Below the pieces are notes generated by a model. That model worked only from the letters and a program-made list of their open reading frames with translations. It did not search any database and was not told the DNA's origin. From Streptomyces sp. NBC_01142 (GTDB taxonomy: Bacteria > Actinomycetota > Actinomycetes > Streptomycetales > Streptomycetaceae): a stretch of DNA of 64,000 nt. Within the stretch, counting starts at the first letter, position 1; every line of letters starts with the position of its first letter. Position numbers and translations under genes: made by a program. The stretch spans positions 3,403,001 through 3,467,000 of the forward strand of contig NZ_JAPEOR010000002.1 of NCBI RefSeq assembly GCF_026341125.1, in the 5' to 3' direction. Positions 1 to 64,000 of the stretch are shown here, piece by piece.

Positions 1-689
1 CCTCCCTGGCGGACGGACCCGTCGTACGCCGTTCCGGGAGGACCAGGGTGGATCAGGAATTCTGACGCACGTGCTTCGCAGCAACACTCCACGGTTCCCG
101 TGGACGGTCCCCAGCACCACGCTGACCTGCGAGCTCACCGGCATCACAGAGGCATCGGTTTCGGCCGGAACGAACCGCTCCAGCATCCCGGACCGGCATC
201 AGCCCACGTCAGGGCAGACAGAAGCACCTCCGGCGCACGCCACGGCATTTACCACGCCCCCGGCGCGCACCGAAGGTGCGCTGGATCGCTGACCTGCACA
301 TTCGCTGCAACTGATCTCCGATGACGCCTCGGTGGCCCGCACATGGCCCACCGCCCCTGAGGGCAACGCTCTTGGAGGCGAGCCAGGCAGGTCGACACCC
401 GCTTCAGGAGCGAGGTGGGACGGGTCGGGCTCTGACCGGCGGCAGGACGACATGGACGGACGCGGCCTGTGGCCACTGCCGGCTACTGCTGTTCCCCGTG
501 GCTCCCCGCCCGATCTGGCGCGGAAGTGACGGGGGGAGCATCTGATCCGTGCATGCCTCGACGCGGCGGAACCGACGAGGAACCTAAAGATCAAGCTACG
601 GCGCGCGAGGTGTCGGCGACCTCCCAGTGACACATGTCCACCGCCCAGCGCTCTTCTACCGGGTGGTCGAAAACGGCCGTCCCCATTCG
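1..689. other. No supported gene
   Basis: I see no supportable gene here. Open frames exist on both strands, but they lack ribosome binding sites and recognisable protein sequence and behave like GC-rich shadow frames. A frame entering from the left edge ends in a TGA at 63-65 and could be the last 20 or so codons of a gene lying outside the window; nothing in it can be recognised. Confidence 0.5.
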
Positions 690-705
690 AGGAGGTTCTG
701 TTCAC

Positions 706-2043
706 TTGCGCATCCACAAACGCACCGCCGTCGCGTTGGCCGCGGCACTGATCGGCTCGCTGCCCCTGATCGGGGCGGGAGCAGGGACGGCCACGGCCGA
801 GGAGACGAGCGTGGCGCTGCCCAGCGCCTCGTTCCGGGACATCGTCGTCGACGGAGTGCACGATCGGGTGTTCGTCAGCGACCCGACTGGCGGCAGCATC
901 GTCGTCACCGACTACACGGGCGCGGTCGTCCAGCAGATCACCGCCGAGGAGGGGGCCGCGGGCCTCGTGCTCTCGGCGGATTCCAGCAAACTGTACGTGG
1001 CCCTGTCGACGGTCGGCGCGATCGCCGAGATCGACACCGTCACCCTCACCGAGACCGACCGCTACCCGACCGGAGCGGACACCTCGCCCCAGAGCCTGGC
1101 GATGGCGGGCGGCAAGCTGTGGTTCGGCTACACGGTCGACAGCACCGGCGGCATCGGCTCGCTCGACGTGGCCTCTTCGGCCCCGGCGGCGACGCTTGTC
1201 CCGAGCGGTCGGTACTGGCACTACGCCCCGGCCCTGGCATCGTCCCCTGCCGACCCGAACGTCCTGGTGGCGGGCGAGGAGGGCGTCAGCCCGGCCTCCC
1301 TGGCGGTCTACGACACGGCGGCCGGCGGCCTGCAGAAGCGCACCGAGCGCTCCTTCATTTCGTCGCCGTCGATCTCGTACCTCAACGACTTCGCGGTGAC
1401 GGCGGACGGCCAGAACATCGTCGTCGCGGCGAACAACCCGTCCGACCACCAGGTCGTCCGCCTGTCGGACCTGTCGTCGAACGGCTACCACTCGAGCTGG
1501 CAATTCCCGAACGCGGTGGCCGTGGCGGCCGACGGAACAGTGGCGACGGGCGCAGAGGGCGACTTCGTAAAGACCTACCGCCCGGGCTCCACCTGGCCGG
1601 CATTTCGCGAGTACGTCGTGAACGACCTCCAGCGCGACGGCCTCGCCTGGGCCCCGGACGAGAACCGCCTGTTCGCAATCACCGGCTTCTCCTACGGCAG
1701 TGCCCCCACGCTCCATGTCCTCCCGGACGCCGGCAAACTGGACACCATCCTCAGCCTCCAGGCCCCCGCAACCTCCCACAAGGGCAAGGACCTGACCGTC
1801 ACCGGACAGCTGTGGGCAGCGGAGCCCTTCCCAGCCGGCACGACGGTGGAAGTGACGCGCACGGACGCGGAACACCCGACCGGTACTCCGGTCGGCACCT
1901 TCCCCGTCTCCACGGCGACGGGCGAGTTCACGATCACGCAACGCCCGCGCGAGACGGGTGACATCACCTACACCGCCACCTACAAGGGCGACGGCCAGCA
2001 CATGTCCGCAACGACCCAGGCGACGGTGACGATCACCAAGTAG
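706..2043 (+). CDS. Secreted beta-propeller-like protein with C-terminal Ig-like domain
   Basis: A 445-residue exported protein. I start it at TTG 706 because AGGAGG (690-695) sits 10 bases upstream and the product then opens with a classical signal peptide (RIHKRT, a hydrophobic Ala/Leu stretch, cleavage near TATA-EE). The body carries repeated strands of the YncE/NHL propeller type (DGVHDRVFVSDPTGG, VLSADSSKLYVAL), typical of surface-binding proteins. The last 100 residues (KGKDLTVTGQLWA, AEPFPAGTTVEVTR) look like a bacterial Ig-like/Big domain. An upstream in-frame ATG at 634 would put 24 residues before the signal peptide and is less likely. Ligand and function are unknown. Confidence 0.75.
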   Translation: MRIHKRTAVALAAALIGSLPLIGAGAGTATAEETSVALPSASFRDIVVDGVHDRVFVSDPTGGSIVVTDYTGAVVQQITAEEGAAGLVLSADSSKLYVALSTVGAIAEIDTVTLTETDRYPTGADTSPQSLAMAGGKLWFGYTVDSTGGIGSLDVASSAPAATLVPSGRYWHYAPALASSPADPNVLVAGEEGVSPASLAVYDTAAGGLQKRTERSFISSPSISYLNDFAVTADGQNIVVAANNPSDHQVVRLSDLSSNGYHSSWQFPNAVAVAADGTVATGAEGDFVKTYRPGSTWPAFREYVVNDLQRDGLAWAPDENRLFAITGFSYGSAPTLHVLPDAGKLDTILSLQAPATSHKGKDLTVTGQLWAAEPFPAGTTVEVTRTDAEHPTGTPVGTFPVSTATGEFTITQRPRETGDITYTATYKGDGQHMSATTQATVTITK

Positions 2044-2108
2044 CCACCCTGAGCACCCCACCAAAGGCCCCGAACCAGCCGGATGATGTTGGTTAGTTGG
2101 GGTCCTGG

Positions 2109-2990
2109 CTAATTCGCCCCGTCGATCATTTGGTCGGCGGGGCGAAGTGCTGCGAAGTGGCTGGTGCGGGTGCGGGCCCGGGGTGTGTCGGTGAGGTGGG
2201 CGTCGATGCGGGCGAGGTTGATCGCGGCGCCGGTGAGCTGGTGCTGGAGGCTGGTCTTGGCGAGGCCGCGGTAGCGGGATCGGCGCAGGCCGCAGCGCCC
2301 AACGCCCTGGGAGATGGTTCCTTCGACTCCGGCGCGGATCTTGTAGCGGTCTTTCCAGGCGTCGGTCCGCTGCTCGGTCCGGGCTGCCTGGACGACTTCG
2401 TGTTCGTCGCGGTGCCGCAGGTTGAGCTCGCGGCGCTGGGCTGTGGGTGAGTTGACGCAGTCACGCAGGTGGGGGCAGGTGCGGCAGTCAGCCGGGTTGA
2501 AACGGACCCGGATGACGGGCAGGCCCTGCTGCGAGTTCCGGTGGTGCCACTGGGTGCTGGTGACACCGTGGGGGCAGGTCACCCGTTCGCGGTCCCAGTC
2601 GATGGTGAACGCGTCCTGCCCGAAGGGGCCGTCAGCCCCGGCTGCGGTGCTGGCAGCCATCGGCCCGTGCAGGTCGATGCCGTGGTCCCGGCGGGCGGTC
2701 ACGACCTGGCCGGCGGTGGGGTATCCGGCATCGACCCAGTGCTCACCGGGCAGGCAGTCCCGTTCAGCCAGCGAGTCATGGATCTCAGGGACCGTCACGC
2801 TGTCGTGGACGGTGGCGACATGGTGGCCACGTTCGTGACCAGGTTCGGACTGCCGGGCCCGCAGGTCTCGGTGAGGTGGACTTTGTATCCGTCCCACAGT
2901 GCCAAGGGCTTCGACTTCGCCAACACCGCCCGTCCTCTGCAACGCGGCCGACGATGACGAGACCGGCGGCGATCTCGCACGGCGGGCAGG
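2109..2990 (-). pseudogene. IS1182-family transposase remnant (C-terminal part, frameshifted)
   Basis: The minus strand encodes the C-terminal half of an IS1182-type DDE transposase. Visible pieces are WDGYKVHLTETCG, EHWVDAGYPTAG, TIDWDRERVTCPHG, the Cys pair CRTCPHLRDC, YKIRAGVEGTISQ and RYRGLAKTSLQHQ. Two frames are needed: the part before about 2820 lies in a different frame from the part after it, around VTNVAT / TVHDSVTVPE, so there is at least one frameshift. The N-terminal half is missing and I cannot find clear terminal inverted repeats. It is dead and sits directly upstream of an ECF sigma factor gene. Confidence 0.8.
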
Positions 2991-3106
2991 ACCGCCGACC
3001 CGAGGACCACCTGCGGACGGTGACGCTTCGCCAGTGACGTTTCTGCGCCTCCGAACGCAGAGATGGAGGGGCAGGTTGGACGGGGCGTTGGTACGGAGAG
3101 GGAAGT

Positions 3107-3706
3107 GTGGGGGCGTACGACGCGGAGCTCGGCGCTGCTGTTGAGCGAGCTCAGCAGGGGGACGACGAAGGGTTCGCTATCGCGTATCGGCTGGTGCAGC
3201 CGGGCCTGATTGGCTACGTCCGAGGGCTGGTCGGCGACGACGCCGAGGACGTGACCTCCGAAGCCTGGCTGGAGATCTCGCGCGACCTGGGCCGCTTCCG
3301 TGGCGACGGCGCGGGTTTCCGGGGTTGGACGGCGACGATCGCCCGTCACCGTGCCCTGGACCATCTGCGCAGGCAGAAACGGCGACCGCGTACATCATTG
3401 CTGGAACTGGACATGCTGGAAATGCCGGGCGGACACGACACGGCCGCCGCGGTCCTGGAGAAGCTCTCCACGGAACAGGCTCTCGAGCTGATCGGCAGTC
3501 TGCCGCGCGACCAGGCGGAGGCTGTACTGCTGCGCGTGGTCGTCGGGCTCGACGGGCCGGCGAGCGCGCGGGTGCTGGGCAAGCGCCCCGGGGCCGTTCG
3601 CACTGCGGCATACCGGGGACTGAAGGGACTGGCGGGGCAATTCACCCGGGCTGGAGTGGGCGGTGTGACGCCTGGGGCACAGCGCACGCTGAAGGATGAG
3701 ACATGA
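3107..3706 (+). CDS. ECF-subfamily RNA polymerase sigma factor
   Basis: A 199-residue sigma-70 family protein with sigma2 (about residues 25-90: IAYRLVQPGLIGYVRGLVG, DVTSEAWLEIS, FRGWTATIARHRALDHLRRQ) and sigma4 (about 120-180: LPRDQAEAVLLRVV, ARVLGKRPGAVRTAAYRGL). No domain follows sigma4. The GTG start at 3107 has a GAGAGGGA ribosome site just upstream. The stop overlaps the next start as ATGA (3703-3706), so the two genes are translationally coupled, as is usual for sigma factor/anti-sigma pairs. It directs RNA polymerase to an alternative promoter set; the inducing signal is unknown. An IS1182 relic lies directly upstream. Confidence 0.85.
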   Translation: MGAYDAELGAAVERAQQGDDEGFAIAYRLVQPGLIGYVRGLVGDDAEDVTSEAWLEISRDLGRFRGDGAGFRGWTATIARHRALDHLRRQKRRPRTSLLELDMLEMPGGHDTAAAVLEKLSTEQALELIGSLPRDQAEAVLLRVVVGLDGPASARVLGKRPGAVRTAAYRGLKGLAGQFTRAGVGGVTPGAQRTLKDET

Positions 3707-4440
3707 ATCCCGAACGGGAAAATCCCCGTCCCCCTGAGCTGGAGGCGCTGTTCGACGCGGCGAGCCGGCCCTGCGCTCTCAGTCCGGCTGCCGAGGAGAA
3801 GGCGCTCCGTGCTTTCCGCACGGCGCGTGAGGAAGGTGTGCACGCGGCGCCGCTGCGGTGGCGGCGCAGACGGGACGACTGGCGACCTGACGGTGAGCGT
3901 CGCTGGGTACGGGCACTCAAGGCGCTGCTGGCGGGTGTCGTCACGGCGGCGGCGCTCGGCGGGGTCGCGGTTGCGGCGGGGGACGGTGCCATCTCGTTGC
4001 CGTTCGGCGGTGGCGCGGAGCCGAGGCCCAGGCAGAGCGCGCCCACGGTACCCGGCGCGGGCGAGGAATCGGTTCGTGACGGGCGCTGGGGGCGGGGACC
4101 ACAGCGCCCGTCGAGGCCCTCCCCGTCGGCTTCGTACGAATCCCCGAGGGAGCGCCCGGGCATGGCGCAGGACACCGTGGCGCACTGTCGCGTCTACCTG
4201 GCGGCAGTGGAGGGGCGGGGTAAGGCACCCGGGGACGCGGCGGCAACCCGGCTTGAGGAGGCGGCGGGCAACCGGGAGGCAATACCGGTCTACTGCGAGC
4301 AGCGGTTGGCGGGCGAGCAGCAGAAGAAGACCGGGGCGAACCCGGCGGAGAAGAGTCCGGAGCATCCCGGAAAACCAGGGATGAAGGACGTGCCGGTACC
4401 GGCCGACTCAGGCGCAGCGCGAGACCCCAAAACAGGGTGA
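3703..4440 (+). CDS. Single-pass membrane protein coupled to the ECF sigma factor
   Basis: A 245-residue protein. The N-terminal cytoplasmic part (about 1-68, with a basic RWRRRRDD patch) is followed by one hydrophobic segment (ALKALLAGVVTAAALGGVAVAA, about 70-91) and a long charged, low-complexity extracytoplasmic tail rich in Gly, Arg, Glu and Pro. The ATGA overlap with the sigma factor gene and the single-span topology suggest an anti-sigma or accessory role. I do not see a canonical ZAS (HxxxCxxC) or other named anti-sigma motif, so that role is inferred from position only. Confidence 0.6.
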   Translation: MNPERENPRPPELEALFDAASRPCALSPAAEEKALRAFRTAREEGVHAAPLRWRRRRDDWRPDGERRWVRALKALLAGVVTAAALGGVAVAAGDGAISLPFGGGAEPRPRQSAPTVPGAGEESVRDGRWGRGPQRPSRPSPSASYESPRERPGMAQDTVAHCRVYLAAVEGRGKAPGDAAATRLEEAAGNREAIPVYCEQRLAGEQQKKTGANPAEKSPEHPGKPGMKDVPVPADSGAARDPKTG

Positions 4441-4550
4441 CGCGGCTTTCGGCCGCTGAATCCGGGTTGCCTCATGCCCTTCGGGCGCGGATTCTGGCGA
4501 CTTGGGGCACGCGGAGGGCACGCCGCCCCACGGGAGGTCTAGACAACAAC

Positions 4551-4580
4551 AAAGCCCCGGGCCGCTGGCCTGGGGCTTTT
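4551..4580 (-). terminator. Hairpin beside displaced tRNA-Gly 3' half (copy 1)
   Basis: The stem AAAGCCCCGGGCC / GGCCTGGGGCTTT has a GCT loop. It has the same design and position as the hairpin downstream of the intact tRNA-Gly at 11237-11263 and is preceded by the shared motif AGGTCTAGACAACAA. It is probably the tRNA terminator displaced together with the 3' half. Confidence 0.7.
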
Positions 4581-4583
4581 GTA

Positions 4584-4627
4584 TGGAGCGGGTGACGAGA
4601 ATCGAACTCGCGCTCTGAGCTTGGGAA
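4584..4627 (-). repeat. tRNA-Gly 3'-half duplication (att site, outermost copy)
   Basis: These 44 bp are identical to the 3' half of the intact tRNA-Gly at 11269-11342, from the CCA end through the TTCCCAA anticodon loop. There is no 5' half, so this is not a functional tRNA. A segment running from the 3' end to the anticodon loop is the usual core for tyrosine integrases that target tRNA genes. This copy marks the distal boundary of the island. The bases after it (4628-4760) resemble the arms that follow the copies at 8214 and 10167. Confidence 0.85.
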
Positions 4628-4793
4628 TCACCCGGCACTTGAGGTCCGCGTGGCCACTGACCTGGGAAAACGTCCCCTGGTGGCCTCGTGTGAGCGGTCC
4701 CTGAGGAACCCTTGTTGACCGCTCCTTACCGGTCCGACTGGCACGTAGTGGCACGCCAGGAAGCCCGGGCTCTGGTGACTGGAACTCAAGGCC

Positions 4794-5558
4794 TCAAGGC
4801 TGATCGTTCCGCAGGAAGTCCAGGGCGTCGGCGGAGAACCGCTTGTCCGTGAAGGTTCCGCTATGGCTGCGGTCCTGGTAGACGACGAGCCGGGCGTCTG
4901 GAATGCCCTGGACGGTCTGCCGGGCCAGGTCGAGTGGGTAGACGATGTCCTTCCCGCCCTGGAGAAGCAGCGTGGGCGCCTTGATCTCGTGCAAACGACT
5001 GCGCAGGTCGAAGCCGTCCTCGGCGCCCAGCATGGTGGCGGCGTCGAGGTGTTCGCGGCTGCCGTCCATGAGCCAGAGCAGGCCCTTGAGTGCCGTCCGG
5101 CCGATCGTCGAACCAGTGAGCATCTCGGCCAGTGCAGGGCTCGGCCGCTTGCCTTGCCGCGCGCGCTCGATGTAGCGGCGCTGGGCGCGCCTGCCGACCG
5201 GGCCGAGGGTGCAGGCCGTACCGCCCAGGACGAGACGGTCGACCAGCCCGGGATGGTCGGCGGCGAGCTGGAGGGCGAGCGATCCACCGGTGGACAGGCC
5301 CAACACGTTCACCGGCCCGCTGAAGGTCTCCCGGATCGCGTCGGCGTGCACTGCGGCGAGCTGGGTCATTGTCGTCGTCGGCGGCAGGCCGGGCGGGCGT
5401 ATGAGGAGGTGAGTGGTGAACCGCTCGGAGAAGGGTCGCAGCATCCGCAGGGTGAGCCGACGGCTCGCGCCCGTGGGGACGGCCGCTTCCGGGGTGAAGA
5501 GCAGGACGATCAACGGCGGTCCTTCGCCGGCCGACAGGCAGGGCAGTCCATGCATCAT
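4794..5558 (-). CDS. Alpha/beta-fold hydrolase
   Basis: A 254-residue hydrolase. The nucleophile elbow is GLSTGG (Ser about residue 93). A late acid and a His are visible in GGKDIVYPL and DRSHSGTFT, and GGTACTLGP forms part of the cap region. The ATG at 5558 overlaps the TGA of the upstream questin-oxidase-like gene (ATGA), so the two are translated as one operon. It probably hydrolyses an ester or lactone made by the upstream protein, but the substrate is not known. The pair is cargo of the outermost island segment and is divergent from a MarR regulator. Confidence 0.8.
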   Translation of the reverse strand: MMHGLPCLSAGEGPPLIVLLFTPEAAVPTGASRRLTLRMLRPFSERFTTHLLIRPPGLPPTTTMTQLAAVHADAIRETFSGPVNVLGLSTGGSLALQLAADHPGLVDRLVLGGTACTLGPVGRRAQRRYIERARQGKRPSPALAEMLTGSTIGRTALKGLLWLMDGSREHLDAATMLGAEDGFDLRSRLHEIKAPTLLLQGGKDIVYPLDLARQTVQGIPDARLVVYQDRSHSGTFTDKRFSADALDFLRNDQP

Positions 5559-6679
5559 GAAGCGGCTCCCTTGACCCCGCCGCCGGCGTCGAGGCGGGTG
5601 ATGCGCCGCTGTGCGGCGAAGGCGGCGGCCGGATAGCGCGGGTCGGGCCGCAGGGCGTATTCGCGCAGGCACGCTTCGGTGAACTTGATGACGTGCTCGT
5701 CGCCGTGCTCGGCGGCGCGGGCGCCCAGCTCGTCCAGCGGGGGCAGATCCGGTATCTCCGACGGCCAGGCCGCCGTTCCCTCGTCGCGCCGGTCCGAGGT
5801 GAAGGCGAACAGGAACGCCGACTGCACCTGCCAGAGCCGGGCCAGCGTCGGCTCGTACAGCTCGTGCGGTAGATGCGGGAGTATGAGGCGGACGGCGGCG
5901 GGGGCCGTGACGCCGTGGATCAGTGGGACGGGGTACACCTCGGGGTGGCCGAGGTAGACATCGGCGAACTGGACTGTCATCTCGCTCAGCAGCCGGGGTG
6001 CCTGCTGCGGGGCCAGTGTCTCCAAGGACTGGCTGTATCCGGGGAGTTCGGCGAGCGTGTCCAGGCGGTGGCGGGCGGTACCCGGACCCATCGGGCCGTC
6101 GAGCGGTACGCGGGGCAGTGTGGCGACCGCCTCGGGCAGCTCGTGGGGGCCGTGCAGTCGAGGGCGGCCGGGGAGTTCGCTGTAGCGGGCCGCCCAGTAG
6201 GCCAGGCCCCGGGCCAGTTCCTTCAGCTGGAGCGCTGTGGTTCCGTCGCCGGTCGCGTACAGGCCGCGTACGGCGTGCGCGGTGCGGATGACCCCGTGCG
6301 TGAGGCCGGCGAACAGCCCCGGAAGCAGGCGGGGCCACCAGCGCACGAGCACCTCGCGCCAGTGCGCCTCGGCCAGTTCGCGGACGAAGAGCCGCTCCCA
6401 GTCCCCGGCCCGCCGGAAGACGCCGAGGGCGGGACGCCACGAGGACTCGTCCGCGGGGTCCAGGGCGAAGCGGGCGGCGGGAGGCTCGTGGTGTTCCATC
6501 GCCTTCCGGTAGCGCCCTACCCACCGGGCGACTTCGTCCACTTGTCCGAGCAGGGCGAGTGCCTCGGCGCCCATTGGGCCGTGGTTGGCGAGATCCACCC
6601 CCTGTCCTCGCTCGTACCCCAGATCGTCCATGCGTTCCAGGGCGTCATTGAGTGCATCGCTGTAGCTGATCGACGACAT
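5555..6679 (-). CDS. Questin oxidase-like protein (DUF4243 family)
   Basis: A 374-residue protein with the questin-oxidase family pattern, including the N-terminal NHGPMGAEAL signature, conserved His-rich helices (LTHGVIRTAHAVRGL, LIHGVTAPAAVRL) and the late segment HVIKFTEACLREYAL. Fungal questin oxidase catalyses Baeyer-Villiger-type ring opening without an obvious flavin domain; bacterial members are mostly uncharacterised. The downstream hydrolase overlaps it by 4 bases, which fits oxidation to an ester or lactone followed by hydrolysis (inference). A MarR gene is divergent across 57 bp containing an inverted repeat. Confidence 0.75.
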   Translation of the reverse strand: MSSISYSDALNDALERMDDLGYERGQGVDLANHGPMGAEALALLGQVDEVARWVGRYRKAMEHHEPPAARFALDPADESSWRPALGVFRRAGDWERLFVRELAEAHWREVLVRWWPRLLPGLFAGLTHGVIRTAHAVRGLYATGDGTTALQLKELARGLAYWAARYSELPGRPRLHGPHELPEAVATLPRVPLDGPMGPGTARHRLDTLAELPGYSQSLETLAPQQAPRLLSEMTVQFADVYLGHPEVYPVPLIHGVTAPAAVRLILPHLPHELYEPTLARLWQVQSAFLFAFTSDRRDEGTAAWPSEIPDLPPLDELGARAAEHGDEHVIKFTEACLREYALRPDPRYPAAAFAAQRRITRLDAGGGVKGAAS

Positions 6680-6701
6680 CGAAGACCCTTCGGGTTGCCC
6701 A

Positions 6702-6723
6702 ATGGTTTGGAAATCAGAACCAT
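6702..6723. promoter_or_regulatory. Inverted repeat in divergent promoter (MarR operator candidate)
   Basis: ATGGTT at 6702-6707 is mirrored by AACCAT at 6718-6723. It lies in the 57-bp gap between the questin-oxidase-like gene and the MarR gene. A TATACA-like -10 (6723-6728) directly follows the right arm, on the side of the MarR gene. Position and size fit a MarR dimer site controlling both genes; binding is inferred. Confidence 0.6.
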
Positions 6724-6736
6724 ATACACTTGTAGC

Positions 6737-7228
6737 ATGCCGCAGAGCGAGAACGCCGTGAAGGCGTCACGGAAGCCGACCCCGGATGAGCTTGAAGTCG
6801 CTGGTCTTGTGCCGTTGTTGGAGCCGTTCTTCCGGGGTTCGGTCGTGCGGGATCTGATGCCGGAGCCTTTGCGGGGTGTCATGGAGGCGCATGGCCTGAC
6901 GCCGCGCCACGGCGCCGTACTGCCCCAGTTGCTGGCCGGACGGCCGCTGGCCGTCAGTGAGGTCGCCCGACGGCTTCAGGTGTCACTGTCCACTGCCAGT
7001 GAACTGGTCGGAGCGCTGAGCCGGGCCGGCATCGTGGATCGGGCCGAGGATCCGACGAACCGCCGCCGCGTCCTGGTGTCCTTGGCCGCGGAATACCGCC
7101 TGCCGCTCGAAGCCTTCATCGTTCGGCGGACCGAGCCGCTGCTACGCGCGCTGGAGGGGCTGTCGCCGGATGAGAAGGCGGGATTCCTGACAGGGCTCAC
7201 GGCCTGGGTCAGCGAAGTGCAGAGGTGA
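6737..7228 (+). CDS. MarR-family transcriptional regulator
   Basis: A 163-residue winged-helix regulator. The recognition region reads LAVSEVARRLQVSLSTASELVGALSRAGIVDR (helix-turn-helix), followed by the wing EDPTNRRRVLVSL, with N- and C-terminal dimerisation helices. I chose ATG 6737; upstream in-frame codons would run through the divergent promoter. No strong ribosome site is visible, and the transcript may start close to the ATG. It probably represses the divergent oxidase/hydrolase operon until a small aromatic ligand binds, which is the usual MarR mode. Confidence 0.8.
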   Translation: MPQSENAVKASRKPTPDELEVAGLVPLLEPFFRGSVVRDLMPEPLRGVMEAHGLTPRHGAVLPQLLAGRPLAVSEVARRLQVSLSTASELVGALSRAGIVDRAEDPTNRRRVLVSLAAEYRLPLEAFIVRRTEPLLRALEGLSPDEKAGFLTGLTAWVSEVQR

Positions 7229-7289
7229 GCGCGCTGCGCGCGCTTCGGCGGGCGAGCGATGGACGCCGAAGCCGACCCTGAGAGGTCTA

Positions 7290-8166
7290 AGACTTGTCCC
7301 GTAACTGCTGGTCACGGGTGAGATGATCTTCGGGTGTCTGGTGTGATCACGGCGTCGGAGCCGTCCTGGATAGCCCCGTTCACCGGGCTGAGCCCGCGTT
7401 CCTTCGGCAGGTTGGTGACCGCACTGCGCCGCGAAGGTGCAGATCCGGTCCGTAAGGGCCGCCCGTGGGGACTTCCGCTGGAGGACCGGGTTCTGCTCGT
7501 CGCGGCCTACTGGCGCACGAACCTGACAATGCGCCAACTCGCTCCGCTCTTCGGTGTATCGAAGTCCGCGGCGGACCGCATCATCGACCACCTCGGCCCG
7601 TCGCTGGCGCTCCAGCCCCGCAAACGGTTCCGCAAGGACACCGTGCTCATCGTGGACGGCACCCTGGTGCCCACCCGCGACCACAGCATCGCCGAGCAGT
7701 CCAAGAACTACCGGTACTCCACGAACCACCAGGTCGTCATCGACGCCGATACCCGCCTGGTCGTCGTGGTCGGCCGGCCCTTGCCCGGCAACCGCAACGA
7801 CTGCAGGGCGTGGGAGGAGTCCGGCGCGAAGGCCGCCGTCGGCAAGGCCATGACGATCGCCGACGGCGGCTATCCGGGCACCGGACTCGTCATGCCACAC
7901 CGTCGGCGCAAAGGTGAAGAACTGCCTGACTGGAAGCAGGCCCACAACAAGTCCCACAAACAGGTTCGCGCCCGCGTGGAGCACGTTTTTGCCCGCATGA
8001 AGACCTGGAAGATCCTCCGCGACTGCCGCCTCAAGGGCGATGGCGTCCACCACGCCATGCTCGGAATCGCCCGCCTCCACAACCTCAACCTCGCCGGATA
8101 GGCGGGCGGCCGGACCGGCCACCAGCCACGCCCGCACCCACCCAAGATCATTTACGGGACAAGCCT
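7290..8166 (+). mobile_element. IS5-family insertion sequence, complete
   Basis: This 877-bp element has terminal inverted repeats: the left end reads CTTGTCCCGTAA near 7293-7304 and the right end TTACGGGACAAG at 8152-8163, with one mismatch over 18 bp when flanking bases are included. TA dinucleotides flank both sides (7288-7289 and 8167-8168), consistent with a TA duplication. Removing it restores an AGGTCTAGGTGACAC string that matches the AGGTCTAGACAAC motif beside the other tRNA fragments. It therefore inserted into the att-flanking motif after the island was in place. Confidence 0.85.
7334..8101 (+). CDS. IS5-family transposase
   Basis: A 255-residue single-frame DDE transposase that appears intact. 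An N-terminal helix-turn-helix region (RQLAPLFGVSKSAADRII, about 70-87) precedes the catalytic core. Candidate catalytic residues lie in LIVDGTLVP (first Asp), TIADGGYPG (second Asp) and RVEHVFARMK (Glu). The GTG start at 7334 lies 44 bp inside the left inverted repeat. Length and motifs fit the group that transposes into TA targets. Nothing suggests loss of activity. Confidence 0.88.
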   Translation: MSGVITASEPSWIAPFTGLSPRSFGRLVTALRREGADPVRKGRPWGLPLEDRVLLVAAYWRTNLTMRQLAPLFGVSKSAADRIIDHLGPSLALQPRKRFRKDTVLIVDGTLVPTRDHSIAEQSKNYRYSTNHQVVIDADTRLVVVVGRPLPGNRNDCRAWEESGAKAAVGKAMTIADGGYPGTGLVMPHRRRKGEELPDWKQAHNKSHKQVRARVEHVFARMKTWKILRDCRLKGDGVHHAMLGIARLHNLNLAG

Positions 8167-8179
8167 TAGGTGACACGAA

Positions 8180-8204
8180 AGCCCCAGGCCGCTGACCTGG
8201 GGCT
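8180..8204 (-). terminator. Hairpin beside displaced tRNA 3' half (copy 2)
   Basis: The stem AGCCCCAGG / CCTGGGGCT follows the same plan as the hairpins at 4551, 10136 and 11237. It is immediately downstream of the tRNA fragment on the minus strand. Confidence 0.65.
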
Positions 8205-8213
8205 CCGTAGAAG

Positions 8214-8254
8214 AGCGGATGACGGGAATCGAACCCGCGCTATAAGCTTGGGAA
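8214..8254 (-). repeat. Divergent tRNA 3'-half (att site copy 2)
   Basis: A 3' tRNA half with a TTCCCAA anticodon loop, an intact T-arm (GGTTCGATTCC) and an ATCCGCT acceptor strand, but no 5' half. It differs from the local tRNA-Gly in the anticodon stem and acceptor, so it comes from an element adapted to a related Gly-type tRNA. It separates island segments 1 and 2. Confidence 0.7.
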
Positions 8255-8426
8255 TCTATGACGTGCAGGCCGCCCATATGGCATCTGACCTGCGGAAACA
8301 GTCTGCCGAAAGAGCTGCCTCGAGGGTTCGCCCGTACCCGTATTGACCGCTGTTCGCCGCTCGAAGGGCACGGATGGGGCACGCGTCCGTTGGTCTGGGT
8401 CGCGCGGCACGTCCCTGCCTCGATGG

Positions 8427-8464
8427 TTGCGTCTTGCCTCCTGACTGCGTGAGGCTTGACGCAA
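8427..8464. promoter_or_regulatory. 38-bp dyad repeat 1 upstream of AbiE-like operon
   Basis: A dyad with TTGCGTC at 8427-8433 and GACGCAA at 8458-8464, and an inner GCCTC/GAGGC pair. It is about 30/38 identical to the second dyad at 8487-8524, exactly 60 bp away. This is a likely operator for the HTH protein encoded immediately downstream. Confidence 0.65.
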
Positions 8465-8486
8465 GGGAATCTGGGTAGGAGACTGC

Positions 8487-8524
8487 TTGCGTGTTCCCTC
8501 CTGATTGCGTGAGAGGAGGCGCAA
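8487..8524. promoter_or_regulatory. 38-bp dyad repeat 2 overlapping the ribosome site
   Basis: A second copy of the 8427 dyad, with TTGCG at 8487-8491 and CGCAA at 8520-8524. Its right arm runs into the AAGGAG ribosome site (8523-8528) of the next gene, so protein binding or RNA folding here would also mask translation initiation. Confidence 0.65.
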
Positions 8525-8534
8525 GGAGATGGTC

Positions 8535-9275
8535 ATGGAACTGCTGTCGGTGAAAGAGGCTGCGGCCCTGCTCGGGGTGGATGATTCCCGTGTCCGTCAG
8601 TTGCTGCATGACGGGAAGCTCCAAGGGCAGCGAGTCGGTGGTCGTTGGCTGGTTGCCGGGGACAGTGTCCGGGATCGCAAGGACCGGGGCCCTCGTTCAC
8701 GGAGACCGCTGTCGGCCCGCAATGCATGGGGCGTTCTGGCGGTGCTGGACGGCCATCAGCCGGTGAGTCTGTCCGATGCCGAGAAGTCCCGGGTGAGGAT
8801 GCGGTTGCGGAATCTCCTTGCCCACGGGCAGCTAGCTCCGGCCCTGCTCCAGGAGCTTCTTGCCGCCCGCGCCGAGGTTCGCTCGTACCGCGTTCATTCA
8901 GGCGTACTGCCGGTTCTGCTCGCTGCTCAGGATGTGGTGAGGGGGGGAGTGAGCGCCGCGGCGCAGGCGGGGGCGGACTACATTGCTCTCGGTCGTGCGG
9001 AGATCTACGTACATCCCGACAGGGTCGACAAGCTGGAAGCTGAGTTCGGCATGGTCCGTGATGAAGAGCGGGGCAATGTCGCGGTCCGAATTCCCCCGGC
9101 GGAGATGTGGTCGTTCCTGACCTCAAGGTCTGAAGCGCCTGGGCAGGGCCGCCACGCCCCCGCGTCAGTAGTGGCGGCCGACTTGCTGGACCGCCACGAG
9201 GGCCGAGCCGACGCTGCCGCAGCTGGGTTGCTTGAGCCTCTGCTGACTCGCTACGCACAGCCTCGGAGGGTGTGA
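8535..9275 (+). CDS. Excisionase-type HTH protein with AbiEi-like C-terminus (putative antitoxin)
   Basis: A 246-residue protein. The N-terminus (1-45) is an excisionase/MerR-like DNA-binding domain (LSVKEAAALLGVDDSRVRQ, GRWLVAGD). The C-terminal half (AEIYVHPDRVDKLEAEFG, VVAADLLDRHEGRADAAA) resembles the end of AbiEi-type antitoxins. I prefer ATG 8535, six bases after AAGGAG, to ATG 8529, which touches it. The gene is followed at once by a nucleotidyltransferase-like gene, the AbiEi-AbiEii order of type IV toxin-antitoxin/phage-abortive systems. Two dyads upstream suggest autorepression. The antitoxin assignment is inference from order and weak similarity. Confidence 0.65.
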   Translation: MELLSVKEAAALLGVDDSRVRQLLHDGKLQGQRVGGRWLVAGDSVRDRKDRGPRSRRPLSARNAWGVLAVLDGHQPVSLSDAEKSRVRMRLRNLLAHGQLAPALLQELLAARAEVRSYRVHSGVLPVLLAAQDVVRGGVSAAAQAGADYIALGRAEIYVHPDRVDKLEAEFGMVRDEERGNVAVRIPPAEMWSFLTSRSEAPGQGRHAPASVVAADLLDRHEGRADAAAAGLLEPLLTRYAQPRRV

Positions 9276-9277
9276 TC

Positions 9278-10045
9278 ATGGCGGCTGAATTGCCCGACGT
9301 GCGACTGGAGTCGGACCTGTTCACCGGTCCGCTGGTGGAGTTGTGGGGCGTGCTGTTCGACCTTTCGGGGCAGGTGCCGGATGCCTGGTCGCTGATCGGT
9401 GGGCAGATGGTGCTCCTGCACGGCCTGGAGCACGGTCGGACCCCGCCGGCGGCGAGCGCCGACCTGGATGTCCTGGCTGACGTGCAGTCGGACCAGCAGA
9501 GCTTGCGCCGTTTGGTTGCGGCGCTGGAACGGCTCGGATTCGCCCCTGCCGGCATGTCGCCGCAGGGCAACCTGCTGCACCGCTATCAGCGTGGTGTGGA
9601 GCCGCAGCGGTTGGTGGTGGATCTGTTGGCGCCCGACAACCTCGGCCCCCGTGCAGACCTCACAACGACGCCGCCCGGCCGTACGCTGGAGGTGCCGGGC
9701 GGCCGGCAGGCTGCGCAGAGAACCGAGTCCGTGAGTGTGCAACTGGGGCTGCGGACCAGCCGGATCCGTCGCCCCAGCCTGTTGGGGGCGATCGTGGCGA
9801 AGGCTGCAGCGGTGAGCATCAAGACCACTTCACCGGAGCGGCACTACCGCGATCTGGCGTTCTTGCTCTCGTTGCCTGCCAACCCGCTGCAACTCAGAGA
9901 TCAGCTTGACAAGGGCGACCGTAAGAAGCTCGCGTTCGCGAAAGCTCTGCACGATCCGCAGCATGCCGCGTGGCGTCAACTACCCGACGAGGGTGAGAAG
10001 GCTGACGGCCAGGCCATGTACGCATTCTTGTCTCCGCCTGCGTGA
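9278..10045 (+). CDS. AbiEii-like nucleotidyltransferase (putative type IV toxin)
   Basis: A 255-residue protein with a minimal nucleotidyltransferase pattern: LIGGQMVLLHGLEHGR followed by SADLDVLADV (metal-binding Asp pair about 63-65), and a later basic motif (AKAAAVSIKTTSPERHYRDL) like the K-R-KD box of AbiEii toxins. GGAGG at 9264-9268 favours ATG 9278; a GTG at 9272 would overlap the upstream stop. Family members transfer nucleotides to tRNA or protein and arrest growth unless countered by the partner antitoxin. The target here is unknown. It lies inside the second island segment. Confidence 0.68.
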   Translation: MAAELPDVRLESDLFTGPLVELWGVLFDLSGQVPDAWSLIGGQMVLLHGLEHGRTPPAASADLDVLADVQSDQQSLRRLVAALERLGFAPAGMSPQGNLLHRYQRGVEPQRLVVDLLAPDNLGPRADLTTTPPGRTLEVPGGRQAAQRTESVSVQLGLRTSRIRRPSLLGAIVAKAAAVSIKTTSPERHYRDLAFLLSLPANPLQLRDQLDKGDRKKLAFAKALHDPQHAAWRQLPDEGEKADGQAMYAFLSPPA

Positions 10046-10135
10046 CGTGAGGGCGGCCGAGCGCGCGTGACCTTGTCGTCGTCGAGGTGGTGCGCAAGTG
10101 GTGCGGGACTCCCGAATAGGTCTAGACAATAAAGA

Positions 10136-10161
10136 AGCCCCAGGTCGCTGACCTGGGGCTT
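10136..10161 (-). terminator. Hairpin beside displaced tRNA-Gly 3' half (copy 3)
   Basis: A perfect stem AAGCCCCAGGTC / GACCTGGGGCTT with a GCT loop follows AGGTCTAGACAATAA. It is equivalent to the tRNA-Gly terminator at 11237-11263. Confidence 0.7.
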
Positions 10162-10166
10162 TCTCG

Positions 10167-10210
10167 TGGAGCGGGTGACGAGAATCGAACTCGCGCTCTG
10201 AGCTTGGGAA
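10167..10210 (-). repeat. tRNA-Gly 3'-half duplication (att site copy 3)
   Basis: These 44 bp are identical to the 3' half of the tRNA-Gly at 11269-11342 and to the copy at 4584-4627. The flank on the right (TCACCGGGCC...) resembles the flank of copy 1. It separates island segments 2 and 3. Confidence 0.85.
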
Positions 10211-10486
10211 TCACCGGGCCGTCACGGAGGGGGTTGACGCTGACCAGCGCAAACGGCCTCTGGTGATTAATCGCGAGGCGTCGCGCTTGACTGCTCTTGA
10301 CCGCTGGGATCCGCTCTTTCCGGCACGGATGTGGCACGGGCTTCCATCCGCTCTGACGGGTCGCGTCACCGACCCCGCACCCGACAACACTGTCACCCGA
10401 ATGGCCCAACATGACGTGCCACCCATATGGGTGAAGATCAAGCTGGTTAGTGCCCCAACCGAGGCAATCTGTGAAAGGCGAACCAA

Positions 10487-10705
10487 ATGCGCATTCGACG
10501 AATCCTCGCCACAGTCTTCGCCACGGCAGCCCTCGCCGGACTCGGCCTCACAGGCGCCGCCACCGCGACCGCCACCGCCGGCAGCGTCATCCCGGCCAGC
10601 GTCACGCCGGGTGAGTGCACGGACGGCGGCGGAACGATCGATCGGTCGACGGCCCCGCTCCCGACCTGCAGAGGCGGTGTGCACAACGGGCAGACGGTCG
10701 ACTAA
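10487..10705 (+). CDS. Small secreted peptide
   Basis: A 72-residue product with a clear Sec signal peptide (MRIRRILATVFATAALAGLG, cleavage near ATATA-GS), leaving about 40 residues with two Cys (ECTDGGG and PTCRGG) that could form a disulfide. A weak AAAGG ribosome site lies 11 bases upstream. It resembles the many small secreted proteins of Streptomyces. I do not recognise a function. It is the only intact cargo of the innermost island segment. Confidence 0.6.
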   Translation: MRIRRILATVFATAALAGLGLTGAATATATAGSVIPASVTPGECTDGGGTIDRSTAPLPTCRGGVHNGQTVD

Positions 10706-10939
10706 ACCCCACTAGGGCCCGTTGTGAAAGTGGATCGGCGCCCCGCAGCCACGCGTTGCGGGGCGCTCCCTCGCGAGCGTTCCCCCTCGGCTGACGGCTC
10801 AACGTACCTGGGAGGCGTGACGATCGCACACGGGCCCGATGAGGTCGGCGGGAGCGGCTTTGGGCTGGAGCTGCCATGGGGCGAGAGATCGGGGCCCGTA
10901 CGCTGGTCGCGAATCGGGCAGTCTCTGGACCTGCCCGCA

Positions 10940-11217
10940 ATAGCCCGATGTGGCGTACGAAGGTGGGTCTCCCCGACGGCTTCCGCTTCTACGACCTTCG
11001 TCACACCGGACACACCCTGACGACCCGCTCCGGTGCGACGCTCAAGGACACGATGGTGCGGGCCGGACAGTCGACCGAGCGGGCCGCGCTGATCTATCAG
11101 CACTCGGACGTCGAGCGTCAGCGGGAGGTCGCGGCCGGCCTCGACAGGCTCGTCCGGCAGCGGCGTCATGCAGTGGATGACCAAGCATCTGGCACGGATG
11201 TGGCACGGGACGCTTAG
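10940..11217 (+). pseudogene. Tyrosine integrase relic (C-terminal domain)
   Basis: The last 90 or so residues of a tyrosine recombinase are readable: GLPDGFRFYDLRHTGHTL (box with the catalytic Arg), SGATLKDTMVRAGQS and ALIYQHSD, with the nucleophile Tyr. The N-terminal arm-binding and core domains are absent: upstream of 10940 the frame stays open but no longer looks like integrase, and a deletion joins NSPMWRTKV to GLPDG. It ends 52 bp before the tRNA-Gly 3' end, the standard int-attL arrangement. It could not catalyse excision alone. Confidence 0.78.
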
Positions 11218-11236
11218 ACAGGTCCAGACAACAAGA

Positions 11237-11263
11237 AAGGCCCGGGTCTATGACCTGGGCCTT
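11237..11263 (-). terminator. tRNA-Gly terminator hairpin
   Basis: The stem AAGGCCCGGGTC / GACCTGGGCCTT with a TAT loop lies 5 bases past the CCA end on the minus strand. Confidence 0.75.
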
Positions 11264-11268
11264 CTGCA

Positions 11269-11342
11269 TGGAGCGGGTGACGAGAATCGAACTCGCGCTC
11301 TGAGCTTGGGAAGCTCATGTTCTACCATTAAACTACACCCGC
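11269..11342 (-). tRNA. tRNA-Gly (CCC anticodon)
   Basis: A complete 74-nt cloverleaf including an encoded CCA: acceptor GCGGGTG / CACCCGC, D-arm, anticodon stem TGAGC / GCTCA with loop TTCCCAA (anticodon CCC), and T-arm with GTTCGATTC. Its 3' half is duplicated at 4584 and 10167 and in divergent form at 8214, so this gene is the integration site of the island. Confidence 0.95.
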
Positions 11343-11563
11343 GCGGCGAGCCGTCGACCGGCACCGCATCGTCGCACACTGTACCTCATCGCTGGCCCCC
11401 GGTGCATTTCGCCGCGGGGCCTTCGCGCTGTTCCGGGCCCGGATACCGCTGCGGGGCGCGGGAGTTGAGGCGTACCGTTGGAAGGCGGAGTGCCGCGTGT
11501 GGCCGTGTCCCGTACATCCCCTAATGTGGTCGTTCATCCGCATTTCGTTGGGGAAGGGACCCG

Positions 11564-11791
11564 ATGGACTTGATGGAGCGCACCGTCGTCCGCTGTGCCG
11601 ACGGGCACGTGTTCACCACCACTACGTTCCCGATGCAGCAGCTCGGCGCCGGCCGGATCGGGCCCGGGCGGCTCATCCGGTGTCCGCGCTGTGCGCGGCT
11701 TCGCAGCGTCGTGCCCGTGGAGTCGCCACCGCGGCCGGAGTCGCAGCCGGAGTCGCACTCGGTGCCGCACTCGCAGTCGGCCAAGCCGTAA
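11564..11791 (+). CDS. Small zinc-ribbon-like hypothetical protein
   Basis: A 75-residue protein. The first 50 residues are compact: one Cys in [12 protein letters not shown] and a CPRC pair in [12 protein letters not shown], which could form a small metal ribbon with the His of the DGH motif. A low-complexity Pro/Ser/Gln tail follows. The ribosome site GGGGAAGGGA precedes ATG 11564. Function unknown; it is upstream of dcd and co-directional. Confidence 0.65.
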
Positions 11792-11865
11792 GAAGGCGGC
11801 GGTCACAGGAGCGCGCGGGGCTGTCCGATTGGGGCGGGCCCGCGTGCTCTGCGTATCCTCGGGGC

Positions 11866-12441
11866 GTGCTTCTCTCTGACAAGGACATCCGGGCCGAGAT
11901 CGACGCCGGACGGGTCCGCATCGACCCGTACGACGAATCCATGGTGCAGCCCTCGAGCATCGATGTGCGGCTGGACCGCTACTTCCGGGTGTTCGAGAAC
12001 CACCGCTATCCGCATATCGACCCCGCCGTCGAGCAGCTGGACCTCACGCGCGAGGTCGAGCCCGAGGGGGACGAGGCGTTCATCCTGCACCCCGGGGAGT
12101 TCGTCCTCGCGTCGAGCTACGAGGTCATCACGCTGCCGGACGACCTCGCCTCCCGGCTGGAGGGCAAGTCCAGCCTCGGGCGACTCGGGCTGGTCACGCA
12201 CTCCACCGCGGGCTTCATCGACCCGGGGTTCTCGGGGCACGTCACCCTTGAGCTGTCGAATCTCGCCACCCTGCCCATCAAGCTGTGGCCGGGGATGAAG
12301 ATCGGCCAGCTGTGCATGTTCCGGCTGAGCTCGCCGTCCGAATTCCCGTACGGCAGCGAGCGGTACGGCTCCCGCTACCAGGGGCAGCGCGGGCCCACGG
12401 CCTCGCGGTCGTTCATGAACTTCCACCGGACGCAGGTGTGA
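11866..12441 (+). CDS. dcd: dCTP deaminase
   Basis: A 191-residue trimeric deaminase converting dCTP to dUTP (plus ammonia), feeding dTMP synthesis. Family hallmarks are visible: MLLSDKDI at the start, [22 protein letters not shown] (substrate-binding Ser/Arg) and the catalytic Glu/His region [14 protein letters not shown]. The GTG start at 11866 gives the usual family length. The next gene, a phosphoribosyltransferase, follows after 7 bp, so the two probably share a transcript. Confidence 0.95.
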
Positions 12442-12448
12442 GCGCGGC

Positions 12449-12946
12449 ATGAGTGACGTACGGGAGAACCTGACGTACGAGGGGTTCGGCAGCGCGGTGC
12501 GGCAGCTCGCGCAGACCATTGCCGACGACGGGTACCAGCCCGACGTCGTGCTCTCCATCGCGCGTGGCGGAGTGTTCGTCGCGGGCGGACTGGCGTACGC
12601 GCTGGACTGCAAGAACATCCACCTGGTGAACGTGGAGTTCTACACCGGCGTGGGCACCACGCTCGACATGCCCGTCATGCTGGCTCCGGTGCCCAACGTC
12701 ATCGACTTCTCGGACAAGAAGGTGCTCATCGCCGACGATGTCGCCGACACCGGGAAGACCCTGAAGCTGGTGCACGACTTCTGCCTCGGCCATGTCGCCG
12801 AGGTGCGCAGCGCTGTGATCTACGAGAAGTCCCACTCCCTCGTGAAGTGCGAGTACGTCTGGAAGCGGACCGACGAGTGGATCAACTTCCCCTGGAGTGT
12901 CGAGAAGCCCGTCGTGCAGCGCGTCGGCCAGGTGCTGGACGCGTAG
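12449..12946 (+). CDS. Phosphoribosyltransferase
   Basis: A 165-residue type I PRTase. The PRPP-binding loop is VLIADDVADTGKT (about 91-103), preceded by DVVLSIARGGVFVAGGLAYAL. A C-terminal aromatic stretch (DEWINFPW) resembles xanthine/hypoxanthine PRTases of the gpt type. It probably salvages a purine base, but the exact substrate cannot be read from sequence. It starts 7 bp after dcd and is followed by a short tandem repeat and a strong terminator. Confidence 0.85.
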   Translation: MSDVRENLTYEGFGSAVRQLAQTIADDGYQPDVVLSIARGGVFVAGGLAYALDCKNIHLVNVEFYTGVGTTLDMPVMLAPVPNVIDFSDKKVLIADDVADTGKTLKLVHDFCLGHVAEVRSAVIYEKSHSLVKCEYVWKRTDEWINFPWSVEKPVVQRVGQVLDA

Positions 12947-13003
12947 CAGGACCCGGAGACGCAAGCAGGACCAGGAGACGCAAGAAGGACCAGGAGACGC
13001 AAG
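12947..13003. repeat. Three tandem 19-bp repeats
   Basis: Three near-identical units of CAGGACCAGGAGACGCAAG lie between the phosphoribosyltransferase stop and its terminator. Confidence 0.85.
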
Positions 13004-13035
13004 AAGGGCCCGGCACTCTCGAGTGCCGGGCCCTT
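13004..13035. terminator. Bidirectional terminator hairpin
   Basis: A perfect 14-bp stem, AAGGGCCCGGCACT / AGTGCCGGGCCCTT, with a CTCG loop lies between the convergent phosphoribosyltransferase and Yip1-like genes. Confidence 0.85.
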
Positions 13036-13050
13036 GCTCGTTCGTACGCC

Positions 13051-13956
13051 TCAGATCGTGCCCAGTTTGATGATCGACAGCAGCGCGATCAGCTGGATCG
13101 CCGACGCGCCCAGCGCCTTCGGCCACGGCAGATCGTGCGACTTGCTCACCATCGACGTGAACAGCGCGCCGGCCGCCAGCCAGGTCGCCCAGCCCAGCAC
13201 CTGGACCAGGGAGTTCTCACCGCCCAGGAAGAGGGCGAAGACCAGGCGCGGGGCGTCCGTGATCGACATGATCAGCATGGAGAAACCGACCGTCGGCTGC
13301 CACGCGCCGTCGCCGCCGAGCTGGCGGGCCAGGGTGTGGGTCACCGTGCCCAGGATCAGACCGCCGATGACGAACGCGACCGCCGTGGTCAGTACGTACG
13401 GGACGGCGGCGGAGATCGTCGCGTTGATCGCCTCGTCGCGGGCCTTGTCGAAGCCGAAGATCGCGAGCAGTCCGTAGAGGAACGTGACGACCAGCGCGGG
13501 GCCCCACACCGGGTAGTCCCGCATCTGCCAGAACGTCGGGCCCGGACGCAGCACGATGCCGCTCAGCAGCTGCTTCCAGTGCAGTCGCGGGCCGGCCGGA
13601 GCCGCCGCGGCCGCGCCTGCGCGATAGGTCGCGCCGTCGCCGTACGGGTCCTCGTTGATGCTGAACGCCTGGGTGTGGCCAGGGTTGTTGGCATACGGGT
13701 CCCCGTGCGGTCCGCCCTGGCCGCCGTGTTGGGGCTGCTGGTACGGGTCGCCGAAGTACTCCGGTTCGCCGTACGGGCCTTGGGGTTGCTGAGGTCTGCC
13801 GCCGCCCGCCTGGGGCCACTGCGGCGGCGGTTGCTGCTGCGCATACGGCGGAGCCGCACGGCCGCCTGCGGCCCCGTAGGGCGGCGGCGGTGCCTGCTGC
13901 GGTTGTTGTTGCCTGCTGCGGTTGTCCCGGCCGCGTCCGATCCTGAATCCAGCCAC
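13051..13956 (-). CDS. Yip1-domain membrane protein with Pro/Gln-rich N-terminus
   Basis: A 301-residue protein. The first 120 residues are low complexity (Q, P, G, Y repeats such as PPYAQQQPPPQW), presumably cytoplasmic. The C-terminal 180 residues hold about five hydrophobic segments (PALVVTFLYGLLAIFGF, VLTTAVAFVIGGLILG, ALGASAIQLIALLSII) in the Yip1 family arrangement. I prefer GTG 13956 (AGFRIGRGRDN) because the upstream extension reads like translated leader. Function unknown. Confidence 0.75.
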   Translation of the reverse strand: MAGFRIGRGRDNRSRQQQPQQAPPPPYGAAGGRAAPPYAQQQPPPQWPQAGGGRPQQPQGPYGEPEYFGDPYQQPQHGGQGGPHGDPYANNPGHTQAFSINEDPYGDGATYRAGAAAAAPAGPRLHWKQLLSGIVLRPGPTFWQMRDYPVWGPALVVTFLYGLLAIFGFDKARDEAINATISAAVPYVLTTAVAFVIGGLILGTVTHTLARQLGGDGAWQPTVGFSMLIMSITDAPRLVFALFLGGENSLVQVLGWATWLAAGALFTSMVSKSHDLPWPKALGASAIQLIALLSIIKLGTI

Positions 13957-14142
13957 ACAATCGAACGTACCTGGTCCGCGACCGCCGGGTGTGAGGAGAG
14001 CGGGAACGGGCCCGCCTTTGCGGCCGAGCTGTGACATCCCCTAGGGGAACCCTGGGGGGCCTGCCCCCGTGCCCTCCGGACCAGGTCAGCGGGGTCGCCC
14101 CGGATTCACCCAGGAGCGGCTCAGGAGTTGCTCAGGGGCGGC

Positions 14143-15264
14143 TCACAGTCCGCTCAGGAACACCGAGGTGCTGAAAGTGATCAGCGGGGGCGCTTTCGCG
14201 GGCTTCGCCGGGTACAGCGCCACCACATCCGCCCGCTCGCCCCGGTGCGTACGCGTCACCAGGTCCGGGCGCTTGTCCCCGTCGAAGTCCGCCTGGATGA
14301 GTACATCCGTGGTCGGCTGCTTCTCGCCGGCGGAAAGCGCCGGGGGCGGCGGCGTCGCCACGGCGTCGAAGACATGGGTTCCGCCAGGGCGGCGCGGGCC
14401 GTCCGGGCCGCCCAGCAGCAGCTTGCCCTTCGATGCCGCGCCCGGCGCGTGGGGGCGGGACAGGACGACGAGGTCGTCGGCGTCGTCGCCGTTGATGTCG
14501 GCCTCCATCGCCGGTGCGGCCAGGGCGGTGCCGCCACCCGGGAAGGGGGCCACGGCGGTGCGCGGGGCGCCGGTACGGGTGAAGGGGCCGGGCAGGAAGC
14601 TGATGCGGCCCGCGGAGGCGGTGACCGCCAGGTCGGTGCTGCCGTCGCCGTCGAAGTCGCCGCAGACGGGGTTGTCGGGCCAGTCGTTGCCGTACCGGGC
14701 CTCGTCGGGGATGCGGAGGACGACCGCCTTGCCGCCGAGGCCGGTGGGGGACCCGAAGAGGAGCTGGAGCGGTACGGGCGTGCGGCCGATGCCGTCGTAC
14801 GGCGGGTCGGTGGCGACGATCAGGTCGGCGAAGCCGTCCTTGTCGAGGTCGCAGGAGGCCTCGGCGTCGAAGGCGGCGGGCAGGGTGCCCTTGACCTCGG
14901 CGGCGTTGGCGCGCGGGGTGAGGAGCTGGCGTACGGCGGGATCGAGGCCGCGGGCTGCCGCGGTGCCGTAGACGATGCCGATGCCCGCGTCGTCGCCGTG
15001 GGTGTCGCCGGGGGCCTTCACGAGGCCGTTCAGTACGAGATCGCGGTGGCCGTCGCCGTTGAAGTCCGCGGGGACGCGGCTGCCGTCGCCCCGGGGGACG
15101 GGGAGACGGGGTGCGGCTGCCTGGCCGGCGAGCGGGCGGGTGTCGCCGTTCTTGGCGGCGGCCGGGCGGGTGTCGGGCTCGGGTGTGGTCTCACAGCCCG
15201 CCAGCAGGACCGCGCAGGCGCAGGCCACGCTGATCGCCCCCGCTGCTGCCATCCGTATCCGCAC
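14143..15264 (-). CDS. FG-GAP/VCBS repeat lipoprotein
   Basis: A 373-residue exported lipoprotein. The signal peptide ends in the lipobox LLAGC (Cys about residue 24). The mature part carries several calcium-type loops of FG-GAP/VCBS propeller blades: ADFNGDGHRDLV, CDLDKDGFADLI, GDFDGDGSTDLA, ADINGDDADDLV and ADFDGDKRPDLV, five in all. Such proteins form an integrin-like propeller outside the membrane. The ligand is unknown. Confidence 0.85.
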   Translation of the reverse strand: MRIRMAAAGAISVACACAVLLAGCETTPEPDTRPAAAKNGDTRPLAGQAAAPRLPVPRGDGSRVPADFNGDGHRDLVLNGLVKAPGDTHGDDAGIGIVYGTAAARGLDPAVRQLLTPRANAAEVKGTLPAAFDAEASCDLDKDGFADLIVATDPPYDGIGRTPVPLQLLFGSPTGLGGKAVVLRIPDEARYGNDWPDNPVCGDFDGDGSTDLAVTASAGRISFLPGPFTRTGAPRTAVAPFPGGGTALAAPAMEADINGDDADDLVVLSRPHAPGAASKGKLLLGGPDGPRRPGGTHVFDAVATPPPPALSAGEKQPTTDVLIQADFDGDKRPDLVTRTHRGERADVVALYPAKPAKAPPLITFSTSVFLSGL

Positions 15265-15625
15265 GACCTACTCCGTCCCGTCCGCCTCGCCTGTGCTCAG
15301 CTGCCATTCGATGCTCGTGCGCAGCCCCCGCGAGGGCAATGGATCCGCCGGGATCGCAGGCCAATGGTTATGCGGCGGGTAGTGGGCCGTGAGCGCAATG
15401 TAGTGGGTTGGTGGAAATTGAAGGCATTTACATTCTGCGCCGCGCCCTGCCGAGGGCCGTTACATTCCCGACGGATGGCACAAACATCCCATCCATAACT
15501 TCGTGGACACGGTAGAGCGGATGCGACGCCACGAAATCGCGAGAAAGAGCCCCCAGGGCGCGCCACCCGACGCGGCCGGCGCGGCCTTCGCCGAGACGCC
15601 GTCGGCTGTGGGGTCTGTATGCAGG
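15265..15625. other. Intergenic stretch without a recognised gene
   Basis: About 360 bp between the start of the FG-GAP lipoprotein gene and the terminator of the Fe-S oxidoreductase gene. 15360-15500 is noticeably less GC-rich than its surroundings and probably holds the lipoprotein promoter. I see no supported coding sequence. Confidence 0.5.
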
Positions 15626-15662
15626 AGCGGCCGGTCCTGCCCCCGAGGCAGGTCCGGCCGCT
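15626..15662 (-). terminator. Terminator of the Fe-S oxidoreductase gene
   Basis: A long stem AGCGGCCGG-CCTGCC / GGCAGG-CCGGCCGCT with one internal mismatch lies 21 bases past the stop on the minus strand. Confidence 0.7.
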
Positions 15663-15683
15663 TCTGTGTGTGGGGTGTCTGGG

Positions 15684-17954
15684 TTACTTGGCTGGTTCGG
15701 GTTCTGGTGTGTCGTGGGGTTCTTGGGTGGGGGTGGGGTCGGTGGGGGGTGTGCGTACGGAGTCGAGGAGCAGTTGTGCGACGTCGACGACTTGGAGGGT
15801 TTCTTTGGCCTGGCCGTCGTTCTTCTTGCCGTTGACGGAGTCGGTGAGCATGACGAGGCAGAAGGGGCAGGCGGTGGAGACGATGTCGGGGTTGAGGGAG
15901 AGGGCTTCGTCGACGCGTTCGGTGTTGATGCGTTTGCCGATGCGCTCTTCCATCCACATGCGGGCGCCGCCGGCGCCGCAGCAGAAGCCGCGTTCTTTGT
16001 GGCGGTGCATTTCCTGCTGGCGCAGGCCGGGGACGGCGGACATGATCTCGCGCGGGGGTGTGTAGATCTTGTTGTGGCGGCCCAGGTAGCAGGGGTCGTG
16101 GTAGGTGATCAGGCCGTCGACGGGTGTGACGGGGATGAGCCGGCCCTCGTCGATGAGGTGCTGGAGCAGCTGGGTGTGGTGGATGACTTCGAACTCGCCG
16201 CCCAGCTGGGGGTATTCGTTGGCGATGGTGTTGAAGCAGTGGGGGCAGGTCGCGACGATCTTCTTCGACGACTTGGGCTTCTTGGTCGTCTCGTCGTCGT
16301 CGTCTTCGCCGTAGGCCATGTTGAGCATGGCCACGTTTTCCTGGCCGAGCTGCTGGAAGAGGGGTTCGTTGCCCAGGCGGCGGGCGGAGTCGCCGGTGCA
16401 CTTCTCGTCGCCGCCCATGATGGCGAACTTGACGCCGGCGATGTGGAGCAGTTCGGCGAAGGCCTTGGTGGTCTTCTTGGCCCGGTCTTCCAGGGCGCCG
16501 GCGCAGCCGACCCAGTACAGGTATTCGATCTCGGTGAGGTCTTCGATGTCCTTGCCGACGATGGGGACCTCGAAGTCGACTTCCTTGGTCCATTCCACGC
16601 GCTGCTTCTTGGCCAGGCCCCAGGGGTTGCCCTTTTTCTCCAGGTTTTTGAGCATCGTGCCGGCCTCGGAGGGGAACGCGGACTCGATCATCACCTGGTA
16701 GCGGCGCATGTCGACGATGTGGTCGATGTGTTCGATGTCGACGGGGCACTGTTCCACGCAGGCGCCGCAGGTGGTGCAGGACCACAGGACGTCGGGGTCG
16801 ATGACGCCGTTTTCCTCGGCGGTGCCGATCAGCGGGCGCTCGGCCTCTGCCAGGGCGGCGGCGGGGACGTCCTTGAGAGCCTCGGCCGAAGCCTTCTCCT
16901 CGCCCTCCATGGTCTTGCCGCCGCCGGCCAGCAGATAGGGGGCCTTGGCGTGCGCGTGGTCGCGGAGCGACATGATGAGGAGTTTGGGGGAGAGGGGCTT
17001 GCCGGTGTTCCAGGCGGGGCACTGGGACTGGCAGCGGCCGCACTCGGTGCAGGTGGAGAAGTCGAGGATGCCCTTCCAGGAGAACTGCTCGACCTGGGAG
17101 ACGCCGAAGACGTCGTCCTCGCCCGGGTCCTCGAAGTCGATCTCCTTGCCGCCGGACGTCATCGGCAGCAGCGCGCCGAGGGCCGTGGAGCCGTCCGCGT
17201 TCCGCTTGAACCAGATGTTCGGGAAGCCGAGGAAACGGTGCCAGGCCACACCCATGTTGGTGTTGAGCGAGACCGTGATCATCCAGATCAGCGAGGTGCC
17301 GATCTTGATCATCGCGGTGAAGTAGATCAGCGTCTGGAGGGTGGCCAGGCTCAGGCCCTTGAAGGCCAGGACCAGCGGATACGAGACGAAGTACGCGGCT
17401 TCGTAGCCCTCGATGTGGTGGATCGCGCCCTCGAGCCCGCGCAGGGCGAGGATCGCGAGACCGATGGTGAGGATGACGTACTCGACGAAGTACGCCTGCC
17501 AGGCCTTGGAGCCGGCGAAGCGTGACTTGCGGCCGGCCCGCGAAGGCAGGTTCAGCAGCCGGATCGCCATCAGAGTGACGATGCCGACGACCGTCATCAG
17601 GCCGATGAACTCGATGTACATCTCGAAGGGCAGGAAGCCGCCGATGATCGGCAGCGTCCAGTCCGCCTGGAAGAGCTGTCCGTACGCCTGTGCCAGCGTC
17701 GGCGGCAGGGTGAGGAAGCCGATCGCCACGAACCAGTGGGCGAAGCCCACGATCCCCCAGCGGTTCATCCTCGTATGGCCGAGAAACTCCTTGGCCAGGA
17801 CGATCGTGCGCTGCTTGGGGTCGTCGGTACGGCTGCCCGCGGGCACGGACTGGCCGAGCCTGACGAAGCGGTAGATCTGCGCGACGGCTCGGGCGATGAG
17901 CGCAACGCCGACCACGGTCAGGACCAGCGACACGATGATCGCGGCGAGCTGCAT
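15684..17954 (-). CDS. Membrane (Fe-S)-binding oxidoreductase with two CCG domains
   Basis: A 756-residue protein. The N-terminal 260 residues have about five or six transmembrane helices, as in NarI/DUF3483-type quinone-linked modules. A dicluster ferredoxin region follows with two 4Fe-4S motifs, STCTECGRCQSQCP and CTTCGACVEQCP. Two cysteine-rich CCG domains end the protein (YWVGCAG, CPHCFNTIANEYP, HDPCYLGRHN, GFCCGAGG), as in heterodisulfide reductase and glycolate oxidase subunits. It probably moves electrons between a cytoplasmic donor and menaquinone. The C-terminal tail is Pro/Thr-rich. It is monocistronic with its own terminator; the donor is unknown. Confidence 0.85.
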   Translation of the reverse strand: MQLAAIIVSLVLTVVGVALIARAVAQIYRFVRLGQSVPAGSRTDDPKQRTIVLAKEFLGHTRMNRWGIVGFAHWFVAIGFLTLPPTLAQAYGQLFQADWTLPIIGGFLPFEMYIEFIGLMTVVGIVTLMAIRLLNLPSRAGRKSRFAGSKAWQAYFVEYVILTIGLAILALRGLEGAIHHIEGYEAAYFVSYPLVLAFKGLSLATLQTLIYFTAMIKIGTSLIWMITVSLNTNMGVAWHRFLGFPNIWFKRNADGSTALGALLPMTSGGKEIDFEDPGEDDVFGVSQVEQFSWKGILDFSTCTECGRCQSQCPAWNTGKPLSPKLLIMSLRDHAHAKAPYLLAGGGKTMEGEEKASAEALKDVPAAALAEAERPLIGTAEENGVIDPDVLWSCTTCGACVEQCPVDIEHIDHIVDMRRYQVMIESAFPSEAGTMLKNLEKKGNPWGLAKKQRVEWTKEVDFEVPIVGKDIEDLTEIEYLYWVGCAGALEDRAKKTTKAFAELLHIAGVKFAIMGGDEKCTGDSARRLGNEPLFQQLGQENVAMLNMAYGEDDDDETTKKPKSSKKIVATCPHCFNTIANEYPQLGGEFEVIHHTQLLQHLIDEGRLIPVTPVDGLITYHDPCYLGRHNKIYTPPREIMSAVPGLRQQEMHRHKERGFCCGAGGARMWMEERIGKRINTERVDEALSLNPDIVSTACPFCLVMLTDSVNGKKNDGQAKETLQVVDVAQLLLDSVRTPPTDPTPTQEPHDTPEPEPAK

Positions 17955-18083
17955 TTCGGGGCTCCTCGGGCCTGCGAGGGTGGGAATCAGCGACTGCTAC
18001 TAAGCGGTAACTTATGCAGTCCGTGCTGAGACTACCCACTTATTCCGCCGCACTGTAGCTGCGCACGCGGTGATCTGTGTCGC

Positions 18084-18620
18084 TCAGGCAACCCTGACCG
18101 AGCGGCGTCCGGCGACGGCCGCGGGGACCGTACGGGCCAGGATCAACAGGTCGAGTCCGAGCCAGTGCTGCTCCACATAATGCAGGTCGAGGACGGCCAT
18201 TTCCTCCCAGGGGAGCTCCGAACGTCCGCTGACCTGCCAGAGCCCGGTGATACCCGGGCGTACGCCGAGCCGGGCGCGGGCCGCGCCGACGGCCGGGCGG
18301 GAGCCCTGCGGGGGCAGCGGCCGCGGGCCGACCAGCGACATCTCGCCGCGTGCCACGTTGAGCAACTGCGGCAGCCCGTCGAGGAGGTGGCGGCGCAGCA
18401 GCCGTCCCGCGGGGGTGAGGTCGCGCACAGGTCCGGCCCGCCTCGTACGGAACGTCAGCATCGCAAAGGTCCGGCCGCCGAGGCCGGTCCGCTCTCTGCG
18501 GATGAGGACGGGGCCGGGCGAGGTCAGCGCGACGGCGACGGCGACGGTGAACAGCACCGGGGACAGGGCCAGCAGCAGGATCACACTGGCTGTCAGGTCG
18601 ACGGCTCGCTTGGCCGGCAT
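18084..18620 (-). CDS. Short undecaprenyl-phosphate sugar transferase
   Basis: A 178-residue WbaP/EpsE-type initiating glycosyltransferase. It has the N-terminal re-entrant helix (KRAVDLTASVILLLALSPV), SPGPVLIRRERTGLGGRTF, the LDGLPQLLNVARGEMSLVGPRP block and VRPGITGLWQVSGRSELPWEE. Length is slightly below the usual 200: the stretch between LTFRT and the GRLLRR helix is shortened, and the usual KFRSM is replaced by LTFRTRR. No other polysaccharide gene is nearby, so it is an orphan. It would load a sugar phosphate on the lipid carrier at the inner membrane face. Confidence 0.8.
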   Translation of the reverse strand: MPAKRAVDLTASVILLLALSPVLFTVAVAVALTSPGPVLIRRERTGLGGRTFAMLTFRTRRAGPVRDLTPAGRLLRRHLLDGLPQLLNVARGEMSLVGPRPLPPQGSRPAVGAARARLGVRPGITGLWQVSGRSELPWEEMAVLDLHYVEQHWLGLDLLILARTVPAAVAGRRSVRVA

Positions 18621-18776
18621 GGGCGCGCGCCCTTCATCACGACATCACGACATCACGACTGGTGTCACGATCAACGGTGATTGACCGCTTTTGCGGCTAC
18701 GACTCTCGCACGGTGAACGCCATGTGGGCAGGTGCGCCACGCGCGCGACGCAAGGGTGCACGTAAGAGCGGGATAA

Positions 18777-21382
<2,606 letters not shown>

Positions 21383-21412
21383 CGCAATGATCGTCCGAGA
21401 GGAGGGACGTCG

Positions 21413-22615
21413 ATGAACACCAAGGACTTCGTCGAGAAGGACTACTACAAGGTCCTCGGCGTCCCCAAGGACGCCACCGAGGCCGAGATCAAGAAGGCGT
21501 ACCGGAAGCTCGCCCGCGAGTTCCACCCGGACGCCAACAAGGGCGACGCCAAGGCCGAGGAGCGCTTCAAGGAGATCTCCGAGGCCAACGACATCCTCGG
21601 CGACCCCAAGCGGCGCAAGGAGTACGACGAGGCGCGCGCCCTCTTCGGCAACGGTGGCTTCCGCGCCGGGCCCGGTGGGCCCGGCGGCCCGGGCGGCAGC
21701 TTCAACTTCGACCTGGGCGACCTCTTCGGAGGCGCCCAGGGCGGGACGCAGGGTGGCGCCGGCGGCTTCGGCGGCGGGATCGGCGATGTGTTCGGCGGTC
21801 TGTTCAACCGCGGCGCCGGCACGGGTGCGGGTCCGGGTACGCGCACCCAGCCGCGCCGCGGCCAGGACATCGAGTCCGAGGTGACGCTCAGCTTCACCGA
21901 GGCGGTCGACGGGGCCACGGTCCCGCTGCGGATGTCCAGCTCGGCCGCGTGCAAGGCCTGTTCGGGCACCGGCGACAAAAACGGTACTCCTCGGGTGTGC
22001 CCGACCTGTGTCGGTACCGGCCAGGTCTCGCGCGGCGGCAGCGGCTCCTTCTCGCTGACCGATCCGTGCGTGGACTGCAAGGGCCGCGGGCTGATCGCCC
22101 AGGACCCCTGCGAGGTCTGCAAGGGCAGCGGGCGCGCCCGCTCCTCGCGCACCATGCAGGTCCGTATCCCCGCGGGCGTCTCCGACGGCCAGCGGATCCG
22201 GCTGCGCGGCAAGGGCGCCCCGGGCGAACGGGGCGGTCCGGCAGGCGATCTGTACGTCGTCGTGCATGTCGACGCGCACCCCGTGTTCGGCCGCAAGGGC
22301 GACAACCTCACGGTCACCGTGCCCGTCACCTACCCGGAGGCGGCGCTCGGCGGCGAGGTGAAGGTCCCGACCCTCGGCGGCCCCCCGGTCACGCTGAAAC
22401 TGCCCGCAGGGACGCCCAACGGCCGTACGATGCGGGCGCGGGGCAAGGGCGCGGTCCGTAAGGACGGCACCCGCGGCGACCTGCTGGTGACCGTCGAGGT
22501 CGCCGTTCCCGACGAGCTCAGCGACAAGGCGAAGGAAGCGTTGGAGGCCTACCGCGAAGCCACCGCGGAGGAGGACCCGCGGGCTGTGCTGTTCCAGGCC
22601 GCGAAGGGAGCATGA
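21413..22615 (+). CDS. dnaJ: Co-chaperone DnaJ
   Basis: A 400-residue type I Hsp40. The J domain (about 9-75) has the HPD motif in REFHPDANKGD. A Gly-rich linker follows, then the zinc finger (residues about 175-245) with CKACSGTGDK, CPTCVGTGQ, CVDCKGRG and CEVCKGSG, all eight Cys present, and the C-terminal substrate domain. GGAGGG precedes ATG 21413. It delivers unfolded clients and stimulates DnaK ATPase. Third gene of the HspR operon. Confidence 0.97.
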   Translation: MNTKDFVEKDYYKVLGVPKDATEAEIKKAYRKLAREFHPDANKGDAKAEERFKEISEANDILGDPKRRKEYDEARALFGNGGFRAGPGGPGGPGGSFNFDLGDLFGGAQGGTQGGAGGFGGGIGDVFGGLFNRGAGTGAGPGTRTQPRRGQDIESEVTLSFTEAVDGATVPLRMSSSAACKACSGTGDKNGTPRVCPTCVGTGQVSRGGSGSFSLTDPCVDCKGRGLIAQDPCEVCKGSGRARSSRTMQVRIPAGVSDGQRIRLRGKGAPGERGGPAGDLYVVVHVDAHPVFGRKGDNLTVTVPVTYPEAALGGEVKVPTLGGPPVTLKLPAGTPNGRTMRARGKGAVRKDGTRGDLLVTVEVAVPDELSDKAKEALEAYREATAEEDPRAVLFQAAKGA

Positions 22616-22616
22616 C

Positions 22617-23060
22617 ATGGACGGACGTCGCCGCAACCCTTACGAACTGACAGAAGAGTCGCCGGTGTACGTCATCTCGGTGGCGGCCCAGCTGTCGGGA
22701 CTCCACCCGCAGACCCTGCGGCAGTACGACCGGCTGGGCCTGGTCTCCCCGGGCCGTACGGCGGGCCGGGGCCGACGCTACTCCGCCCGTGACATCGAAC
22801 TGCTGCGCACCGTCCAGCAGTTGTCCCAGGACGAGGGCATCAACCTGGCCGGAATCAAGCGCATCATCGAACTGGAGAACCAGGTCGCGGCGCTTCAGCA
22901 GCGGGTTGCGGAGCTGTCGTCGGCAGTAGAGGGCGCGGCGGCGACGTTGCAACAGCGCGAGGCACAGGTGCACGCCTCCTACCGGCGTGATCTCGTGCCG
23001 TACCAGGATGTGCAGCAGGCGAGCGCGCTGGTGGTCTGGCGGCCCAAGCGCCCCGAGTGA
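22617..23060 (+). CDS. hspR: HspR, MerR-type heat-shock repressor
   Basis: A 147-residue MerR-family repressor. The helix-turn-helix and wing read YVISVAAQLSGLHPQTLRQ and YDRLGLVSPGRTAGRGRRYS; a coiled coil follows (IKRIIELENQVAALQQRV). It starts one base after the dnaJ stop. Known Streptomyces HspR binds HAIR sites with DnaK as corepressor; sites are present before dnaK (18779, 18831) and clpB (26394). A perfect terminator follows. Confidence 0.95.
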   Translation: MDGRRRNPYELTEESPVYVISVAAQLSGLHPQTLRQYDRLGLVSPGRTAGRGRRYSARDIELLRTVQQLSQDEGINLAGIKRIIELENQVAALQQRVAELSSAVEGAAATLQQREAQVHASYRRDLVPYQDVQQASALVVWRPKRPE

Positions 23061-23100
23061 CCCACGCGTTGTACGGGCCTGCCCCACGCGTTGTACGTCC

Positions 23101-23138
23101 GGACGGGCCGGGAGAGCATTCGCTCTCCCGGCCCGTCC
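23101..23138 (+). terminator. Terminator of the dnaK operon
   Basis: A perfect 17-bp stem beginning GGACGGGCCGGGAGAGC with an ATTC loop. Two CCCACGCGTTGTACG direct repeats precede it. It lies 41 bases after hspR. Confidence 0.9.
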
Positions 23139-23204
23139 GCGTTGTGCGGACTCCGGCACAGACAGGACGGCCGCGTGCGGGGCGTGGCGGAGGCGGTGTC
23201 CTGG

Positions 23205-23723
23205 CTAGGGGAGCGCGGTGCTGACCGCGTCGATTGCCATCATCCACATCGGCTGCCCGCCCGTGCCGAATGCCGCGGCCAGCGCATAGCCCAGCGAGGC
23301 GTCCAGCGGCTTCACCTCCGCGTCCTCGCGCCAGTCGGCCAGCACCCTTCCGTCGCCGTCCGAGGAGAAGTCCCCGATGTGCTTCCCGTCCCGGGTCAGC
23401 CTGCTGCTCGGGATGGAATCGGGGACCAGGCGGTACGACGCTCCGTCGTACTCCACGTCGACACGGTACGAGCGGCGGCTCAGCTTGCCCTTGGCCGGCG
23501 CCAGCTTCACCTCGGTCCCGTCGATCGTCAGAGTGAGCCGCTCGGGGTCACGGGTGCCGATGGCGATGTGATCGTCCACCTCCGCCCCCGGGGCGCGGGT
23601 CAGGGTGATGCGGGGGATCTGCTCCCCGTCCACCACCAGGGATTCCTGGCCGTCCAGTTGGACGCTGACCTCGCCGAAGAGGTCGTCGTGAGTGGAGGTG
23701 GGCGTGGGGGCTGTGTCGTTCAT
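23205..23723 (-). CDS. Conserved hypothetical protein
   Basis: A 172-residue soluble protein without signal peptide. It looks all-beta, with alternating strands (EVSVQLDGQESLVVDGEQI, RLTLTIDGTEVKLAP, GASYRLVPD) and a C-terminal helix (LGYALAAAFGTGGQPMWMM). ATG 23723 has GGACC upstream. No family name comes to mind, although the sequence looks like a real conserved actinobacterial protein. The frame extends upstream only as a low-complexity artefact. It is convergent with the dnaK operon. Confidence 0.65.
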   Translation of the reverse strand: MNDTAPTPTSTHDDLFGEVSVQLDGQESLVVDGEQIPRITLTRAPGAEVDDHIAIGTRDPERLTLTIDGTEVKLAPAKGKLSRRSYRVDVEYDGASYRLVPDSIPSSRLTRDGKHIGDFSSDGDGRVLADWREDAEVKPLDASLGYALAAAFGTGGQPMWMMAIDAVSTALP

Positions 23724-23941
23724 GAGGGTCCTTCGGTCCTTCAGTGGGTCAGAACTGACGGTGTGCCGGGGGTGGTTCGGCCCCGCGGTCGCCTGCGCTG
23801 TGGTCTGCTGCGCCGTGGTCAGCTCCTGGTGGCAATCATTCTTCTTCGGCGCCCCGTGAGTCCCCCGTGAGTCCCCCGTGAGTCCCCCTGAGCCGGCCCG
23901 GACCGGCCCGGACCGGCTCGGTCCGCCCGAGCCGGCCCGGG

Positions 23942-24925
23942 TCAGCCCTCGTGCTCCAGAATCGCCGACTGCGCGATGAGGTAGCCGAGTTGGGTCCGAC
24001 TGCCGCTGCCGAGCGCCGAGCCGAGCTTGGCGATATGGGCGCGGCAGGTGCGCACGTTCATCCCGAGGCGTCGCGCGATGGCCTCGTCGACATGGCCCTC
24101 GACGAGCAGCTTGGCGATCGAGCGCTGCACCCCCGTGATGCCGTCCATCTGCGGCCCGTACGAGATCTGCTCCTCCCATGGGATGGCGTGCAGCCAGAAC
24201 TGCTCGAAGACGCCCACGAGATACTCGACGATGCCCTTGTGCCGTAGCTCAAGTGCCGACAGACGGTCGCTGCTTGCCGGGATGAAGGCTACTTTCCGGT
24301 CGACAATGATCAGCCGGTCGATGATCTCCTCGAGCGTGCGCACCTCCACTCCGGACGGCCCCACCTGCTCCATGTACGAAAGCGTGGCCGGGTGGTGACG
24401 GGCCGTGTGCTGATAGAGGGTCCGCATTCGGACGCCGCGGTTGATAAGTGGCTCGACGCGACGCAGTGCCTTCTCCAGGATGTGTGGCTGTCGCCCACTG
24501 CCGGGCTGCACCGTGAGAAGCTCCTCCGAGCAATCTGCGGTGACTTGGTCGAGGGTTGTGTTGATGCGGTTGAGACCCTCGAGGACGGTAATTCCTTGTG
24601 GGACGGTGGAGTTCTGCGCGCTGAACGCCATGAATGGCTCAAGAGCATCGGTCAGAGACACGGTTCGACGTCGACGCTCTTGGATCTCCCGCTCAATGGG
24701 GTGTATCAGCTGTGTCAGCGCAGTGGTTGGCGGAACCGGACGCAGCCATTGAGCGTCGTCCGGGTCCGGGTGAAGCAGGGCGAGATCGAAGAGACAGGGT
24801 GTGGCCTCCGCCTCTGAGCGGGTGATTCGCCCCGTACGCAGGGCAGTGGTGTAAAGACCCTTCCCCGCCTCACACAGCTCGCCGTCCGTGTGAGGGTGTC
24901 CTGAATCGCCCTCTTTCGATGGCAT
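23942..24925 (-). CDS. TrmB-like/LuxR-type transcriptional regulator
   Basis: A 327-residue regulator. The N-terminal part (about 10-75: LCEAGKGLYTTALRTGRIT) is TrmB-like; the middle (INRGVRMRTLYQHTARHHP, LIIVDRKVAFIPAS) resembles the effector-sensing region of that group; the C-terminus is a LuxR/GerE HTH (VDEAIARRLGMNVRTCRAHI). ATG 24925 is preferred over ATG 24949 because AGGGGG lies just upstream. It is divergent from the GEPSWG-repeat peptide gene, about 125 bp start to start. It probably controls that gene and may sense its product or a processed peptide (inference). Confidence 0.75.
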   Translation of the reverse strand: MPSKEGDSGHPHTDGELCEAGKGLYTTALRTGRITRSEAEATPCLFDLALLHPDPDDAQWLRPVPPTTALTQLIHPIEREIQERRRRTVSLTDALEPFMAFSAQNSTVPQGITVLEGLNRINTTLDQVTADCSEELLTVQPGSGRQPHILEKALRRVEPLINRGVRMRTLYQHTARHHPATLSYMEQVGPSGVEVRTLEEIIDRLIIVDRKVAFIPASSDRLSALELRHKGIVEYLVGVFEQFWLHAIPWEEQISYGPQMDGITGVQRSIAKLLVEGHVDEAIARRLGMNVRTCRAHIAKLGSALGSGSRTQLGYLIAQSAILEHEG

Positions 24926-25051
24926 ATGCACCCCCTCAGGCTCCTGCATTACAGGAACATGATGCCTGCCGTCGCTGGTGCAAGCGTTCGGAGTGAGACA
25001 TCGTCTTATGCGCGGGGGAGGAGGAATGATCAGAAGAGGTGGAGATCGCCC

Positions 25052-25411
25052 ATGTCTAGGAAGCTTCGAGCTCTTTGTGCTCTTGCCGTGGCGGCGGCCG
25101 CGTTCGGTGCGGTTGCCTCCGGTGAGCCCTCCTGGGGTAGCTCTCCCGCCGGTGCGGTGACGGCGGCTCCCGGCGAACCGTCGTGGGGTGTTGCTCCCGC
25201 GGCCACCAAGGGTGAGCCGTCATGGGGTGTTGCTCCTGCGGCGAACCCCGGCGAACCGTCGTGGGGTGTTGCTCCCGCGGCCACCAAGGGTGAGCCCTCC
25301 TGGGGTGTTGCTCCTGCGGCGAACCCAGGTGAGCCGTCATGGGGTGTCGCACCTGCGGCCGCTCAGGGCGAGCCCTCGTGGGGCGTCGCTCCGGGCCTCG
25401 CGGACGCGTGA
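25052..25411 (+). CDS. Secreted tandem-repeat peptide precursor (GEPSWG repeats)
   Basis: A 119-residue product. A signal peptide (MSRKLRALCALAVAAAAFG, likely cut near AVA-SG) precedes seven GEPSWG copies. Six lie in an exact 13-residue period (39 bp, 25172-25405), GEPSWGVAPAA followed by TK, NP, TK, NP and AQ in turn; the first copy is divergent (GEPSWGSSPAG) and the last ends VAPGLADA. Ser codons of the SW pair vary (TCC, TCG, TCA) while the residues do not, which suggests selection on the peptide. AGGTGGAG lies 7-8 bases upstream of ATG 25052. The stop overlaps the next GTG. It could be a multicopy signal precursor, a RiPP-like substrate or a surface repeat; I know no named family. Confidence 0.8.
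   Translation: MSRKLRALCALAVAAAAFGAVASGEPSWGSSPAGAVTAAPGEPSWGVAPAATKGEPSWGVAPAANPGEPSWGVAPAATKGEPSWGVAPAANPGEPSWGVAPAAAQGEPSWGVAPGLADA
25172..25405 (+). repeat. Six 39-bp in-frame tandem repeats
   Basis: Units start at 25172, 25211, 25250, 25289, 25328 and 25367, each encoding GEPSWGVAP plus a short spacer. Units alternate between two versions (spacer TK versus NP), as if a 78-bp double unit had been duplicated. Confidence 0.95.
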
Positions 25412-25725
25412 CCGTTCCACCGGACGACCGGGTCTTTCGGCGCGAAATGGCTTCGGCTTATCGGTCGGGGTGGCATTTCATCGACCTCGTCACGGCAATC
25501 CCCCACCGTGGCGACTCGTTGATGGTCACCCTGTTCGGAGAGCCAGTGGTCGTGGCGCGTGAGGAGGACGAGGACGTCCGTGCCTACCGCTGCCTGCGCC
25601 GGCCCCGAGGAGCCCCGCAACCCGTCCGCTGTGCCATCCGGTACGGCATGATTTTCGTCAATCTTGATCAGCGCGACCACCAGCTGGTCGAGCCAGACAC
25701 CACCGCCACCCCCCGCAGTGCCTGA
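25408..25725 (+). CDS. Small Rieske-like protein lacking the His ligands
   Basis: A 105-residue protein coupled to the repeat peptide by a GTGA overlap. The layout matches a Rieske oxygenase N-terminal domain: SGWHFIDLVTAIPHRGD, LFGEPVVVAREED, YRCLRRPRGAPQ, VRCAIRYG and MIFVNLD. In true Rieske proteins the two ligand motifs read CxH and CxxH; here they read CLR and CAIR, with both His replaced by Arg. It therefore should not hold a 2Fe-2S cluster in the normal way. It may be a binding or partner protein for the peptide. The fold assignment is by eye and moderately secure. Confidence 0.62.
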   Translation: MTVPPDDRVFRREMASAYRSGWHFIDLVTAIPHRGDSLMVTLFGEPVVVAREEDEDVRAYRCLRRPRGAPQPVRCAIRYGMIFVNLDQRDHQLVEPDTTATPRSA

Positions 25726-25767
25726 GCGATTCCCCCGTCGTTGTAAATCGCTCAGGCGCTTCCCCCA

Positions 25768-25812
25768 CACAGCGGCGCCATCGTGGACCTGAAACACGAT
25801 GGCGCCGCTGTG
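25768..25812 (+). terminator. Terminator of the repeat-peptide operon
   Basis: A perfect 18-bp inverted repeat, CACAGCGGCGCCATCGTG and its complement, with a 9-base loop, lies 42 bases after the Rieske-like gene. Confidence 0.88.
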
Positions 25813-25833
25813 CTGTGTCTGTACAGGCTGACT

Positions 25834-25923
25834 CCGTGCGAGGTGGGTCCGTACCGACTGTGCCCGTACCGACTGTGCCCGTGCGGGGTGGGTCCGTGCG
25901 GGGTGGGTCCGTACGGGCCGGGT
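25834..25923. repeat. Six 15-bp tandem units
   Basis: 15-bp units beginning CCGTGCG or CCGTACC, ending GGTGGGT or GACTGTGC, lie between the terminator and the stop of the next minus-strand gene. There is no coding support. Confidence 0.8.
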
Positions 25924-25942
25924 GCGGGAGCAGGGGCGGTGA

Positions 25943-26359
25943 TCAGCCCCGCCCCATCGCCCGCTCGAGGACGATCTCGATGAGCACCCGGTCCGGATTG
26001 GGTGCCGGCGTCCGCTCGTAGCGCTCCGCGTAACGCCGTACCGCGTCCTCGATGAGCTCCGGCTCCGTGCGTACGGTCGCCCGCCCCTCCAGCGTCGCCC
26101 AGCGCCCTCGGTGGACCTGGCAGACGGCCACCCGTGCCCCGCCTCCGCCGCCCAGCCGGTCCGCAGCCAGGATGTTGGCCACCTTCGTGCTGCTCTTGTT
26201 GGTGATGATGCGGGCGAGCCCCGCCTCGGGGTCGTACGTCACGCCCACCGGCACCACGTGTGGGCTGCCGTCCGGGCGCGAGGTGGTGAGCGTGCACAGA
26301 TGGTATTCGCGCCAGAACGCAAGGTACTCGGGACTGGGGTTACGTACGTCTACGGCCAT
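25943..26359 (-). CDS. PPOX-class (flavin/F420-dependent) oxidoreductase
   Basis: A 138-residue split-barrel protein of the pyridoxamine-phosphate-oxidase-like superfamily. Typical pieces are WREYHLCTLTTSRPDGSPHVVPVGV (first strands), RIITNKSSTKVANI (cofactor phosphate binding) and GRWATLEGRATV. In actinobacteria many small members use F420, but the cofactor cannot be fixed from sequence. ATG 26359 is preferred; the open frame upstream runs into the clpB operator region. It is divergent from clpB. Confidence 0.82.
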   Translation of the reverse strand: MAVDVRNPSPEYLAFWREYHLCTLTTSRPDGSPHVVPVGVTYDPEAGLARIITNKSSTKVANILAADRLGGGGGARVAVCQVHRGRWATLEGRATVRTEPELIEDAVRRYAERYERTPAPNPDRVLIEIVLERAMGRG

Positions 26360-26393
26360 GCTCAGAAGGGTAGTCACGCCTACCGAATCGTTG

Positions 26394-26414
26394 CTTGAGT
26401 GCACTAGACTCAAC
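26394..26414. promoter_or_regulatory. HAIR operator of clpB
   Basis: CTTGAGT, seven bases, ACTCAAC: one mismatch from HAIR. It lies 79 bp before clpB and 35 bp before the start of the divergent oxidoreductase gene, so HspR could affect both. Confidence 0.85.
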
Positions 26415-26492
26415 TTTGTGCAGGTTCAATGAGTCAGAGTTGAGAGTCGGAAGAGCCAGCAGAGCCCTACCAGCAAGGAGGAGAGACCCCAC

Positions 26493-29078
<2,586 letters not shown>

Positions 29079-29080
29079 GC

Positions 29081-29134
29081 CGACCGGAGCGGGTCACACC
29101 GTGAAGGCGACCGGAGCGGGTCACACGGTGAAGG
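29081..29134. repeat. 27-bp tandem duplication at a gene 3' end
   Basis: CGACCGGAGCGGGTCACAC-GTGAAGG occurs twice in direct succession (29081-29107, 29108-29134, one mismatch). The second copy contains the stop codon of the minus-strand gene at 29121. Confidence 0.85.
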
Positions 29135-29591
29135 CGATGAGATCCACGAGGGCGGTGTCCCCGTCCTCGTGGACCACCGTCAGGTTCACCACGTCCGCCC
29201 CGTCGGGGGCGCCGGACGGGGCCTCCGGGTCGCCGTACTGGACGTCCAGGCAGACGTCCTTCTCGCAGTAGTTGCGGGGCTCGTGCCCCGGGAAGGTCTT
29301 CGCCAGCCACCCGGCGACGTCCGAACCCGGCATCCGGAAGGTCGCGGTGTACTGGGTGTCCATCCAGTGGGCGGCCCCGCACTTCTCGTCCCGCGCCCCC
29401 TCGGGCAGCGAGCCGCCCACGAACCGCATCGCCTCCGCGCACTCGACCTGCTGCGACTCGCCGGCCTCGCGCATGACGAACCCGAGCCAGACAATGCAGG
29501 CGACCGGCAGGGAGCACACGGCCAGCACCGTCACCGACACCCGGATCCACCGTGGCTTGCGGCTGCGCCGCTCCCGTTCCGCCCCCGTCAT
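29121..29591 (-). CDS. Single-span membrane-anchored hypothetical protein
   Basis: A 156-residue protein. A basic N-terminus (RERRSRKPRW) precedes one transmembrane helix (about 17-38, VSVTVLAVCSLPVACIVWLG); the rest is extracytoplasmic with four Cys (VECAEAM, DEKCGAAHW, NYCEKDVC) that could form two disulfides. No named domain is recognised. It is convergent with clpB. Confidence 0.68.
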   Translation of the reverse strand: MTGAERERRSRKPRWIRVSVTVLAVCSLPVACIVWLGFVMREAGESQQVECAEAMRFVGGSLPEGARDEKCGAAHWMDTQYTATFRMPGSDVAGWLAKTFPGHEPRNYCEKDVCLDVQYGDPEAPSGAPDGADVVNLTVVHEDGDTALVDLIAFTV

Positions 29592-29694
29592 GCCCAGATC
29601 ATGTCAGCCGGGAGCGGATCGCCGTGGCTCGGGCTTGCCAGCCCCCGCCCGGGATGGGAGAGGATGGGAGGAACCGTACGAAGGGAAATACACG

Positions 29695-30243
29695 GTGACC
29701 ATCGATCCGTCCTCGATTCCTCATTTCGGGGGCCAGCCCCAGCCTCAGGCCGCAGGACCGGCGGGCCCCGTCGTTCCCGACCAGGACCTGGTGAAGCAGC
29801 TTCTCGAGCAGATGGAGCTGAAGTACGTCGTCGACGACGAGGGTGACCTCGCGGCGCCGTGGGAGGAATTCCGTACGTACTTCATGTTCCGCGGCGAGGA
29901 CGACCAGCAGGTCTTCTCGGTACGGACGTTCTACGACCGGCCGCACGCGCTCGAGGACAAGTCCAAGATCCTCGACGCGATCGACGACTGGAACCGCCGC
30001 ACTCTGTGGCCGAAGGTCTACACGCACATCCACGAAGAGGAGGACGGCCCGACCACGGTCCGCCTCATCGGCGAGGCCCAGATGCTGATCGGCACGGGCG
30101 TCAGCCTGGAACACTTCGTGTCCTCCACGGTGAGCTGGGTACGTGCGTCGATCGAGTTCGACAAGTGGCTCGTGGAGCAGTTCGGCCTGGAGCCGGCGGA
30201 CGAGAAGGCCGCGGACGAGAAGCTCATGGACGACGAGGCCTGA
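29695..30243 (+). CDS. YbjN-domain protein
   Basis: A 182-residue cytoplasmic protein of the YbjN type (type III secretion chaperone-like fold). After a Pro/Gln-rich N-terminus comes QLLEQMELKYVVDDEGDL, then YFMFRGEDDQQVFSVRTFYD, DDWNRRTLWPKVYTH and LEHFVSSTVSWVRASIEF. These proteins are putative sensory or chaperone-like factors of unknown mechanism. Start at GTG 29695, with GAAGGGAA about 10 bases upstream. A terminator follows. Confidence 0.82.
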   Translation: MTIDPSSIPHFGGQPQPQAAGPAGPVVPDQDLVKQLLEQMELKYVVDDEGDLAAPWEEFRTYFMFRGEDDQQVFSVRTFYDRPHALEDKSKILDAIDDWNRRTLWPKVYTHIHEEEDGPTTVRLIGEAQMLIGTGVSLEHFVSSTVSWVRASIEFDKWLVEQFGLEPADEKAADEKLMDDEA

Positions 30244-30257
30244 GGGCCCCTGCCGAC

Positions 30258-30305
30258 AGCCCGGCCGGGGCGGCGGTCATCGCGACCGCTGCCCTGGGCC
30301 GGGCT
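30258..30305 (+). terminator. Terminator after the YbjN gene
   Basis: A long imperfect stem beginning AGCCCGGCC and ending GGCCGGGCT, followed by TTTCGCATT. The rest of the gap up to 30577 holds no gene I can support. Confidence 0.65.
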
Positions 30306-30577
30306 TTCGCATTGCCTATGGCCTATGGCGCATGCGCTTGCGAGCGGCGGCGGCAGCTCCCTGGCCCTTGTTGTGCCAGGGAGCCCCGGGCCGGCTCACT
30401 GTGGCGCGCGTGCCGGCGGGGTACTGGCCCGCCCGGGATCGAGTAGCACTCGCGGCTGTCGGCGGCCTCACGTTGCGGCGACTGGCCGCGCCGGGCCCCG
30501 CCGGTCTGTTGTGCCGCGTAGCTGCCGCTCCCGTGGCCTGCGGGGTTCCGCCCCGAGTTCCCCGCCCCTGACCCCCG

Positions 30578-31780
30578 TCAGGGGGCAAGTGCCTTCAGGC
30601 GGGTGACCGCCTCCTGGAGGATCGGCTCGCGTTTGCAGAACGCGAAACGGACGAAGGGCGCCCCCTGCTCGCGGTGGTCGTAGAACACCGCGTTCGGGAT
30701 CGCCACCACCCCGCACCGCTCCGGCAGCGCGCGGCAGAACGCGAAGCCGTCGCTCTCGCCCAGCGGGCGGATGTCCGTGGTGACGAAGTACGTGCCCGAC
30801 GGGCGGTAGACCTCGAAGCCCGCCGCCGCGAGACCCGTGCTCAGCAGATCCCTCTTGGCGCGCAGATCGTCGCGCAGTCCGTCGAAGTACGTGTCCGGCA
30901 GCCGCAGCGCCTCGGCGATCGCGTACTGGAACGGCCCCGACGCCACATACGTCAGGAACTGCTTCGCCGAGCGCACCGCCGTCACCAGCTCCGGGGACCC
31001 CGTCAGCCAGCCCACCTTCCACCCCGTGAAGGAGAACGTCTTGCCCGCCGAGGAGATCGAGACCGTCCGCTCGCGCATCCCGGGGAACGACGCGATCGGG
31101 ACGTGCTCGCCCTCGAAGACGAGATGCTCGTAGACCTCGTCGGTGATGACCAGCAGGTCGCGCTCGACGGCCAGTTCGGCGATCACCGCGAGCTCGTCGC
31201 GGCTCAGGACCGTGCCCGTCGGGTTGTGCGGGGTGTTGAGGAGGATCAGCCGGGTCCGGTCGGTGACCGCGTCGCGCAGCTCGTCCAGGTCGAGCGTGTA
31301 CGTCCCGGAGGACGGTGACGGCCGCAGCGTGACCGGGACGCGCGTGCCGCCCGCCATCGCGATGCACGCGGCGTACGAGTCGTAGTACGGCTCCAGCGCG
31401 ATCACCTCGTCACCCGGCTCCACCAGCGCCAGCAGGGACGCCGCGATCGCCTCGGTCGCGCCCGCCGTGACCAGGACCTCCGTGTCGGGGTCGTACGCCA
31501 GGCCGTACCGCCCCTGCTGGTGGTCGGTGATCGCGGAGCGCAGCTCGGGGACGCCGGGGCCCGGCGGGTACTGGTTGCCGCGGCCGTCGCGCAGCGCCCG
31601 TACCGCCGCCTCCCTGATCTCCTCCGGGCCGTCGGTGTCGGGGAAGCCCTGCCCGAGGTTGATCGATTCGGTCCGTACGGCCAGCGCCGACATCTCCGCG
31701 AAGATGGTCGTGCCGAATGCCGCCAGACGGCGGTTGAGCAGCGGTCGTGGTCCCTCTTCGCGTGGTGTCATGGGCGCCAT
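30578..31780 (-). CDS. PLP-dependent aminotransferase (class I/II)
   Basis: A 400-residue fold-type I aminotransferase. It shows NLGQGFPDTDGP, QYPPGPGVPELR, the Asn of NTPHNPTGTV, the Asp of TDEVYEHLVFEG, the PLP Lys in SSAGKTFSFTGWKVG and the C-terminal Arg in APFVRFAFCK. The closest named subgroup is the kynurenine/glutamine transaminase and methionine-aminotransferase group. It would interconvert an amino acid and a 2-oxo acid. Kynurenine genes lie 13 kb downstream, but a link is speculative. The start could also be the ATG at 31771. Confidence 0.85.
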   Translation of the reverse strand: MAPMTPREEGPRPLLNRRLAAFGTTIFAEMSALAVRTESINLGQGFPDTDGPEEIREAAVRALRDGRGNQYPPGPGVPELRSAITDHQQGRYGLAYDPDTEVLVTAGATEAIAASLLALVEPGDEVIALEPYYDSYAACIAMAGGTRVPVTLRPSPSSGTYTLDLDELRDAVTDRTRLILLNTPHNPTGTVLSRDELAVIAELAVERDLLVITDEVYEHLVFEGEHVPIASFPGMRERTVSISSAGKTFSFTGWKVGWLTGSPELVTAVRSAKQFLTYVASGPFQYAIAEALRLPDTYFDGLRDDLRAKRDLLSTGLAAAGFEVYRPSGTYFVTTDIRPLGESDGFAFCRALPERCGVVAIPNAVFYDHREQGAPFVRFAFCKREPILQEAVTRLKALAP

Positions 31781-31915
31781 CCTGTGCCGAACCTCTGGAG
31801 TTGCTCAAGTCAGCTTTGCGTCTCCGACGGTGGGGGCATCCCAGTCACACGCAAGAAGCGGTCACGCGATGGCGCGGGGGTCTCGCTTCGGGGGAACGGA
31901 AGGATGGTGAGAGCA

Positions 31916-32170
31916 ATGGCAGCTTTCGTGGGAATTCTGATCGTCGTGGCGGTGCTGGTTTTGATCATCTCGGTGGGGGTCGGCCGGAGCCGCAGGGGCC
32001 GCAGGCGCAGCGCGGCAGGGGGTGGCGGCAGCTGGTGGGCGGGCAACAGCCACGGGGGTGGCAACGGCGTGTCCTGCGGCAGCAGCAGCTCGTCCTGCGG
32101 GAGCAGCTCGTCCTGCGGTGGCAGCTCGTCCTGTGGTGGCGGAGGCGGGGGATGTGGCGGAGGCAGCTGA
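31916..32170 (+). CDS. Small Gly/Ser/Cys-rich membrane protein
   Basis: An 84-residue protein if started at ATG 31916; ATG 31904 adds four residues. One N-terminal transmembrane helix (AAFVGILIVVAVLVLIISVG) and a basic stretch (RSRRGRRRS) are followed by a tail of repeated Gly, Ser and Cys (SCGSSSSS, SCGGSS, GGGGGGCGGGS). The tail resembles the end segments of TPM/DUF-type Gly-rich membrane proteins. Function unknown. Confidence 0.55.
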   Translation: MAAFVGILIVVAVLVLIISVGVGRSRRGRRRSAAGGGGSWWAGNSHGGGNGVSCGSSSSSCGSSSSCGGSSSCGGGGGGCGGGS

Positions 32171-32203
32171 CACGGGGCAGCTGGTCCGCGACCGATGAAG
32201 GTG

Positions 32204-32227
32204 CCCGGCGGGTGAACTCCCGCCGGG
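32204..32227 (+). terminator. Terminator after the Gly/Ser/Cys-rich gene
   Basis: The stem CCCGGCGGG / CCCGCCGGG with a 6-base loop is followed by TTCCTTTCTGTT. The following stretch up to 32518 has short repeats (GTTGGAACC twice) and no gene that I can see; it should contain the promoter of the DUF2617 gene. Confidence 0.75.
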
Positions 32228-32518
32228 TTCCTTTCTGTTGACTGACCGGGGCGCCCTGTTGACCTTCTCACCCGGTTTTTTGTTGAACAGTTGAACGGGG
32301 AGCCCCCGGGGGGATGGAAACCCAGTCAAGTTGGGTAAAAAACGCTGTGGACGCAGCGCACTTCGTGATTCCCTCCCTGTTGGAACCTGTTGGAACCATC
32401 CAGCCCTCGGACCTCAAGTGGACCCGAGCAGGCGTTCCCAGATCATCTTGATCCCCCTTCCCGGGACGCCCCCGGTCCACGTTGTCCACCCGCCGAAGCG
32501 TGTTTGCGGAGCCGACCC

Positions 32519-33037
32519 ATGCTCACGACCCTGAAGACCGCCTACACAGACACCCGCGCCGACGATCTCGCCTGGGCGCTGGGCCGGGAGCCGCTCCCCG
32601 CCCTGGCTGTACTCGACCTCGAACTGTCCGGGGCAAAGCTCCAGTTGAGGCTGCTCGGTGCCTCCCATCAGGTGTTGCTCGAGGAGGAGCAGGAGTCCTG
32701 CTCCGAGACCGTCGCCTGCATGCCCGGCAGCAGCACCCCGCTCCCGCTCGGCGTGGCCAAGCGGCTCGGTGTCTGGGAGTACGAGTTCGCGGCCCGCGTC
32801 GAGACGCTCTCGCAGAGGTCGTTCGCGGGGCGGGCGCAGGAGCTGCTGGCGCTCGTCGCCGATCACCCCAACGGTCTGGCGGGCACCTTTCCCGGCTCCC
32901 CGCACGCGTTCACGGCGATGCTGGCGCAGCGGACCGAGGGTCAGGTGCGATGGCGCACGTGGCACGCGTATCCGCAGGAGGGCAGCCTCGTCGTCACTCG
33001 TACGCGCGTCGGTGCCCGTATGCGCGCCGCGCTGTAG
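32519..33037 (+). CDS. DUF2617 family protein
   Basis: A 172-residue protein matching the actinobacterial DUF2617 pattern: MLTTLKTAYTDTRADDLAWA, LAVLDLELSGAKLQLRLLGAS, WEYEFAARVETL, FPGSPHAFTAML and a C-terminal WRTWHAYPQEG. These are always found beside a spermidine-synthase-like gene, as here (57 bp gap). Molecular role unknown. Confidence 0.82.
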   Translation: MLTTLKTAYTDTRADDLAWALGREPLPALAVLDLELSGAKLQLRLLGASHQVLLEEEQESCSETVACMPGSSTPLPLGVAKRLGVWEYEFAARVETLSQRSFAGRAQELLALVADHPNGLAGTFPGSPHAFTAMLAQRTEGQVRWRTWHAYPQEGSLVVTRTRVGARMRAAL

Positions 33038-33094
33038 TTACACCCTTGTGGGTGACAGGTAGTGGAACTTCTGTGACGTAACGTTACAAACAAC

Positions 33095-34690
33095 ATGGTC
33101 GACCGGCATCCGACATCACGGCCGCAGAGCGCGGCGCGGCTGCCCGTGCGCCCCGACGCCGGTCGGTATCTGGTGCTGATGGCGGTCTTCGTCTGCGCCG
33201 CCTGCGGACTGGTGTACGAGCTCGAACTGGTCGCCCTCGCCTCGTACTTGATCGGCGACTCCGTCACCCAGGCGTCAGTCGTCCTGTCGGTGATGGTGTT
33301 CGCGATGGGCATCGGCTCGCTCCTCGCCAAGCGGCTGCGCTGCCACGCCGCGGTCGGCTTCGGTCTGCTGGAGGCGGCGCTGGCCCTGATCGGCGGCTGT
33401 TCCGCCATGGTGCTGTACGCCTGCTTCGCCTGGATCGGCGAGTCCCGGTATGCGCTGGTGGGTTTCTCCCTCGCCATCGGCGTACTGATCGGTGCCGAGA
33501 TCCCGCTGCTGATGTCCCTGATCCAGCGCATCTCCCGGCGCGACGCGGAGGGCACGGTCGCCGATCTGTTCGCCGCCGACTATGTGGGCGCCCTCGTCGG
33601 CGGGCTCGCCTTTCCGTTTCTGCTGCTGCCGTGGCTCGGTCAGCTGACGGGCGCGCTGTTGACGGGCGCCGTCAACGCCGTGGCGGGCGGGGCGCTCGTC
33701 CTGTGGCTCTTCCGCCGGGATCTGACGGTGCGTTCGCGCGGCTGGCTGATCGTCGCCAATGTGACGGTCCTCGCGGTGCTGGCGACCGCGACCGTCCTGG
33801 TCGACGACTTCGAACGGGCGGCGCGCCGGGCGGTCTACGGCGACCAGGTGCGGGTCGCCGTCCACACCGACGTACAGGAAGTCGTGCTCACCGGCGGGCG
33901 GGCCGGCCCGCCCGATCTCTTCCTGGACGGGCGGCTGCGGGTCAGCGGGCGCGACGAGCAGCGGTACCACGAGTCGCTGGTCCATCCGGCGATGCGGGGG
34001 CGGCACGCGCGCGTGCTGGTCCTGGGCGGCGGCGACGGCCTCGCCGCGCGCGAGGTGCTGCGCTACCGCGGCGTCCGCTCGGTGACTGTCGTGGAACTCG
34101 ACCCGGGCGTCATCCGGCTGGCGCGTACCGACCCGGCGCTCGCCGCGCTCAACGACCACGCGTACCGGGACCCGCGGGTGCGGGTCATCACGATGGACGC
34201 GTTCTCCTGGCTGCGCGCGCCCCGGGGGACGTACGACGTGGTGATCTCCGACCTCCCCGACCCGGGCATCACCCCGAGCACCAAGCTCTACTCCCAGGAG
34301 TTCTACGCACTCGCCGCGCGGGTTCTCGCGGACGGCGGGCGGCTCGTGGTCCACGCCGGCCCGCTCGCTTCGCGCCCGCACACGTACTGGACGGTCGACG
34401 CGACTTTGCGTGCCGCCGGGTTCGGCACCCGGCCGTACGGCGCCTCAGGGAGGCTCGCGGCCTTCGCCGCGGGCCCGGACCGCGCGACGGACACCGCTTC
34501 CCCGCCGAACGACTGGGGTTTCCTGCTGGCCGCCGCCGGGCGGCCTCCGCACCTCGGTCTCGACCGGGACGCGCCCCGGCTGCGCTCGCTGGCCGCTCCC
34601 GACCTTGCCGAGGGCGTGTACGGCGCGGAGCGCACGAGGCTGCCGGAGCTGCCGCCGTCGACATTGGTGCACCCGCGCTACACGGACTGA
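33095..34690 (+). CDS. Membrane-fused spermidine synthase-like protein
   Basis: A 531-residue protein. The N-terminal 235 residues form about seven transmembrane helices ([18 protein letters not shown] through [14 protein letters not shown]). The C-terminal part is a spermidine-synthase/methyltransferase fold: [38 protein letters not shown] and [10 protein letters not shown], including the acidic residue that binds decarboxylated SAM or SAM. It may make a polyamine at the membrane; substrates are not proven. The upstream DUF2617 gene is the usual partner. Confidence 0.85.
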
Positions 34691-34795
34691 GTGGACGAAG
34701 CGGACCGAGCGGTCCGAGCGGTCCGAGCGGGTGCGTGGGTGCGTGGGTGAGCGGGTGCGTGACCGAGCGGGTGAGTGGGTGAGTGGGTCGAGCCG
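34691..34795. repeat. Low-complexity direct repeats
   Basis: Short tandem units of GAGCGGTCC, GTGCGTGG and GAGTGGGT fill the gap downstream of the spermidine-synthase-like gene. Confidence 0.7.
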
Positions 34796-34848
34796 TACAC
34801 GGGCGGAAACGGTGACGTGGCGGGCCGGTCTGAGTAGGCTCGACTCCC

Positions 34849-35733
34849 ATGGAGCATGAGGTGTTCGTTCCGGTTCCGGCAGAGACTCTCCGACAGGTGC
34901 TGCGAGACCCTGCCCGGGTCGCCCGCTGCGTACCGGGACTCCAGCAGGACGCCGACGAGTCGGCAGGCCCCCTCCACGGCCGGCTGAAGGTCCGGATCGG
35001 CGGGCACACGATCACCTACCGCGGCACCCTGCGCATCCTGGAGCAGGGTGATGTCTTCGCGGTCGAGGGCGAGGGCCTGGAGGCCCGCGGTACGGGCTCG
35101 GCCAAGGTGACCCTGACGATCCGCCCGGCGGAGGCGGAGGGCGGTACGACGCTCTCGTTCGCGGGGACGGCCCGCGCGGAGGGCCGTCTGGCGGAGCTGG
35201 AGGACACGACGACGACATCCGCCGCGCACCGGCTGCTGGACCGTTTCGCCGACCGGCTCGCGACGACGGCGGAGGACCCGCTTGCCGAGGGGGTGACCGG
35301 CGAAGGGCCTGCCGATGACGCCGAGGCCCCGAAGCCGTCCACCAAGCCGTCCGTCTTCGACGCACCCGTGCCGCCGCCGCCGCTCGACCCGGTCGCCGAG
35401 TCCGAATTCGAGGCGTCAGAGGTGTCCGGTGTGTCCGACGCCTCCGACGCCTCCGACGTGCCGGATGCGCCCGGCGCGGCGGAGCTGCCCGAGATTCACG
35501 AGCTGCCCGTCGCGCCCGACGAGCCGCCGGCCGAAGCCGCCCACGCCCGCCGCACGATGATCGGGCGGAGCGCCGAGGAGGTCGACCACGCCCCGCCGCG
35601 CGGGCGTTACGCCCCCACGCCGCCGCCCGAGCCGACCACCGCCGGCGCGGCCCTGCGCTGGGTCGCTCCCGCCGCGGCCCTCGCGATCGCCTCCGCCGTC
35701 GTCGTCCGACGAGTGCTGCGCCGCCGCGCATAG
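34849..35733 (+). CDS. CoxG-like SRPBCC protein with C-terminal anchor
   Basis: A 294-residue protein. The first 145 residues are an SRPBCC/CO-dehydrogenase subunit G domain: VPVPAETLRQVLRDPARVARCVPGLQ, GRLKVRIGGHTITYRGTLRI and the ending RLLDRFADRLA. A long acidic Pro/Ala linker follows, then one transmembrane helix (WVAPAAALAIASAVVV) near the C-terminus, so the lipid-binding-type cavity would sit on the cytoplasmic side. No molybdenum hydroxylase genes are nearby, so a role in CO oxidation is unlikely. Confidence 0.78.
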   Translation: MEHEVFVPVPAETLRQVLRDPARVARCVPGLQQDADESAGPLHGRLKVRIGGHTITYRGTLRILEQGDVFAVEGEGLEARGTGSAKVTLTIRPAEAEGGTTLSFAGTARAEGRLAELEDTTTTSAAHRLLDRFADRLATTAEDPLAEGVTGEGPADDAEAPKPSTKPSVFDAPVPPPPLDPVAESEFEASEVSGVSDASDASDVPDAPGAAELPEIHELPVAPDEPPAEAAHARRTMIGRSAEEVDHAPPRGRYAPTPPPEPTTAGAALRWVAPAAALAIASAVVVRRVLRRRA

Positions 35734-35759
35734 GCGTCGCCCGCCAGTACTGTCGTGGT

Positions 35760-36626
35760 GTGAGCAGCAGCGAAGAGAGCATCCGGCTGGCCGCCGGAGA
35801 CGTCGAGTTGACCGTGCATCCGCAGATCGGCTGCCGTATCGGAAGCCTGCGCATCGGCGGCACCGAAGTCCTGCACCAGGGCGAGCGTTACGGCTGCTTC
35901 CCCATGGTCCCCTGGTGCGGCCGCGTCGAGAACGGACAGTTCCGCAACGGAGCCGTACAGCATCAACTACCGCTCAACTCCCCGCCGCACGCCATCCACG
36001 GCACCGGCCGCGACGCGGCCTGGCGCACCGCCCGCGCGAACAAGAGCGATGCGGCTTTCACCTACGACCTCGCCGACCCATGGCCGTACACCGGACGCGT
36101 CACCCAGGCCTTCGAGCTGACCGAGGACTCGCTGACGCTGACCATGAGCGTGGAGACGTACGGGACGTCCTTCCCGGCCCAGGCCGGCTGGCACCCCTGG
36201 TTCCTGCGCAACCTCGGCAGCGGCGAGAGCGAGAGCAGCGAGGGCGGCCAGGGCGAGGGCGGTGAGGGCGGGAGCGGCGGGACCGGGCGCGGCGAGGACG
36301 TACGGATCGACTTCACCCCCGAGTGGCAGGAGCAACGCGGGGACGGCCACCTGCCGACCGGGCAGCGCATCGCCCCCCTGCCCGGTCCCTGGGACGACTG
36401 CTTCGGGATGCCCGACGGGGTCGACGTCACGCTCACCTGGCCGGAGCGGCTGGAGCTCAAGGTCACCAGTCGCGCGGAGTGGGTCGTGATCTACGACGAG
36501 CAGACCGAGGCCGTCTGCGTGGAACCGCAGTCGGGCCCGCCGAACGGCCTCAACACCCACCCGCAGCTCGTCACCCCGATCGAGCCCCTCGAGATCGCGG
36601 CGACCTGGAGCTGGCGCCGCCTCTAA
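35760..36626 (+). CDS. Aldose 1-epimerase family protein
   Basis: A 288-residue galactose mutarotase-like protein: PQIGCRIGSLRIGGTEVL, FPMVPWCGRVENGQF, the His in SPPHAIHGTGRDAAW, AGWHPWFLRNLG with the second conserved His, and VCVEPQSGPPNGLN with the catalytic Glu. A Gly/Glu/Ser insertion of about 27 residues (around 155-182) interrupts a surface loop. It interconverts alpha and beta anomers. pyrE starts 10 bp downstream. Confidence 0.85.
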   Translation: MSSSEESIRLAAGDVELTVHPQIGCRIGSLRIGGTEVLHQGERYGCFPMVPWCGRVENGQFRNGAVQHQLPLNSPPHAIHGTGRDAAWRTARANKSDAAFTYDLADPWPYTGRVTQAFELTEDSLTLTMSVETYGTSFPAQAGWHPWFLRNLGSGESESSEGGQGEGGEGGSGGTGRGEDVRIDFTPEWQEQRGDGHLPTGQRIAPLPGPWDDCFGMPDGVDVTLTWPERLELKVTSRAEWVVIYDEQTEAVCVEPQSGPPNGLNTHPQLVTPIEPLEIAATWSWRRL

Positions 36627-36636
36627 GCTGGCGACC

Positions 36637-37185
36637 ATGACTGACGTACGCGCTGAGCTGCTCCAGCAGATCAAGGACAAGGCCGTGGTGCACGGCAAGG
36701 TGACCCTCTCGTCGGGTCTTGAGGCCGACTACTACGTGGACCTGCGCCGGATCACGCTGGACGGCGCGGCCGCGCCGCTGGTGGGCCAGGTGATGTCCGA
36801 CCTGACGGCAGAGCTCGACTTCGACTGTGTGGGCGGGCTGACCCTCGGCGCCGACCCGGTGGCGACCTCGATCCTGCATGCCTCCGCCGCCCGTGGGAAG
36901 CGGGTCGATGCCTTCGTCGTACGCAAGGCCGCGAAGGAGCACGGCATGCAGCGCCGCGTCGAGGGCCCGGACATCACGGGCCGGCGTTGCCTGGTGGTCG
37001 AGGACACCTCGACCACCGGCGGCTCGCCGCTGACCGCCGTCGAGGCCGTGCGCGAGGCCGGCGGCGAGGTCGTCGCGGTGGCGACGATCGTGGACCGGGC
37101 GACCGGCGCCGGCGAGAAGATCAGCGGGACGGCAGGGGTGCCCTACCTCTACGCGTACTCGCTCGACGAGCTCGGTCTCGCCTGA
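36637..37185 (+). CDS. pyrE: Orotate phosphoribosyltransferase
   Basis: A 182-residue enzyme of pyrimidine synthesis: orotate plus PRPP gives OMP. Features are LSSGLEADYYVDLRR, GLTLGADPVATSIL, VVRKAAKEHGMQRRVEG (catalytic Lys loop) and the PRPP loop CLVVEDTSTTGGS. Length is standard. It follows the epimerase gene by 10 bp. Confidence 0.96.
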   Translation: MTDVRAELLQQIKDKAVVHGKVTLSSGLEADYYVDLRRITLDGAAAPLVGQVMSDLTAELDFDCVGGLTLGADPVATSILHASAARGKRVDAFVVRKAAKEHGMQRRVEGPDITGRRCLVVEDTSTTGGSPLTAVEAVREAGGEVVAVATIVDRATGAGEKISGTAGVPYLYAYSLDELGLA

Positions 37186-37249
37186 GCCGAGCAAGTCGTG
37201 ACCTGGGCGCGACATAGGGTTTGACCTGCGGTGATGATGAGGGGCGGAC

Positions 37250-37265
37250 TGTTTCACGTGAAACA
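37250..37265. promoter_or_regulatory. parS, ParB-binding centromere site
   Basis: A perfect 16-bp palindrome, TGTTTCACGTGAAACA, in the pyrE-fba gap. The core GTTTCACGTGAAAC is the published Streptomyces parS consensus. Such sites cluster around oriC and load ParB for chromosome segregation. Confidence 0.93.
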
Positions 37266-37405
37266 TTCCGCCCCTCACGCATGTGCGCGCCCCACGCGGG
37301 GTGGAGTCGCGCCGAGAGTCTGGAAAGATGGGCGCCGACGATGACGTCGCCCCAAGGTCAGGGCCCGCACATATCGCACACCCGCACATCACAAGGAGCG
37401 GACAG

Positions 37406-38428
37406 ATGCCCATCGCAACCCCCGAGGTCTACAACGAGATGCTCGACCGGGCGAAGGCAGGCAAGTTCGCCTACCCGGCCATCAATGTGACCTCGTCCCA
37501 GACCCTGCACGCTGCTCTGCGCGGCTTCGCGGAGGCCGAGAGCGACGGCATCATCCAGATCTCCACCGGCGGTGCCGAGTTCCTGGGTGGCCAGCACAGC
37601 AAGGACATGGTCACCGGCGCGGTCGCCCTCGCCGAGTTCGCGCACATCGTCGCTGCGAAGTACGACGTCACCGTCGCGCTGCACACCGACCACTGCCCCA
37701 AGGACAAGCTGGACGGCTATGTCCGCCCGCTGCTCGACATCTCCGCCGAGCGCGTCAAGGCCGGCCGTAACCCGCTGTTCCAGTCCCACATGTGGGACGG
37801 CTCGGCCGAGACCCTCGCCGACAACCTGGCCATCGCCCAGGAGCTGCTGGCGCAGGCCGCCGCCGCCAAGATCATCCTCGAGGTCGAGATCACCCCGACC
37901 GGTGGCGAGGAGGACGGTGTCACGCACGAGATCAACGACGAGCTGTACACCACCGTCGACGACGCGCTGCGCACCGCCGAGGCGCTCGGCCTGGGCGAGA
38001 AGGGCCGCTACCTGCTGGCCGCCTCCTTCGGCAACGTCCACGGCGTCTACAAGCCCGGCAATGTCGTGCTCCGTCCCGAGCTGCTGAAGGACCTGCAGGC
38101 GGGCGTCGGCGCCAAGCACGGCAAGTCCAGCCCGTTCGACTTCGTCTTCCACGGCGGCTCCGGCTCCACGGCCGAGGAGATCGCCACTGCGCTGGAGAAC
38201 GGCGTCGTGAAGATGAACCTCGACACCGACACGCAGTACGCCTTCACCCGCCCCGTCGCGGACCACATGTTCAAGAACTACGACGGTGTGCTGAAGGTCG
38301 ACGGCGAGGTCGGCTCCAAGAAGACCTACGACCCGCGCACCTGGGGCAAGGCGGCCGAGGCCGGTATGGCCACGCGCGTTGCCGAGGCCTGCGCGGCCCT
38401 GCGCTCCACGGGCACCAAGCTCAAGTAG
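37406..38428 (+). CDS. fba: Class II fructose-bisphosphate aldolase
   Basis: A 340-residue zinc enzyme of glycolysis and gluconeogenesis. Zinc/substrate motifs are VALHTDHCPKDKL, EVEITPTGGEEDG, FGNVHGVYKPGN, FVFHGGSGST and VVKMNLDTDTQYAF, as in the class IIA group. Start at ATG 37406 with AAGGAG nine bases upstream. It is followed by triple TTCGTACGCAGCC repeats and a terminator. Confidence 0.96.
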   Translation: MPIATPEVYNEMLDRAKAGKFAYPAINVTSSQTLHAALRGFAEAESDGIIQISTGGAEFLGGQHSKDMVTGAVALAEFAHIVAAKYDVTVALHTDHCPKDKLDGYVRPLLDISAERVKAGRNPLFQSHMWDGSAETLADNLAIAQELLAQAAAAKIILEVEITPTGGEEDGVTHEINDELYTTVDDALRTAEALGLGEKGRYLLAASFGNVHGVYKPGNVVLRPELLKDLQAGVGAKHGKSSPFDFVFHGGSGSTAEEIATALENGVVKMNLDTDTQYAFTRPVADHMFKNYDGVLKVDGEVGSKKTYDPRTWGKAAEAGMATRVAEACAALRSTGTKLK

Positions 38429-38476
38429 GCGCCGTTTCGTACGCAGCCGTTCGTACGCTGCCATTCGTACGCAGCC

Positions 38477-38509
38477 GGGCCCGGCATCCCTTCGCGGGGT
38501 GCCGGGCCC
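38477..38509 (+). terminator. Terminator of fba
   Basis: A 14-bp stem, GGGCCCGGCATCCC / GGGGTGCCGGGCCC, with a TTCGC loop, preceded by three copies of TTCGTACGC.GCC. Confidence 0.85.
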
Positions 38510-38534
38510 GCGGCATGTCAGGGGAGGACTCAGC

Positions 38535-39692
38535 GTGAGCTTCGACAGCTATGACTTCGACACCCCCGTGGACCGGCGCGGCACCTGGTGCGTCCAGTGG
38601 GACGGGGCCGCGGACCGTTTCGGCGCCGACGGGCTGCTGCCCTTCACCATCTCCGACATGGACTTCACGTCCCCGCCCGAAGTGCTCGACGCGCTCCAGA
38701 GGCGCGTGGCGCACGGTGTCTTCGGCTACACCGACTGGCGGACCGAGGATTTTCTCTCCGCGGTACGCCACTGGTTCAGCAGCCGCTACGGCACCGAGAT
38801 CGACACCGGTCGCATGGTGTACGCGCCCTCGGTGCTCAGCCAGCTCTCGCAGCTGCTGCGGATGTGGACCGAGCCCGGCGACGGCGTCGTCGTCCACACC
38901 CCCACGTACGACGGCTTCCGGAAGGTGATCACCGGTCTCGGGCGCGAGCCGCGCGGGGTGCCGGTCGGCGACACGGCGGCCCTGGAGCGGCAGCTCGCCC
39001 GTGCCGACAGCAAGGTGCTGGTGCTCTGCTCGCCGCACAATCCCACCGGCAAGGTGTGGACGGAGGCCGAGCTCACGGAGACCGCCCGGCTGGCAGCCGC
39101 GTACGACGTCGCGGTCGTCAGCGACGAGATCCATGCCGATTTCGTGCACGCGGGACATGTCCATCTGCCATGGACGCGGTTCGCCGCGGGCCGCTGGGCC
39201 TTGGTCACCTCCGCCACCAAGGCCTTCAATTTCCCGGCGCTGAGCGGCTCGTACGGGATCATCGGCGACCCGGACGACCATGCGGAGTTTCTGCGCCGGA
39301 TACAGACGGGGGAGGGGCTCGCCTCACCCTCCGTGCTCTCGCTGACCGCGCACATCGCGGCGTACCGGGAGGGCGGACCCTGGCTGGAGCAGCTCAACGC
39401 CTATGTGGCGGCCAATCTGCGGATGGTCGCCGAACGGATCCACTCCGCCTTCCCCGAACTGGGCTGGCAGCCGCCCCAGGCGGGCTATCTCGCCTGGATC
39501 GATCTGCGGCCGCTCGGCGTGGACGACGAGGCGCTGCAGCGGGAGCTGATCGAGCACGAGAAGGTCGCGATCATGCCGGGCACGACGTACGGCTGTGACG
39601 GTTTCGTGCGGTTCAACGTCGGCTGTCCGCGCGCCAAGGCCGAGCAGGGTGTGGACGCTCTGATCCGTGCCCTTCACCGGCTGGCCCGATGA
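38535..39692 (+). CDS. PatB/MalY-type C-S lyase (cystathionine beta-lyase-like)
   Basis: A 385-residue PLP enzyme of the MalY/PatB group. It begins FDTPVDRRGTWCVQWD and has PFTISDMDFTSPPEV, the Asn of CSPHNPTGKVW, the Asp in VVSDEIHADFVH, the PLP Lys in TSATKAFNFPALSG and the C-terminal Arg in FVRFNVGCP. It probably cleaves cystathionine or a related S-conjugate to a thiol, pyruvate and ammonia. Start at GTG 38535 gives the family's usual N-terminus. Confidence 0.85.
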   Translation: MSFDSYDFDTPVDRRGTWCVQWDGAADRFGADGLLPFTISDMDFTSPPEVLDALQRRVAHGVFGYTDWRTEDFLSAVRHWFSSRYGTEIDTGRMVYAPSVLSQLSQLLRMWTEPGDGVVVHTPTYDGFRKVITGLGREPRGVPVGDTAALERQLARADSKVLVLCSPHNPTGKVWTEAELTETARLAAAYDVAVVSDEIHADFVHAGHVHLPWTRFAAGRWALVTSATKAFNFPALSGSYGIIGDPDDHAEFLRRIQTGEGLASPSVLSLTAHIAAYREGGPWLEQLNAYVAANLRMVAERIHSAFPELGWQPPQAGYLAWIDLRPLGVDDEALQRELIEHEKVAIMPGTTYGCDGFVRFNVGCPRAKAEQGVDALIRALHRLAR

Positions 39693-39716
39693 GGTGGACC
39701 CGGGGATGATCCGGGT

Positions 39717-42011
39717 ATGGACAACAGGCCGGGCGACGACCGGCCGGGCGAGGACCGGCTGGGCCAGGGCAGCGCGGGCGAGGACCGGCCGGGCCAGGAC
39801 GGCGCGGGCCAGGACCGGCCGGGCGACGATTGGCCGCGTGACGACGGGGCGGGCGACATCAGGCTGTCGTCGGCCACCGGCCGCTGGGTGGTTCTGACGA
39901 CCGTGCTCGGGTCCAGCATGGCGCTGCTGGACTCGACCGTCGTCAATGTGGCCCTGCCCCGCATCGGTACCGATCTCGACGCCGACATGGCCGTTCTCCA
40001 GTGGACCGTCAACGCCTACATGCTCACCCTGGCCGGGCTGATCCTGCTGGGCGGTGCGCTCGGTGACCGCTACGGCCGGCGCAAGATCTTTGTGCTCGGT
40101 GTGGTGTGGTTCGCCCTCGGGTCGCTGCTGTGCGGTCTCGCCCCCAACGACCTGGTCCTGGTCGGCGCCCGCGCCCTCCAGGGAATTGGTGGTGCGCTGC
40201 TCACTCCCGGGTCGCTGGCCCTGATCCAGGCGAGCTTCCACCCGGACGACCGGGCCCGCGCGGTGGGACTGTGGTCCGGGCTGGGCGGCGTCGGCGCCGC
40301 GGTCGGTCCCTTCGTCGGTGGCTGGCTGGTCGACGGGCCCGGCTGGCGCTGGGTGTTCCTGCTCAACGTGCCGCTGGCCGCGCTGTGCGTGCCGGTGGCG
40401 CTGAAGCATGTGCCGGAGTCCCGCAACCCCCACGCGCACGGCCGCTTCGATGTGCTGGGGGCGGTGCTCGGCGCGTCGGCGCTGGGGCTGGTGACGTACG
40501 CGCTGATCGCGCCGTCCCTGTGGGTCGGCGTCGTGGGCGTGGTGGTGGGGGTGGTGTTCGTCATGGTCGAGCGGCGGCGGCCCGATCCGATGCTGCCGCC
40601 GTCGATCTTCAAGAACCGGCAGTTCACCGCCGTGAATCTGGTGACGGTGTGCGTGTACGCCGCCTTCGCCGGGTTCTTCTTCCTGGTCGCCCTTCAGCTT
40701 CAGGTGGTGGCGGGCTACTCGGCGCTCGGTGCCGGTACGGCCCTGTTGCCCACCACGGTGCTGATGCTGCTGCTGTCGGCGAAGTCGGGCGAGCTGGGCG
40801 AACGGATCGGCCCGCGCATCCCGCTCACCGTCGGACCACTGCTCTGCGCAACCGGGATGATGCTGATGCTGCGCGTGGGCGAGAACGCTTCATACGTACG
40901 CGATGTGCTGCCCGCGCTGCTGGTCATGGGCATGGGGATGGTGACCCTGGTCGCCCCGCTGACGGCCACCGTGCTTGCCTCCGTGGAGACCGGGCGGGCC
41001 GGGCTGGCGAGCGGCATCAACAACGCGGCGGCCCGCGCGGCCGGCCTGCTGGCAGTGGCCGCGCTGCCGCTGCTGGCCGGGATGGGCCCGGAGGCCTACC
41101 GCTCGGCGGCGGAGTTCGAGGAGACGTTCCGGCGGGCGATGCCGATGTGTGCGGGCGTGCTGGTGGTGGGGTCGCTGATCGCCTTGTGGGCAGTGCGGAA
41201 CCCGGAGCCCGGAGTGGAGTACTGCCACCCCGAGTGCAAGATCAACTGTGGCGTGGCGGCGCCGCCGTTGGAGCCGACCGCGCCCGGGCCCCTTGTGCTG
41301 ACCCGGGTCTACCTGGTTGAAGATCCAGATGCGTTCCGGGTCGGTCCGGTAGCGGAAGATCCGGGTCGGCCCGGCGGTGGCGGAGGGGCTGCTGCCCGAG
41401 GACGAGGGGGACGCAGCGGGCGGGGACCAGGACGGTGGCGGCGTCGTACCGGTGGGGGACAGCGGCGGCTGGGTGGACGGCGCGTGCCGGGCCATCGTCG
41501 CGTCCGTCGTCCTGCCCATGAAATGAATGATCGCCTCCGGCGCGTAACCCCCGCACCGCTGCCACGGATTCCCCACCGACCTGTGACACTGGAGCCCATG
41601 TCCATCCATGAAAACCTGCTCGGGGGACCTCCCCCGACCCACCTGCCCGACGAGCCCGAGCCGCGCGAGCTTCTCGCGGCCGGAGCGGCTCCCGCGGACG
41701 TCGCCGCCAAGTACCCGACCTCCTCGCTGGCCTGGGCACAGCTCGCCGACGACGCCTTCGAGAACGGCCGCGTCGTCGAGTCGTACGCCTACGCGCGCAC
41801 CGGCTACCACCGCGGTCTGGACTCGCTGCGCCGCAGCGGCTGGAAGGGCCACGGCCCGGTGCCGTGGGAGCACGAGCCGAACCGCGGCTTCCTGCGCGCC
41901 CTGCACGCGCTGGCCCGCGCCGCGCAGTCGATCGGTGAGCAGGAGGAGTACGAGCGCTGCACGGCCTTCCTGCGCGACTCCTCCGAGGCTGCCGCGCAGA
42001 CGCTGGGCTGA
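39717..42011 (+). CDS. DHA2-type MFS drug transporter; frame stays open through DUF3151
   Basis: The frame is 764 codons long. Residues 1-45 are a Gly/Asp/Arg-rich tail; 50-500 are a 14-helix major facilitator of the DHA2 type: SSMALLDSTVVNVALPRIG, GGALGDRYGRRKIFVLG (motif A), ARALQGIGGALLTPGSLAL (motif C region) and GPGWRWVFLLNVPL. It should export drugs or metabolites by proton antiport. The transporter proper ends near CHPECKINCGVAAPP (about 41260). The frame then continues without a stop through 100 codons of non-protein-like Gly/Arg-rich sequence into DUF3151. A TGA one frame over (41299-41301) suggests a small indel removed the native stop, or a sequencing error. Confidence 0.75.
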   Translation: MDNRPGDDRPGEDRLGQGSAGEDRPGQDGAGQDRPGDDWPRDDGAGDIRLSSATGRWVVLTTVLGSSMALLDSTVVNVALPRIGTDLDADMAVLQWTVNAYMLTLAGLILLGGALGDRYGRRKIFVLGVVWFALGSLLCGLAPNDLVLVGARALQGIGGALLTPGSLALIQASFHPDDRARAVGLWSGLGGVGAAVGPFVGGWLVDGPGWRWVFLLNVPLAALCVPVALKHVPESRNPHAHGRFDVLGAVLGASALGLVTYALIAPSLWVGVVGVVVGVVFVMVERRRPDPMLPPSIFKNRQFTAVNLVTVCVYAAFAGFFFLVALQLQVVAGYSALGAGTALLPTTVLMLLLSAKSGELGERIGPRIPLTVGPLLCATGMMLMLRVGENASYVRDVLPALLVMGMGMVTLVAPLTATVLASVETGRAGLASGINNAAARAAGLLAVAALPLLAGMGPEAYRSAAEFEETFRRAMPMCAGVLVVGSLIALWAVRNPEPGVEYCHPECKINCGVAAPPLEPTAPGPLVLTRVYLVEDPDAFRVGPVAEDPGRPGGGGGAAARGRGGRSGRGPGRWRRRTGGGQRRLGGRRVPGHRRVRRPAHEMNDRLRRVTPAPLPRIPHRPVTLEPMSIHENLLGGPPPTHLPDEPEPRELLAAGAAPADVAAKYPTSSLAWAQLADDAFENGRVVESYAYARTGYHRGLDSLRRSGWKGHGPVPWEHEPNRGFLRALHALARAAQSIGEQEEYERCTAFLRDSSEAAAQTLG
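41320..41519 (-). other. Coding-like minus-strand segment, small gene or remnant
   Basis: From ATG 41519 the minus strand reads GRTTDATMARHAPSTQPP and later TRIFRYRTDPERIWIFNQ, with almost every third base G or C for 66 codons. The overlying plus frame lacks that bias. No stop occurs in this frame before 40890, so a frameshift near 41318 would be needed to end it. Probably a small convergent gene damaged by an indel, or a sequencing error. Function unknown. Confidence 0.35.
41598..42011 (+). CDS. DUF3151 family protein
   Basis: A 137-residue protein typical of Actinobacteria: MSIHENLLGGPPPTHLPDE, KYPTSSLAWAQLADDAFENG, VESYAYARTGYHRGLDSLRR, GWKGHGPVPWEHEPNRGFLR and EQEEYERCTAFLRDS. It has TPR-like helical character; function unknown. 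ATG 41598 has GGAG just upstream and gives the family N-terminus, so I treat it as its own gene although the MFS frame runs into it. Confidence 0.85.
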   Translation: MSIHENLLGGPPPTHLPDEPEPRELLAAGAAPADVAAKYPTSSLAWAQLADDAFENGRVVESYAYARTGYHRGLDSLRRSGWKGHGPVPWEHEPNRGFLRALHALARAAQSIGEQEEYERCTAFLRDSSEAAAQTLG

Positions 42012-42163
42012 GCCCACAGCCCCGGCTCCCGTGAACGCGTGGAACCGAAGGCCCGTATCCCCTGTCTGTACGGGGTGTACGGGCCTTCGGCCGGTACGCT
42101 CGCACGCACTGGCGATTTACCTACGGGTGGCCGGTGTCGATGTTCCCTGGGGAGAGGTCTGTC

Positions 42164-43285
42164 TTGGGCAAGCGCGCCGGCGTCCGTACCGGGCGGAGCG
42201 GCGGAAGCCGCAGCCGTACCGGTAGTCGTAGCCGTACCGCGGGCCGCAGCCGCCGAAAACCGGACCGCAGCCGCAGTCCGCTCGCCCGGATACTCCTGCT
42301 CGGCCTTGCCCTCGTCGTGCTGTCGCTCGGCAGCGGCGCGGCCCTCGCGCACTGGCGTGGCGGCAATGCCGCCGACGTGGCCGCCGACGACCCGCTGCCG
42401 CCGGCATCCCCGCCGAGCTCCCCGTCCCCGGAGGAGTCCAGGGACCGCCCGCCGCCTGCCGCCCCCTCGACGCCGGCGGAACGCCGTACGTCCCCCTCCC
42501 CCACGCCCTCCCCGTCCACGGGGAAGCCGCGCAAGCCGCCCAAGAAGGTCCCCGCCTCCGGCGACGGGACCTTCACCGGCGCGCAGGCCTCCGGCAAGGC
42601 GGCCGGGTCGGGCCCGCTGCGCCGCTACCGCGTCGAGGTCGAGGACGGCATCGGCGTCTCCGCGAAGGAGGCCGCCGCCGAGATCCAGGCGATCCTCGCC
42701 CATCCGCGCGGCTGGGCCGCGCACGGCAAGGGCTCCTTCCAACTGGTCTCCTCCGACGACTCCGACGACTCCGACGACTCGGCCGACTCAGGCGCCTCGA
42801 ACGGCTCCGGCGACTCGAACGGCGCCCCCGCAGATCCCGCAGACTCCACGGCGCCCGCAGACTCCACGGCGCCCGCAGACCCCACGGCGCCCGCGGCGCC
42901 CGGCGACTCTGGCGGCGCCGATGCCCCCGAGGCGGACTTCGTGATCCGGATCGCCACCCCGGCCACCGCCGACAAACTCTGTCTCGAAGTGGGCCTCGAC
43001 ACCCGCGGCGAGCTGAACTGCGAGACCGACGAGGGCGTCGTGGTGAATCTGCGCCGCTGGCTGCTGGGCTCGCCGACCTTCGCAGGGGCGGCCGAGGAGT
43101 ACCGGCATCTGATCATCAACCACGAGATCGGGCACGAGATCGGCATCCGCAGGCACATGGGCTGCGCGGGCCCCGGAAAGCTCGCGCCGGTGATGATGCA
43201 GCAGATCAAGGGGCTGGACGGCTGCCGTTCCAATGCCTGGCCATACGACGAGAACGGGACGTATGTCACCGGCCCGACACTGTGA
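42164..43285 (+). CDS. DUF3152 membrane-anchored metalloprotease-like protein
   Basis: A 373-residue protein started at TTG 42164, six bases after GGGGAGAGG; ATG 42134 is the alternative. A very basic N-terminus (GRSGGSRSRTGSRSRT) precedes one transmembrane helix (RILLLGLALVVLSLGSG), then a Pro/Ser linker and the DUF3152 domain (YRVEVEDGIGVSAKEAAAE, DFVIRIATP). The motif NHEIGHEIGIRRH is a short zinc-metalloprotease signature. The domain is split by an Asp/Ser/Ala/Pro-rich insert of about 53 residues (DSDDSDDSADSG, ADSTAPADSTAP) encoded by tandem repeats. Substrate unknown. Confidence 0.82.
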   Translation: MGKRAGVRTGRSGGSRSRTGSRSRTAGRSRRKPDRSRSPLARILLLGLALVVLSLGSGAALAHWRGGNAADVAADDPLPPASPPSSPSPEESRDRPPPAAPSTPAERRTSPSPTPSPSTGKPRKPPKKVPASGDGTFTGAQASGKAAGSGPLRRYRVEVEDGIGVSAKEAAAEIQAILAHPRGWAAHGKGSFQLVSSDDSDDSDDSADSGASNGSGDSNGAPADPADSTAPADSTAPADPTAPAAPGDSGGADAPEADFVIRIATPATADKLCLEVGLDTRGELNCETDEGVVVNLRRWLLGSPTFAGAAEEYRHLIINHEIGHEIGIRRHMGCAGPGKLAPVMMQQIKGLDGCRSNAWPYDENGTYVTGPTL

Positions 43286-43421
43286 TGATCCCCGCGTCTG
43301 CGGTGCGTATCCCGATCTCCGGATCGGCTGATGCCCGGATTATGATGCCGGTGGGGACCGGGGCTCCCATTTCCGGACAGGAAGGGGCGGACCGCTACCC
43401 GGACACGTCGAGGAGACAGCA

Positions 43422-44243
43422 ATGTCACATGACGCGGCCCCGAACCTGGATTTCGCGGGCACCACTCCGTACGAGGACTACGTTCAGGCGGACGTCCTCA
43501 CCCACCTCCAGCATCCGCTCTCGGACGACCCGGGCGAGATGGTCTTCCTGGTCACCACCCAGGTGATGGAGCTGTGGTTCACGGTCATCGTCCATGAGTG
43601 GGAGACCGCCGCCGGCGCCCTCCGCGAGGACAATCTGCCTGTCGCGCTCGCCGCCCTGAAGCGCAGCACGTACGAGCTGGAGTCGCTCAACGCCTCCTGG
43701 AAGCCGCTCGCCCACCTCACGCCCGCGCAGTTCAACGCGTACCGCAGCGCTCTGGGCGAGGGCTCCGGTTTCCAGTCGGCGATGTACCGCCGGATGGAGT
43801 TCCTGCTCGGCGAGAAGTCGGCGTCGATGCTGGTGCCGCACCGGGGCGCGCCCCGGGTCCACGCGGAGCTGGAGAAGGCCCTCCAGGAGCCGAGTCTGTA
43901 CGACGAGGTGCTGCGGCTGCTCGCGCGGCGCGGGATGGCGGTCCCGTCCGCCGTCCTGGACCGGGACCTCTCGGAGAAGTACGAGCCGTCGGCGGAGATC
44001 GAGAAGGTCTGGGCCACGGTGTACGGCGACGCGGACCAGGACACCGATCTGGTGACGCTCGGCGAGGCGCTGACCGACGTCGGCGAGCTGGTGTGGCGCT
44101 GGCGCAACGATCATCTGGTGGCGACGCGGCGGGCGATGGGCTCGAAGGTGGGCACGGGTGGTTCGGCGGGGGTGGCGTGGCTGGAGAAGCGCGCCCGCAA
44201 GAACGTTTTCCCCGAGCTGTGGTCGGCGCGCAGCCATGTCTGA
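43422..44243 (+). CDS. kynA: Tryptophan 2,3-dioxygenase
   Basis: A 273-residue heme enzyme oxidising L-tryptophan to N-formylkynurenine. It shows YEDYVQADVLTHLQHPLSDD, FLVTTQVMELWFTVIVHEWE, YRSALGEGSGFQSAMYRRME and GDLVWRWRNDH-like helix ELVWRWRNDHLVATRR followed by the GSKVGTGGSAGVAWL substrate loop. Start at ATG 43422. The stop overlaps the kynureninase start by 8 bases. Confidence 0.93.
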   Translation: MSHDAAPNLDFAGTTPYEDYVQADVLTHLQHPLSDDPGEMVFLVTTQVMELWFTVIVHEWETAAGALREDNLPVALAALKRSTYELESLNASWKPLAHLTPAQFNAYRSALGEGSGFQSAMYRRMEFLLGEKSASMLVPHRGAPRVHAELEKALQEPSLYDEVLRLLARRGMAVPSAVLDRDLSEKYEPSAEIEKVWATVYGDADQDTDLVTLGEALTDVGELVWRWRNDHLVATRRAMGSKVGTGGSAGVAWLEKRARKNVFPELWSARSHV

Positions 44244-45429
44244 GTCCCTGGCCCGGCGGGCCGCGGCGCTGGACGCCGCAGACGATCTGGCCGGACTGCG
44301 CAAACTGTTCACGCTCGACGAGGCGGTCTACCTCGACGGCAACTCACTGGGCGCTCTGCCCGCCCATGTCCCCGAGCGGGTCGCCGATGTGGTGACCCGG
44401 CAGTGGGGCGAGCTGCGGATCCGCTCGTGGGACGAGAGCGGCTGGTGGACCGCGCCGGAGCGGATCGGCGACCGGATCGCCCCGCTGGTGGGTGCGGGAC
44501 CGGGGCAGATCGTGGTCGGCGACTCCACAAGCGTCAATGTTTTCAAGGCGGTTGTGGGCGCGGTACGGCTGCGCGGGGACGACTCCCGTACGGACATCGT
44601 GGTCGACGCGACCACGTTCCCGACGGACGGGTACATCGCTCAGTCGGCGGCCCGGATGACCGGCAAGCGCCTCGTCTCGGTCGACCCGGCGGACCTCCCG
44701 GCGGCGCTCGGCCCGAACACGGCGGTGGCGCTGGTCAACCACGTCGACTTCCGTACGGGCCGCCTCCACGATCTGCCGTCCCTGACGGCGGCGATCCACG
44801 AGGCGGGCGCGCTGGCGGTCTGGGACCTGTGCCACAGCGCGGGCGCGCTCCCGGTCGGCCTGGACGCCCATGGGGTGGACCTGGCGGTCGGCTGCACCTA
44901 CAAGTACCTGAACGGCGGGCCGGGATCGCCGGCGTACCTGTACGTCGCCGAACGCCATCAGGGGGCCTTCGACTCCCCGCTGCCGGGCTGGAACTCCCAC
45001 ACGGATCCGTTCGCCATGGCGGCCGGGTACGAGGCGGCACCGGGCGCGACCCGGGGCCGGGTCGGGACGCCCGACATCGTGTCGATGCTGGCGCTGGAGG
45101 CGGCGCTCGAGGTGTGGGACGGCGTCTCGATCGACTCCGTACGGGCGAAGAGCCTGGCGCTGACGGACTTCTTCCTGGAGTGCGTCGCGTCGTACGCGCC
45201 GGAGGGCAGGGTCACGTCCCTGACGCCGGTGGAGCACGCCTCGCGGGGCAGCCAGATCGCCCTGCGGTGCGCGGACGCGCCGGCGGTGATGGAGAAGCTG
45301 ATCGCGCGGGGTGTGATCGGCGATCTGCGCCGCCCGGACGTGCTGCGGTTCGGCTTCACACCCCTTTATGTGGGATTCGGGGACGCGGAACGCGCGGCGG
45401 CGGTCCTGGCGGAGGTGCTGACCGCCTGA
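44236..45429 (+). CDS. kynU: Kynureninase
   Basis: A 397-residue PLP enzyme splitting kynurenine to anthranilate and alanine. Features are YLDGNSLGALPAHV, IRSWDESGWWTAPERIG, VVGDSTSVNVFKAV, NHVDFRTGRLHDL, VWDLCHSAGALPVGL and the PLP Lys in GCTYKYLNGGPGSPAY (about 223). ATG 44236 overlaps kynA by 8 bases, so the two are coupled. A hairpin terminator follows. Confidence 0.94.
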   Translation: MSESLARRAAALDAADDLAGLRKLFTLDEAVYLDGNSLGALPAHVPERVADVVTRQWGELRIRSWDESGWWTAPERIGDRIAPLVGAGPGQIVVGDSTSVNVFKAVVGAVRLRGDDSRTDIVVDATTFPTDGYIAQSAARMTGKRLVSVDPADLPAALGPNTAVALVNHVDFRTGRLHDLPSLTAAIHEAGALAVWDLCHSAGALPVGLDAHGVDLAVGCTYKYLNGGPGSPAYLYVAERHQGAFDSPLPGWNSHTDPFAMAAGYEAAPGATRGRVGTPDIVSMLALEAALEVWDGVSIDSVRAKSLALTDFFLECVASYAPEGRVTSLTPVEHASRGSQIALRCADAPAVMEKLIARGVIGDLRRPDVLRFGFTPLYVGFGDAERAAAVLAEVLTA

Positions 45430-45443
45430 GGCTGCGATGAGCT

Positions 45444-45476
45444 GACCAGCGGGGACTGATACCGTCCCCGCTGGTC
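45444..45476 (+). terminator. Terminator after kynU
   Basis: A perfect 13-bp stem, GACCAGCGGGGAC / GTCCCCGCTGGTC, with a 7-base loop. Confidence 0.85.
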
Positions 45477-45514
45477 AGGTCAATTCCGCCACCCTGCTGG
45501 AAGGTTGGAGCAGC

Positions 45515-46384
45515 ATGCCGGACCCCGTCGCTCGCGACGCCGCCGAGGCCGAGTCGGCTTTTTCGCATCCCCGCGTCGCGCCGGACGTCTCCGTCGCGTA
45601 CGGGGAGCATCCCGACCAGGTCGTCGACTTCTATGCACCGCGCGGGAGTCGGTCCGCTGCGCCGCTGGTCGTCGTGCTGCACGGCGGGGCATGGCGGGCG
45701 GCGTACGACCGGCAGCACATCACTCCCTTCGTGGACTTCCTTGCCCGCCGGGGGCTCGCCGTCGCCAACATCGAGTACCGGCGCGGCAGCGAGATTCCGC
45801 AGCAGCGGGGCAGCGAGCCCGTCGCCGGACGGTGGCCGGAGACCTTCGACGACGTCGCCGCCGCGATGGACGCCCTGCCGGGCATGGTCAAGGACGTCCT
45901 GCCGCAGGCGGACGCCCGCCGCACGGTCGTCACCGGGCACTCCGCCGGCGGGCATCTTGCACTCTGGGCCGCCGCCCGGCATGTGCTGCCCATCGGATCG
46001 CCGTGGCGGCTGGACGCGCCGCCCGCGCTGCGCGGTGTCGTCGCGCTCGCGCCGATCGCGGACTTCGCACAGGCCGTCGAGCTCGATGTGTGCAGTGGCG
46101 CGGTCGTTCAACTGCTGGGTGGGGAGGCGGAGTTCGAGGCGCGGTGTGCGCATGTCGATCCGGCCGCACTGCTGCCCACCGGTATCGCCACCGCCGTCGT
46201 GCAGGGCCGGGACGACATCGTGGTGCCGCAGGCCGTCGTGGAGGCGTATGCCGACGCCGCGGCGAAGGCCGGGGAGGCGGTCGGGCTGACCCTCCTCGAG
46301 GACGTCGGGCACTTCCCGCTGATCGATCCGGCCGCCGACGCATGCGCCGTCGTCGCCGAGGAGATCGCCCAACTGGCCTGGTAG
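45515..46384 (+). CDS. Alpha/beta hydrolase, probable kynurenine formamidase
   Basis: A 289-residue esterase/formamidase. The oxyanion HGG motif is VVVLHGGAWRAAY, the nucleophile elbow TGHSAGGHLALW (Ser about 147), the acid lies in VVQGRDDIVVP and the His in EDVGHFPLIDP. This BD-FAE/HSL layout is that of kynurenine formamidases in actinobacteria, and with kynA-kynU directly upstream it would complete tryptophan to anthranilate. Separate terminators suggest its own transcript. The substrate is inferred from context. Confidence 0.78.
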   Translation: MPDPVARDAAEAESAFSHPRVAPDVSVAYGEHPDQVVDFYAPRGSRSAAPLVVVLHGGAWRAAYDRQHITPFVDFLARRGLAVANIEYRRGSEIPQQRGSEPVAGRWPETFDDVAAAMDALPGMVKDVLPQADARRTVVTGHSAGGHLALWAAARHVLPIGSPWRLDAPPALRGVVALAPIADFAQAVELDVCSGAVVQLLGGEAEFEARCAHVDPAALLPTGIATAVVQGRDDIVVPQAVVEAYADAAAKAGEAVGLTLLEDVGHFPLIDPAADACAVVAEEIAQLAW

Positions 46385-46390
46385 TCACCA

Positions 46391-46530
46391 CGAGCGCGCC
46401 GGCCGGGCCTGGTGGTCACCGCGGGCGCGCCAGCCGGGCCTGGTGGTCATCCCGACCGCGCTCAGCCGGCTCGGTAGCCTCGGCGGGTGCGCGCCCGGCC
46501 GGCTCGGTAGCCACCGCGAGCCCGCTCACC
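46391..46530. repeat. Degenerate tandem repeats after the hydrolase gene
   Basis: Units of about 40 bp (CCGGGCCTGGTGGTCA, then variants with GCCGGCTCGGTAGCC) lie downstream of the formamidase-like gene. I see no gene in 46385-46659. Confidence 0.65.
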
Positions 46531-46659
46531 CCTACCCGTCATACCTCAGAGCTACGACACAGGTGCGCTCTCCAGCGGGACGCCGACCACAGGCCGTGAT
46601 CCATAACTTCTGTTCCAGAGACAGACCGGACAGCACCTGGAACAGAAGGAAGAGAACTC

Positions 46660-47607
46660 ATGGCGTCCCGCCTGCGTCGTACCCTGCTCGCCGCGCTCGT
46701 CACCGCCGCGGTGTCCGTGCCGGTGTCCGCGGCGGCGCGGCCCGCCGCAGTCCCCGCGCCCGCACCGGCCGCCCTCGCACGCCTCTCCGCCGCCGAACTC
46801 CCCGCCCTCGGTGACCGGTTCGCGGCCAACCGCGGCAACATCCGCGAGGCCGCCCGGATGGCGGACGGCCACGGCGACCGGGCGCGGGCCGCCCGGCTGC
46901 GCGCCATGGCGGACCCGGCGCGGCACTTCCTCACCTTCGACGGGCGCGACGGCGGCCGCACCGCCGAGGTCTTCGGTGACCTCGCGCGGGCCGAGCGGAT
47001 CGCCGTCCTGGTGCCGGGCTCGGACACCAACCTCGATACGTACGGACGTTTCCGGGAGGGAGCGGTGGCGCTCCACGACGAAATGGGCGGCCGCACCGCC
47101 GTCGTCGCCTGGCTCGGCTACGCCACGCCCGGCACCATCAGCTCCGACGTCCTGACGGAGGGACGGGCCGACGGCGCGGCCACTCAACTGCGTTCGTTCA
47201 TACGGGAGCTGGGCACCGCCAAGCCCGGCGCACAGGTCTCGCTGCTCTGCCATTCGTACGGCTCCGTCGTCTGCGGACGCGCCGCACCCTCCCTCGACGT
47301 CGCCGACATCGTCCTCTACGGCAGCCCCGGTGCCGGTGCCGACAGCGCCGCCGACCTCCACACCCCCGCCACCGTCTGGGCCGGCCGCGGCGCCGACGAC
47401 TGGGTCGCCGAGGTCCCGCACGTCCGGCTCGACATCCTCGGCACCACCGTCGGTCACGGCACCGACCCCGTGTCGCCCGCCTTCGGCGCCCGCACCTTCG
47501 CCGCCGGTGACGGCGGGCACAGCGACTACCTGAAGCCCGGCTCCGTACCGCTGAAGAACCTCGCCCGGATCGCCCTCGGCCGCGCAACGGAGGTCACCCA
47601 TGCATGA
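46660..47607 (+). CDS. Secreted alpha/beta hydrolase (DUF1023 type)
   Basis: A 315-residue exported protein with signal peptide (RRTLLAALVTAAVSVPVSAAA). The DUF1023 hydrolase core has AVLVPGSDTNLDTYGR, VAWLGYATPG, the nucleophile in LLCHSYGSVVCGR and a C-terminal His in GDGGHSDYLK. AAGGAAGAGAA precedes the ATG. Substrate unknown. The last 8 bases overlap the acyltransferase start, so the two genes are coupled. Confidence 0.82.
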   Translation: MASRLRRTLLAALVTAAVSVPVSAAARPAAVPAPAPAALARLSAAELPALGDRFAANRGNIREAARMADGHGDRARAARLRAMADPARHFLTFDGRDGGRTAEVFGDLARAERIAVLVPGSDTNLDTYGRFREGAVALHDEMGGRTAVVAWLGYATPGTISSDVLTEGRADGAATQLRSFIRELGTAKPGAQVSLLCHSYGSVVCGRAAPSLDVADIVLYGSPGAGADSAADLHTPATVWAGRGADDWVAEVPHVRLDILGTTVGHGTDPVSPAFGARTFAAGDGGHSDYLKPGSVPLKNLARIALGRATEVTHA

Positions 47608-48730
47608 GTTGGTACGCCGTATCGACGCCGCCACTCCGCCCGAGCGCGACCGTGCCGTCGACGCCCTGCGCGGGCTCGCGATCCTCGGCGTGGTCCTCGG
47701 CCACTGGCTGGTCACCGCCCTCGTCACCGACGGCGGAGGCGTGCTCCACGGCGCCAGCCCGCTCCAGTACATGCCGTGGCTGGCCCCGGTCTCCTGGATC
47801 TTTCAGACCCTGGCCGTCTTCTTCCTGGTCGGCGGGCACATGGGCGCCAGGAGCCATGCCGCGGCGCGGGCCCGCGGCACCGGCTACCGGCCGTGGCTGG
47901 CCACCCGGCTGTCCCGGCTCTTCCTGCCGGTCGCGGCCGTCCTGGTGCTGTGGACGGTCGCCGCGACCGGGATGCTCGCCACGGGCGCGAGCCTGGAGAC
48001 CGTACGCACCCTGCTGAAACTCGCCCTCTCCCCGCTCTGGTTCCTGCTGGTCTTCGCCGTACTCACCGCCGCCACCCCGCTCGTCGCCAAGCTGCATCCG
48101 CTCTGGCCGCTCGCCGTCGTCCTCCACATCGACCTGTTCCGCTTCGGCCTCGGCGGACCCGCCTGGCTGGGGTGGATCAATGTGGCCGCGGGCTGGCTGG
48201 TCCCGTACTGCCTCGGCGCGGCCTGGGCCCGCGGCGGCCTGCGCGGCCGTGCGACGGGATGGGCGCTCCTGCTCGGCGGCGCAGCCGCCACCGCCGCCCT
48301 CGTCCTGTGGGCCGGGTATCCCGCGTCCATGGTCGGGGTGCCCGGCGCCGAGATCTCCAACCTCAACCCGCCGACCCTCGCCGCCGTCGCCTTCGGGCTC
48401 GCGCAGTGCGGAGGGGCTCTCCTGCTGCTCGGCCCGCTGCGCCGGGTGCTGCAACGCCCCGTGGCCTGGGCGGCCGTGGCACTGGTCAACCTCTCCGCGA
48501 TGACGGTCTTCCTCTGGCACCAGACCGCGCTGATGGCGGTCACCACGACCGGCCTGCTCGCGGGCGCGCTCCCCGGACTGCACACCACACCCGACAGCGC
48601 CGGCTGGGTGCTGGCCCGGCTTGCCTGGCTGCCGGTCTTCGCGCTCGCGCTGTCCGTCTGCTGGGGAGCGTTCCGGCTGTACGAACAGGGCCGACGGCCC
48701 GCCCGGGGACAGGTGGTGCGCGATGCCTAG
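47600..48730 (+). CDS. Acyltransferase-3 family membrane protein
   Basis: A 376-residue protein with about ten transmembrane helices. The N-terminus carries the family pattern ERDRAVDALRGLAILGVVLGHW, with the conserved Arg and His; FLVGGHMGARSHA follows, then successive hydrophobic helices and the late MTVFLWHQTALM. Such enzymes transfer acyl groups to exported sugars, lipids or peptides. Overlap with the secreted hydrolase gene and with the sensor kinase start suggests one transcript. Confidence 0.83.
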   Translation: MHELVRRIDAATPPERDRAVDALRGLAILGVVLGHWLVTALVTDGGGVLHGASPLQYMPWLAPVSWIFQTLAVFFLVGGHMGARSHAAARARGTGYRPWLATRLSRLFLPVAAVLVLWTVAATGMLATGASLETVRTLLKLALSPLWFLLVFAVLTAATPLVAKLHPLWPLAVVLHIDLFRFGLGGPAWLGWINVAAGWLVPYCLGAAWARGGLRGRATGWALLLGGAAATAALVLWAGYPASMVGVPGAEISNLNPPTLAAVAFGLAQCGGALLLLGPLRRVLQRPVAWAAVALVNLSAMTVFLWHQTALMAVTTTGLLAGALPGLHTTPDSAGWVLARLAWLPVFALALSVCWGAFRLYEQGRRPARGQVVRDA

Positions 48731-50033
48731 GCTTCATCCCGTGGCGGACGAAAAGAACCTGAACAGATGGGAGCGCGCGGCTGTGCGCCCCCCTGAGCTG
48801 TGGAACTTCGAAGCGATGCCGCTTCCGCCCATGGCCCGCCCCCGCTTGCTGCGGTGGCTGCCGCACGTCGTGATTGTCTACGGCATCGTTGCCCACGCGA
48901 TCCTCGGCTCGAACGATCTGATCAGCCACGGGGTGGGCGGCGGCTACGGCGTCCTGCTCGGGACCGCCACCGCCGCCGCGATCCTGTGTGCGATGCGCCG
49001 ACCGCTCGCAGGCTGGTGGATATCGCTGGCGATCGCCGTAGTGACCGCGATCGCCTTGGCCAACGCTTCGCTCGGAGGGCAGATCTGGCCGTGGACCGTA
49101 GCGGGGATCATAGCCAACGCCGCCGTGCTGTTCTTTCTCGCCCTGCGCGTCCGGACACGTGTCGCCGTCAAGGCGCTGCTGGTCACCGTCACCGTCGGGT
49201 TCGTCCTCGAGGCGTTCGTGCTCGGGAAGCACGCGGCGTACAGCTCGACGTCCGTCACGGCCGCGCTCGTGTACGCGGTCGTGGTCCTCATCGGGACGTC
49301 GCTGCACGGCCGCCGTGTGGCCCGTGACCAGCTCGTCGAGCAGGAGTCGCTGACTGCCGAGGAGCGCTCCCGCCGCACGCTGCTCGAGGAGCGCAACCGG
49401 ATCGCGCGCGAGCTGCACGATGTCGTCGCCCACCACATGTCGGTGATCTCCATCCAGGCGCAGGTCGCTCCGCACCTCGTACAGAATCCGTCCGACGAAC
49501 TCAAGGAGAATCTGGAGGGCATCCGCGAGAACGCCCTCGAAGCGCTCACCGAACTCCGCCGCGTGCTCGGCGTCCTGCGCTCCGAGAACCCCAAGAACCC
49601 CGAGGACTCGGAGGGCATCCCGCACGCACCGCAGCCCACTCTCGCCCGGCTGGACTCCCTCGTCGAGAACGTCCGCAGCGCCGGCCTGAGCATCACCACC
49701 GACCGTTCCGGCACGCCGCACCCGCTGTCGCCCGGCGTCGAACTGTCCGCGTACCGGATCATCCAGGAGGCGCTCAGCAATGCGATACGGCACGCACCCG
49801 GGACCCACGTACGCGTGGAGATCGCGTACAAGAAGAGCATGCTGGGCGTCCGGGTGATCAACACCGCCCCGACGGAGCCCGCCCCGCCGTCCCCCGGTGC
49901 GGGCCACGGTCTGCTCGGCATGCGCGAACGCGCCGCCATGCTCGGCGGCGGTCTCGCCGCCGGACGCACCCCCGACGGCGGCTACGAAGTCACCGCACAC
50001 CTGCCCCTGCAAGCTTCGAAGGACAACGCATGA
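48723..50033 (+). CDS. NarL-type sensor histidine kinase 1
   Basis: A 436-residue kinase. About six hydrophobic segments (residues 40-190) form the membrane sensor. The HisKA_3 dimer domain has RNRIARELHDVVAHHMSV (phospho-His about 233) and the HATPase ends GHGLLGMRERAAML. ATG 48723 overlaps the upstream stop; GTG 48741 is an alternative. The partner regulator starts inside its stop (ATGA). It is paralogous to the kinase at 51773. Signal unknown. Confidence 0.85.
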   Translation: MPRLHPVADEKNLNRWERAAVRPPELWNFEAMPLPPMARPRLLRWLPHVVIVYGIVAHAILGSNDLISHGVGGGYGVLLGTATAAAILCAMRRPLAGWWISLAIAVVTAIALANASLGGQIWPWTVAGIIANAAVLFFLALRVRTRVAVKALLVTVTVGFVLEAFVLGKHAAYSSTSVTAALVYAVVVLIGTSLHGRRVARDQLVEQESLTAEERSRRTLLEERNRIARELHDVVAHHMSVISIQAQVAPHLVQNPSDELKENLEGIRENALEALTELRRVLGVLRSENPKNPEDSEGIPHAPQPTLARLDSLVENVRSAGLSITTDRSGTPHPLSPGVELSAYRIIQEALSNAIRHAPGTHVRVEIAYKKSMLGVRVINTAPTEPAPPSPGAGHGLLGMRERAAMLGGGLAAGRTPDGGYEVTAHLPLQASKDNA

Positions 50034-50698
50034 CGATCCGGGTGGTGATCGCCGACGACCAGGCGATGGTCCGACAGGGATTCACGGTGCTGCTCAACGC
50101 CGAGCCGGGCATCGAGGTGATCGGCCAGGCCGTGGACGGCCTCGACGCCATCACCAAGGTCACCGAACTCGGCCCCGACGTCGTCCTGATGGACATCCGG
50201 ATGCCCGAGCTGGGCGGCATCGAGGCCACCCGCCGGGTCACCAAAGCCCCGGGTGCCACCGTCAAGGTCCTCGTGCTGACCACGTTCGATCTGGACGAGT
50301 ACGTCTACGAGGCGCTCCGCGCGGGCGCGTCCGGCTTTCTGCTCAAGGACGCGTCGGCCCATCAGCTCGCCGAAGCGGTACGGGTGGTGGCGGCCGGCGA
50401 CGCGTTGCTCTCGCCGAACATCACCAAGCGGCTGATATCGGAGTTCTCCCGGACGGCCGGCGCACCACGGGCCCCGCTGAAGGAGCGGGTCGGCGATCTG
50501 ACGGAGCGTGAGACAGAGGTGCTCACCCTGATCGCGCAGGGCCTGTCGAACGCCGAGATCGCCGGCCGGCTGGTGGTGGCGGAGCAGACGGTGAAGACGC
50601 ACGTGAGCCGGATCCTGGTGAAGCTGGGGCTGCGGGACCGTACGCAGGCGGCGGTGTTCGCGTACGAGACAGGACTCGTACGCCCCACGGGCTACTGA
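50030..50698 (+). CDS. NarL/FixJ response regulator 1
   Basis: A 222-residue regulator. The receiver domain has the acidic pair DD at 9-10, phospho-Asp at 55 (VVLMDIRMPE) and Lys in GFLLKDAS; the LuxR HTH is LTERETEVLTLIAQGLSNAEIAGRL, VAEQTVKTHVSRIL. ATGA overlap with the kinase gene. Very close to the regulator at 53092 over the whole length, so the pairs arose by duplication. Confidence 0.9.
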   Translation: MTIRVVIADDQAMVRQGFTVLLNAEPGIEVIGQAVDGLDAITKVTELGPDVVLMDIRMPELGGIEATRRVTKAPGATVKVLVLTTFDLDEYVYEALRAGASGFLLKDASAHQLAEAVRVVAAGDALLSPNITKRLISEFSRTAGAPRAPLKERVGDLTERETEVLTLIAQGLSNAEIAGRLVVAEQTVKTHVSRILVKLGLRDRTQAAVFAYETGLVRPTGY

Positions 50699-50703
50699 CA
50701 GCC

Positions 50704-50775
50704 GTCCGGTCGGCCGAGGACGTCCGGTCGGCCGAGGACGTCCGGTCGGTCGAGGACGTCGGGTTGGTCGAGGAC
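50704..50775. repeat. Four tandem 18-bp repeats
   Basis: GTCCGGTCGGCCGAGGAC occurs twice exactly, followed by two copies with one and four changes, between the response regulator stop and the next promoter. Confidence 0.85.
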
Positions 50776-50809
50776 AGAAACTGACCGCAAGCCTTCCTAC
50801 GGTGTTCCC

Positions 50810-51679
50810 ATGACGCATCCAGAGAGCCCCCACCAGAGCAACCACCAGAGCAACCACCAGACCGTCCTGGTCACCGGAGCGACCGGCAGCGTCGGCCGGC
50901 AGATCGTCGCCGAACTGCTGCGTCGCGGCCACACGGTCCGCGCCCTCACCCGCAACCCCGCCACGGCCGAATTCCCCGACGGTGTCGAGGTCGTGCGCGG
51001 TGACCTCACCGACCCGGCGAGTCTGGTCCCCGCGCTGGAGGGCGTCTCCGGCGTGCATCTGATCACCTTCGGCGGCGCACTGTTCGCCCCGCTGGAGACC
51101 GGCGGGGAGATCGTCGGGCTGGCGCGCAAGGCGGGCGTACGACGGATCACCGTGCTGCACGGCGGGGGCCCGTCCCCGCTGGAGGACGCGGTGCGCGCGA
51201 GCGAGGTGGCCTGGACCGTGGTGATGCCGGTGGAGTTCATGTCGAACGCGCTGGAGTGGGCCGAGTCGATCCGCAGCGACAACGAGGTCCAGGAGCCGTT
51301 CGTCGGGCGGCTCAGCGCGATGGTCCACGAGACCGACATCGGCGCGGTCACGGCGGTCGCGCTCACCGAGGACGGTCACGGCGGCAAGGACTATCTGATC
51401 ACCGGGCCGCAGGCGCTGACCGTCCAGGACAAGGTGAACATCCTGGCCGCGGCCCGCGGCCGGGAGATCGGTCTGGTGGAGTTGAGCGAGGAGCAGGCGC
51501 GGGAGCGGTGGGAGGCGTCGGGCCATCCGCAGGACGTCATCGACTTCCTGATCATGGTCTACCGGGACACCCCGCCGGAGGGAAAGACCGTACTCAACAC
51601 CGTCGAGCAGGTCACCGGCCGCCCGGCACGGACCTTCGCCGAGTGGGCACAGGAGCACGCGGACGCGTTCTGCGCGTAA
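50810..51679 (+). CDS. NAD(P)-binding NmrA-like protein
   Basis: A 289-residue atypical short-chain dehydrogenase. The dinucleotide loop is VLVTGATGSVGRQIVAEL (about 18-35), followed by VRGDLTDPASLVPAL and ITVLHGGGPSPLEDAV. No YxxxK catalytic pair is obvious, as in NmrA/redox-sensing members and quinone oxidoreductases of the QOR2 type. The N-terminus has an NHQSNHQ repeat. It stands between the two two-component pairs; function unknown. Confidence 0.83.
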   Translation: MTHPESPHQSNHQSNHQTVLVTGATGSVGRQIVAELLRRGHTVRALTRNPATAEFPDGVEVVRGDLTDPASLVPALEGVSGVHLITFGGALFAPLETGGEIVGLARKAGVRRITVLHGGGPSPLEDAVRASEVAWTVVMPVEFMSNALEWAESIRSDNEVQEPFVGRLSAMVHETDIGAVTAVALTEDGHGGKDYLITGPQALTVQDKVNILAAARGREIGLVELSEEQARERWEASGHPQDVIDFLIMVYRDTPPEGKTVLNTVEQVTGRPARTFAEWAQEHADAFCA

Positions 51680-51772
51680 CACTCAGCACGGCGGATAGTA
51701 CTCAGGACGGACGCGGCAGGATCCATAGCGATGCTGACGACCGCGTCCGTCCTTCCGCTTACCGTTCATAGC

Positions 51773-53095
51773 GTGACCGAGAAGACCCGCAGCCCCGAGT
51801 ACCGCCTGGCCATGGGCGCATTGAGCGGCCTCCGCCAGGACCTGTTCCATGACGCCTTCGCCTACCGCCCGCTCCCGCAGAGGCGGACGGGCGGTCGCCT
51901 CGCCCGCCGGCTCCCCGGCCGGATACGTGAGTGCGCGGGCTGGATGCCGCACGCCACGGTGGTGGGCCTCGCCCTGTTCGTGATGATCCTGGCGAGTTTC
52001 CACGAGGACGGCATCCAATACATCGTGACGGGCCTCGTCCCGGCCGCCGCGGTCGTCATGACGCTGCTCAGGCCGGTCGGCGCCTGGTGGCTCTCGCTGG
52101 CTTCCACGCCCGTTGCCGGTGTGATGGCCGACTACTGGGACGGCTGGCCGTGGTTGCCGAGCACCTTCCTCGCACACCTCACGGTGATGACGGTGGTCGC
52201 GATGAGGACCCGGCCGCGCACCGCCGGCTGGATGTGGGCGCTGACCGGGGCGTACGGCCTCTTCGCCGAGGTCGTGCTCTCCCAGGGCGGAGTCTCCGAC
52301 ACCCCGGCGATGCTCTTCGTCTCCGCGCTCGTACTGCTGGTGGTGACCGTGCTGCATGTGCGCCGCGCGGCGCAGCAGGAGGTCGCGGCGCAGCAGACCG
52401 TCACGGCCGTCGAGCGCGACAAGCGCACGCTGCTGGAGGAGCGCACCACCATCGCCCGCGAGCTGCACGATGTGGTCGCCCACCACATGTCGGTCGTCGC
52501 GATCCAGGCGGAGGCCGCGCCGTACCGGGTGGAGAACCCGCCCCCCGAGCTGGAGAAGGCGTTCGCCACGATCCGCGAGAACGCGGTGGCGGCCCTCACC
52601 GAGCTGCGCCGCGTCCTCGGAGTCGTACGGGCGGAGGACTACCAGGCCCCCGATGCTCCGCAGCCGGTGCTCGCGGACATCGAGAACCTGCTCTCCAACG
52701 TCCGCGAGGCGGGCCTGGAGGTGGAGAAGACGGTGACGGGCGCGGTCCGCGACCTGCCGCAGGGCGTCGAACTGTCGGCGTACCGGATCGTCCAGGAGGC
52801 GCTGAGCAACGCACTGCGCCACGCGCCGGGCTCGTCGGCGAAGGTCGAGCTCTCGTATGTGCTGGGCGGCTTGGGCCTGCGGATCGTGAACACCGCGCCC
52901 CAGGGCCTGGTCAAGGCCTCGCCGGGAGCAGGCCACGGCATCACGGGCATGCGGGAGCGGGTGACGATGCTGAGCGGCGAGATGACCGCGGAGCCCACGG
53001 AGGAGGGCGGCTACGAGGTGACCGCCTTCATTCCGGTCGCCGCGGTCGCCGCAACCGAAACCGCTGCCGCGGCCGACTCCGGGGAGACCTCATGA
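51773..53095 (+). CDS. NarL-type sensor histidine kinase 2
   Basis: A 440-residue kinase with about five membrane segments (residues 55-185), HisKA_3 (RTTIARELHDVVAHHMSVV, His about 232) and HATPase (LSAYRIVQEALSNALRHAPG, GHGITGMRERVTML). GTG 51773 is chosen; TTG/ATG codons upstream lack support, and ATG 51812 would also be possible. The C-terminus is Ala-rich. It overlaps its regulator by ATGA. Paralogue of the kinase at 48723. Confidence 0.84.
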   Translation: MTEKTRSPEYRLAMGALSGLRQDLFHDAFAYRPLPQRRTGGRLARRLPGRIRECAGWMPHATVVGLALFVMILASFHEDGIQYIVTGLVPAAAVVMTLLRPVGAWWLSLASTPVAGVMADYWDGWPWLPSTFLAHLTVMTVVAMRTRPRTAGWMWALTGAYGLFAEVVLSQGGVSDTPAMLFVSALVLLVVTVLHVRRAAQQEVAAQQTVTAVERDKRTLLEERTTIARELHDVVAHHMSVVAIQAEAAPYRVENPPPELEKAFATIRENAVAALTELRRVLGVVRAEDYQAPDAPQPVLADIENLLSNVREAGLEVEKTVTGAVRDLPQGVELSAYRIVQEALSNALRHAPGSSAKVELSYVLGGLGLRIVNTAPQGLVKASPGAGHGITGMRERVTMLSGEMTAEPTEEGGYEVTAFIPVAAVAATETAAAADSGETS

Positions 53096-53751
53096 CGATC
53101 CGTGTTCTGGTCGTCGACGACCAGATGATGGTGCGCGAGGGCTTCTCGGTCCTGCTGAACGCGATGCCCGACATCGAGGTCGTCGGTGAGGCGGTGAACG
53201 GCCGCGAGGCGGTCTCCAAGGTCGCCGAGCTCGCCCCCCACGTCGTGCTGATGGACATCCGTATGCCGGAGCTCAACGGCATCGAGGCGACCCGCGAGAT
53301 CGTCGCCGCGCACAGCGAGTCCAAGGTGCTGGTGCTGACGACCTTCGACCTGGACGAGTACGTGTACCAGGCGCTGCGTGCCGGAGCGTCCGGCTTTCTG
53401 CTGAAGGACGCCTCCGCCCGCCAGCTCGCCGACGGCGTACGGGTGGTGGCGGCGGGCGAGGCTCTGCTGGCGCCCACCGTGACCCGCCGCCTGATCACGG
53501 AGTTCTCCAAGCTCTCGCAGACCCCGCGCCCGGCGGCCCTGACCCAGGTCGGCGATCTCACGGAGCGCGAGACGGAGGTCCTGGTCCTGATCGCGCAGGG
53601 CCTGTCGAACGCGGAGATCGCCTCGCATCTGGTGGTGGCCGAGTCCACGATCAAGACGCATGTGAGCCGGGTGCTGGTGAAGCTGGGGCTGCGGGACCGG
53701 ACGCAGGCGGCGGTGTTCGCGTACGAGGCGCGATTGGTGACCCCGGGCTAG
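53092..53751 (+). CDS. NarL/FixJ response regulator 2
   Basis: A 219-residue regulator with phospho-Asp 55 (VVLMDIRMPEL), conserved Lys in GFLLKDASARQ and a LuxR HTH (ERETEVLVLIAQGLSNAEIA, VAESTIKTHVSRVLVKLG). Nearly co-linear with the regulator at 50030. The recognition helices differ at only a few residues, so the two may share targets. Confidence 0.9.
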   Translation: MTIRVLVVDDQMMVREGFSVLLNAMPDIEVVGEAVNGREAVSKVAELAPHVVLMDIRMPELNGIEATREIVAAHSESKVLVLTTFDLDEYVYQALRAGASGFLLKDASARQLADGVRVVAAGEALLAPTVTRRLITEFSKLSQTPRPAALTQVGDLTERETEVLVLIAQGLSNAEIASHLVVAESTIKTHVSRVLVKLGLRDRTQAAVFAYEARLVTPG

Positions 53752-53940
53752 GCGGTGTGCCCCTGCCCGCCCTTTCCGCCCCTTCCCGTAATTGGGGGCA
53801 GGCCCCCAGAGCCCGTACGGCCTTCGGCCGTGTCCTCCATCGCCGGACGGGCTGCCATGCGGCCCCCGCCGGCGATGGAGACGCGGGGTCCGGGGAGGCG
53901 GGGGTACGCGGGTACGCCGAGCTGCGGGGCCGGGAAGGCA

Positions 53941-53973
53941 GGGGGCTGGGGGGCTGGGGGCTGGGGGCTGGGG
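53941..53973 (+). repeat. G-run tract (G5CT repeats), quadruplex-capable
   Basis: Five runs of 4-6 G separated by CT lie 30 bases upstream of the P450 gene on the coding strand. This is enough for an intramolecular G-quadruplex. 53752-53940 holds no gene that I can see. Confidence 0.7.
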
Positions 53974-54003
53974 AAAGCGCACCCCGGCCGGTAGCGTCGG
54001 GCC

Positions 54004-55209
54004 ATGGCAGAGACGTTCGACCCCTGGTCACCCGCATTCGTCGCCGACCCCTACCCCGCCTACGCCGAGCTCCGCTCCCGTGGCCGGGTGCACTACTACG
54101 AGCCGACGCGGCAGTGGCTCGTCCCGCGGTACGCCGATGTCTCCGCGCTGCTGCGCGACCGGCGGCTGGGCCGGACGTATCTGCACCGTTTCACGCACGA
54201 GGAGTTCGGGCGTACGGCCCCGCCCGCCGCGCACGAGCCGTTCCACACGCTCAACGACAACGGGATGCTCGATCTGGAGGCCCCCGACCACACCCGCATC
54301 CGGCGGCTCGTGTCGAAGGCCTTCACTCCGCGGACCGTCGAGGCGCTGGTACCCACCGTGGAGCGGCTCGCCGCCGAGATGGTCGCCGGGGTCCGGGACG
54401 CCGGCGGGGGTGATCTGCTCGCCGAGGTCGCCGAGCCGCTGCCCGTCGCCGTCATCGCCGAGATGCTCGGCATCCCGGCCGCCGACCGCGCACTGCTCCG
54501 TCCCTGGTCGGCGGACATCTGCGGGATGTTCGAGCTGAACCCTTCCGAGGAGACGGCGGCCCGCGCCGTGCGGGCATCGCTGGAATTCAGCGCGTATCTG
54601 AGGGAGCTGATAGCCCGGCGGCGCACCGCGCCAGGCGAGGACCTGATCTCCGCGCTCATCGCCGCGCACGACGAGGGCGACCGGCTCAGCGAGCAGGAGA
54701 TGATCTCCACCTGTGTGCTGCTGCTGAACGCCGGTCACGAGGCGACGGTCAACACCACCGCGAACGGCTGGTGGACCCTCTTCCGCCACCCCGAGCAGCT
54801 TGCCGCCCTCCGTGCCGATCCCACCCTTCTGTCCACAGCTGTGGAAGAACTGATGCGCTACGACACCCCGCTCCAGATGTTCGAGCGCTGGGTTCTCGAC
54901 GACATCGAGATCGACGGAACGGTCATCCCGCGCGGCTCCGAGCTCGCTCTGCTCTTCGGCTCGGCCAACCGGGACCCGGCGAAGTTCGACCACCCGGACA
55001 CCCTCGACCTCTCCCGCCCCGACAATCCTCATGTCACCTTCGGCGCGGGCATCCACTACTGCCTCGGCGCCCCACTCGCCCGCATCGAGCTGGCCGCGTC
55101 CTTCGGTGAGCTGCTCCGCGAGGCCCCGACGATGAAGCTCGCGGCGGAGCCCGTGTGGAAGCCGGGCTATGTCATCCGCGGCGTCCAGGAGCTCCTCGTA
55201 CAGCTGTAG
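54004..55209 (+). CDS. Cytochrome P450 (1)
   Basis: A 401-residue bacterial P450. The oxygen-binding helix is LLLNAGHEATVN, the ExxR is EELMR and the heme-binding loop FGAGIHYCLGAPLARIE (Cys about 353). Soluble, no signal. It needs a ferredoxin and reductase supplied elsewhere; none is adjacent. Substrate unknown. The start at ATG 54004 gives the usual N-terminus FDPWSPAFVADPYPAYAEL. Confidence 0.93.
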   Translation: MAETFDPWSPAFVADPYPAYAELRSRGRVHYYEPTRQWLVPRYADVSALLRDRRLGRTYLHRFTHEEFGRTAPPAAHEPFHTLNDNGMLDLEAPDHTRIRRLVSKAFTPRTVEALVPTVERLAAEMVAGVRDAGGGDLLAEVAEPLPVAVIAEMLGIPAADRALLRPWSADICGMFELNPSEETAARAVRASLEFSAYLRELIARRRTAPGEDLISALIAAHDEGDRLSEQEMISTCVLLLNAGHEATVNTTANGWWTLFRHPEQLAALRADPTLLSTAVEELMRYDTPLQMFERWVLDDIEIDGTVIPRGSELALLFGSANRDPAKFDHPDTLDLSRPDNPHVTFGAGIHYCLGAPLARIELAASFGELLREAPTMKLAAEPVWKPGYVIRGVQELLVQL

Positions 55210-55359
55210 CCGACCGGTACGAAAGGCATGGCGCCCGGACTCCGCCACGGGTCCGGGCACCGCGCGTTCCTCGGGGCAGCCCGAGCGGATCAGCCCGTCC
55301 GGCGTCTGAGGACGAACCGGCTGCCGGACGGCGTACGGCCCCGCCGGCCCCCGGCCCCG

Positions 55360-56211
55360 CTAACTCCCCGCCCCGGCAGCCGCCGCCTCCGCACCCGCCA
55401 CCGCCGGCAGCGTCAAACCCCACGCCTCCGGCCGCAACGTCCACGTCCGGGTCCGTACCGGCCCCGTGATCAGCGCATCCGCCCGGTATCGGAAGTCCGC
55501 TCCCGACACCGTCACCGTCAGCGCACGCGCCTTCACCGGCTCCGTGTCCGCGCCGTGGCGGACCGTCACCTCCGCGCGCCCGTCGCCCGCGCGAACCGTG
55601 ACCGCCTCCACCACCCTGTCGAGGTCGGTCAGGAGCACGCCGTCCGCCTCGACCCGCAGCCGGTGCGTACGCACGACCTGGGCGGGCGGCGCCGCCGGCC
55701 GCACCAGGGTGCGGACCAGGGAGCGGCAGGTGTCCCACACCCAGACGCCCGTGACGGAAGTGGTCGCTCCCCGCGCCGGTCCCCGTGCCGCCGGGATGCT
55801 CAGGTCGCCGAGCACCACTCCGTCGCTCTCGTCCACCAGCAGGTCAAGACGGCGTACGGCCCCGTCCAGCACCGCACGCGCCGCCGCCACCGGCCCTTCC
55901 GGCACGCCGAGCGAGTGCGCCAGCTCCACCGACGCCCCTACCGGGACCAGCCCCAGCGCCCCGTCGCCCAGCCACCGGTCCCGGTGCAGCAGTGCCACCG
56001 CCCGCAGCAGAGCCCGGTCGTCGCCGACCACCACGGGCCGCCGACTGCCTCTGCGGGCGAGCGCCCGCGCAAACTCCTCCGGTCCCTCGGGGAGGCAGAT
56101 TTTCGCCTCCGCCCCGCCACACAGCACATCCTTCGCGATTCGCACGGACTCGCCGTCACTTCGGCGGGCGACCGGGTCGATGACCACCAGTAGCTGGTCG
56201 TGAGCCGACAC
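55360..56211 (-). CDS. Diacylglycerol-kinase-like protein
   Basis: A 283-residue protein of the DAG/sphingosine kinase superfamily. It has LLVVIDPVARRSDGESVRIA at the start, VVVGDDRALLRAVALLHRD (in place of the usual GGDGT), GLVPVGASVELAHSLGVP (in place of GTxNDxAR) and a C-terminal beta region. The GGDGT loop is altered to GDDRA, so catalytic activity is doubtful. GTG 56211 is chosen. It is divergent from purA. Confidence 0.72.
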   Translation of the reverse strand: MSAHDQLLVVIDPVARRSDGESVRIAKDVLCGGAEAKICLPEGPEEFARALARRGSRRPVVVGDDRALLRAVALLHRDRWLGDGALGLVPVGASVELAHSLGVPEGPVAAARAVLDGAVRRLDLLVDESDGVVLGDLSIPAARGPARGATTSVTGVWVWDTCRSLVRTLVRPAAPPAQVVRTHRLRVEADGVLLTDLDRVVEAVTVRAGDGRAEVTVRHGADTEPVKARALTVTVSGADFRYRADALITGPVRTRTWTLRPEAWGLTLPAVAGAEAAAAGAGS

Positions 56212-56245
56212 CTCGGTCCTTCCTCGGGTAGCATCTTTGTGCAAG

Positions 56246-56273
56246 AGCCCCTTGCGCTATTGCGCCAGGGGCT
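56246..56273 (+). promoter_or_regulatory. Hairpin in the purA leader
   Basis: AGCCCCT-TGCGC / GCGC-CAGGGGCT with a TATT loop, one mismatch, 91 bp before purA. It could act as a terminator or attenuator between the divergent genes. Confidence 0.55.
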
Positions 56274-56364
56274 TCGTCTATTCCGGGGCAACCGGTCCGA
56301 AGACTCAGGCACGGCTCAGGCCCCCTGACCTTGGTCTTGCCCCGCCCGGAAGGGGTGTACGCCT

Positions 56365-57648
56365 GTGCCCGCACTTGTGCTGCTCGGTGCTCAGTGGGGT
56401 GACGAAGGCAAGGGAAAGGCCACCGACCTGCTCGGTGGATCCGTGGATTATGTTGTGCGCTATCAGGGCGGTAACAACGCCGGCCACACGGTTGTCGTCG
56501 GCGACCAGAAGTATGCGCTGCATCTCCTCCCTTCCGGAATCCTCTCGCCCGGATGTACTCCGGTCATCGGCAACGGCGTCGTTGTGGATCCGGCGGTTCT
56601 GCTCTCCGAGCTGAGCGGGCTGAACGACCGCGGCGTCGACACGTCCAAGCTGCTGATCAGCGGAAACGCTCACCTGATCACTCCGTACAACGTCACCGTC
56701 GACAAGGTGACGGAACGGTTCCTCGGGAAGCGGAAGATCGGCACGACCGGCCGTGGCATCGGCCCGACGTACGCGGACAAGATCAACCGCGTCGGCATTC
56801 GCGTCCAGGACCTCTACGACGAGTCGATCCTGGAGCAGAAGGTCGAGGCGGCGCTGGAGTCCAAGAACCAGCTGCTCGCCAAGGTCTACAACCGGCGCGC
56901 GATCGAGGCCGACAAGATCGTCGAGGAGATGCTCCAGTACGCGGAGCAGCTCAAGCCGTACGTCGCCGACACCACGCTGATCCTGAACAACGCCATCGAC
57001 GAGGGCAAGGTCGTCCTCTTCGAGGGCGGCCAGGGCACGCTGCTCGACGTCGACCACGGCACGTATCCCTTCGTGACCTCGTCGAACCCGACCGCGGGCG
57101 GCGCCTGCACGGGTGCGGGCGTGGGCCCGACGAAGATCAGCCGGGTCATCGGCATCCTCAAGGCCTACACCACGCGTGTCGGCGCGGGCCCGTTCCCCAC
57201 GGAGCTCTTCGACGCGGACGGCGAGGCACTGCGCCGCATCGGCCACGAGCGGGGCGTGACCACCGGCCGTGACCGCCGCTGCGGCTGGTTCGACGCGGTC
57301 ATCGCGCGGTACGCGACCCGGGTCAACGGCCTCACGGACTTCTTCCTCACCAAGCTCGACGTGCTGACCGGCTGGGAGCAGATCCCGGTGTGTGTCGCGT
57401 ACGAGATCGACGGCAAGCGCGTCGAGGAGCTCCCGTACAGCCAGTCCGACTTCCACCACGCGAAGCCCATCTACGAGATGCTGCCGGGCTGGTCGGAGGA
57501 CATCACCAAGGCGAAGACCTTCGCGGACCTGCCGAAGAACGCGCAGGACTACGTGAAGGCGCTGGAGGAGATGTCGGGCGCGCCGATCTCGGCGATCGGC
57601 GTCGGCCCCGGCCGTACCGAGACGATCGAGATCAACTCGTTCATCTGA
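56365..57648 (+). CDS. purA: Adenylosuccinate synthetase
   Basis: A 427-residue enzyme making adenylosuccinate from IMP, aspartate and GTP. It has the N-terminal P-loop [11 protein letters not shown] (7-17), [44 protein letters not shown] and the Asp-binding loop [15 protein letters not shown] 56365 follows GGAAGGGG. Length is complete. A perfect terminator follows. Confidence 0.97.
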
Positions 57649-57687
57649 TCCGGGAGTCCGTTTTCCCGCAGAGCGCCCCGGTTCTCG

Positions 57688-57729
57688 CAGAGTGCCCCGG
57701 CCGGCCTTTCGGCCGGCCGGGGCGCTCTG
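57688..57729 (+). terminator. Terminator of purA
   Basis: A long stem CAGAG-GCCCCGGCCGGCC with its complement, one mismatch, and a TTTC loop. Confidence 0.88.
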
Positions 57730-57770
57730 CGTTCCTCCAGATACCGGTACGTGCGGCGCGGCGCCGGCGT

Positions 57771-59297
57771 TCAGTCCTCGCCGCAGATGCGCAGTCCCTT
57801 CGGGGTCGCGCACGGCAGATGGCCATGGGTGCGGATGACGTCCTGCCCGCTGCCCCGGCTCAGGTAGCCGAGGAAGCTGGAGGCGAGTGAGTCGGCGGGC
57901 GGCTGGCCGAAGGTGTAGGCGTACTCGATCTCCCGGTACGGGTACGCGCTCTTGCCGATGTCGTCGACGGACGGGGCGTCTCCCGCGATGTCGAGCCGGT
58001 GCAGCCCCTTCAGGCCGGTCCCGGCCCGCAGCTCGCTGTAGCCGATCGCGCCCGGCAGCCGGGCCACGGTCGTCAGCACCTGTTCCGTGCTGTCGAGTTC
58101 GCAGCGTACGACCGTCGCCTCCGGATCGTCCTTGCGCTCGCAGTCGCGGGAGGAGTTGGCCGGCTCGTTCCGCTCCAGTACGCGGCGCTGGAACACCTCG
58201 CGGGTGCCGGAGTTGGCGTCCCTGCTGACCAGGTGGACGCGAAGGTCGGGGCCGCCGAGGTCCTTCCAGTTGCTGATCTCTCCCCGGTAGAGCTTCTGGA
58301 TGTCGGCGATCGACAGGTTCCGCAGCGGCACACGGTCATTGACGACGAGGGCGAACACGGAGACGGCGACGCGGGTGTCCCGCAGCTGCGGATAGCCGTC
58401 CGGCTTGGGACCGTCGGAGAGGGCGATCAGCGCCGGGGAGCCCTTCTTGGCACGGGCGCCCGTGTCGGCCAGTGCCCGTATCCCCGCCGTGCTGCCATGG
58501 GCGTCCACGGTGACCGTGGCCCCTTCGCAGTCGTTCTCGTACTTCTTCGCCAGCTCCTGCACCACCGGGGCGAAGGCGGTGGATCCGGTCACGGTCAGCG
58601 CGCCCTTCGCGCAGCCGATGGGCGGCGGAGCGTCCTCCCGTACGACGATGATGGACGCGAGCGTGACCACACAGGCGGTGAGCAGCACGGTGATCAGCCG
58701 GGCGGGTCTGCTGAACTGCGGGGGCTTGTCGTCGGGCGTCGTGCTCCGGTTGGGCATCACCTCGCCGTCGCGGATGCCGCCGGTGACGGTGACCTCGCTG
58801 CCCACTCCCGCGCCGGTGAGCAGCACCAGCAGTTTGAAGTGCTGGCCGCGGTTGAGCGGGACGCGCGGCAGATAGATCGTGCTGCCGGTGTGCCGCATGC
58901 CCGCGGCCGGGGCGAAGTGGTCCATCAGGTGGTCGGCGCCGGGCGGCTGGGTGACGGCGATGGCCCGGATGGTGCGGTCGGTGAACTCGGCGGTCAGGCC
59001 GTGCAGTTCGCGGCCGGTGTAGTCGTTGTCCGCGATGCTCTGCGAGCCGTCGTTCTCGATGCGCAGCAGTACGAGGGTGGCGTCGGACATGTCCGGGGTC
59101 TCGTTGAACAGCCCGAGCCGGATGTTCGGCCGCCCACTGCGGACGTTGCTGCCGATGGGGGTGTCCATCTGTACGCGGTAGCCGATGCGTTTGCGGCGCG
59201 GTACCCGGCGCTCGTACCAGAGCACGCCGGCGGAGGCCAGGATGCCGAGCACGGCGGTGAGCACGGCAACGACGTTCTCGGCGCTGAGCCACTCCAC
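57771..59297 (-). CDS. Membrane-anchored PstS-like substrate-binding protein
   Basis: A 508-residue protein. An N-terminal transmembrane helix (VVAVLTAVLGILASAGVLWY) precedes a beta-rich domain (residues 40-200), a second helix (LITVLLTACVVTLASIIVV, about 230) and a C-terminal PBP domain of the phosphate-binding type: LTVTGSTAFAPVVQELAKKY, HGSTAGIRAL, IADIQKLYRGEISNWKDLGG and SRDANSGTREVFQRR. GTG 59297 follows GGAGAA. No permease or ATPase genes are adjacent, so this is not an ordinary ABC operon; a sensor or scavenging role is possible. Confidence 0.8.
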   Translation of the reverse strand: MEWLSAENVVAVLTAVLGILASAGVLWYERRVPRRKRIGYRVQMDTPIGSNVRSGRPNIRLGLFNETPDMSDATLVLLRIENDGSQSIADNDYTGRELHGLTAEFTDRTIRAIAVTQPPGADHLMDHFAPAAGMRHTGSTIYLPRVPLNRGQHFKLLVLLTGAGVGSEVTVTGGIRDGEVMPNRSTTPDDKPPQFSRPARLITVLLTACVVTLASIIVVREDAPPPIGCAKGALTVTGSTAFAPVVQELAKKYENDCEGATVTVDAHGSTAGIRALADTGARAKKGSPALIALSDGPKPDGYPQLRDTRVAVSVFALVVNDRVPLRNLSIADIQKLYRGEISNWKDLGGPDLRVHLVSRDANSGTREVFQRRVLERNEPANSSRDCERKDDPEATVVRCELDSTEQVLTTVARLPGAIGYSELRAGTGLKGLHRLDIAGDAPSVDDIGKSAYPYREIEYAYTFGQPPADSLASSFLGYLSRGSGQDVIRTHGHLPCATPKGLRICGED

Positions 59298-59580
59298 GGG
59301 GTTCTCCTCGCACTCCTTCGCGGGCGCGGCCACCGTACGAGAGTGCGAGCGGCGGGGGAGCGGCTTGGCGGTTCCGACGCCGGATGTTCGCCGACCGTTC
59401 AGGGTGTCGGGCGGGGGTGGGGCGACCTCACTCTGACGGGTGAACGATCTCGATGTGGCGGGTGGGTCAACTCTGGCGCTGGCATAGTCCGTTGGCACAT
59501 GCCCAATCCATGGCGCATGACGTGCCATCCGGCCGAACGGAAGCGAAGACGAATGACCTTGTTACTTGCCCCGCCCGAGA

Positions 59581-59600
59581 CGGTATACCGGCGGTATACT
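59581..59600 (+). promoter_or_regulatory. Promoter/operator of the antitoxin-toxin pair
   Basis: Two CGGTATAC direct repeats (59581-59588 and 59592-59599, 11-bp period), each containing a GTATAC palindrome. TATACT at 59595-59600 is a good -10, which would place the transcript start at the A of the ATG. No ribosome site is visible, so the message is probably leaderless and the repeats probably bind the antitoxin. Confidence 0.65.
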
Positions 59601-59606
59601 GCCGTC

Positions 59607-59870
59607 ATGGCTGACACCACCGTCAAGGTTGACCCCGCTGTCCGCGACCGCCTCCTGGTGCTTGCCCGCGAGCGCGGCATGACGATGCGCGACCTGATCG
59701 CGGAGCTGGCGGGAGCGACGCCGACGAAGGAGGAGCTCCAGAAGCGGTACGAGGAGACCAAGGCGTACTGCGAGACCCACTTCGGCGTGACCCTCACGGA
59801 CGAGGACCACGACAGGGCCGAGAACGTATGGCAGGAGCTCGAGGCCGGCCGGCCTGTGGACAGCCTGTGA
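59607..59870 (+). CDS. Antitoxin-like small protein
   Basis: An 87-residue protein. The first 45 residues resemble a ribbon-helix-helix or similar dimeric DNA-binding domain (VKVDPAVRDRLLVLARERG, MRDLIAELAG); the rest is charged and helical, suited to wrapping a toxin. The last bases overlap the PIN-like gene (GTGA). The repeats upstream fit autoregulation. Confidence 0.75.
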   Translation: MADTTVKVDPAVRDRLLVLARERGMTMRDLIAELAGATPTKEELQKRYEETKAYCETHFGVTLTDEDHDRAENVWQELEAGRPVDSL

Positions 59871-60268
59871 GTCGTTCCACGGCAGTCGTCTACGACAACT
59901 CTGCACTGCTCGCGCTGGGCTCGGGCAATGTCCTGGCTTCACAGTTCATTGCCAACACGCAGCGGGGACCAACCCGGCACGTCTTTGTCCCGGCCATGTG
60001 TCTTGCGGCGGCCGACGGCGCACGAAGGGGCTTGGCGGACCACATCGGGGCTCTGCCCGCCGCAGAGATCGTGGAGCTGGACTTCGCGGGCGCCTCGGCA
60101 GTAGGGGCGCTCGTGCGTGACGGTGTGGAGTGGCGGATCGGCCACGCCATCCACCTCTCCCGCCCGACCATCGACTGGCCGGACGGAAGACCTGTGGTGA
60201 CCGCGCTGCCGGATCTGTACGCGGACATGCCGCTCGTACGGACGATCAGGCTGCCCGAGCAGCGCTGA
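59867..60268 (+). CDS. PIN-like toxin candidate
   Basis: A 133-residue protein coupled to the antitoxin gene. The N-terminus VVYDNSALLALGSGNVLAS matches the first strand of PIN RNases, with its acidic residue; LPAAEIVELDFAGASAVGAL lies where the central acidic residue is usual. Later PIN acids are less clear (LPDLYADMPLVRTI). Probably a VapC-like RNase of a type II system, but the degenerate C-terminal motif makes activity uncertain. Confidence 0.7.
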   Translation: MSRSTAVVYDNSALLALGSGNVLASQFIANTQRGPTRHVFVPAMCLAAADGARRGLADHIGALPAAEIVELDFAGASAVGALVRDGVEWRIGHAIHLSRPTIDWPDGRPVVTALPDLYADMPLVRTIRLPEQR

Positions 60269-60416
60269 CAGGCCCAGCCGCGGGGCCCGGGATCGCGCCC
60301 GGGCCCCGCAGCCGGCGCGCAGGCGCAGACGGGCGCTCCCCCGGGGGCTTCTCCTGTGCCGGCGGTACGGGGGGCATCAGGCCCGCGCCCCGACCCCGCG
60401 GCGGTAGCCTGCGGCC

Positions 60417-60680
60417 ATGAGTAACTGGCTGCCGGACACCGAGCCGCTGTCCGATCCCGAGGCGGTCATCGCTCCGGACATCACCGAGACCGAGTGCCGT
60501 CAGTGCGGCACACGCGTCGCCGGTCTGGACGGGCGATACGCCTGCGGCGTCTGCGGCTGGGTCAACGATCATTCCGAAGGCCACCGGCCGCTTCCTCCCG
60601 CCGGGGCCGACGTCGACTTCCCGGGCAGGAAGCAGGTCAGGGCTCCCCGGCCCGGCGGGTCGGCCGTCAGCGGGCGGTGA
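60417..60680 (+). CDS. Small zinc-ribbon hypothetical protein
   Basis: An 87-residue protein with two CxxC pairs (TECRQCGTRV and YACGVCGWVND), a typical zinc ribbon. Pro-rich C-terminus. The ending overlaps the 3' end of the convergent P450 gene by 14 bases. Function unknown. Confidence 0.65.
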   Translation: MSNWLPDTEPLSDPEAVIAPDITETECRQCGTRVAGLDGRYACGVCGWVNDHSEGHRPLPPAGADVDFPGRKQVRAPRPGGSAVSGR

Positions 60681-62037
60681 CGGGGCGCAGCACACACCTC
60701 GCCGGACCAGCCGCCCGCAGGGTGATGCCCGTGTCCACCGGGACCTCGACATCGACGGCCGCGAGCTCGTACTCCTGCAGGATCATCGCGAGCGCCAGCA
60801 CCGACTCCAGCATCGAGAAGTGCTGACCGATACAGGCCCGTGGCCCGCCCCCGAACGGGAACCAGGCATACCGGGGGCGTTCCTTCTCGCGCTCCGGCGT
60901 GAACCGCTCCGGGTCGAACCGTTCCGGGTCGTCCCAGTACCGGGGATGGCGGTGCGTCACCCACGGCGCCACGATCACATCCGCACCGGCCGGGATCGTG
61001 TGCCCCCCGACCTCGGCAGCGGCGACGGCCCGGCGTCCGACGACCGGCCCCGCCGGGTAGAGCCGCATGGCCTCCTTGAGGACCTTCGTCAGATACGGGA
61101 GTGCGTCGAGATCGGCGGCCTCGGGCCGCCGCCCGGACAGTACGCGGACGACCTCGTCCCGCGCCTGCTCCTGCTCCTTCGGATGGCGGGCCAGCAGATG
61201 CAGCGCGAACGCGAGCGAGGTCGCCGTGGTCTCGTGCCCGGCGAGCAGGAAGATCAGTACCTGGTCGCGGATCTCGGACGCGTCGAGGCTCCCGTCCTCC
61301 GCGCTCTCGGCCTGGCTGAGGAGCGTGAGCAGGTCGTCGCCGGTCGCGGAGCCGCGGTGGGCGCGGCGCTTCTCGATGATCCCGTCGCACACCGCGTACA
61401 GCTCGTCCGTCGCGGCGGCGGCCCGCCGGTTGGCGGGAGTGGGCCAGCTGCGCGGGAAGTTGGCGGGGGAGTAGCCGCGGGTGAGCGTGTACTCCCCGAT
61501 GATCGGGAAGCACCGCTCCACGACGTCGACCGCCGCCTCGACGTCCGTGCCGAACAGGATGCGGGCGACCGCACGCAGAGTGAGCCGGGTCGTCTCGGTG
61601 GCCACGTCCACGGTGGCGTCCGGGGCGCTGCGCCAGGTGGAGAGCATGGCCGAGGTCTCGGCGGTGATGGAGTCGGCGTAGCCGTCGACCCGGCGGCGCG
61701 TGAACAGCGGCTGCACGAGCCGCCGCTGCCGGAGGTAGTCGGCGTCCTGGCTGGTCAGCAGACCGTTGCCGAACGACTCCCGGACCTCCTGGTAGAAGGA
61801 GTTGTCCTTGCGGAAGTTGGCCGATTCCGTGGCCAGTACCTGCTGGGCGCCCTCGGCGGAGAACACCGCGTACAGCTCGGCCCGCAGTCCGGGAGGGCCC
61901 GCGGTGATCCTGACGACGTCTCCGTGTTCGCGCTGTGCGTTGAGGAAGGTGCCGAGCGAGTCCCGCTTGAGCTCGAACATCGAGCCCAGCAACGGCAGCC
62001 CCGCCGGACCGGGTACCGGTGTGCCAGTGATCGTCAT
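60667..62037 (-). CDS. Cytochrome P450 (2)
   Basis: A 456-residue P450 of the longer class: GPAGLPLLGSMFELKRDSLG (membrane-type Pro-rich start), I-helix FLLAGHETTATSL, ExxR in LKEAMRLYP, WDDPERFDPERF and heme loop FGGGPRACIGQHF (Cys about 402). This architecture resembles fatty-acid or terpenoid hydroxylases of the class IV/CYP102-like group more than the short class at 54004. Redox partner not adjacent. Substrate unknown. Confidence 0.92.
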   Translation of the reverse strand: MTITGTPVPGPAGLPLLGSMFELKRDSLGTFLNAQREHGDVVRITAGPPGLRAELYAVFSAEGAQQVLATESANFRKDNSFYQEVRESFGNGLLTSQDADYLRQRRLVQPLFTRRRVDGYADSITAETSAMLSTWRSAPDATVDVATETTRLTLRAVARILFGTDVEAAVDVVERCFPIIGEYTLTRGYSPANFPRSWPTPANRRAAAATDELYAVCDGIIEKRRAHRGSATGDDLLTLLSQAESAEDGSLDASEIRDQVLIFLLAGHETTATSLAFALHLLARHPKEQEQARDEVVRVLSGRRPEAADLDALPYLTKVLKEAMRLYPAGPVVGRRAVAAAEVGGHTIPAGADVIVAPWVTHRHPRYWDDPERFDPERFTPEREKERPRYAWFPFGGGPRACIGQHFSMLESVLALAMILQEYELAAVDVEVPVDTGITLRAAGPARCVLRPVTAR

Positions 62038-62057
62038 GGCTCCGCCTACGTAGGGGT

Positions 62058-62294
62058 TCAGCTCGCCCAGTCGAGGAAGTTCGTCCAGGTGGTGGGGGCG
62101 ACGGCGAAGGTGGGGCCGTCGGTGACCTTGGAGTCGCGGATGTGGACGCTGTGGGGGCAGGCGGCGACCTCGACGCAGTTGCCGGTGCAGTCGCTGCTGT
62201 ACGAGGACTTGCGCCAGTCGAAGGCGACCTCGATGCAGTCGGCACCGCCGCTGTCGCTGTAGCTGGACTTGAACCACCGCAGGGTGTCGCTCAT
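62058..62294 (-). CDS. DUF397 protein with duplicated motif
   Basis: A 78-residue protein of the DUF397 family. The family motif occurs twice: WFKSSYSDSGGADCIEVAF and WRKSSYSSDCTGNCVEVA; then VHIRDSKVTDGPTFAV and WTNFLDW. ATG 62294 overlaps the stop of the XRE regulator (ATGA). DUF397/XRE pairs are common in Streptomyces and are thought to act together, some as toxin-antitoxin-like or developmental regulators. Confidence 0.88.
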   Translation of the reverse strand: MSDTLRWFKSSYSDSGGADCIEVAFDWRKSSYSSDCTGNCVEVAACPHSVHIRDSKVTDGPTFAVAPTTWTNFLDWAS

Positions 62295-63127
62295 TGCTGG
62301 TCTCCTGCCAACCGCTCGATGAGGCCCAGCGATTCGTCCGGGCACAGGGCCTGTGAACGGATCTTCGCATACCGCTGGGTGTAGGTACTCACCTTTGCAG
62401 GATCGCTGATCAGCAGGCTTTCGTCCTGGGGCTCCATGTAGATCAGGTGGTCATGCTCGGGAGTCTCCAGCAGCTTCATCTCACCTCGCATACCTGCATG
62501 TTCGCCCCGACGCCCACGGTCCAGAGGTACTACCTGGACTGTGACATTGCGCCGCTGGGCGCACTCGGCAAGCTGGAGCAGCTGGCTGCGCATGATCTCC
62601 TGGCTACCGACGGTGCGATGCAGGGCAGACTCTTCGAGCACCAATTCGATCAGCGCGGGCGGGTCGCGGTCGAAGAGCGCCTTGCGGGCCATCCGCGCCT
62701 CGACCAGCTCTTCCACTCGATGGTCCGAGAGTGGGGGATACCCGCCGCCGATCAGTGCGCGGGCGTACTCCACGGTCTGGAACAGGCCGTCAACGACCAG
62801 CGTGATGTACGAGCACAGTGTCAGGGCTCGCTGCTCCAGCATTGCATAGTCCTTGAACTGAGCCGGGAGCTTGTCCAGGCGTACGTACTCCCTCGCCTGC
62901 TCGAAGATCCCCAGACCGTCCCCCAACACCCGCTCCAGCTTGATCAGCATCTCGTCGCTCGCAGGCTGCGCACACGTCTCCATTGCGCTCACCGCCGCGC
63001 CCGAGAAGCCGAGCTCGCTGCCCAATTGCTCCTGAGTCCATCCCTTCCGTACACGCATCTTGCGGGCAATATTCGCCACCAACCGCGTCGCTGAACCCGC
63101 CGTTTCCTTGTTCTCCGCTCGTGCCAT
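62291..63127 (-). CDS. XRE regulator with DUF5753 domain
   Basis: A 278-residue protein. N-terminal Cro/CI HTH (ARKMRVRKGWTQEQLGSELGFSGAAVS, about 22-48) and the C-terminal DUF5753 domain (about 90-265: LVVDGLFQTVEYARALIG, IELVLEESALHRTVGSQE, VVPLDRGRRGEHAG). It overlaps the DUF397 gene by ATGA. Three 10-bp repeats, (G)ACTCAACCG-like, lie just upstream of the start (63144-63173) and may be its operator. Confidence 0.9.
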   Translation of the reverse strand: MARAENKETAGSATRLVANIARKMRVRKGWTQEQLGSELGFSGAAVSAMETCAQPASDEMLIKLERVLGDGLGIFEQAREYVRLDKLPAQFKDYAMLEQRALTLCSYITLVVDGLFQTVEYARALIGGGYPPLSDHRVEELVEARMARKALFDRDPPALIELVLEESALHRTVGSQEIMRSQLLQLAECAQRRNVTVQVVPLDRGRRGEHAGMRGEMKLLETPEHDHLIYMEPQDESLLISDPAKVSTYTQRYAKIRSQALCPDESLGLIERLAGDQQ

Positions 63128-63691
63128 TTGCGATCACCATTTCGACTCAACCGGACTCAACCGGTCTCAACCAGTCCCCGCCGAATTCGACTCACTTTGA
63201 AGGAAGTTCGCGCAGGTCAACCCCCGCCCGACGTCCTCTGCGAGTCATGGAAAACGCTAGCCAAGCTCACCCACACTGTTCTTGTGGATACGCAAAGTCG
63301 CGAAGTAAACCTCGATTGGATTCCGGCTTCCGGATTTCAACTCCGCAAGGCCGGTGTGCAATTCGATGCCGCCCGCGTCGACGGAGACGACGGCCGTCGG
63401 CTCGCCGATCTGCTGGAGACCATGACCGGCGGCGATCCCGGTCCCGTTGTCATAGAGGACTACGCGCGGCGGTCCGTGTACTTCCTCCTGCCGGCGGGGA
63501 GTACGTCACACCGGCCGTGGCCGCCCGGTGTGACGCGCCTCAACTCAGGTCCCTCTCACGTGAGTTACGTACCCGTGCCCGCACTGCGTGGGCGTACCTG
63601 GCCGCTGTCGTGGCGGTTTCCGCCGAGTGGACCGGGGCGGTTCGTCCACCCGCTGCTGCTGCTCAATGCGGCGGCCCTGCTGTTGAAGTGA
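63128..63691 (+). CDS. Conserved hypothetical protein (start uncertain)
   Basis: Up to 187 residues from a TTG at 63128. The recognisable part begins near VNLDWIPASGFQLRKAGVQFDAARVDG and continues VVIEDYARRSVYFLLPAGS, RPWPPGVTRLNSGPSHVSYV and RFVHPLLLLNAAALLL. This resembles small Streptomyces proteins related to the primase/polymerase-like family that often lie divergent from XRE/DUF397 pairs. The true start is probably downstream of 63128 (for example a GTG near 63283 or the region before NLDWIP). Function unknown. Confidence 0.5.
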   Translation: MRSPFRLNRTQPVSTSPRRIRLTLKEVRAGQPPPDVLCESWKTLAKLTHTVLVDTQSREVNLDWIPASGFQLRKAGVQFDAARVDGDDGRRLADLLETMTGGDPGPVVIEDYARRSVYFLLPAGSTSHRPWPPGVTRLNSGPSHVSYVPVPALRGRTWPLSWRFPPSGPGRFVHPLLLLNAAALLLK

Positions 63692-63767
63692 CCTGCGCTG
63701 TCCGGGACATGTCCCGGACAGCGAGAAGCGGGACGGGCCGGTCGTGCGGTGTCTACGGTCCATCGCC

Positions 63768-64000
63768 ATGGACACCACACGGAGAAACATTCTGCGCGGC
63801 ATGGCCGCCGCCCCACTGATGGCGACGGCCGGCGGGCTTCTCGTCCCCTCCACGGCGCAGGCGGCGGCCCCCGGTTTCACCCTGACGATGCGACGTGGCA
63901 GGTACGCCGGGTATCTCACCTGGGCCGCTGCCTGCGACGGACTTCAGGGACGTCTGTCCCCGGCGAATGTGGCGACGGTGCTCGCCACCGCCACTCGCCG
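63768..64000 (+). CDS. Tat-exported protein, N-terminal part (cut by window)
   Basis: The frame is open from ATG 63768 to the window end (77 residues). The twin-arginine signal is TTRRNILRGMAA, followed by a hydrophobic stretch and AxA cleavage near AQA-AA; the mature part starts GFTLTMRRGRYAGYLTW. Secreted folded protein; the rest lies outside and I cannot assign it. Confidence 0.7.
   Translation, partial: MDTTRRNILRGMAAAPLMATAGGLLVPSTAQAAAPGFTLTMRRGRYAGYLTWAAACDGLQGRLSPANVATVLATATR

Follow-up and report, generated by a model that had tools for sequence, protein, structure and literature searches.

A candidate multicopy, polymorphic peptide pheromone with its own TrmB-like/LuxR-type regulator in Streptomyces

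A three-gene locus of Streptomyces sp. NBC_01142 probably encodes a multicopy, polymorphic peptide pheromone together with its own intracellular receptor/regulator, a reading to which we assign a probability of about 0.78. The locus lies in a window of 64,000 nucleotides (contig NZ_JAPEOR010000002.1, positions 3,403,001 to 3,467,000) within a 10.1-Mb genome and comprises genes for a TrmB-like/LuxR-type regulator, a secreted precursor and a Rieske-like protein. Sequence analysis provided the grounds for this reading: the gene order, the multicopy cores, their constraint at the protein level, their polymorphism between species, the link between core type and the regulator part taken to do the sensing, and a conserved intergenic element. 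After export, the precursor would be cleaved to give several identical short peptides with [DE]xxW at their centre (in this strain roughly GEPSWG); these would re-enter the cell, probably via an oligopeptide transporter, and bind the PLD-like middle of the neighbouring regulator. Binding would alter the action of the regulator at the conserved element and so the expression of regulator, precursor and Rieske-like genes, with species differing in core type and each having its own matched receptor.

By ORF reading in the window, the trio sits between dnaJ/hspR and clpB (Table 1). The regulator, precursor and Rieske-like ORFs are positioned as the earlier note had placed them, including the GTGA at 25408-25411, where the GTG start of the Rieske-like gene overlaps the TGA of the precursor. 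The regulator is divergent from the precursor, both in the window and in relatives. Its ORF contains an internal ATG at 24925 with, by sequence reading, a GAGGGGG stretch 5 nt upstream, and this ATG may well be the true start. The neighbours of the trio are heat-shock genes, a PPOX-class protein and a 172-aa ORF. The last has no Pfam or NCBIfam match and occurs in 18 of the 80 named relatives, a set of 79 Streptomyces records plus one actinobacterium record. No transporter, protease or export gene was found within the locus. The 18-bp inverted repeat, previously described as a terminator, does have perfect arms; with convergent genes on both sides and no T run after it, its role as a terminator is putative.

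Table 1. Features of the locus and its surroundings, in window coordinates.
Feature	Position	Strand	Basis or remark
172-aa ORF	23205-23723	-	window ORF list
TrmB-like/LuxR regulator, proposed peptide receptor	23942..24949	-	ORF, 335 aa
Candidate operator CAGGAACATGATGC in the regulator-precursor gap	24952..24965	+	conservation; exact copy also in L270
Secreted precursor, N-terminus signal-peptide-like	25052..25411	+	119 aa; homologues in relatives
GEPSWG cores, seven, first to last	25121..25384	+	repeat and residue count
Rieske-like protein, incomplete cluster ligands	25408..25725	+	ORF, 105 aa
Second inverted repeat, 15 nt, 93%	25717-25760		overlaps end of Rieske-like gene, upstream of perfect repeat
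Perfect 18-bp inverted repeat, possible two-way terminator	25768..25812	.	arms 25768-25785 and 25795-25812

The precursor, whose signal peptide was called by a simple hydrophobicity rule, contains seven copies of GEPSWG rather than the six counted earlier. They start at residues 24, 41, 54, 67, 80, 93 and 106, the first spacing being 17 residues and the remaining five 13. The tandem-repeat score of 336, and the retention of the cores in protein while the codons of relatives vary, argue that the array is more than chance. Conservation is limited to offsets -3 to +1 around the tryptophan, that is, to [DE]xxW and in part the next residue; the mature unit is therefore probably shorter than 13 residues, and we rejected the 13-residue repeat that had been proposed as the released peptide. 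A PHROGs search found nothing, and GEPSWG was mentioned in none of the open-licence papers searched (no preprints). Open-licence titles and abstracts contained no description of such a peptide-regulator system, which may be in print elsewhere. The computed [M+H]+ values of candidate peptides are 632.27 for GEPSWG, 899.43 for GEPSWGVAP and 708.32 for SDTIWS, and we know of no match between such masses and an old Streptomyces signal.

Searching with the precursor gave matches in 24 of 150 Streptomyces genomes, at 25 places, 17 of which were taken as real. Sixteen of these have a strong regulator match and a Rieske-like gene; the seventeenth, L014, has a distant regulator and lacks the Rieske-like gene. 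Places L018-L025 of this first genus search showed neither a regulator nor a Rieske-like match and were therefore set aside as chance. A better marker than the precursor is the Rieske-like protein: at E<=1e-3 it turned up in 337 of the 392 Streptomyces genomes, with weak scores in a minority of them. At E<=1e-8, Streptomyces supplied all 15 of the genomes that matched among 197 of the class, a sample covering 90 genera; within the family the protein was found in 5 of 41 genomes, the five being Streptomyces, and in 0 of 36 from other genera. In these samples the marker of the trio is thus confined to the genus.

A divergent regulator and a secreted precursor accompany the Rieske-like gene in 149 of 149 loci examined, with secretion judged by hydrophobicity alone. 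A script took 150 loci, the one lacking the Rieske-like gene being L014, and recognised the arrangement in 148; the other, L139, was missed by the signal filter; it has the regulator match, and inspection by eye showed a precursor with three DITW cores. These are the best-scoring loci, some of them from the same genome fetched twice, and they yield 117 distinct precursors, 75 of which come from named records. The unit of three genes proposed in the earlier note, a multicopy secreted peptide gene and a partner gene beside a regulator of their own, is thereby borne out: far from occurring without its neighbours in most relatives, the repeat gene stands in a complete trio in all 149. Copy number ranges from 1 to 12 cores per precursor among the 117, several single-copy precursors keeping the core at the very C-terminus, and 101 of the 117 distinct loci have the same kind of frame overlap between precursor and Rieske-like gene. 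The PPOX gene is present in 80 of 80 named loci, and in many relatives the locus likewise lies between the hspR/dnaJ and clpB stress genes. The stretch from hspR to the precursor holds, in many relatives, two or three more family regulators (judging by length, SCO3665/SCO3666) in a row beside the first, for example in L088 (1626-4694), L101 (1617-4652), L113 (503-4697) and L270 (5209-8373). No second precursor was seen beside these row regulators in the eight loci examined, so they may read the same peptide as the first regulator.

The cores differ between species and are uniform within a precursor. In the mature parts, D or E stands three places before the tryptophan in 434 of 441 cases; the core search pattern itself fixes W and the D-or-E choice, which leaves the middle residues and D versus E to carry the information. 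We distinguished 29 core types, including EPSW, EPTW, DSGW, DSTW, EISW, DIGW, DLGW and DVGW. The middle residues were alike in 778 of 793 core pairs within precursors, against 12701 of 93168 (13.6%) between them. All cores are identical as protein in 98 of 108 multicopy precursors, and in 79 of those 98 their DNA differs. We counted 727 synonymous nucleotide differences between cores and 17 non-synonymous codon differences, where a crude neutral count would expect about 2500. Agreement within precursors reaches 99% for the cores, 72% for the residue after the tryptophan and 26-52% for flanking and linker positions. Uniform protein cores with synonymous change indicate that selection preserves the core within each precursor, even though it differs from one species to the next. 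Mixed cores occur in 10 of the 108 multicopy precursors (e.g. EYSW with EPSW, DLAW with DLGW). In L005 and L046 the first core is EYSW and the rest are EPSW, possibly a change of signal type in progress.

Profile searches suggest that the regulator combines a TrmB-like N-terminus, a PLD-like middle and a C-terminal LuxR-type helix-turn-helix (HTH). Positions 55-251 of a profile built from 17 family members matched archaeal TrmBL2 chains (E about 4e-9), and positions 264-326 matched LuxR-type HTH chains; a phospholipase chain was weakly matched as well (E 0.001), and PLD-like is the label that we take to describe the effector part of TrmBL2. In Pfam, the window protein scored 17.3 bits for GerE and 17.6 bits for DUF7436, both under the curated cut-off, and each of the 17 members hit GerE at an E of 0.01 or lower, the strongest at 6.8e-10. 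The Pfam matches of the regulator and the 17 members include no TrmB model, and no TPR family was found for the regulator (E up to 1) or the members (E up to 0.01).

Core type follows the middle part of the regulator better than it follows clpB, the Rieske-like gene or the HTH. For 70 named loci with clpB (71 minus one with a truncated HTH), the partial correlation of core difference with the middle part, given clpB and rsk, was 0.51, compared with 0.29 for the N-terminus and 0.24 for the HTH. When the other two regulator parts were also controlled, the values became 0.40 for the middle, 0.08 for the HTH and -0.02 for the N-terminus. The Rieske-like gene correlated with core difference at 0.16 given clpB, and at 0.02 given clpB and the middle part. 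At clpB distances of 0.02-0.04, pairs with the same core (34 pairs) gave 0.027 for the middle, 0.078 for the N-terminus and 0.026 for the HTH; pairs with different cores (6 pairs) gave 0.366, 0.397 and 0.139, respectively. The N-terminus diverges with the core too, from a higher base.

Shuffles restricted to clades never reached the observed value in 500 trials with 31 clusters, nor in 500 with 15 clusters, where 1 of 500 did so once HTH and N-terminus were controlled; at the tightest clustering, with 49 clusters of which just 4 contained mixed cores, 39 of 500 reached it. Mapping core type takes 23 changes for the middle-part tree and 25 for the N-terminal one, against 30 for clpB, 31 for rsk and 33 for the HTH, with a minimum of 19 and a shuffle average of 47. 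Were linkage the sole cause, the N-terminus and rsk, as the parts closest to the precursor, should do best. The most core-informative sites fall mostly in the middle part (T153, D159, V253, A192, R247 and M138 in L035 numbering), with Q10, K9 and L76 in the N-terminus, and the best regulator sites share more information with the core than does any clpB or rsk site. Given the N-terminal values (0.078 against 0.397) and the 25-change tree, some of the specificity may lie outside the middle part.

The gap between regulator and precursor holds a conserved element, in which GAACATGATGC is invariant in 117 of 117 intergenic regions and the word CAGGAACA occurs in 113 of the 117. Among the matches listed for 21 genomes, the exact 14-mer CAGGAACATGATGC was found once each in nine Streptomyces, this genome included, in 0 of eight genomes from other families, and not in G008, which has a borderline Rieske-like match. 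With one mismatch allowed, it was not clearly commoner than its reversed control in Streptomyces, and a wider regulon was not indicated across the 21 genomes. We regard CAGGAACATGATGC as a candidate operator, pointing to control of its own locus.

The partner protein described earlier as Rieske-like is present and translationally coupled; its resemblance to the family is weak, and its set of cluster ligands is incomplete. Rieske [2Fe-2S] proteins hold their cluster through two cysteines and two histidines. The Pfam Rieske match scores 14.7 bits against a cut-off of 20.3, NCBIfam gives matches to oxygenase large subunits far under their cut-offs, and the protein aligns to the opening portion of the Rieske domain found in ring-hydroxylating oxygenases. 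In these alignments the first cysteine and histidine positions are R64 and P66; for the second pair, which the tool left unaligned, comparison by eye suggests that C75 remains and R78 replaces the histidine. A true Rieske protein was rejected on these replacements. All four residues are invariant in 28 sequences, whose mean column identity is 84%. The gene hardly follows core type, and its product is therefore probably a general output or accessory protein.

The earlier note had left signalling, RiPP-like maturation and a surface polymer all open; signalling is now favoured over the other two, since cores vary between species, are alike inside any one precursor and follow the part of the regulator that would do the sensing. 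A tandem array of 1 to 12 copies would also be accounted for by a structural or surface repeat protein: unequal crossing-over would make its repeats drift together, and the regulator would do no more than control it. Crossing-over, however, would homogenise the linkers as well, and these agree far less than the cores, which stay alike through synonymous change; the core survives in single-copy precursors too, in several of them right at the C-terminal end, and the association with the sensing part would go unexplained. We rejected this explanation, the core being conserved beyond the linkers, and consider it very improbable. A RiPP or other modified peptide with repeated cores, which several cores per precursor and a dedicated regulator would suit, is rated just as low. 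A secretion-type leader is unusual for RiPPs. The trio has no recognised modification enzyme or peptide transporter, the sole oxygenase-like protein has an incomplete set of cluster ligands, and no post-translational modification enzyme appeared among the matches of the trio and three scanned neighbours; the absence of such an enzyme from the trio led us to reject a RiPP.

More credible, while still unlikely, is intracellular self-sensing, in which precursor fragments or failed export would report the state of secretion or of the envelope, with no communication between cells. The tight linkage and coevolution with a cytoplasmic-looking regulator would fit, as would the place of the locus among stress genes in many relatives. 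Self-sensing needs no polymorphism, however, and species-specific multicopy cores would better fit a released signal; moreover, it is the core, not the signal sequence, that tracks the regulator. The pheromone reading has its own difficulties, in that it offers no explanation for the Rieske-like gene, some multicopy precursors have mixed cores and the locus supplies no gene for transport, proteolysis or export.

Related pairs occur elsewhere in this genome and in the genus. The three closest family relatives of our regulator in this genome each have a secreted ORF with W cores nearby (L027, DSGWG; L028, DNTWGP; L029, DSSWN/DSSWD); beside five more distant ones, no such ORF was seen. Searching with the L028 regulator gave 30 of 121 Streptomyces genomes, and 21 of these 30 loci have a signal-bearing ORF that ends in W plus at most two residues. 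The two controls gave 2 of 19 (window tiles, Fisher p 8e-5) and 4 of 34 (loci of distant relatives, p 2e-6). Two of the 21, L274 and L282, look like chance; the other 19 include repeats of VIGWD (three to five copies), DAGWQ, DLPWT and SINWD, and single C-terminal cores such as DMGWQ, DMIWQ, DMSWQ and DHGWQ. In L287, one of four DAGWQ units reads DAGRQ, a decayed copy in an otherwise uniform array. Under a strict C-terminal rule, such a peptide stood near 5 of 19 high-, 2 of 17 middle- and 1 of 32 low-scoring unlinked regulators, one L196 peptide being counted for two regulators; controls gave 0 of 33 window genes and 4 of 126 other ORFs. Other genera yielded a few pairs (two DTSWGQ in L167, DTGWP in L168, STIWG in L172), and most related regulators there showed no W-core precursor.

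As a kind, a peptide with an intracellular receptor is known from Firmicutes. In RRNPP systems (Rap, Rgg/ComR, NprR, PlcR, PrgX), a small gene for a secreted precursor stands beside the gene for a peptide-sensing regulator, and the processed peptide, short and often taken from the precursor C-terminus, is sensed inside the cell. The Streptomyces locus resembles these in that a secreted-propeptide gene adjoins the regulator in every one of the 149 loci (secretion by hydrophobicity), and differs in its TrmB-like receptor with a LuxR-type HTH and no TPR match, in having up to 12 copies per precursor and in its host. The agr and ComQXPA systems, also of Firmicutes, use membrane kinases and modified peptides; they share with our locus a polymorphic signal matched by a divergent sensor part with a conserved output part, whereas here a single DNA-binding protein would do both and the trio has no kinase or modification gene. 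Like the yeast alpha-factor precursor, ours is apparently secreted and carries several copies of one short peptide, and we know of no common sequence or processing signals between the two. The family profile links the receptor to archaeal TrmB/TrmBL2, from which it differs in its C-terminal LuxR-type HTH and in a proposed peptide ligand instead of sugars or none. In Streptomyces, antibiotic production is controlled by a small signal in gamma-butyrolactone signalling (PMC13220807), from which the present signal would differ in being gene-encoded; accounts of Streptomyces communication usually centre on gamma-butyrolactones, and for this genus the accessible part of that May 2026 review names them alone (PMC13220807). 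Our searches of the open-licence literature turned up no precedent for the receptor class, for a multicopy precursor in a bacterium or for the host.

A possible link to antibiotic control comes from a genome that is apparently S. violaceoruber (G246), a close relative of S. coelicolor. Its locus reads dnaJ, hspR, a 394-aa regulator (+), a 327-aa regulator (-), the precursor-adjoining regulator (-), precursor, Rieske-like gene and clpB, without a PPOX gene; the precursor has a single C-terminal SDTIWS, and the same 14-bp element lies in the gap. By gene order and regulator lengths, SCO3664 of S. coelicolor should be the orthologue of the receptor: in the available parts of two reports, SCO3665 and SCO3666 are LuxR-family proteins of 327 and 394 aa (PMC3282765), and clpB and hspR are SCO3661 and SCO3668 (PMC2631018). 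Insertion mutants in SCO3664 are reported to have made >50-fold more actinorhodin, and the gene is listed as a downmodulator (PMC6585502); in that study, complementation succeeded for 12 of the 16 regulator mutants tested, and an SCO3664 plasmid is listed (PMC6585502). The phenotype itself is silent on any peptide.

We consider it slightly better than an even bet that these loci belong to an unrecognised pheromone superfamily of Streptomyces and some related Actinobacteria, in which precursors with 1-12 copies of a short W-peptide and matched TrmB-like/LuxR receptors would give each genome several parallel channels, the locus described here, near-universal in Streptomyces, repressing antibiotics until its signal arrives. 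Because each strain's core is legible in its genome sequence, the idea can be tested straight away with a single synthetic peptide per strain. If it is true, a gene-encoded signal present in most of the genus would provide a direct handle on the timing of antibiotic production.
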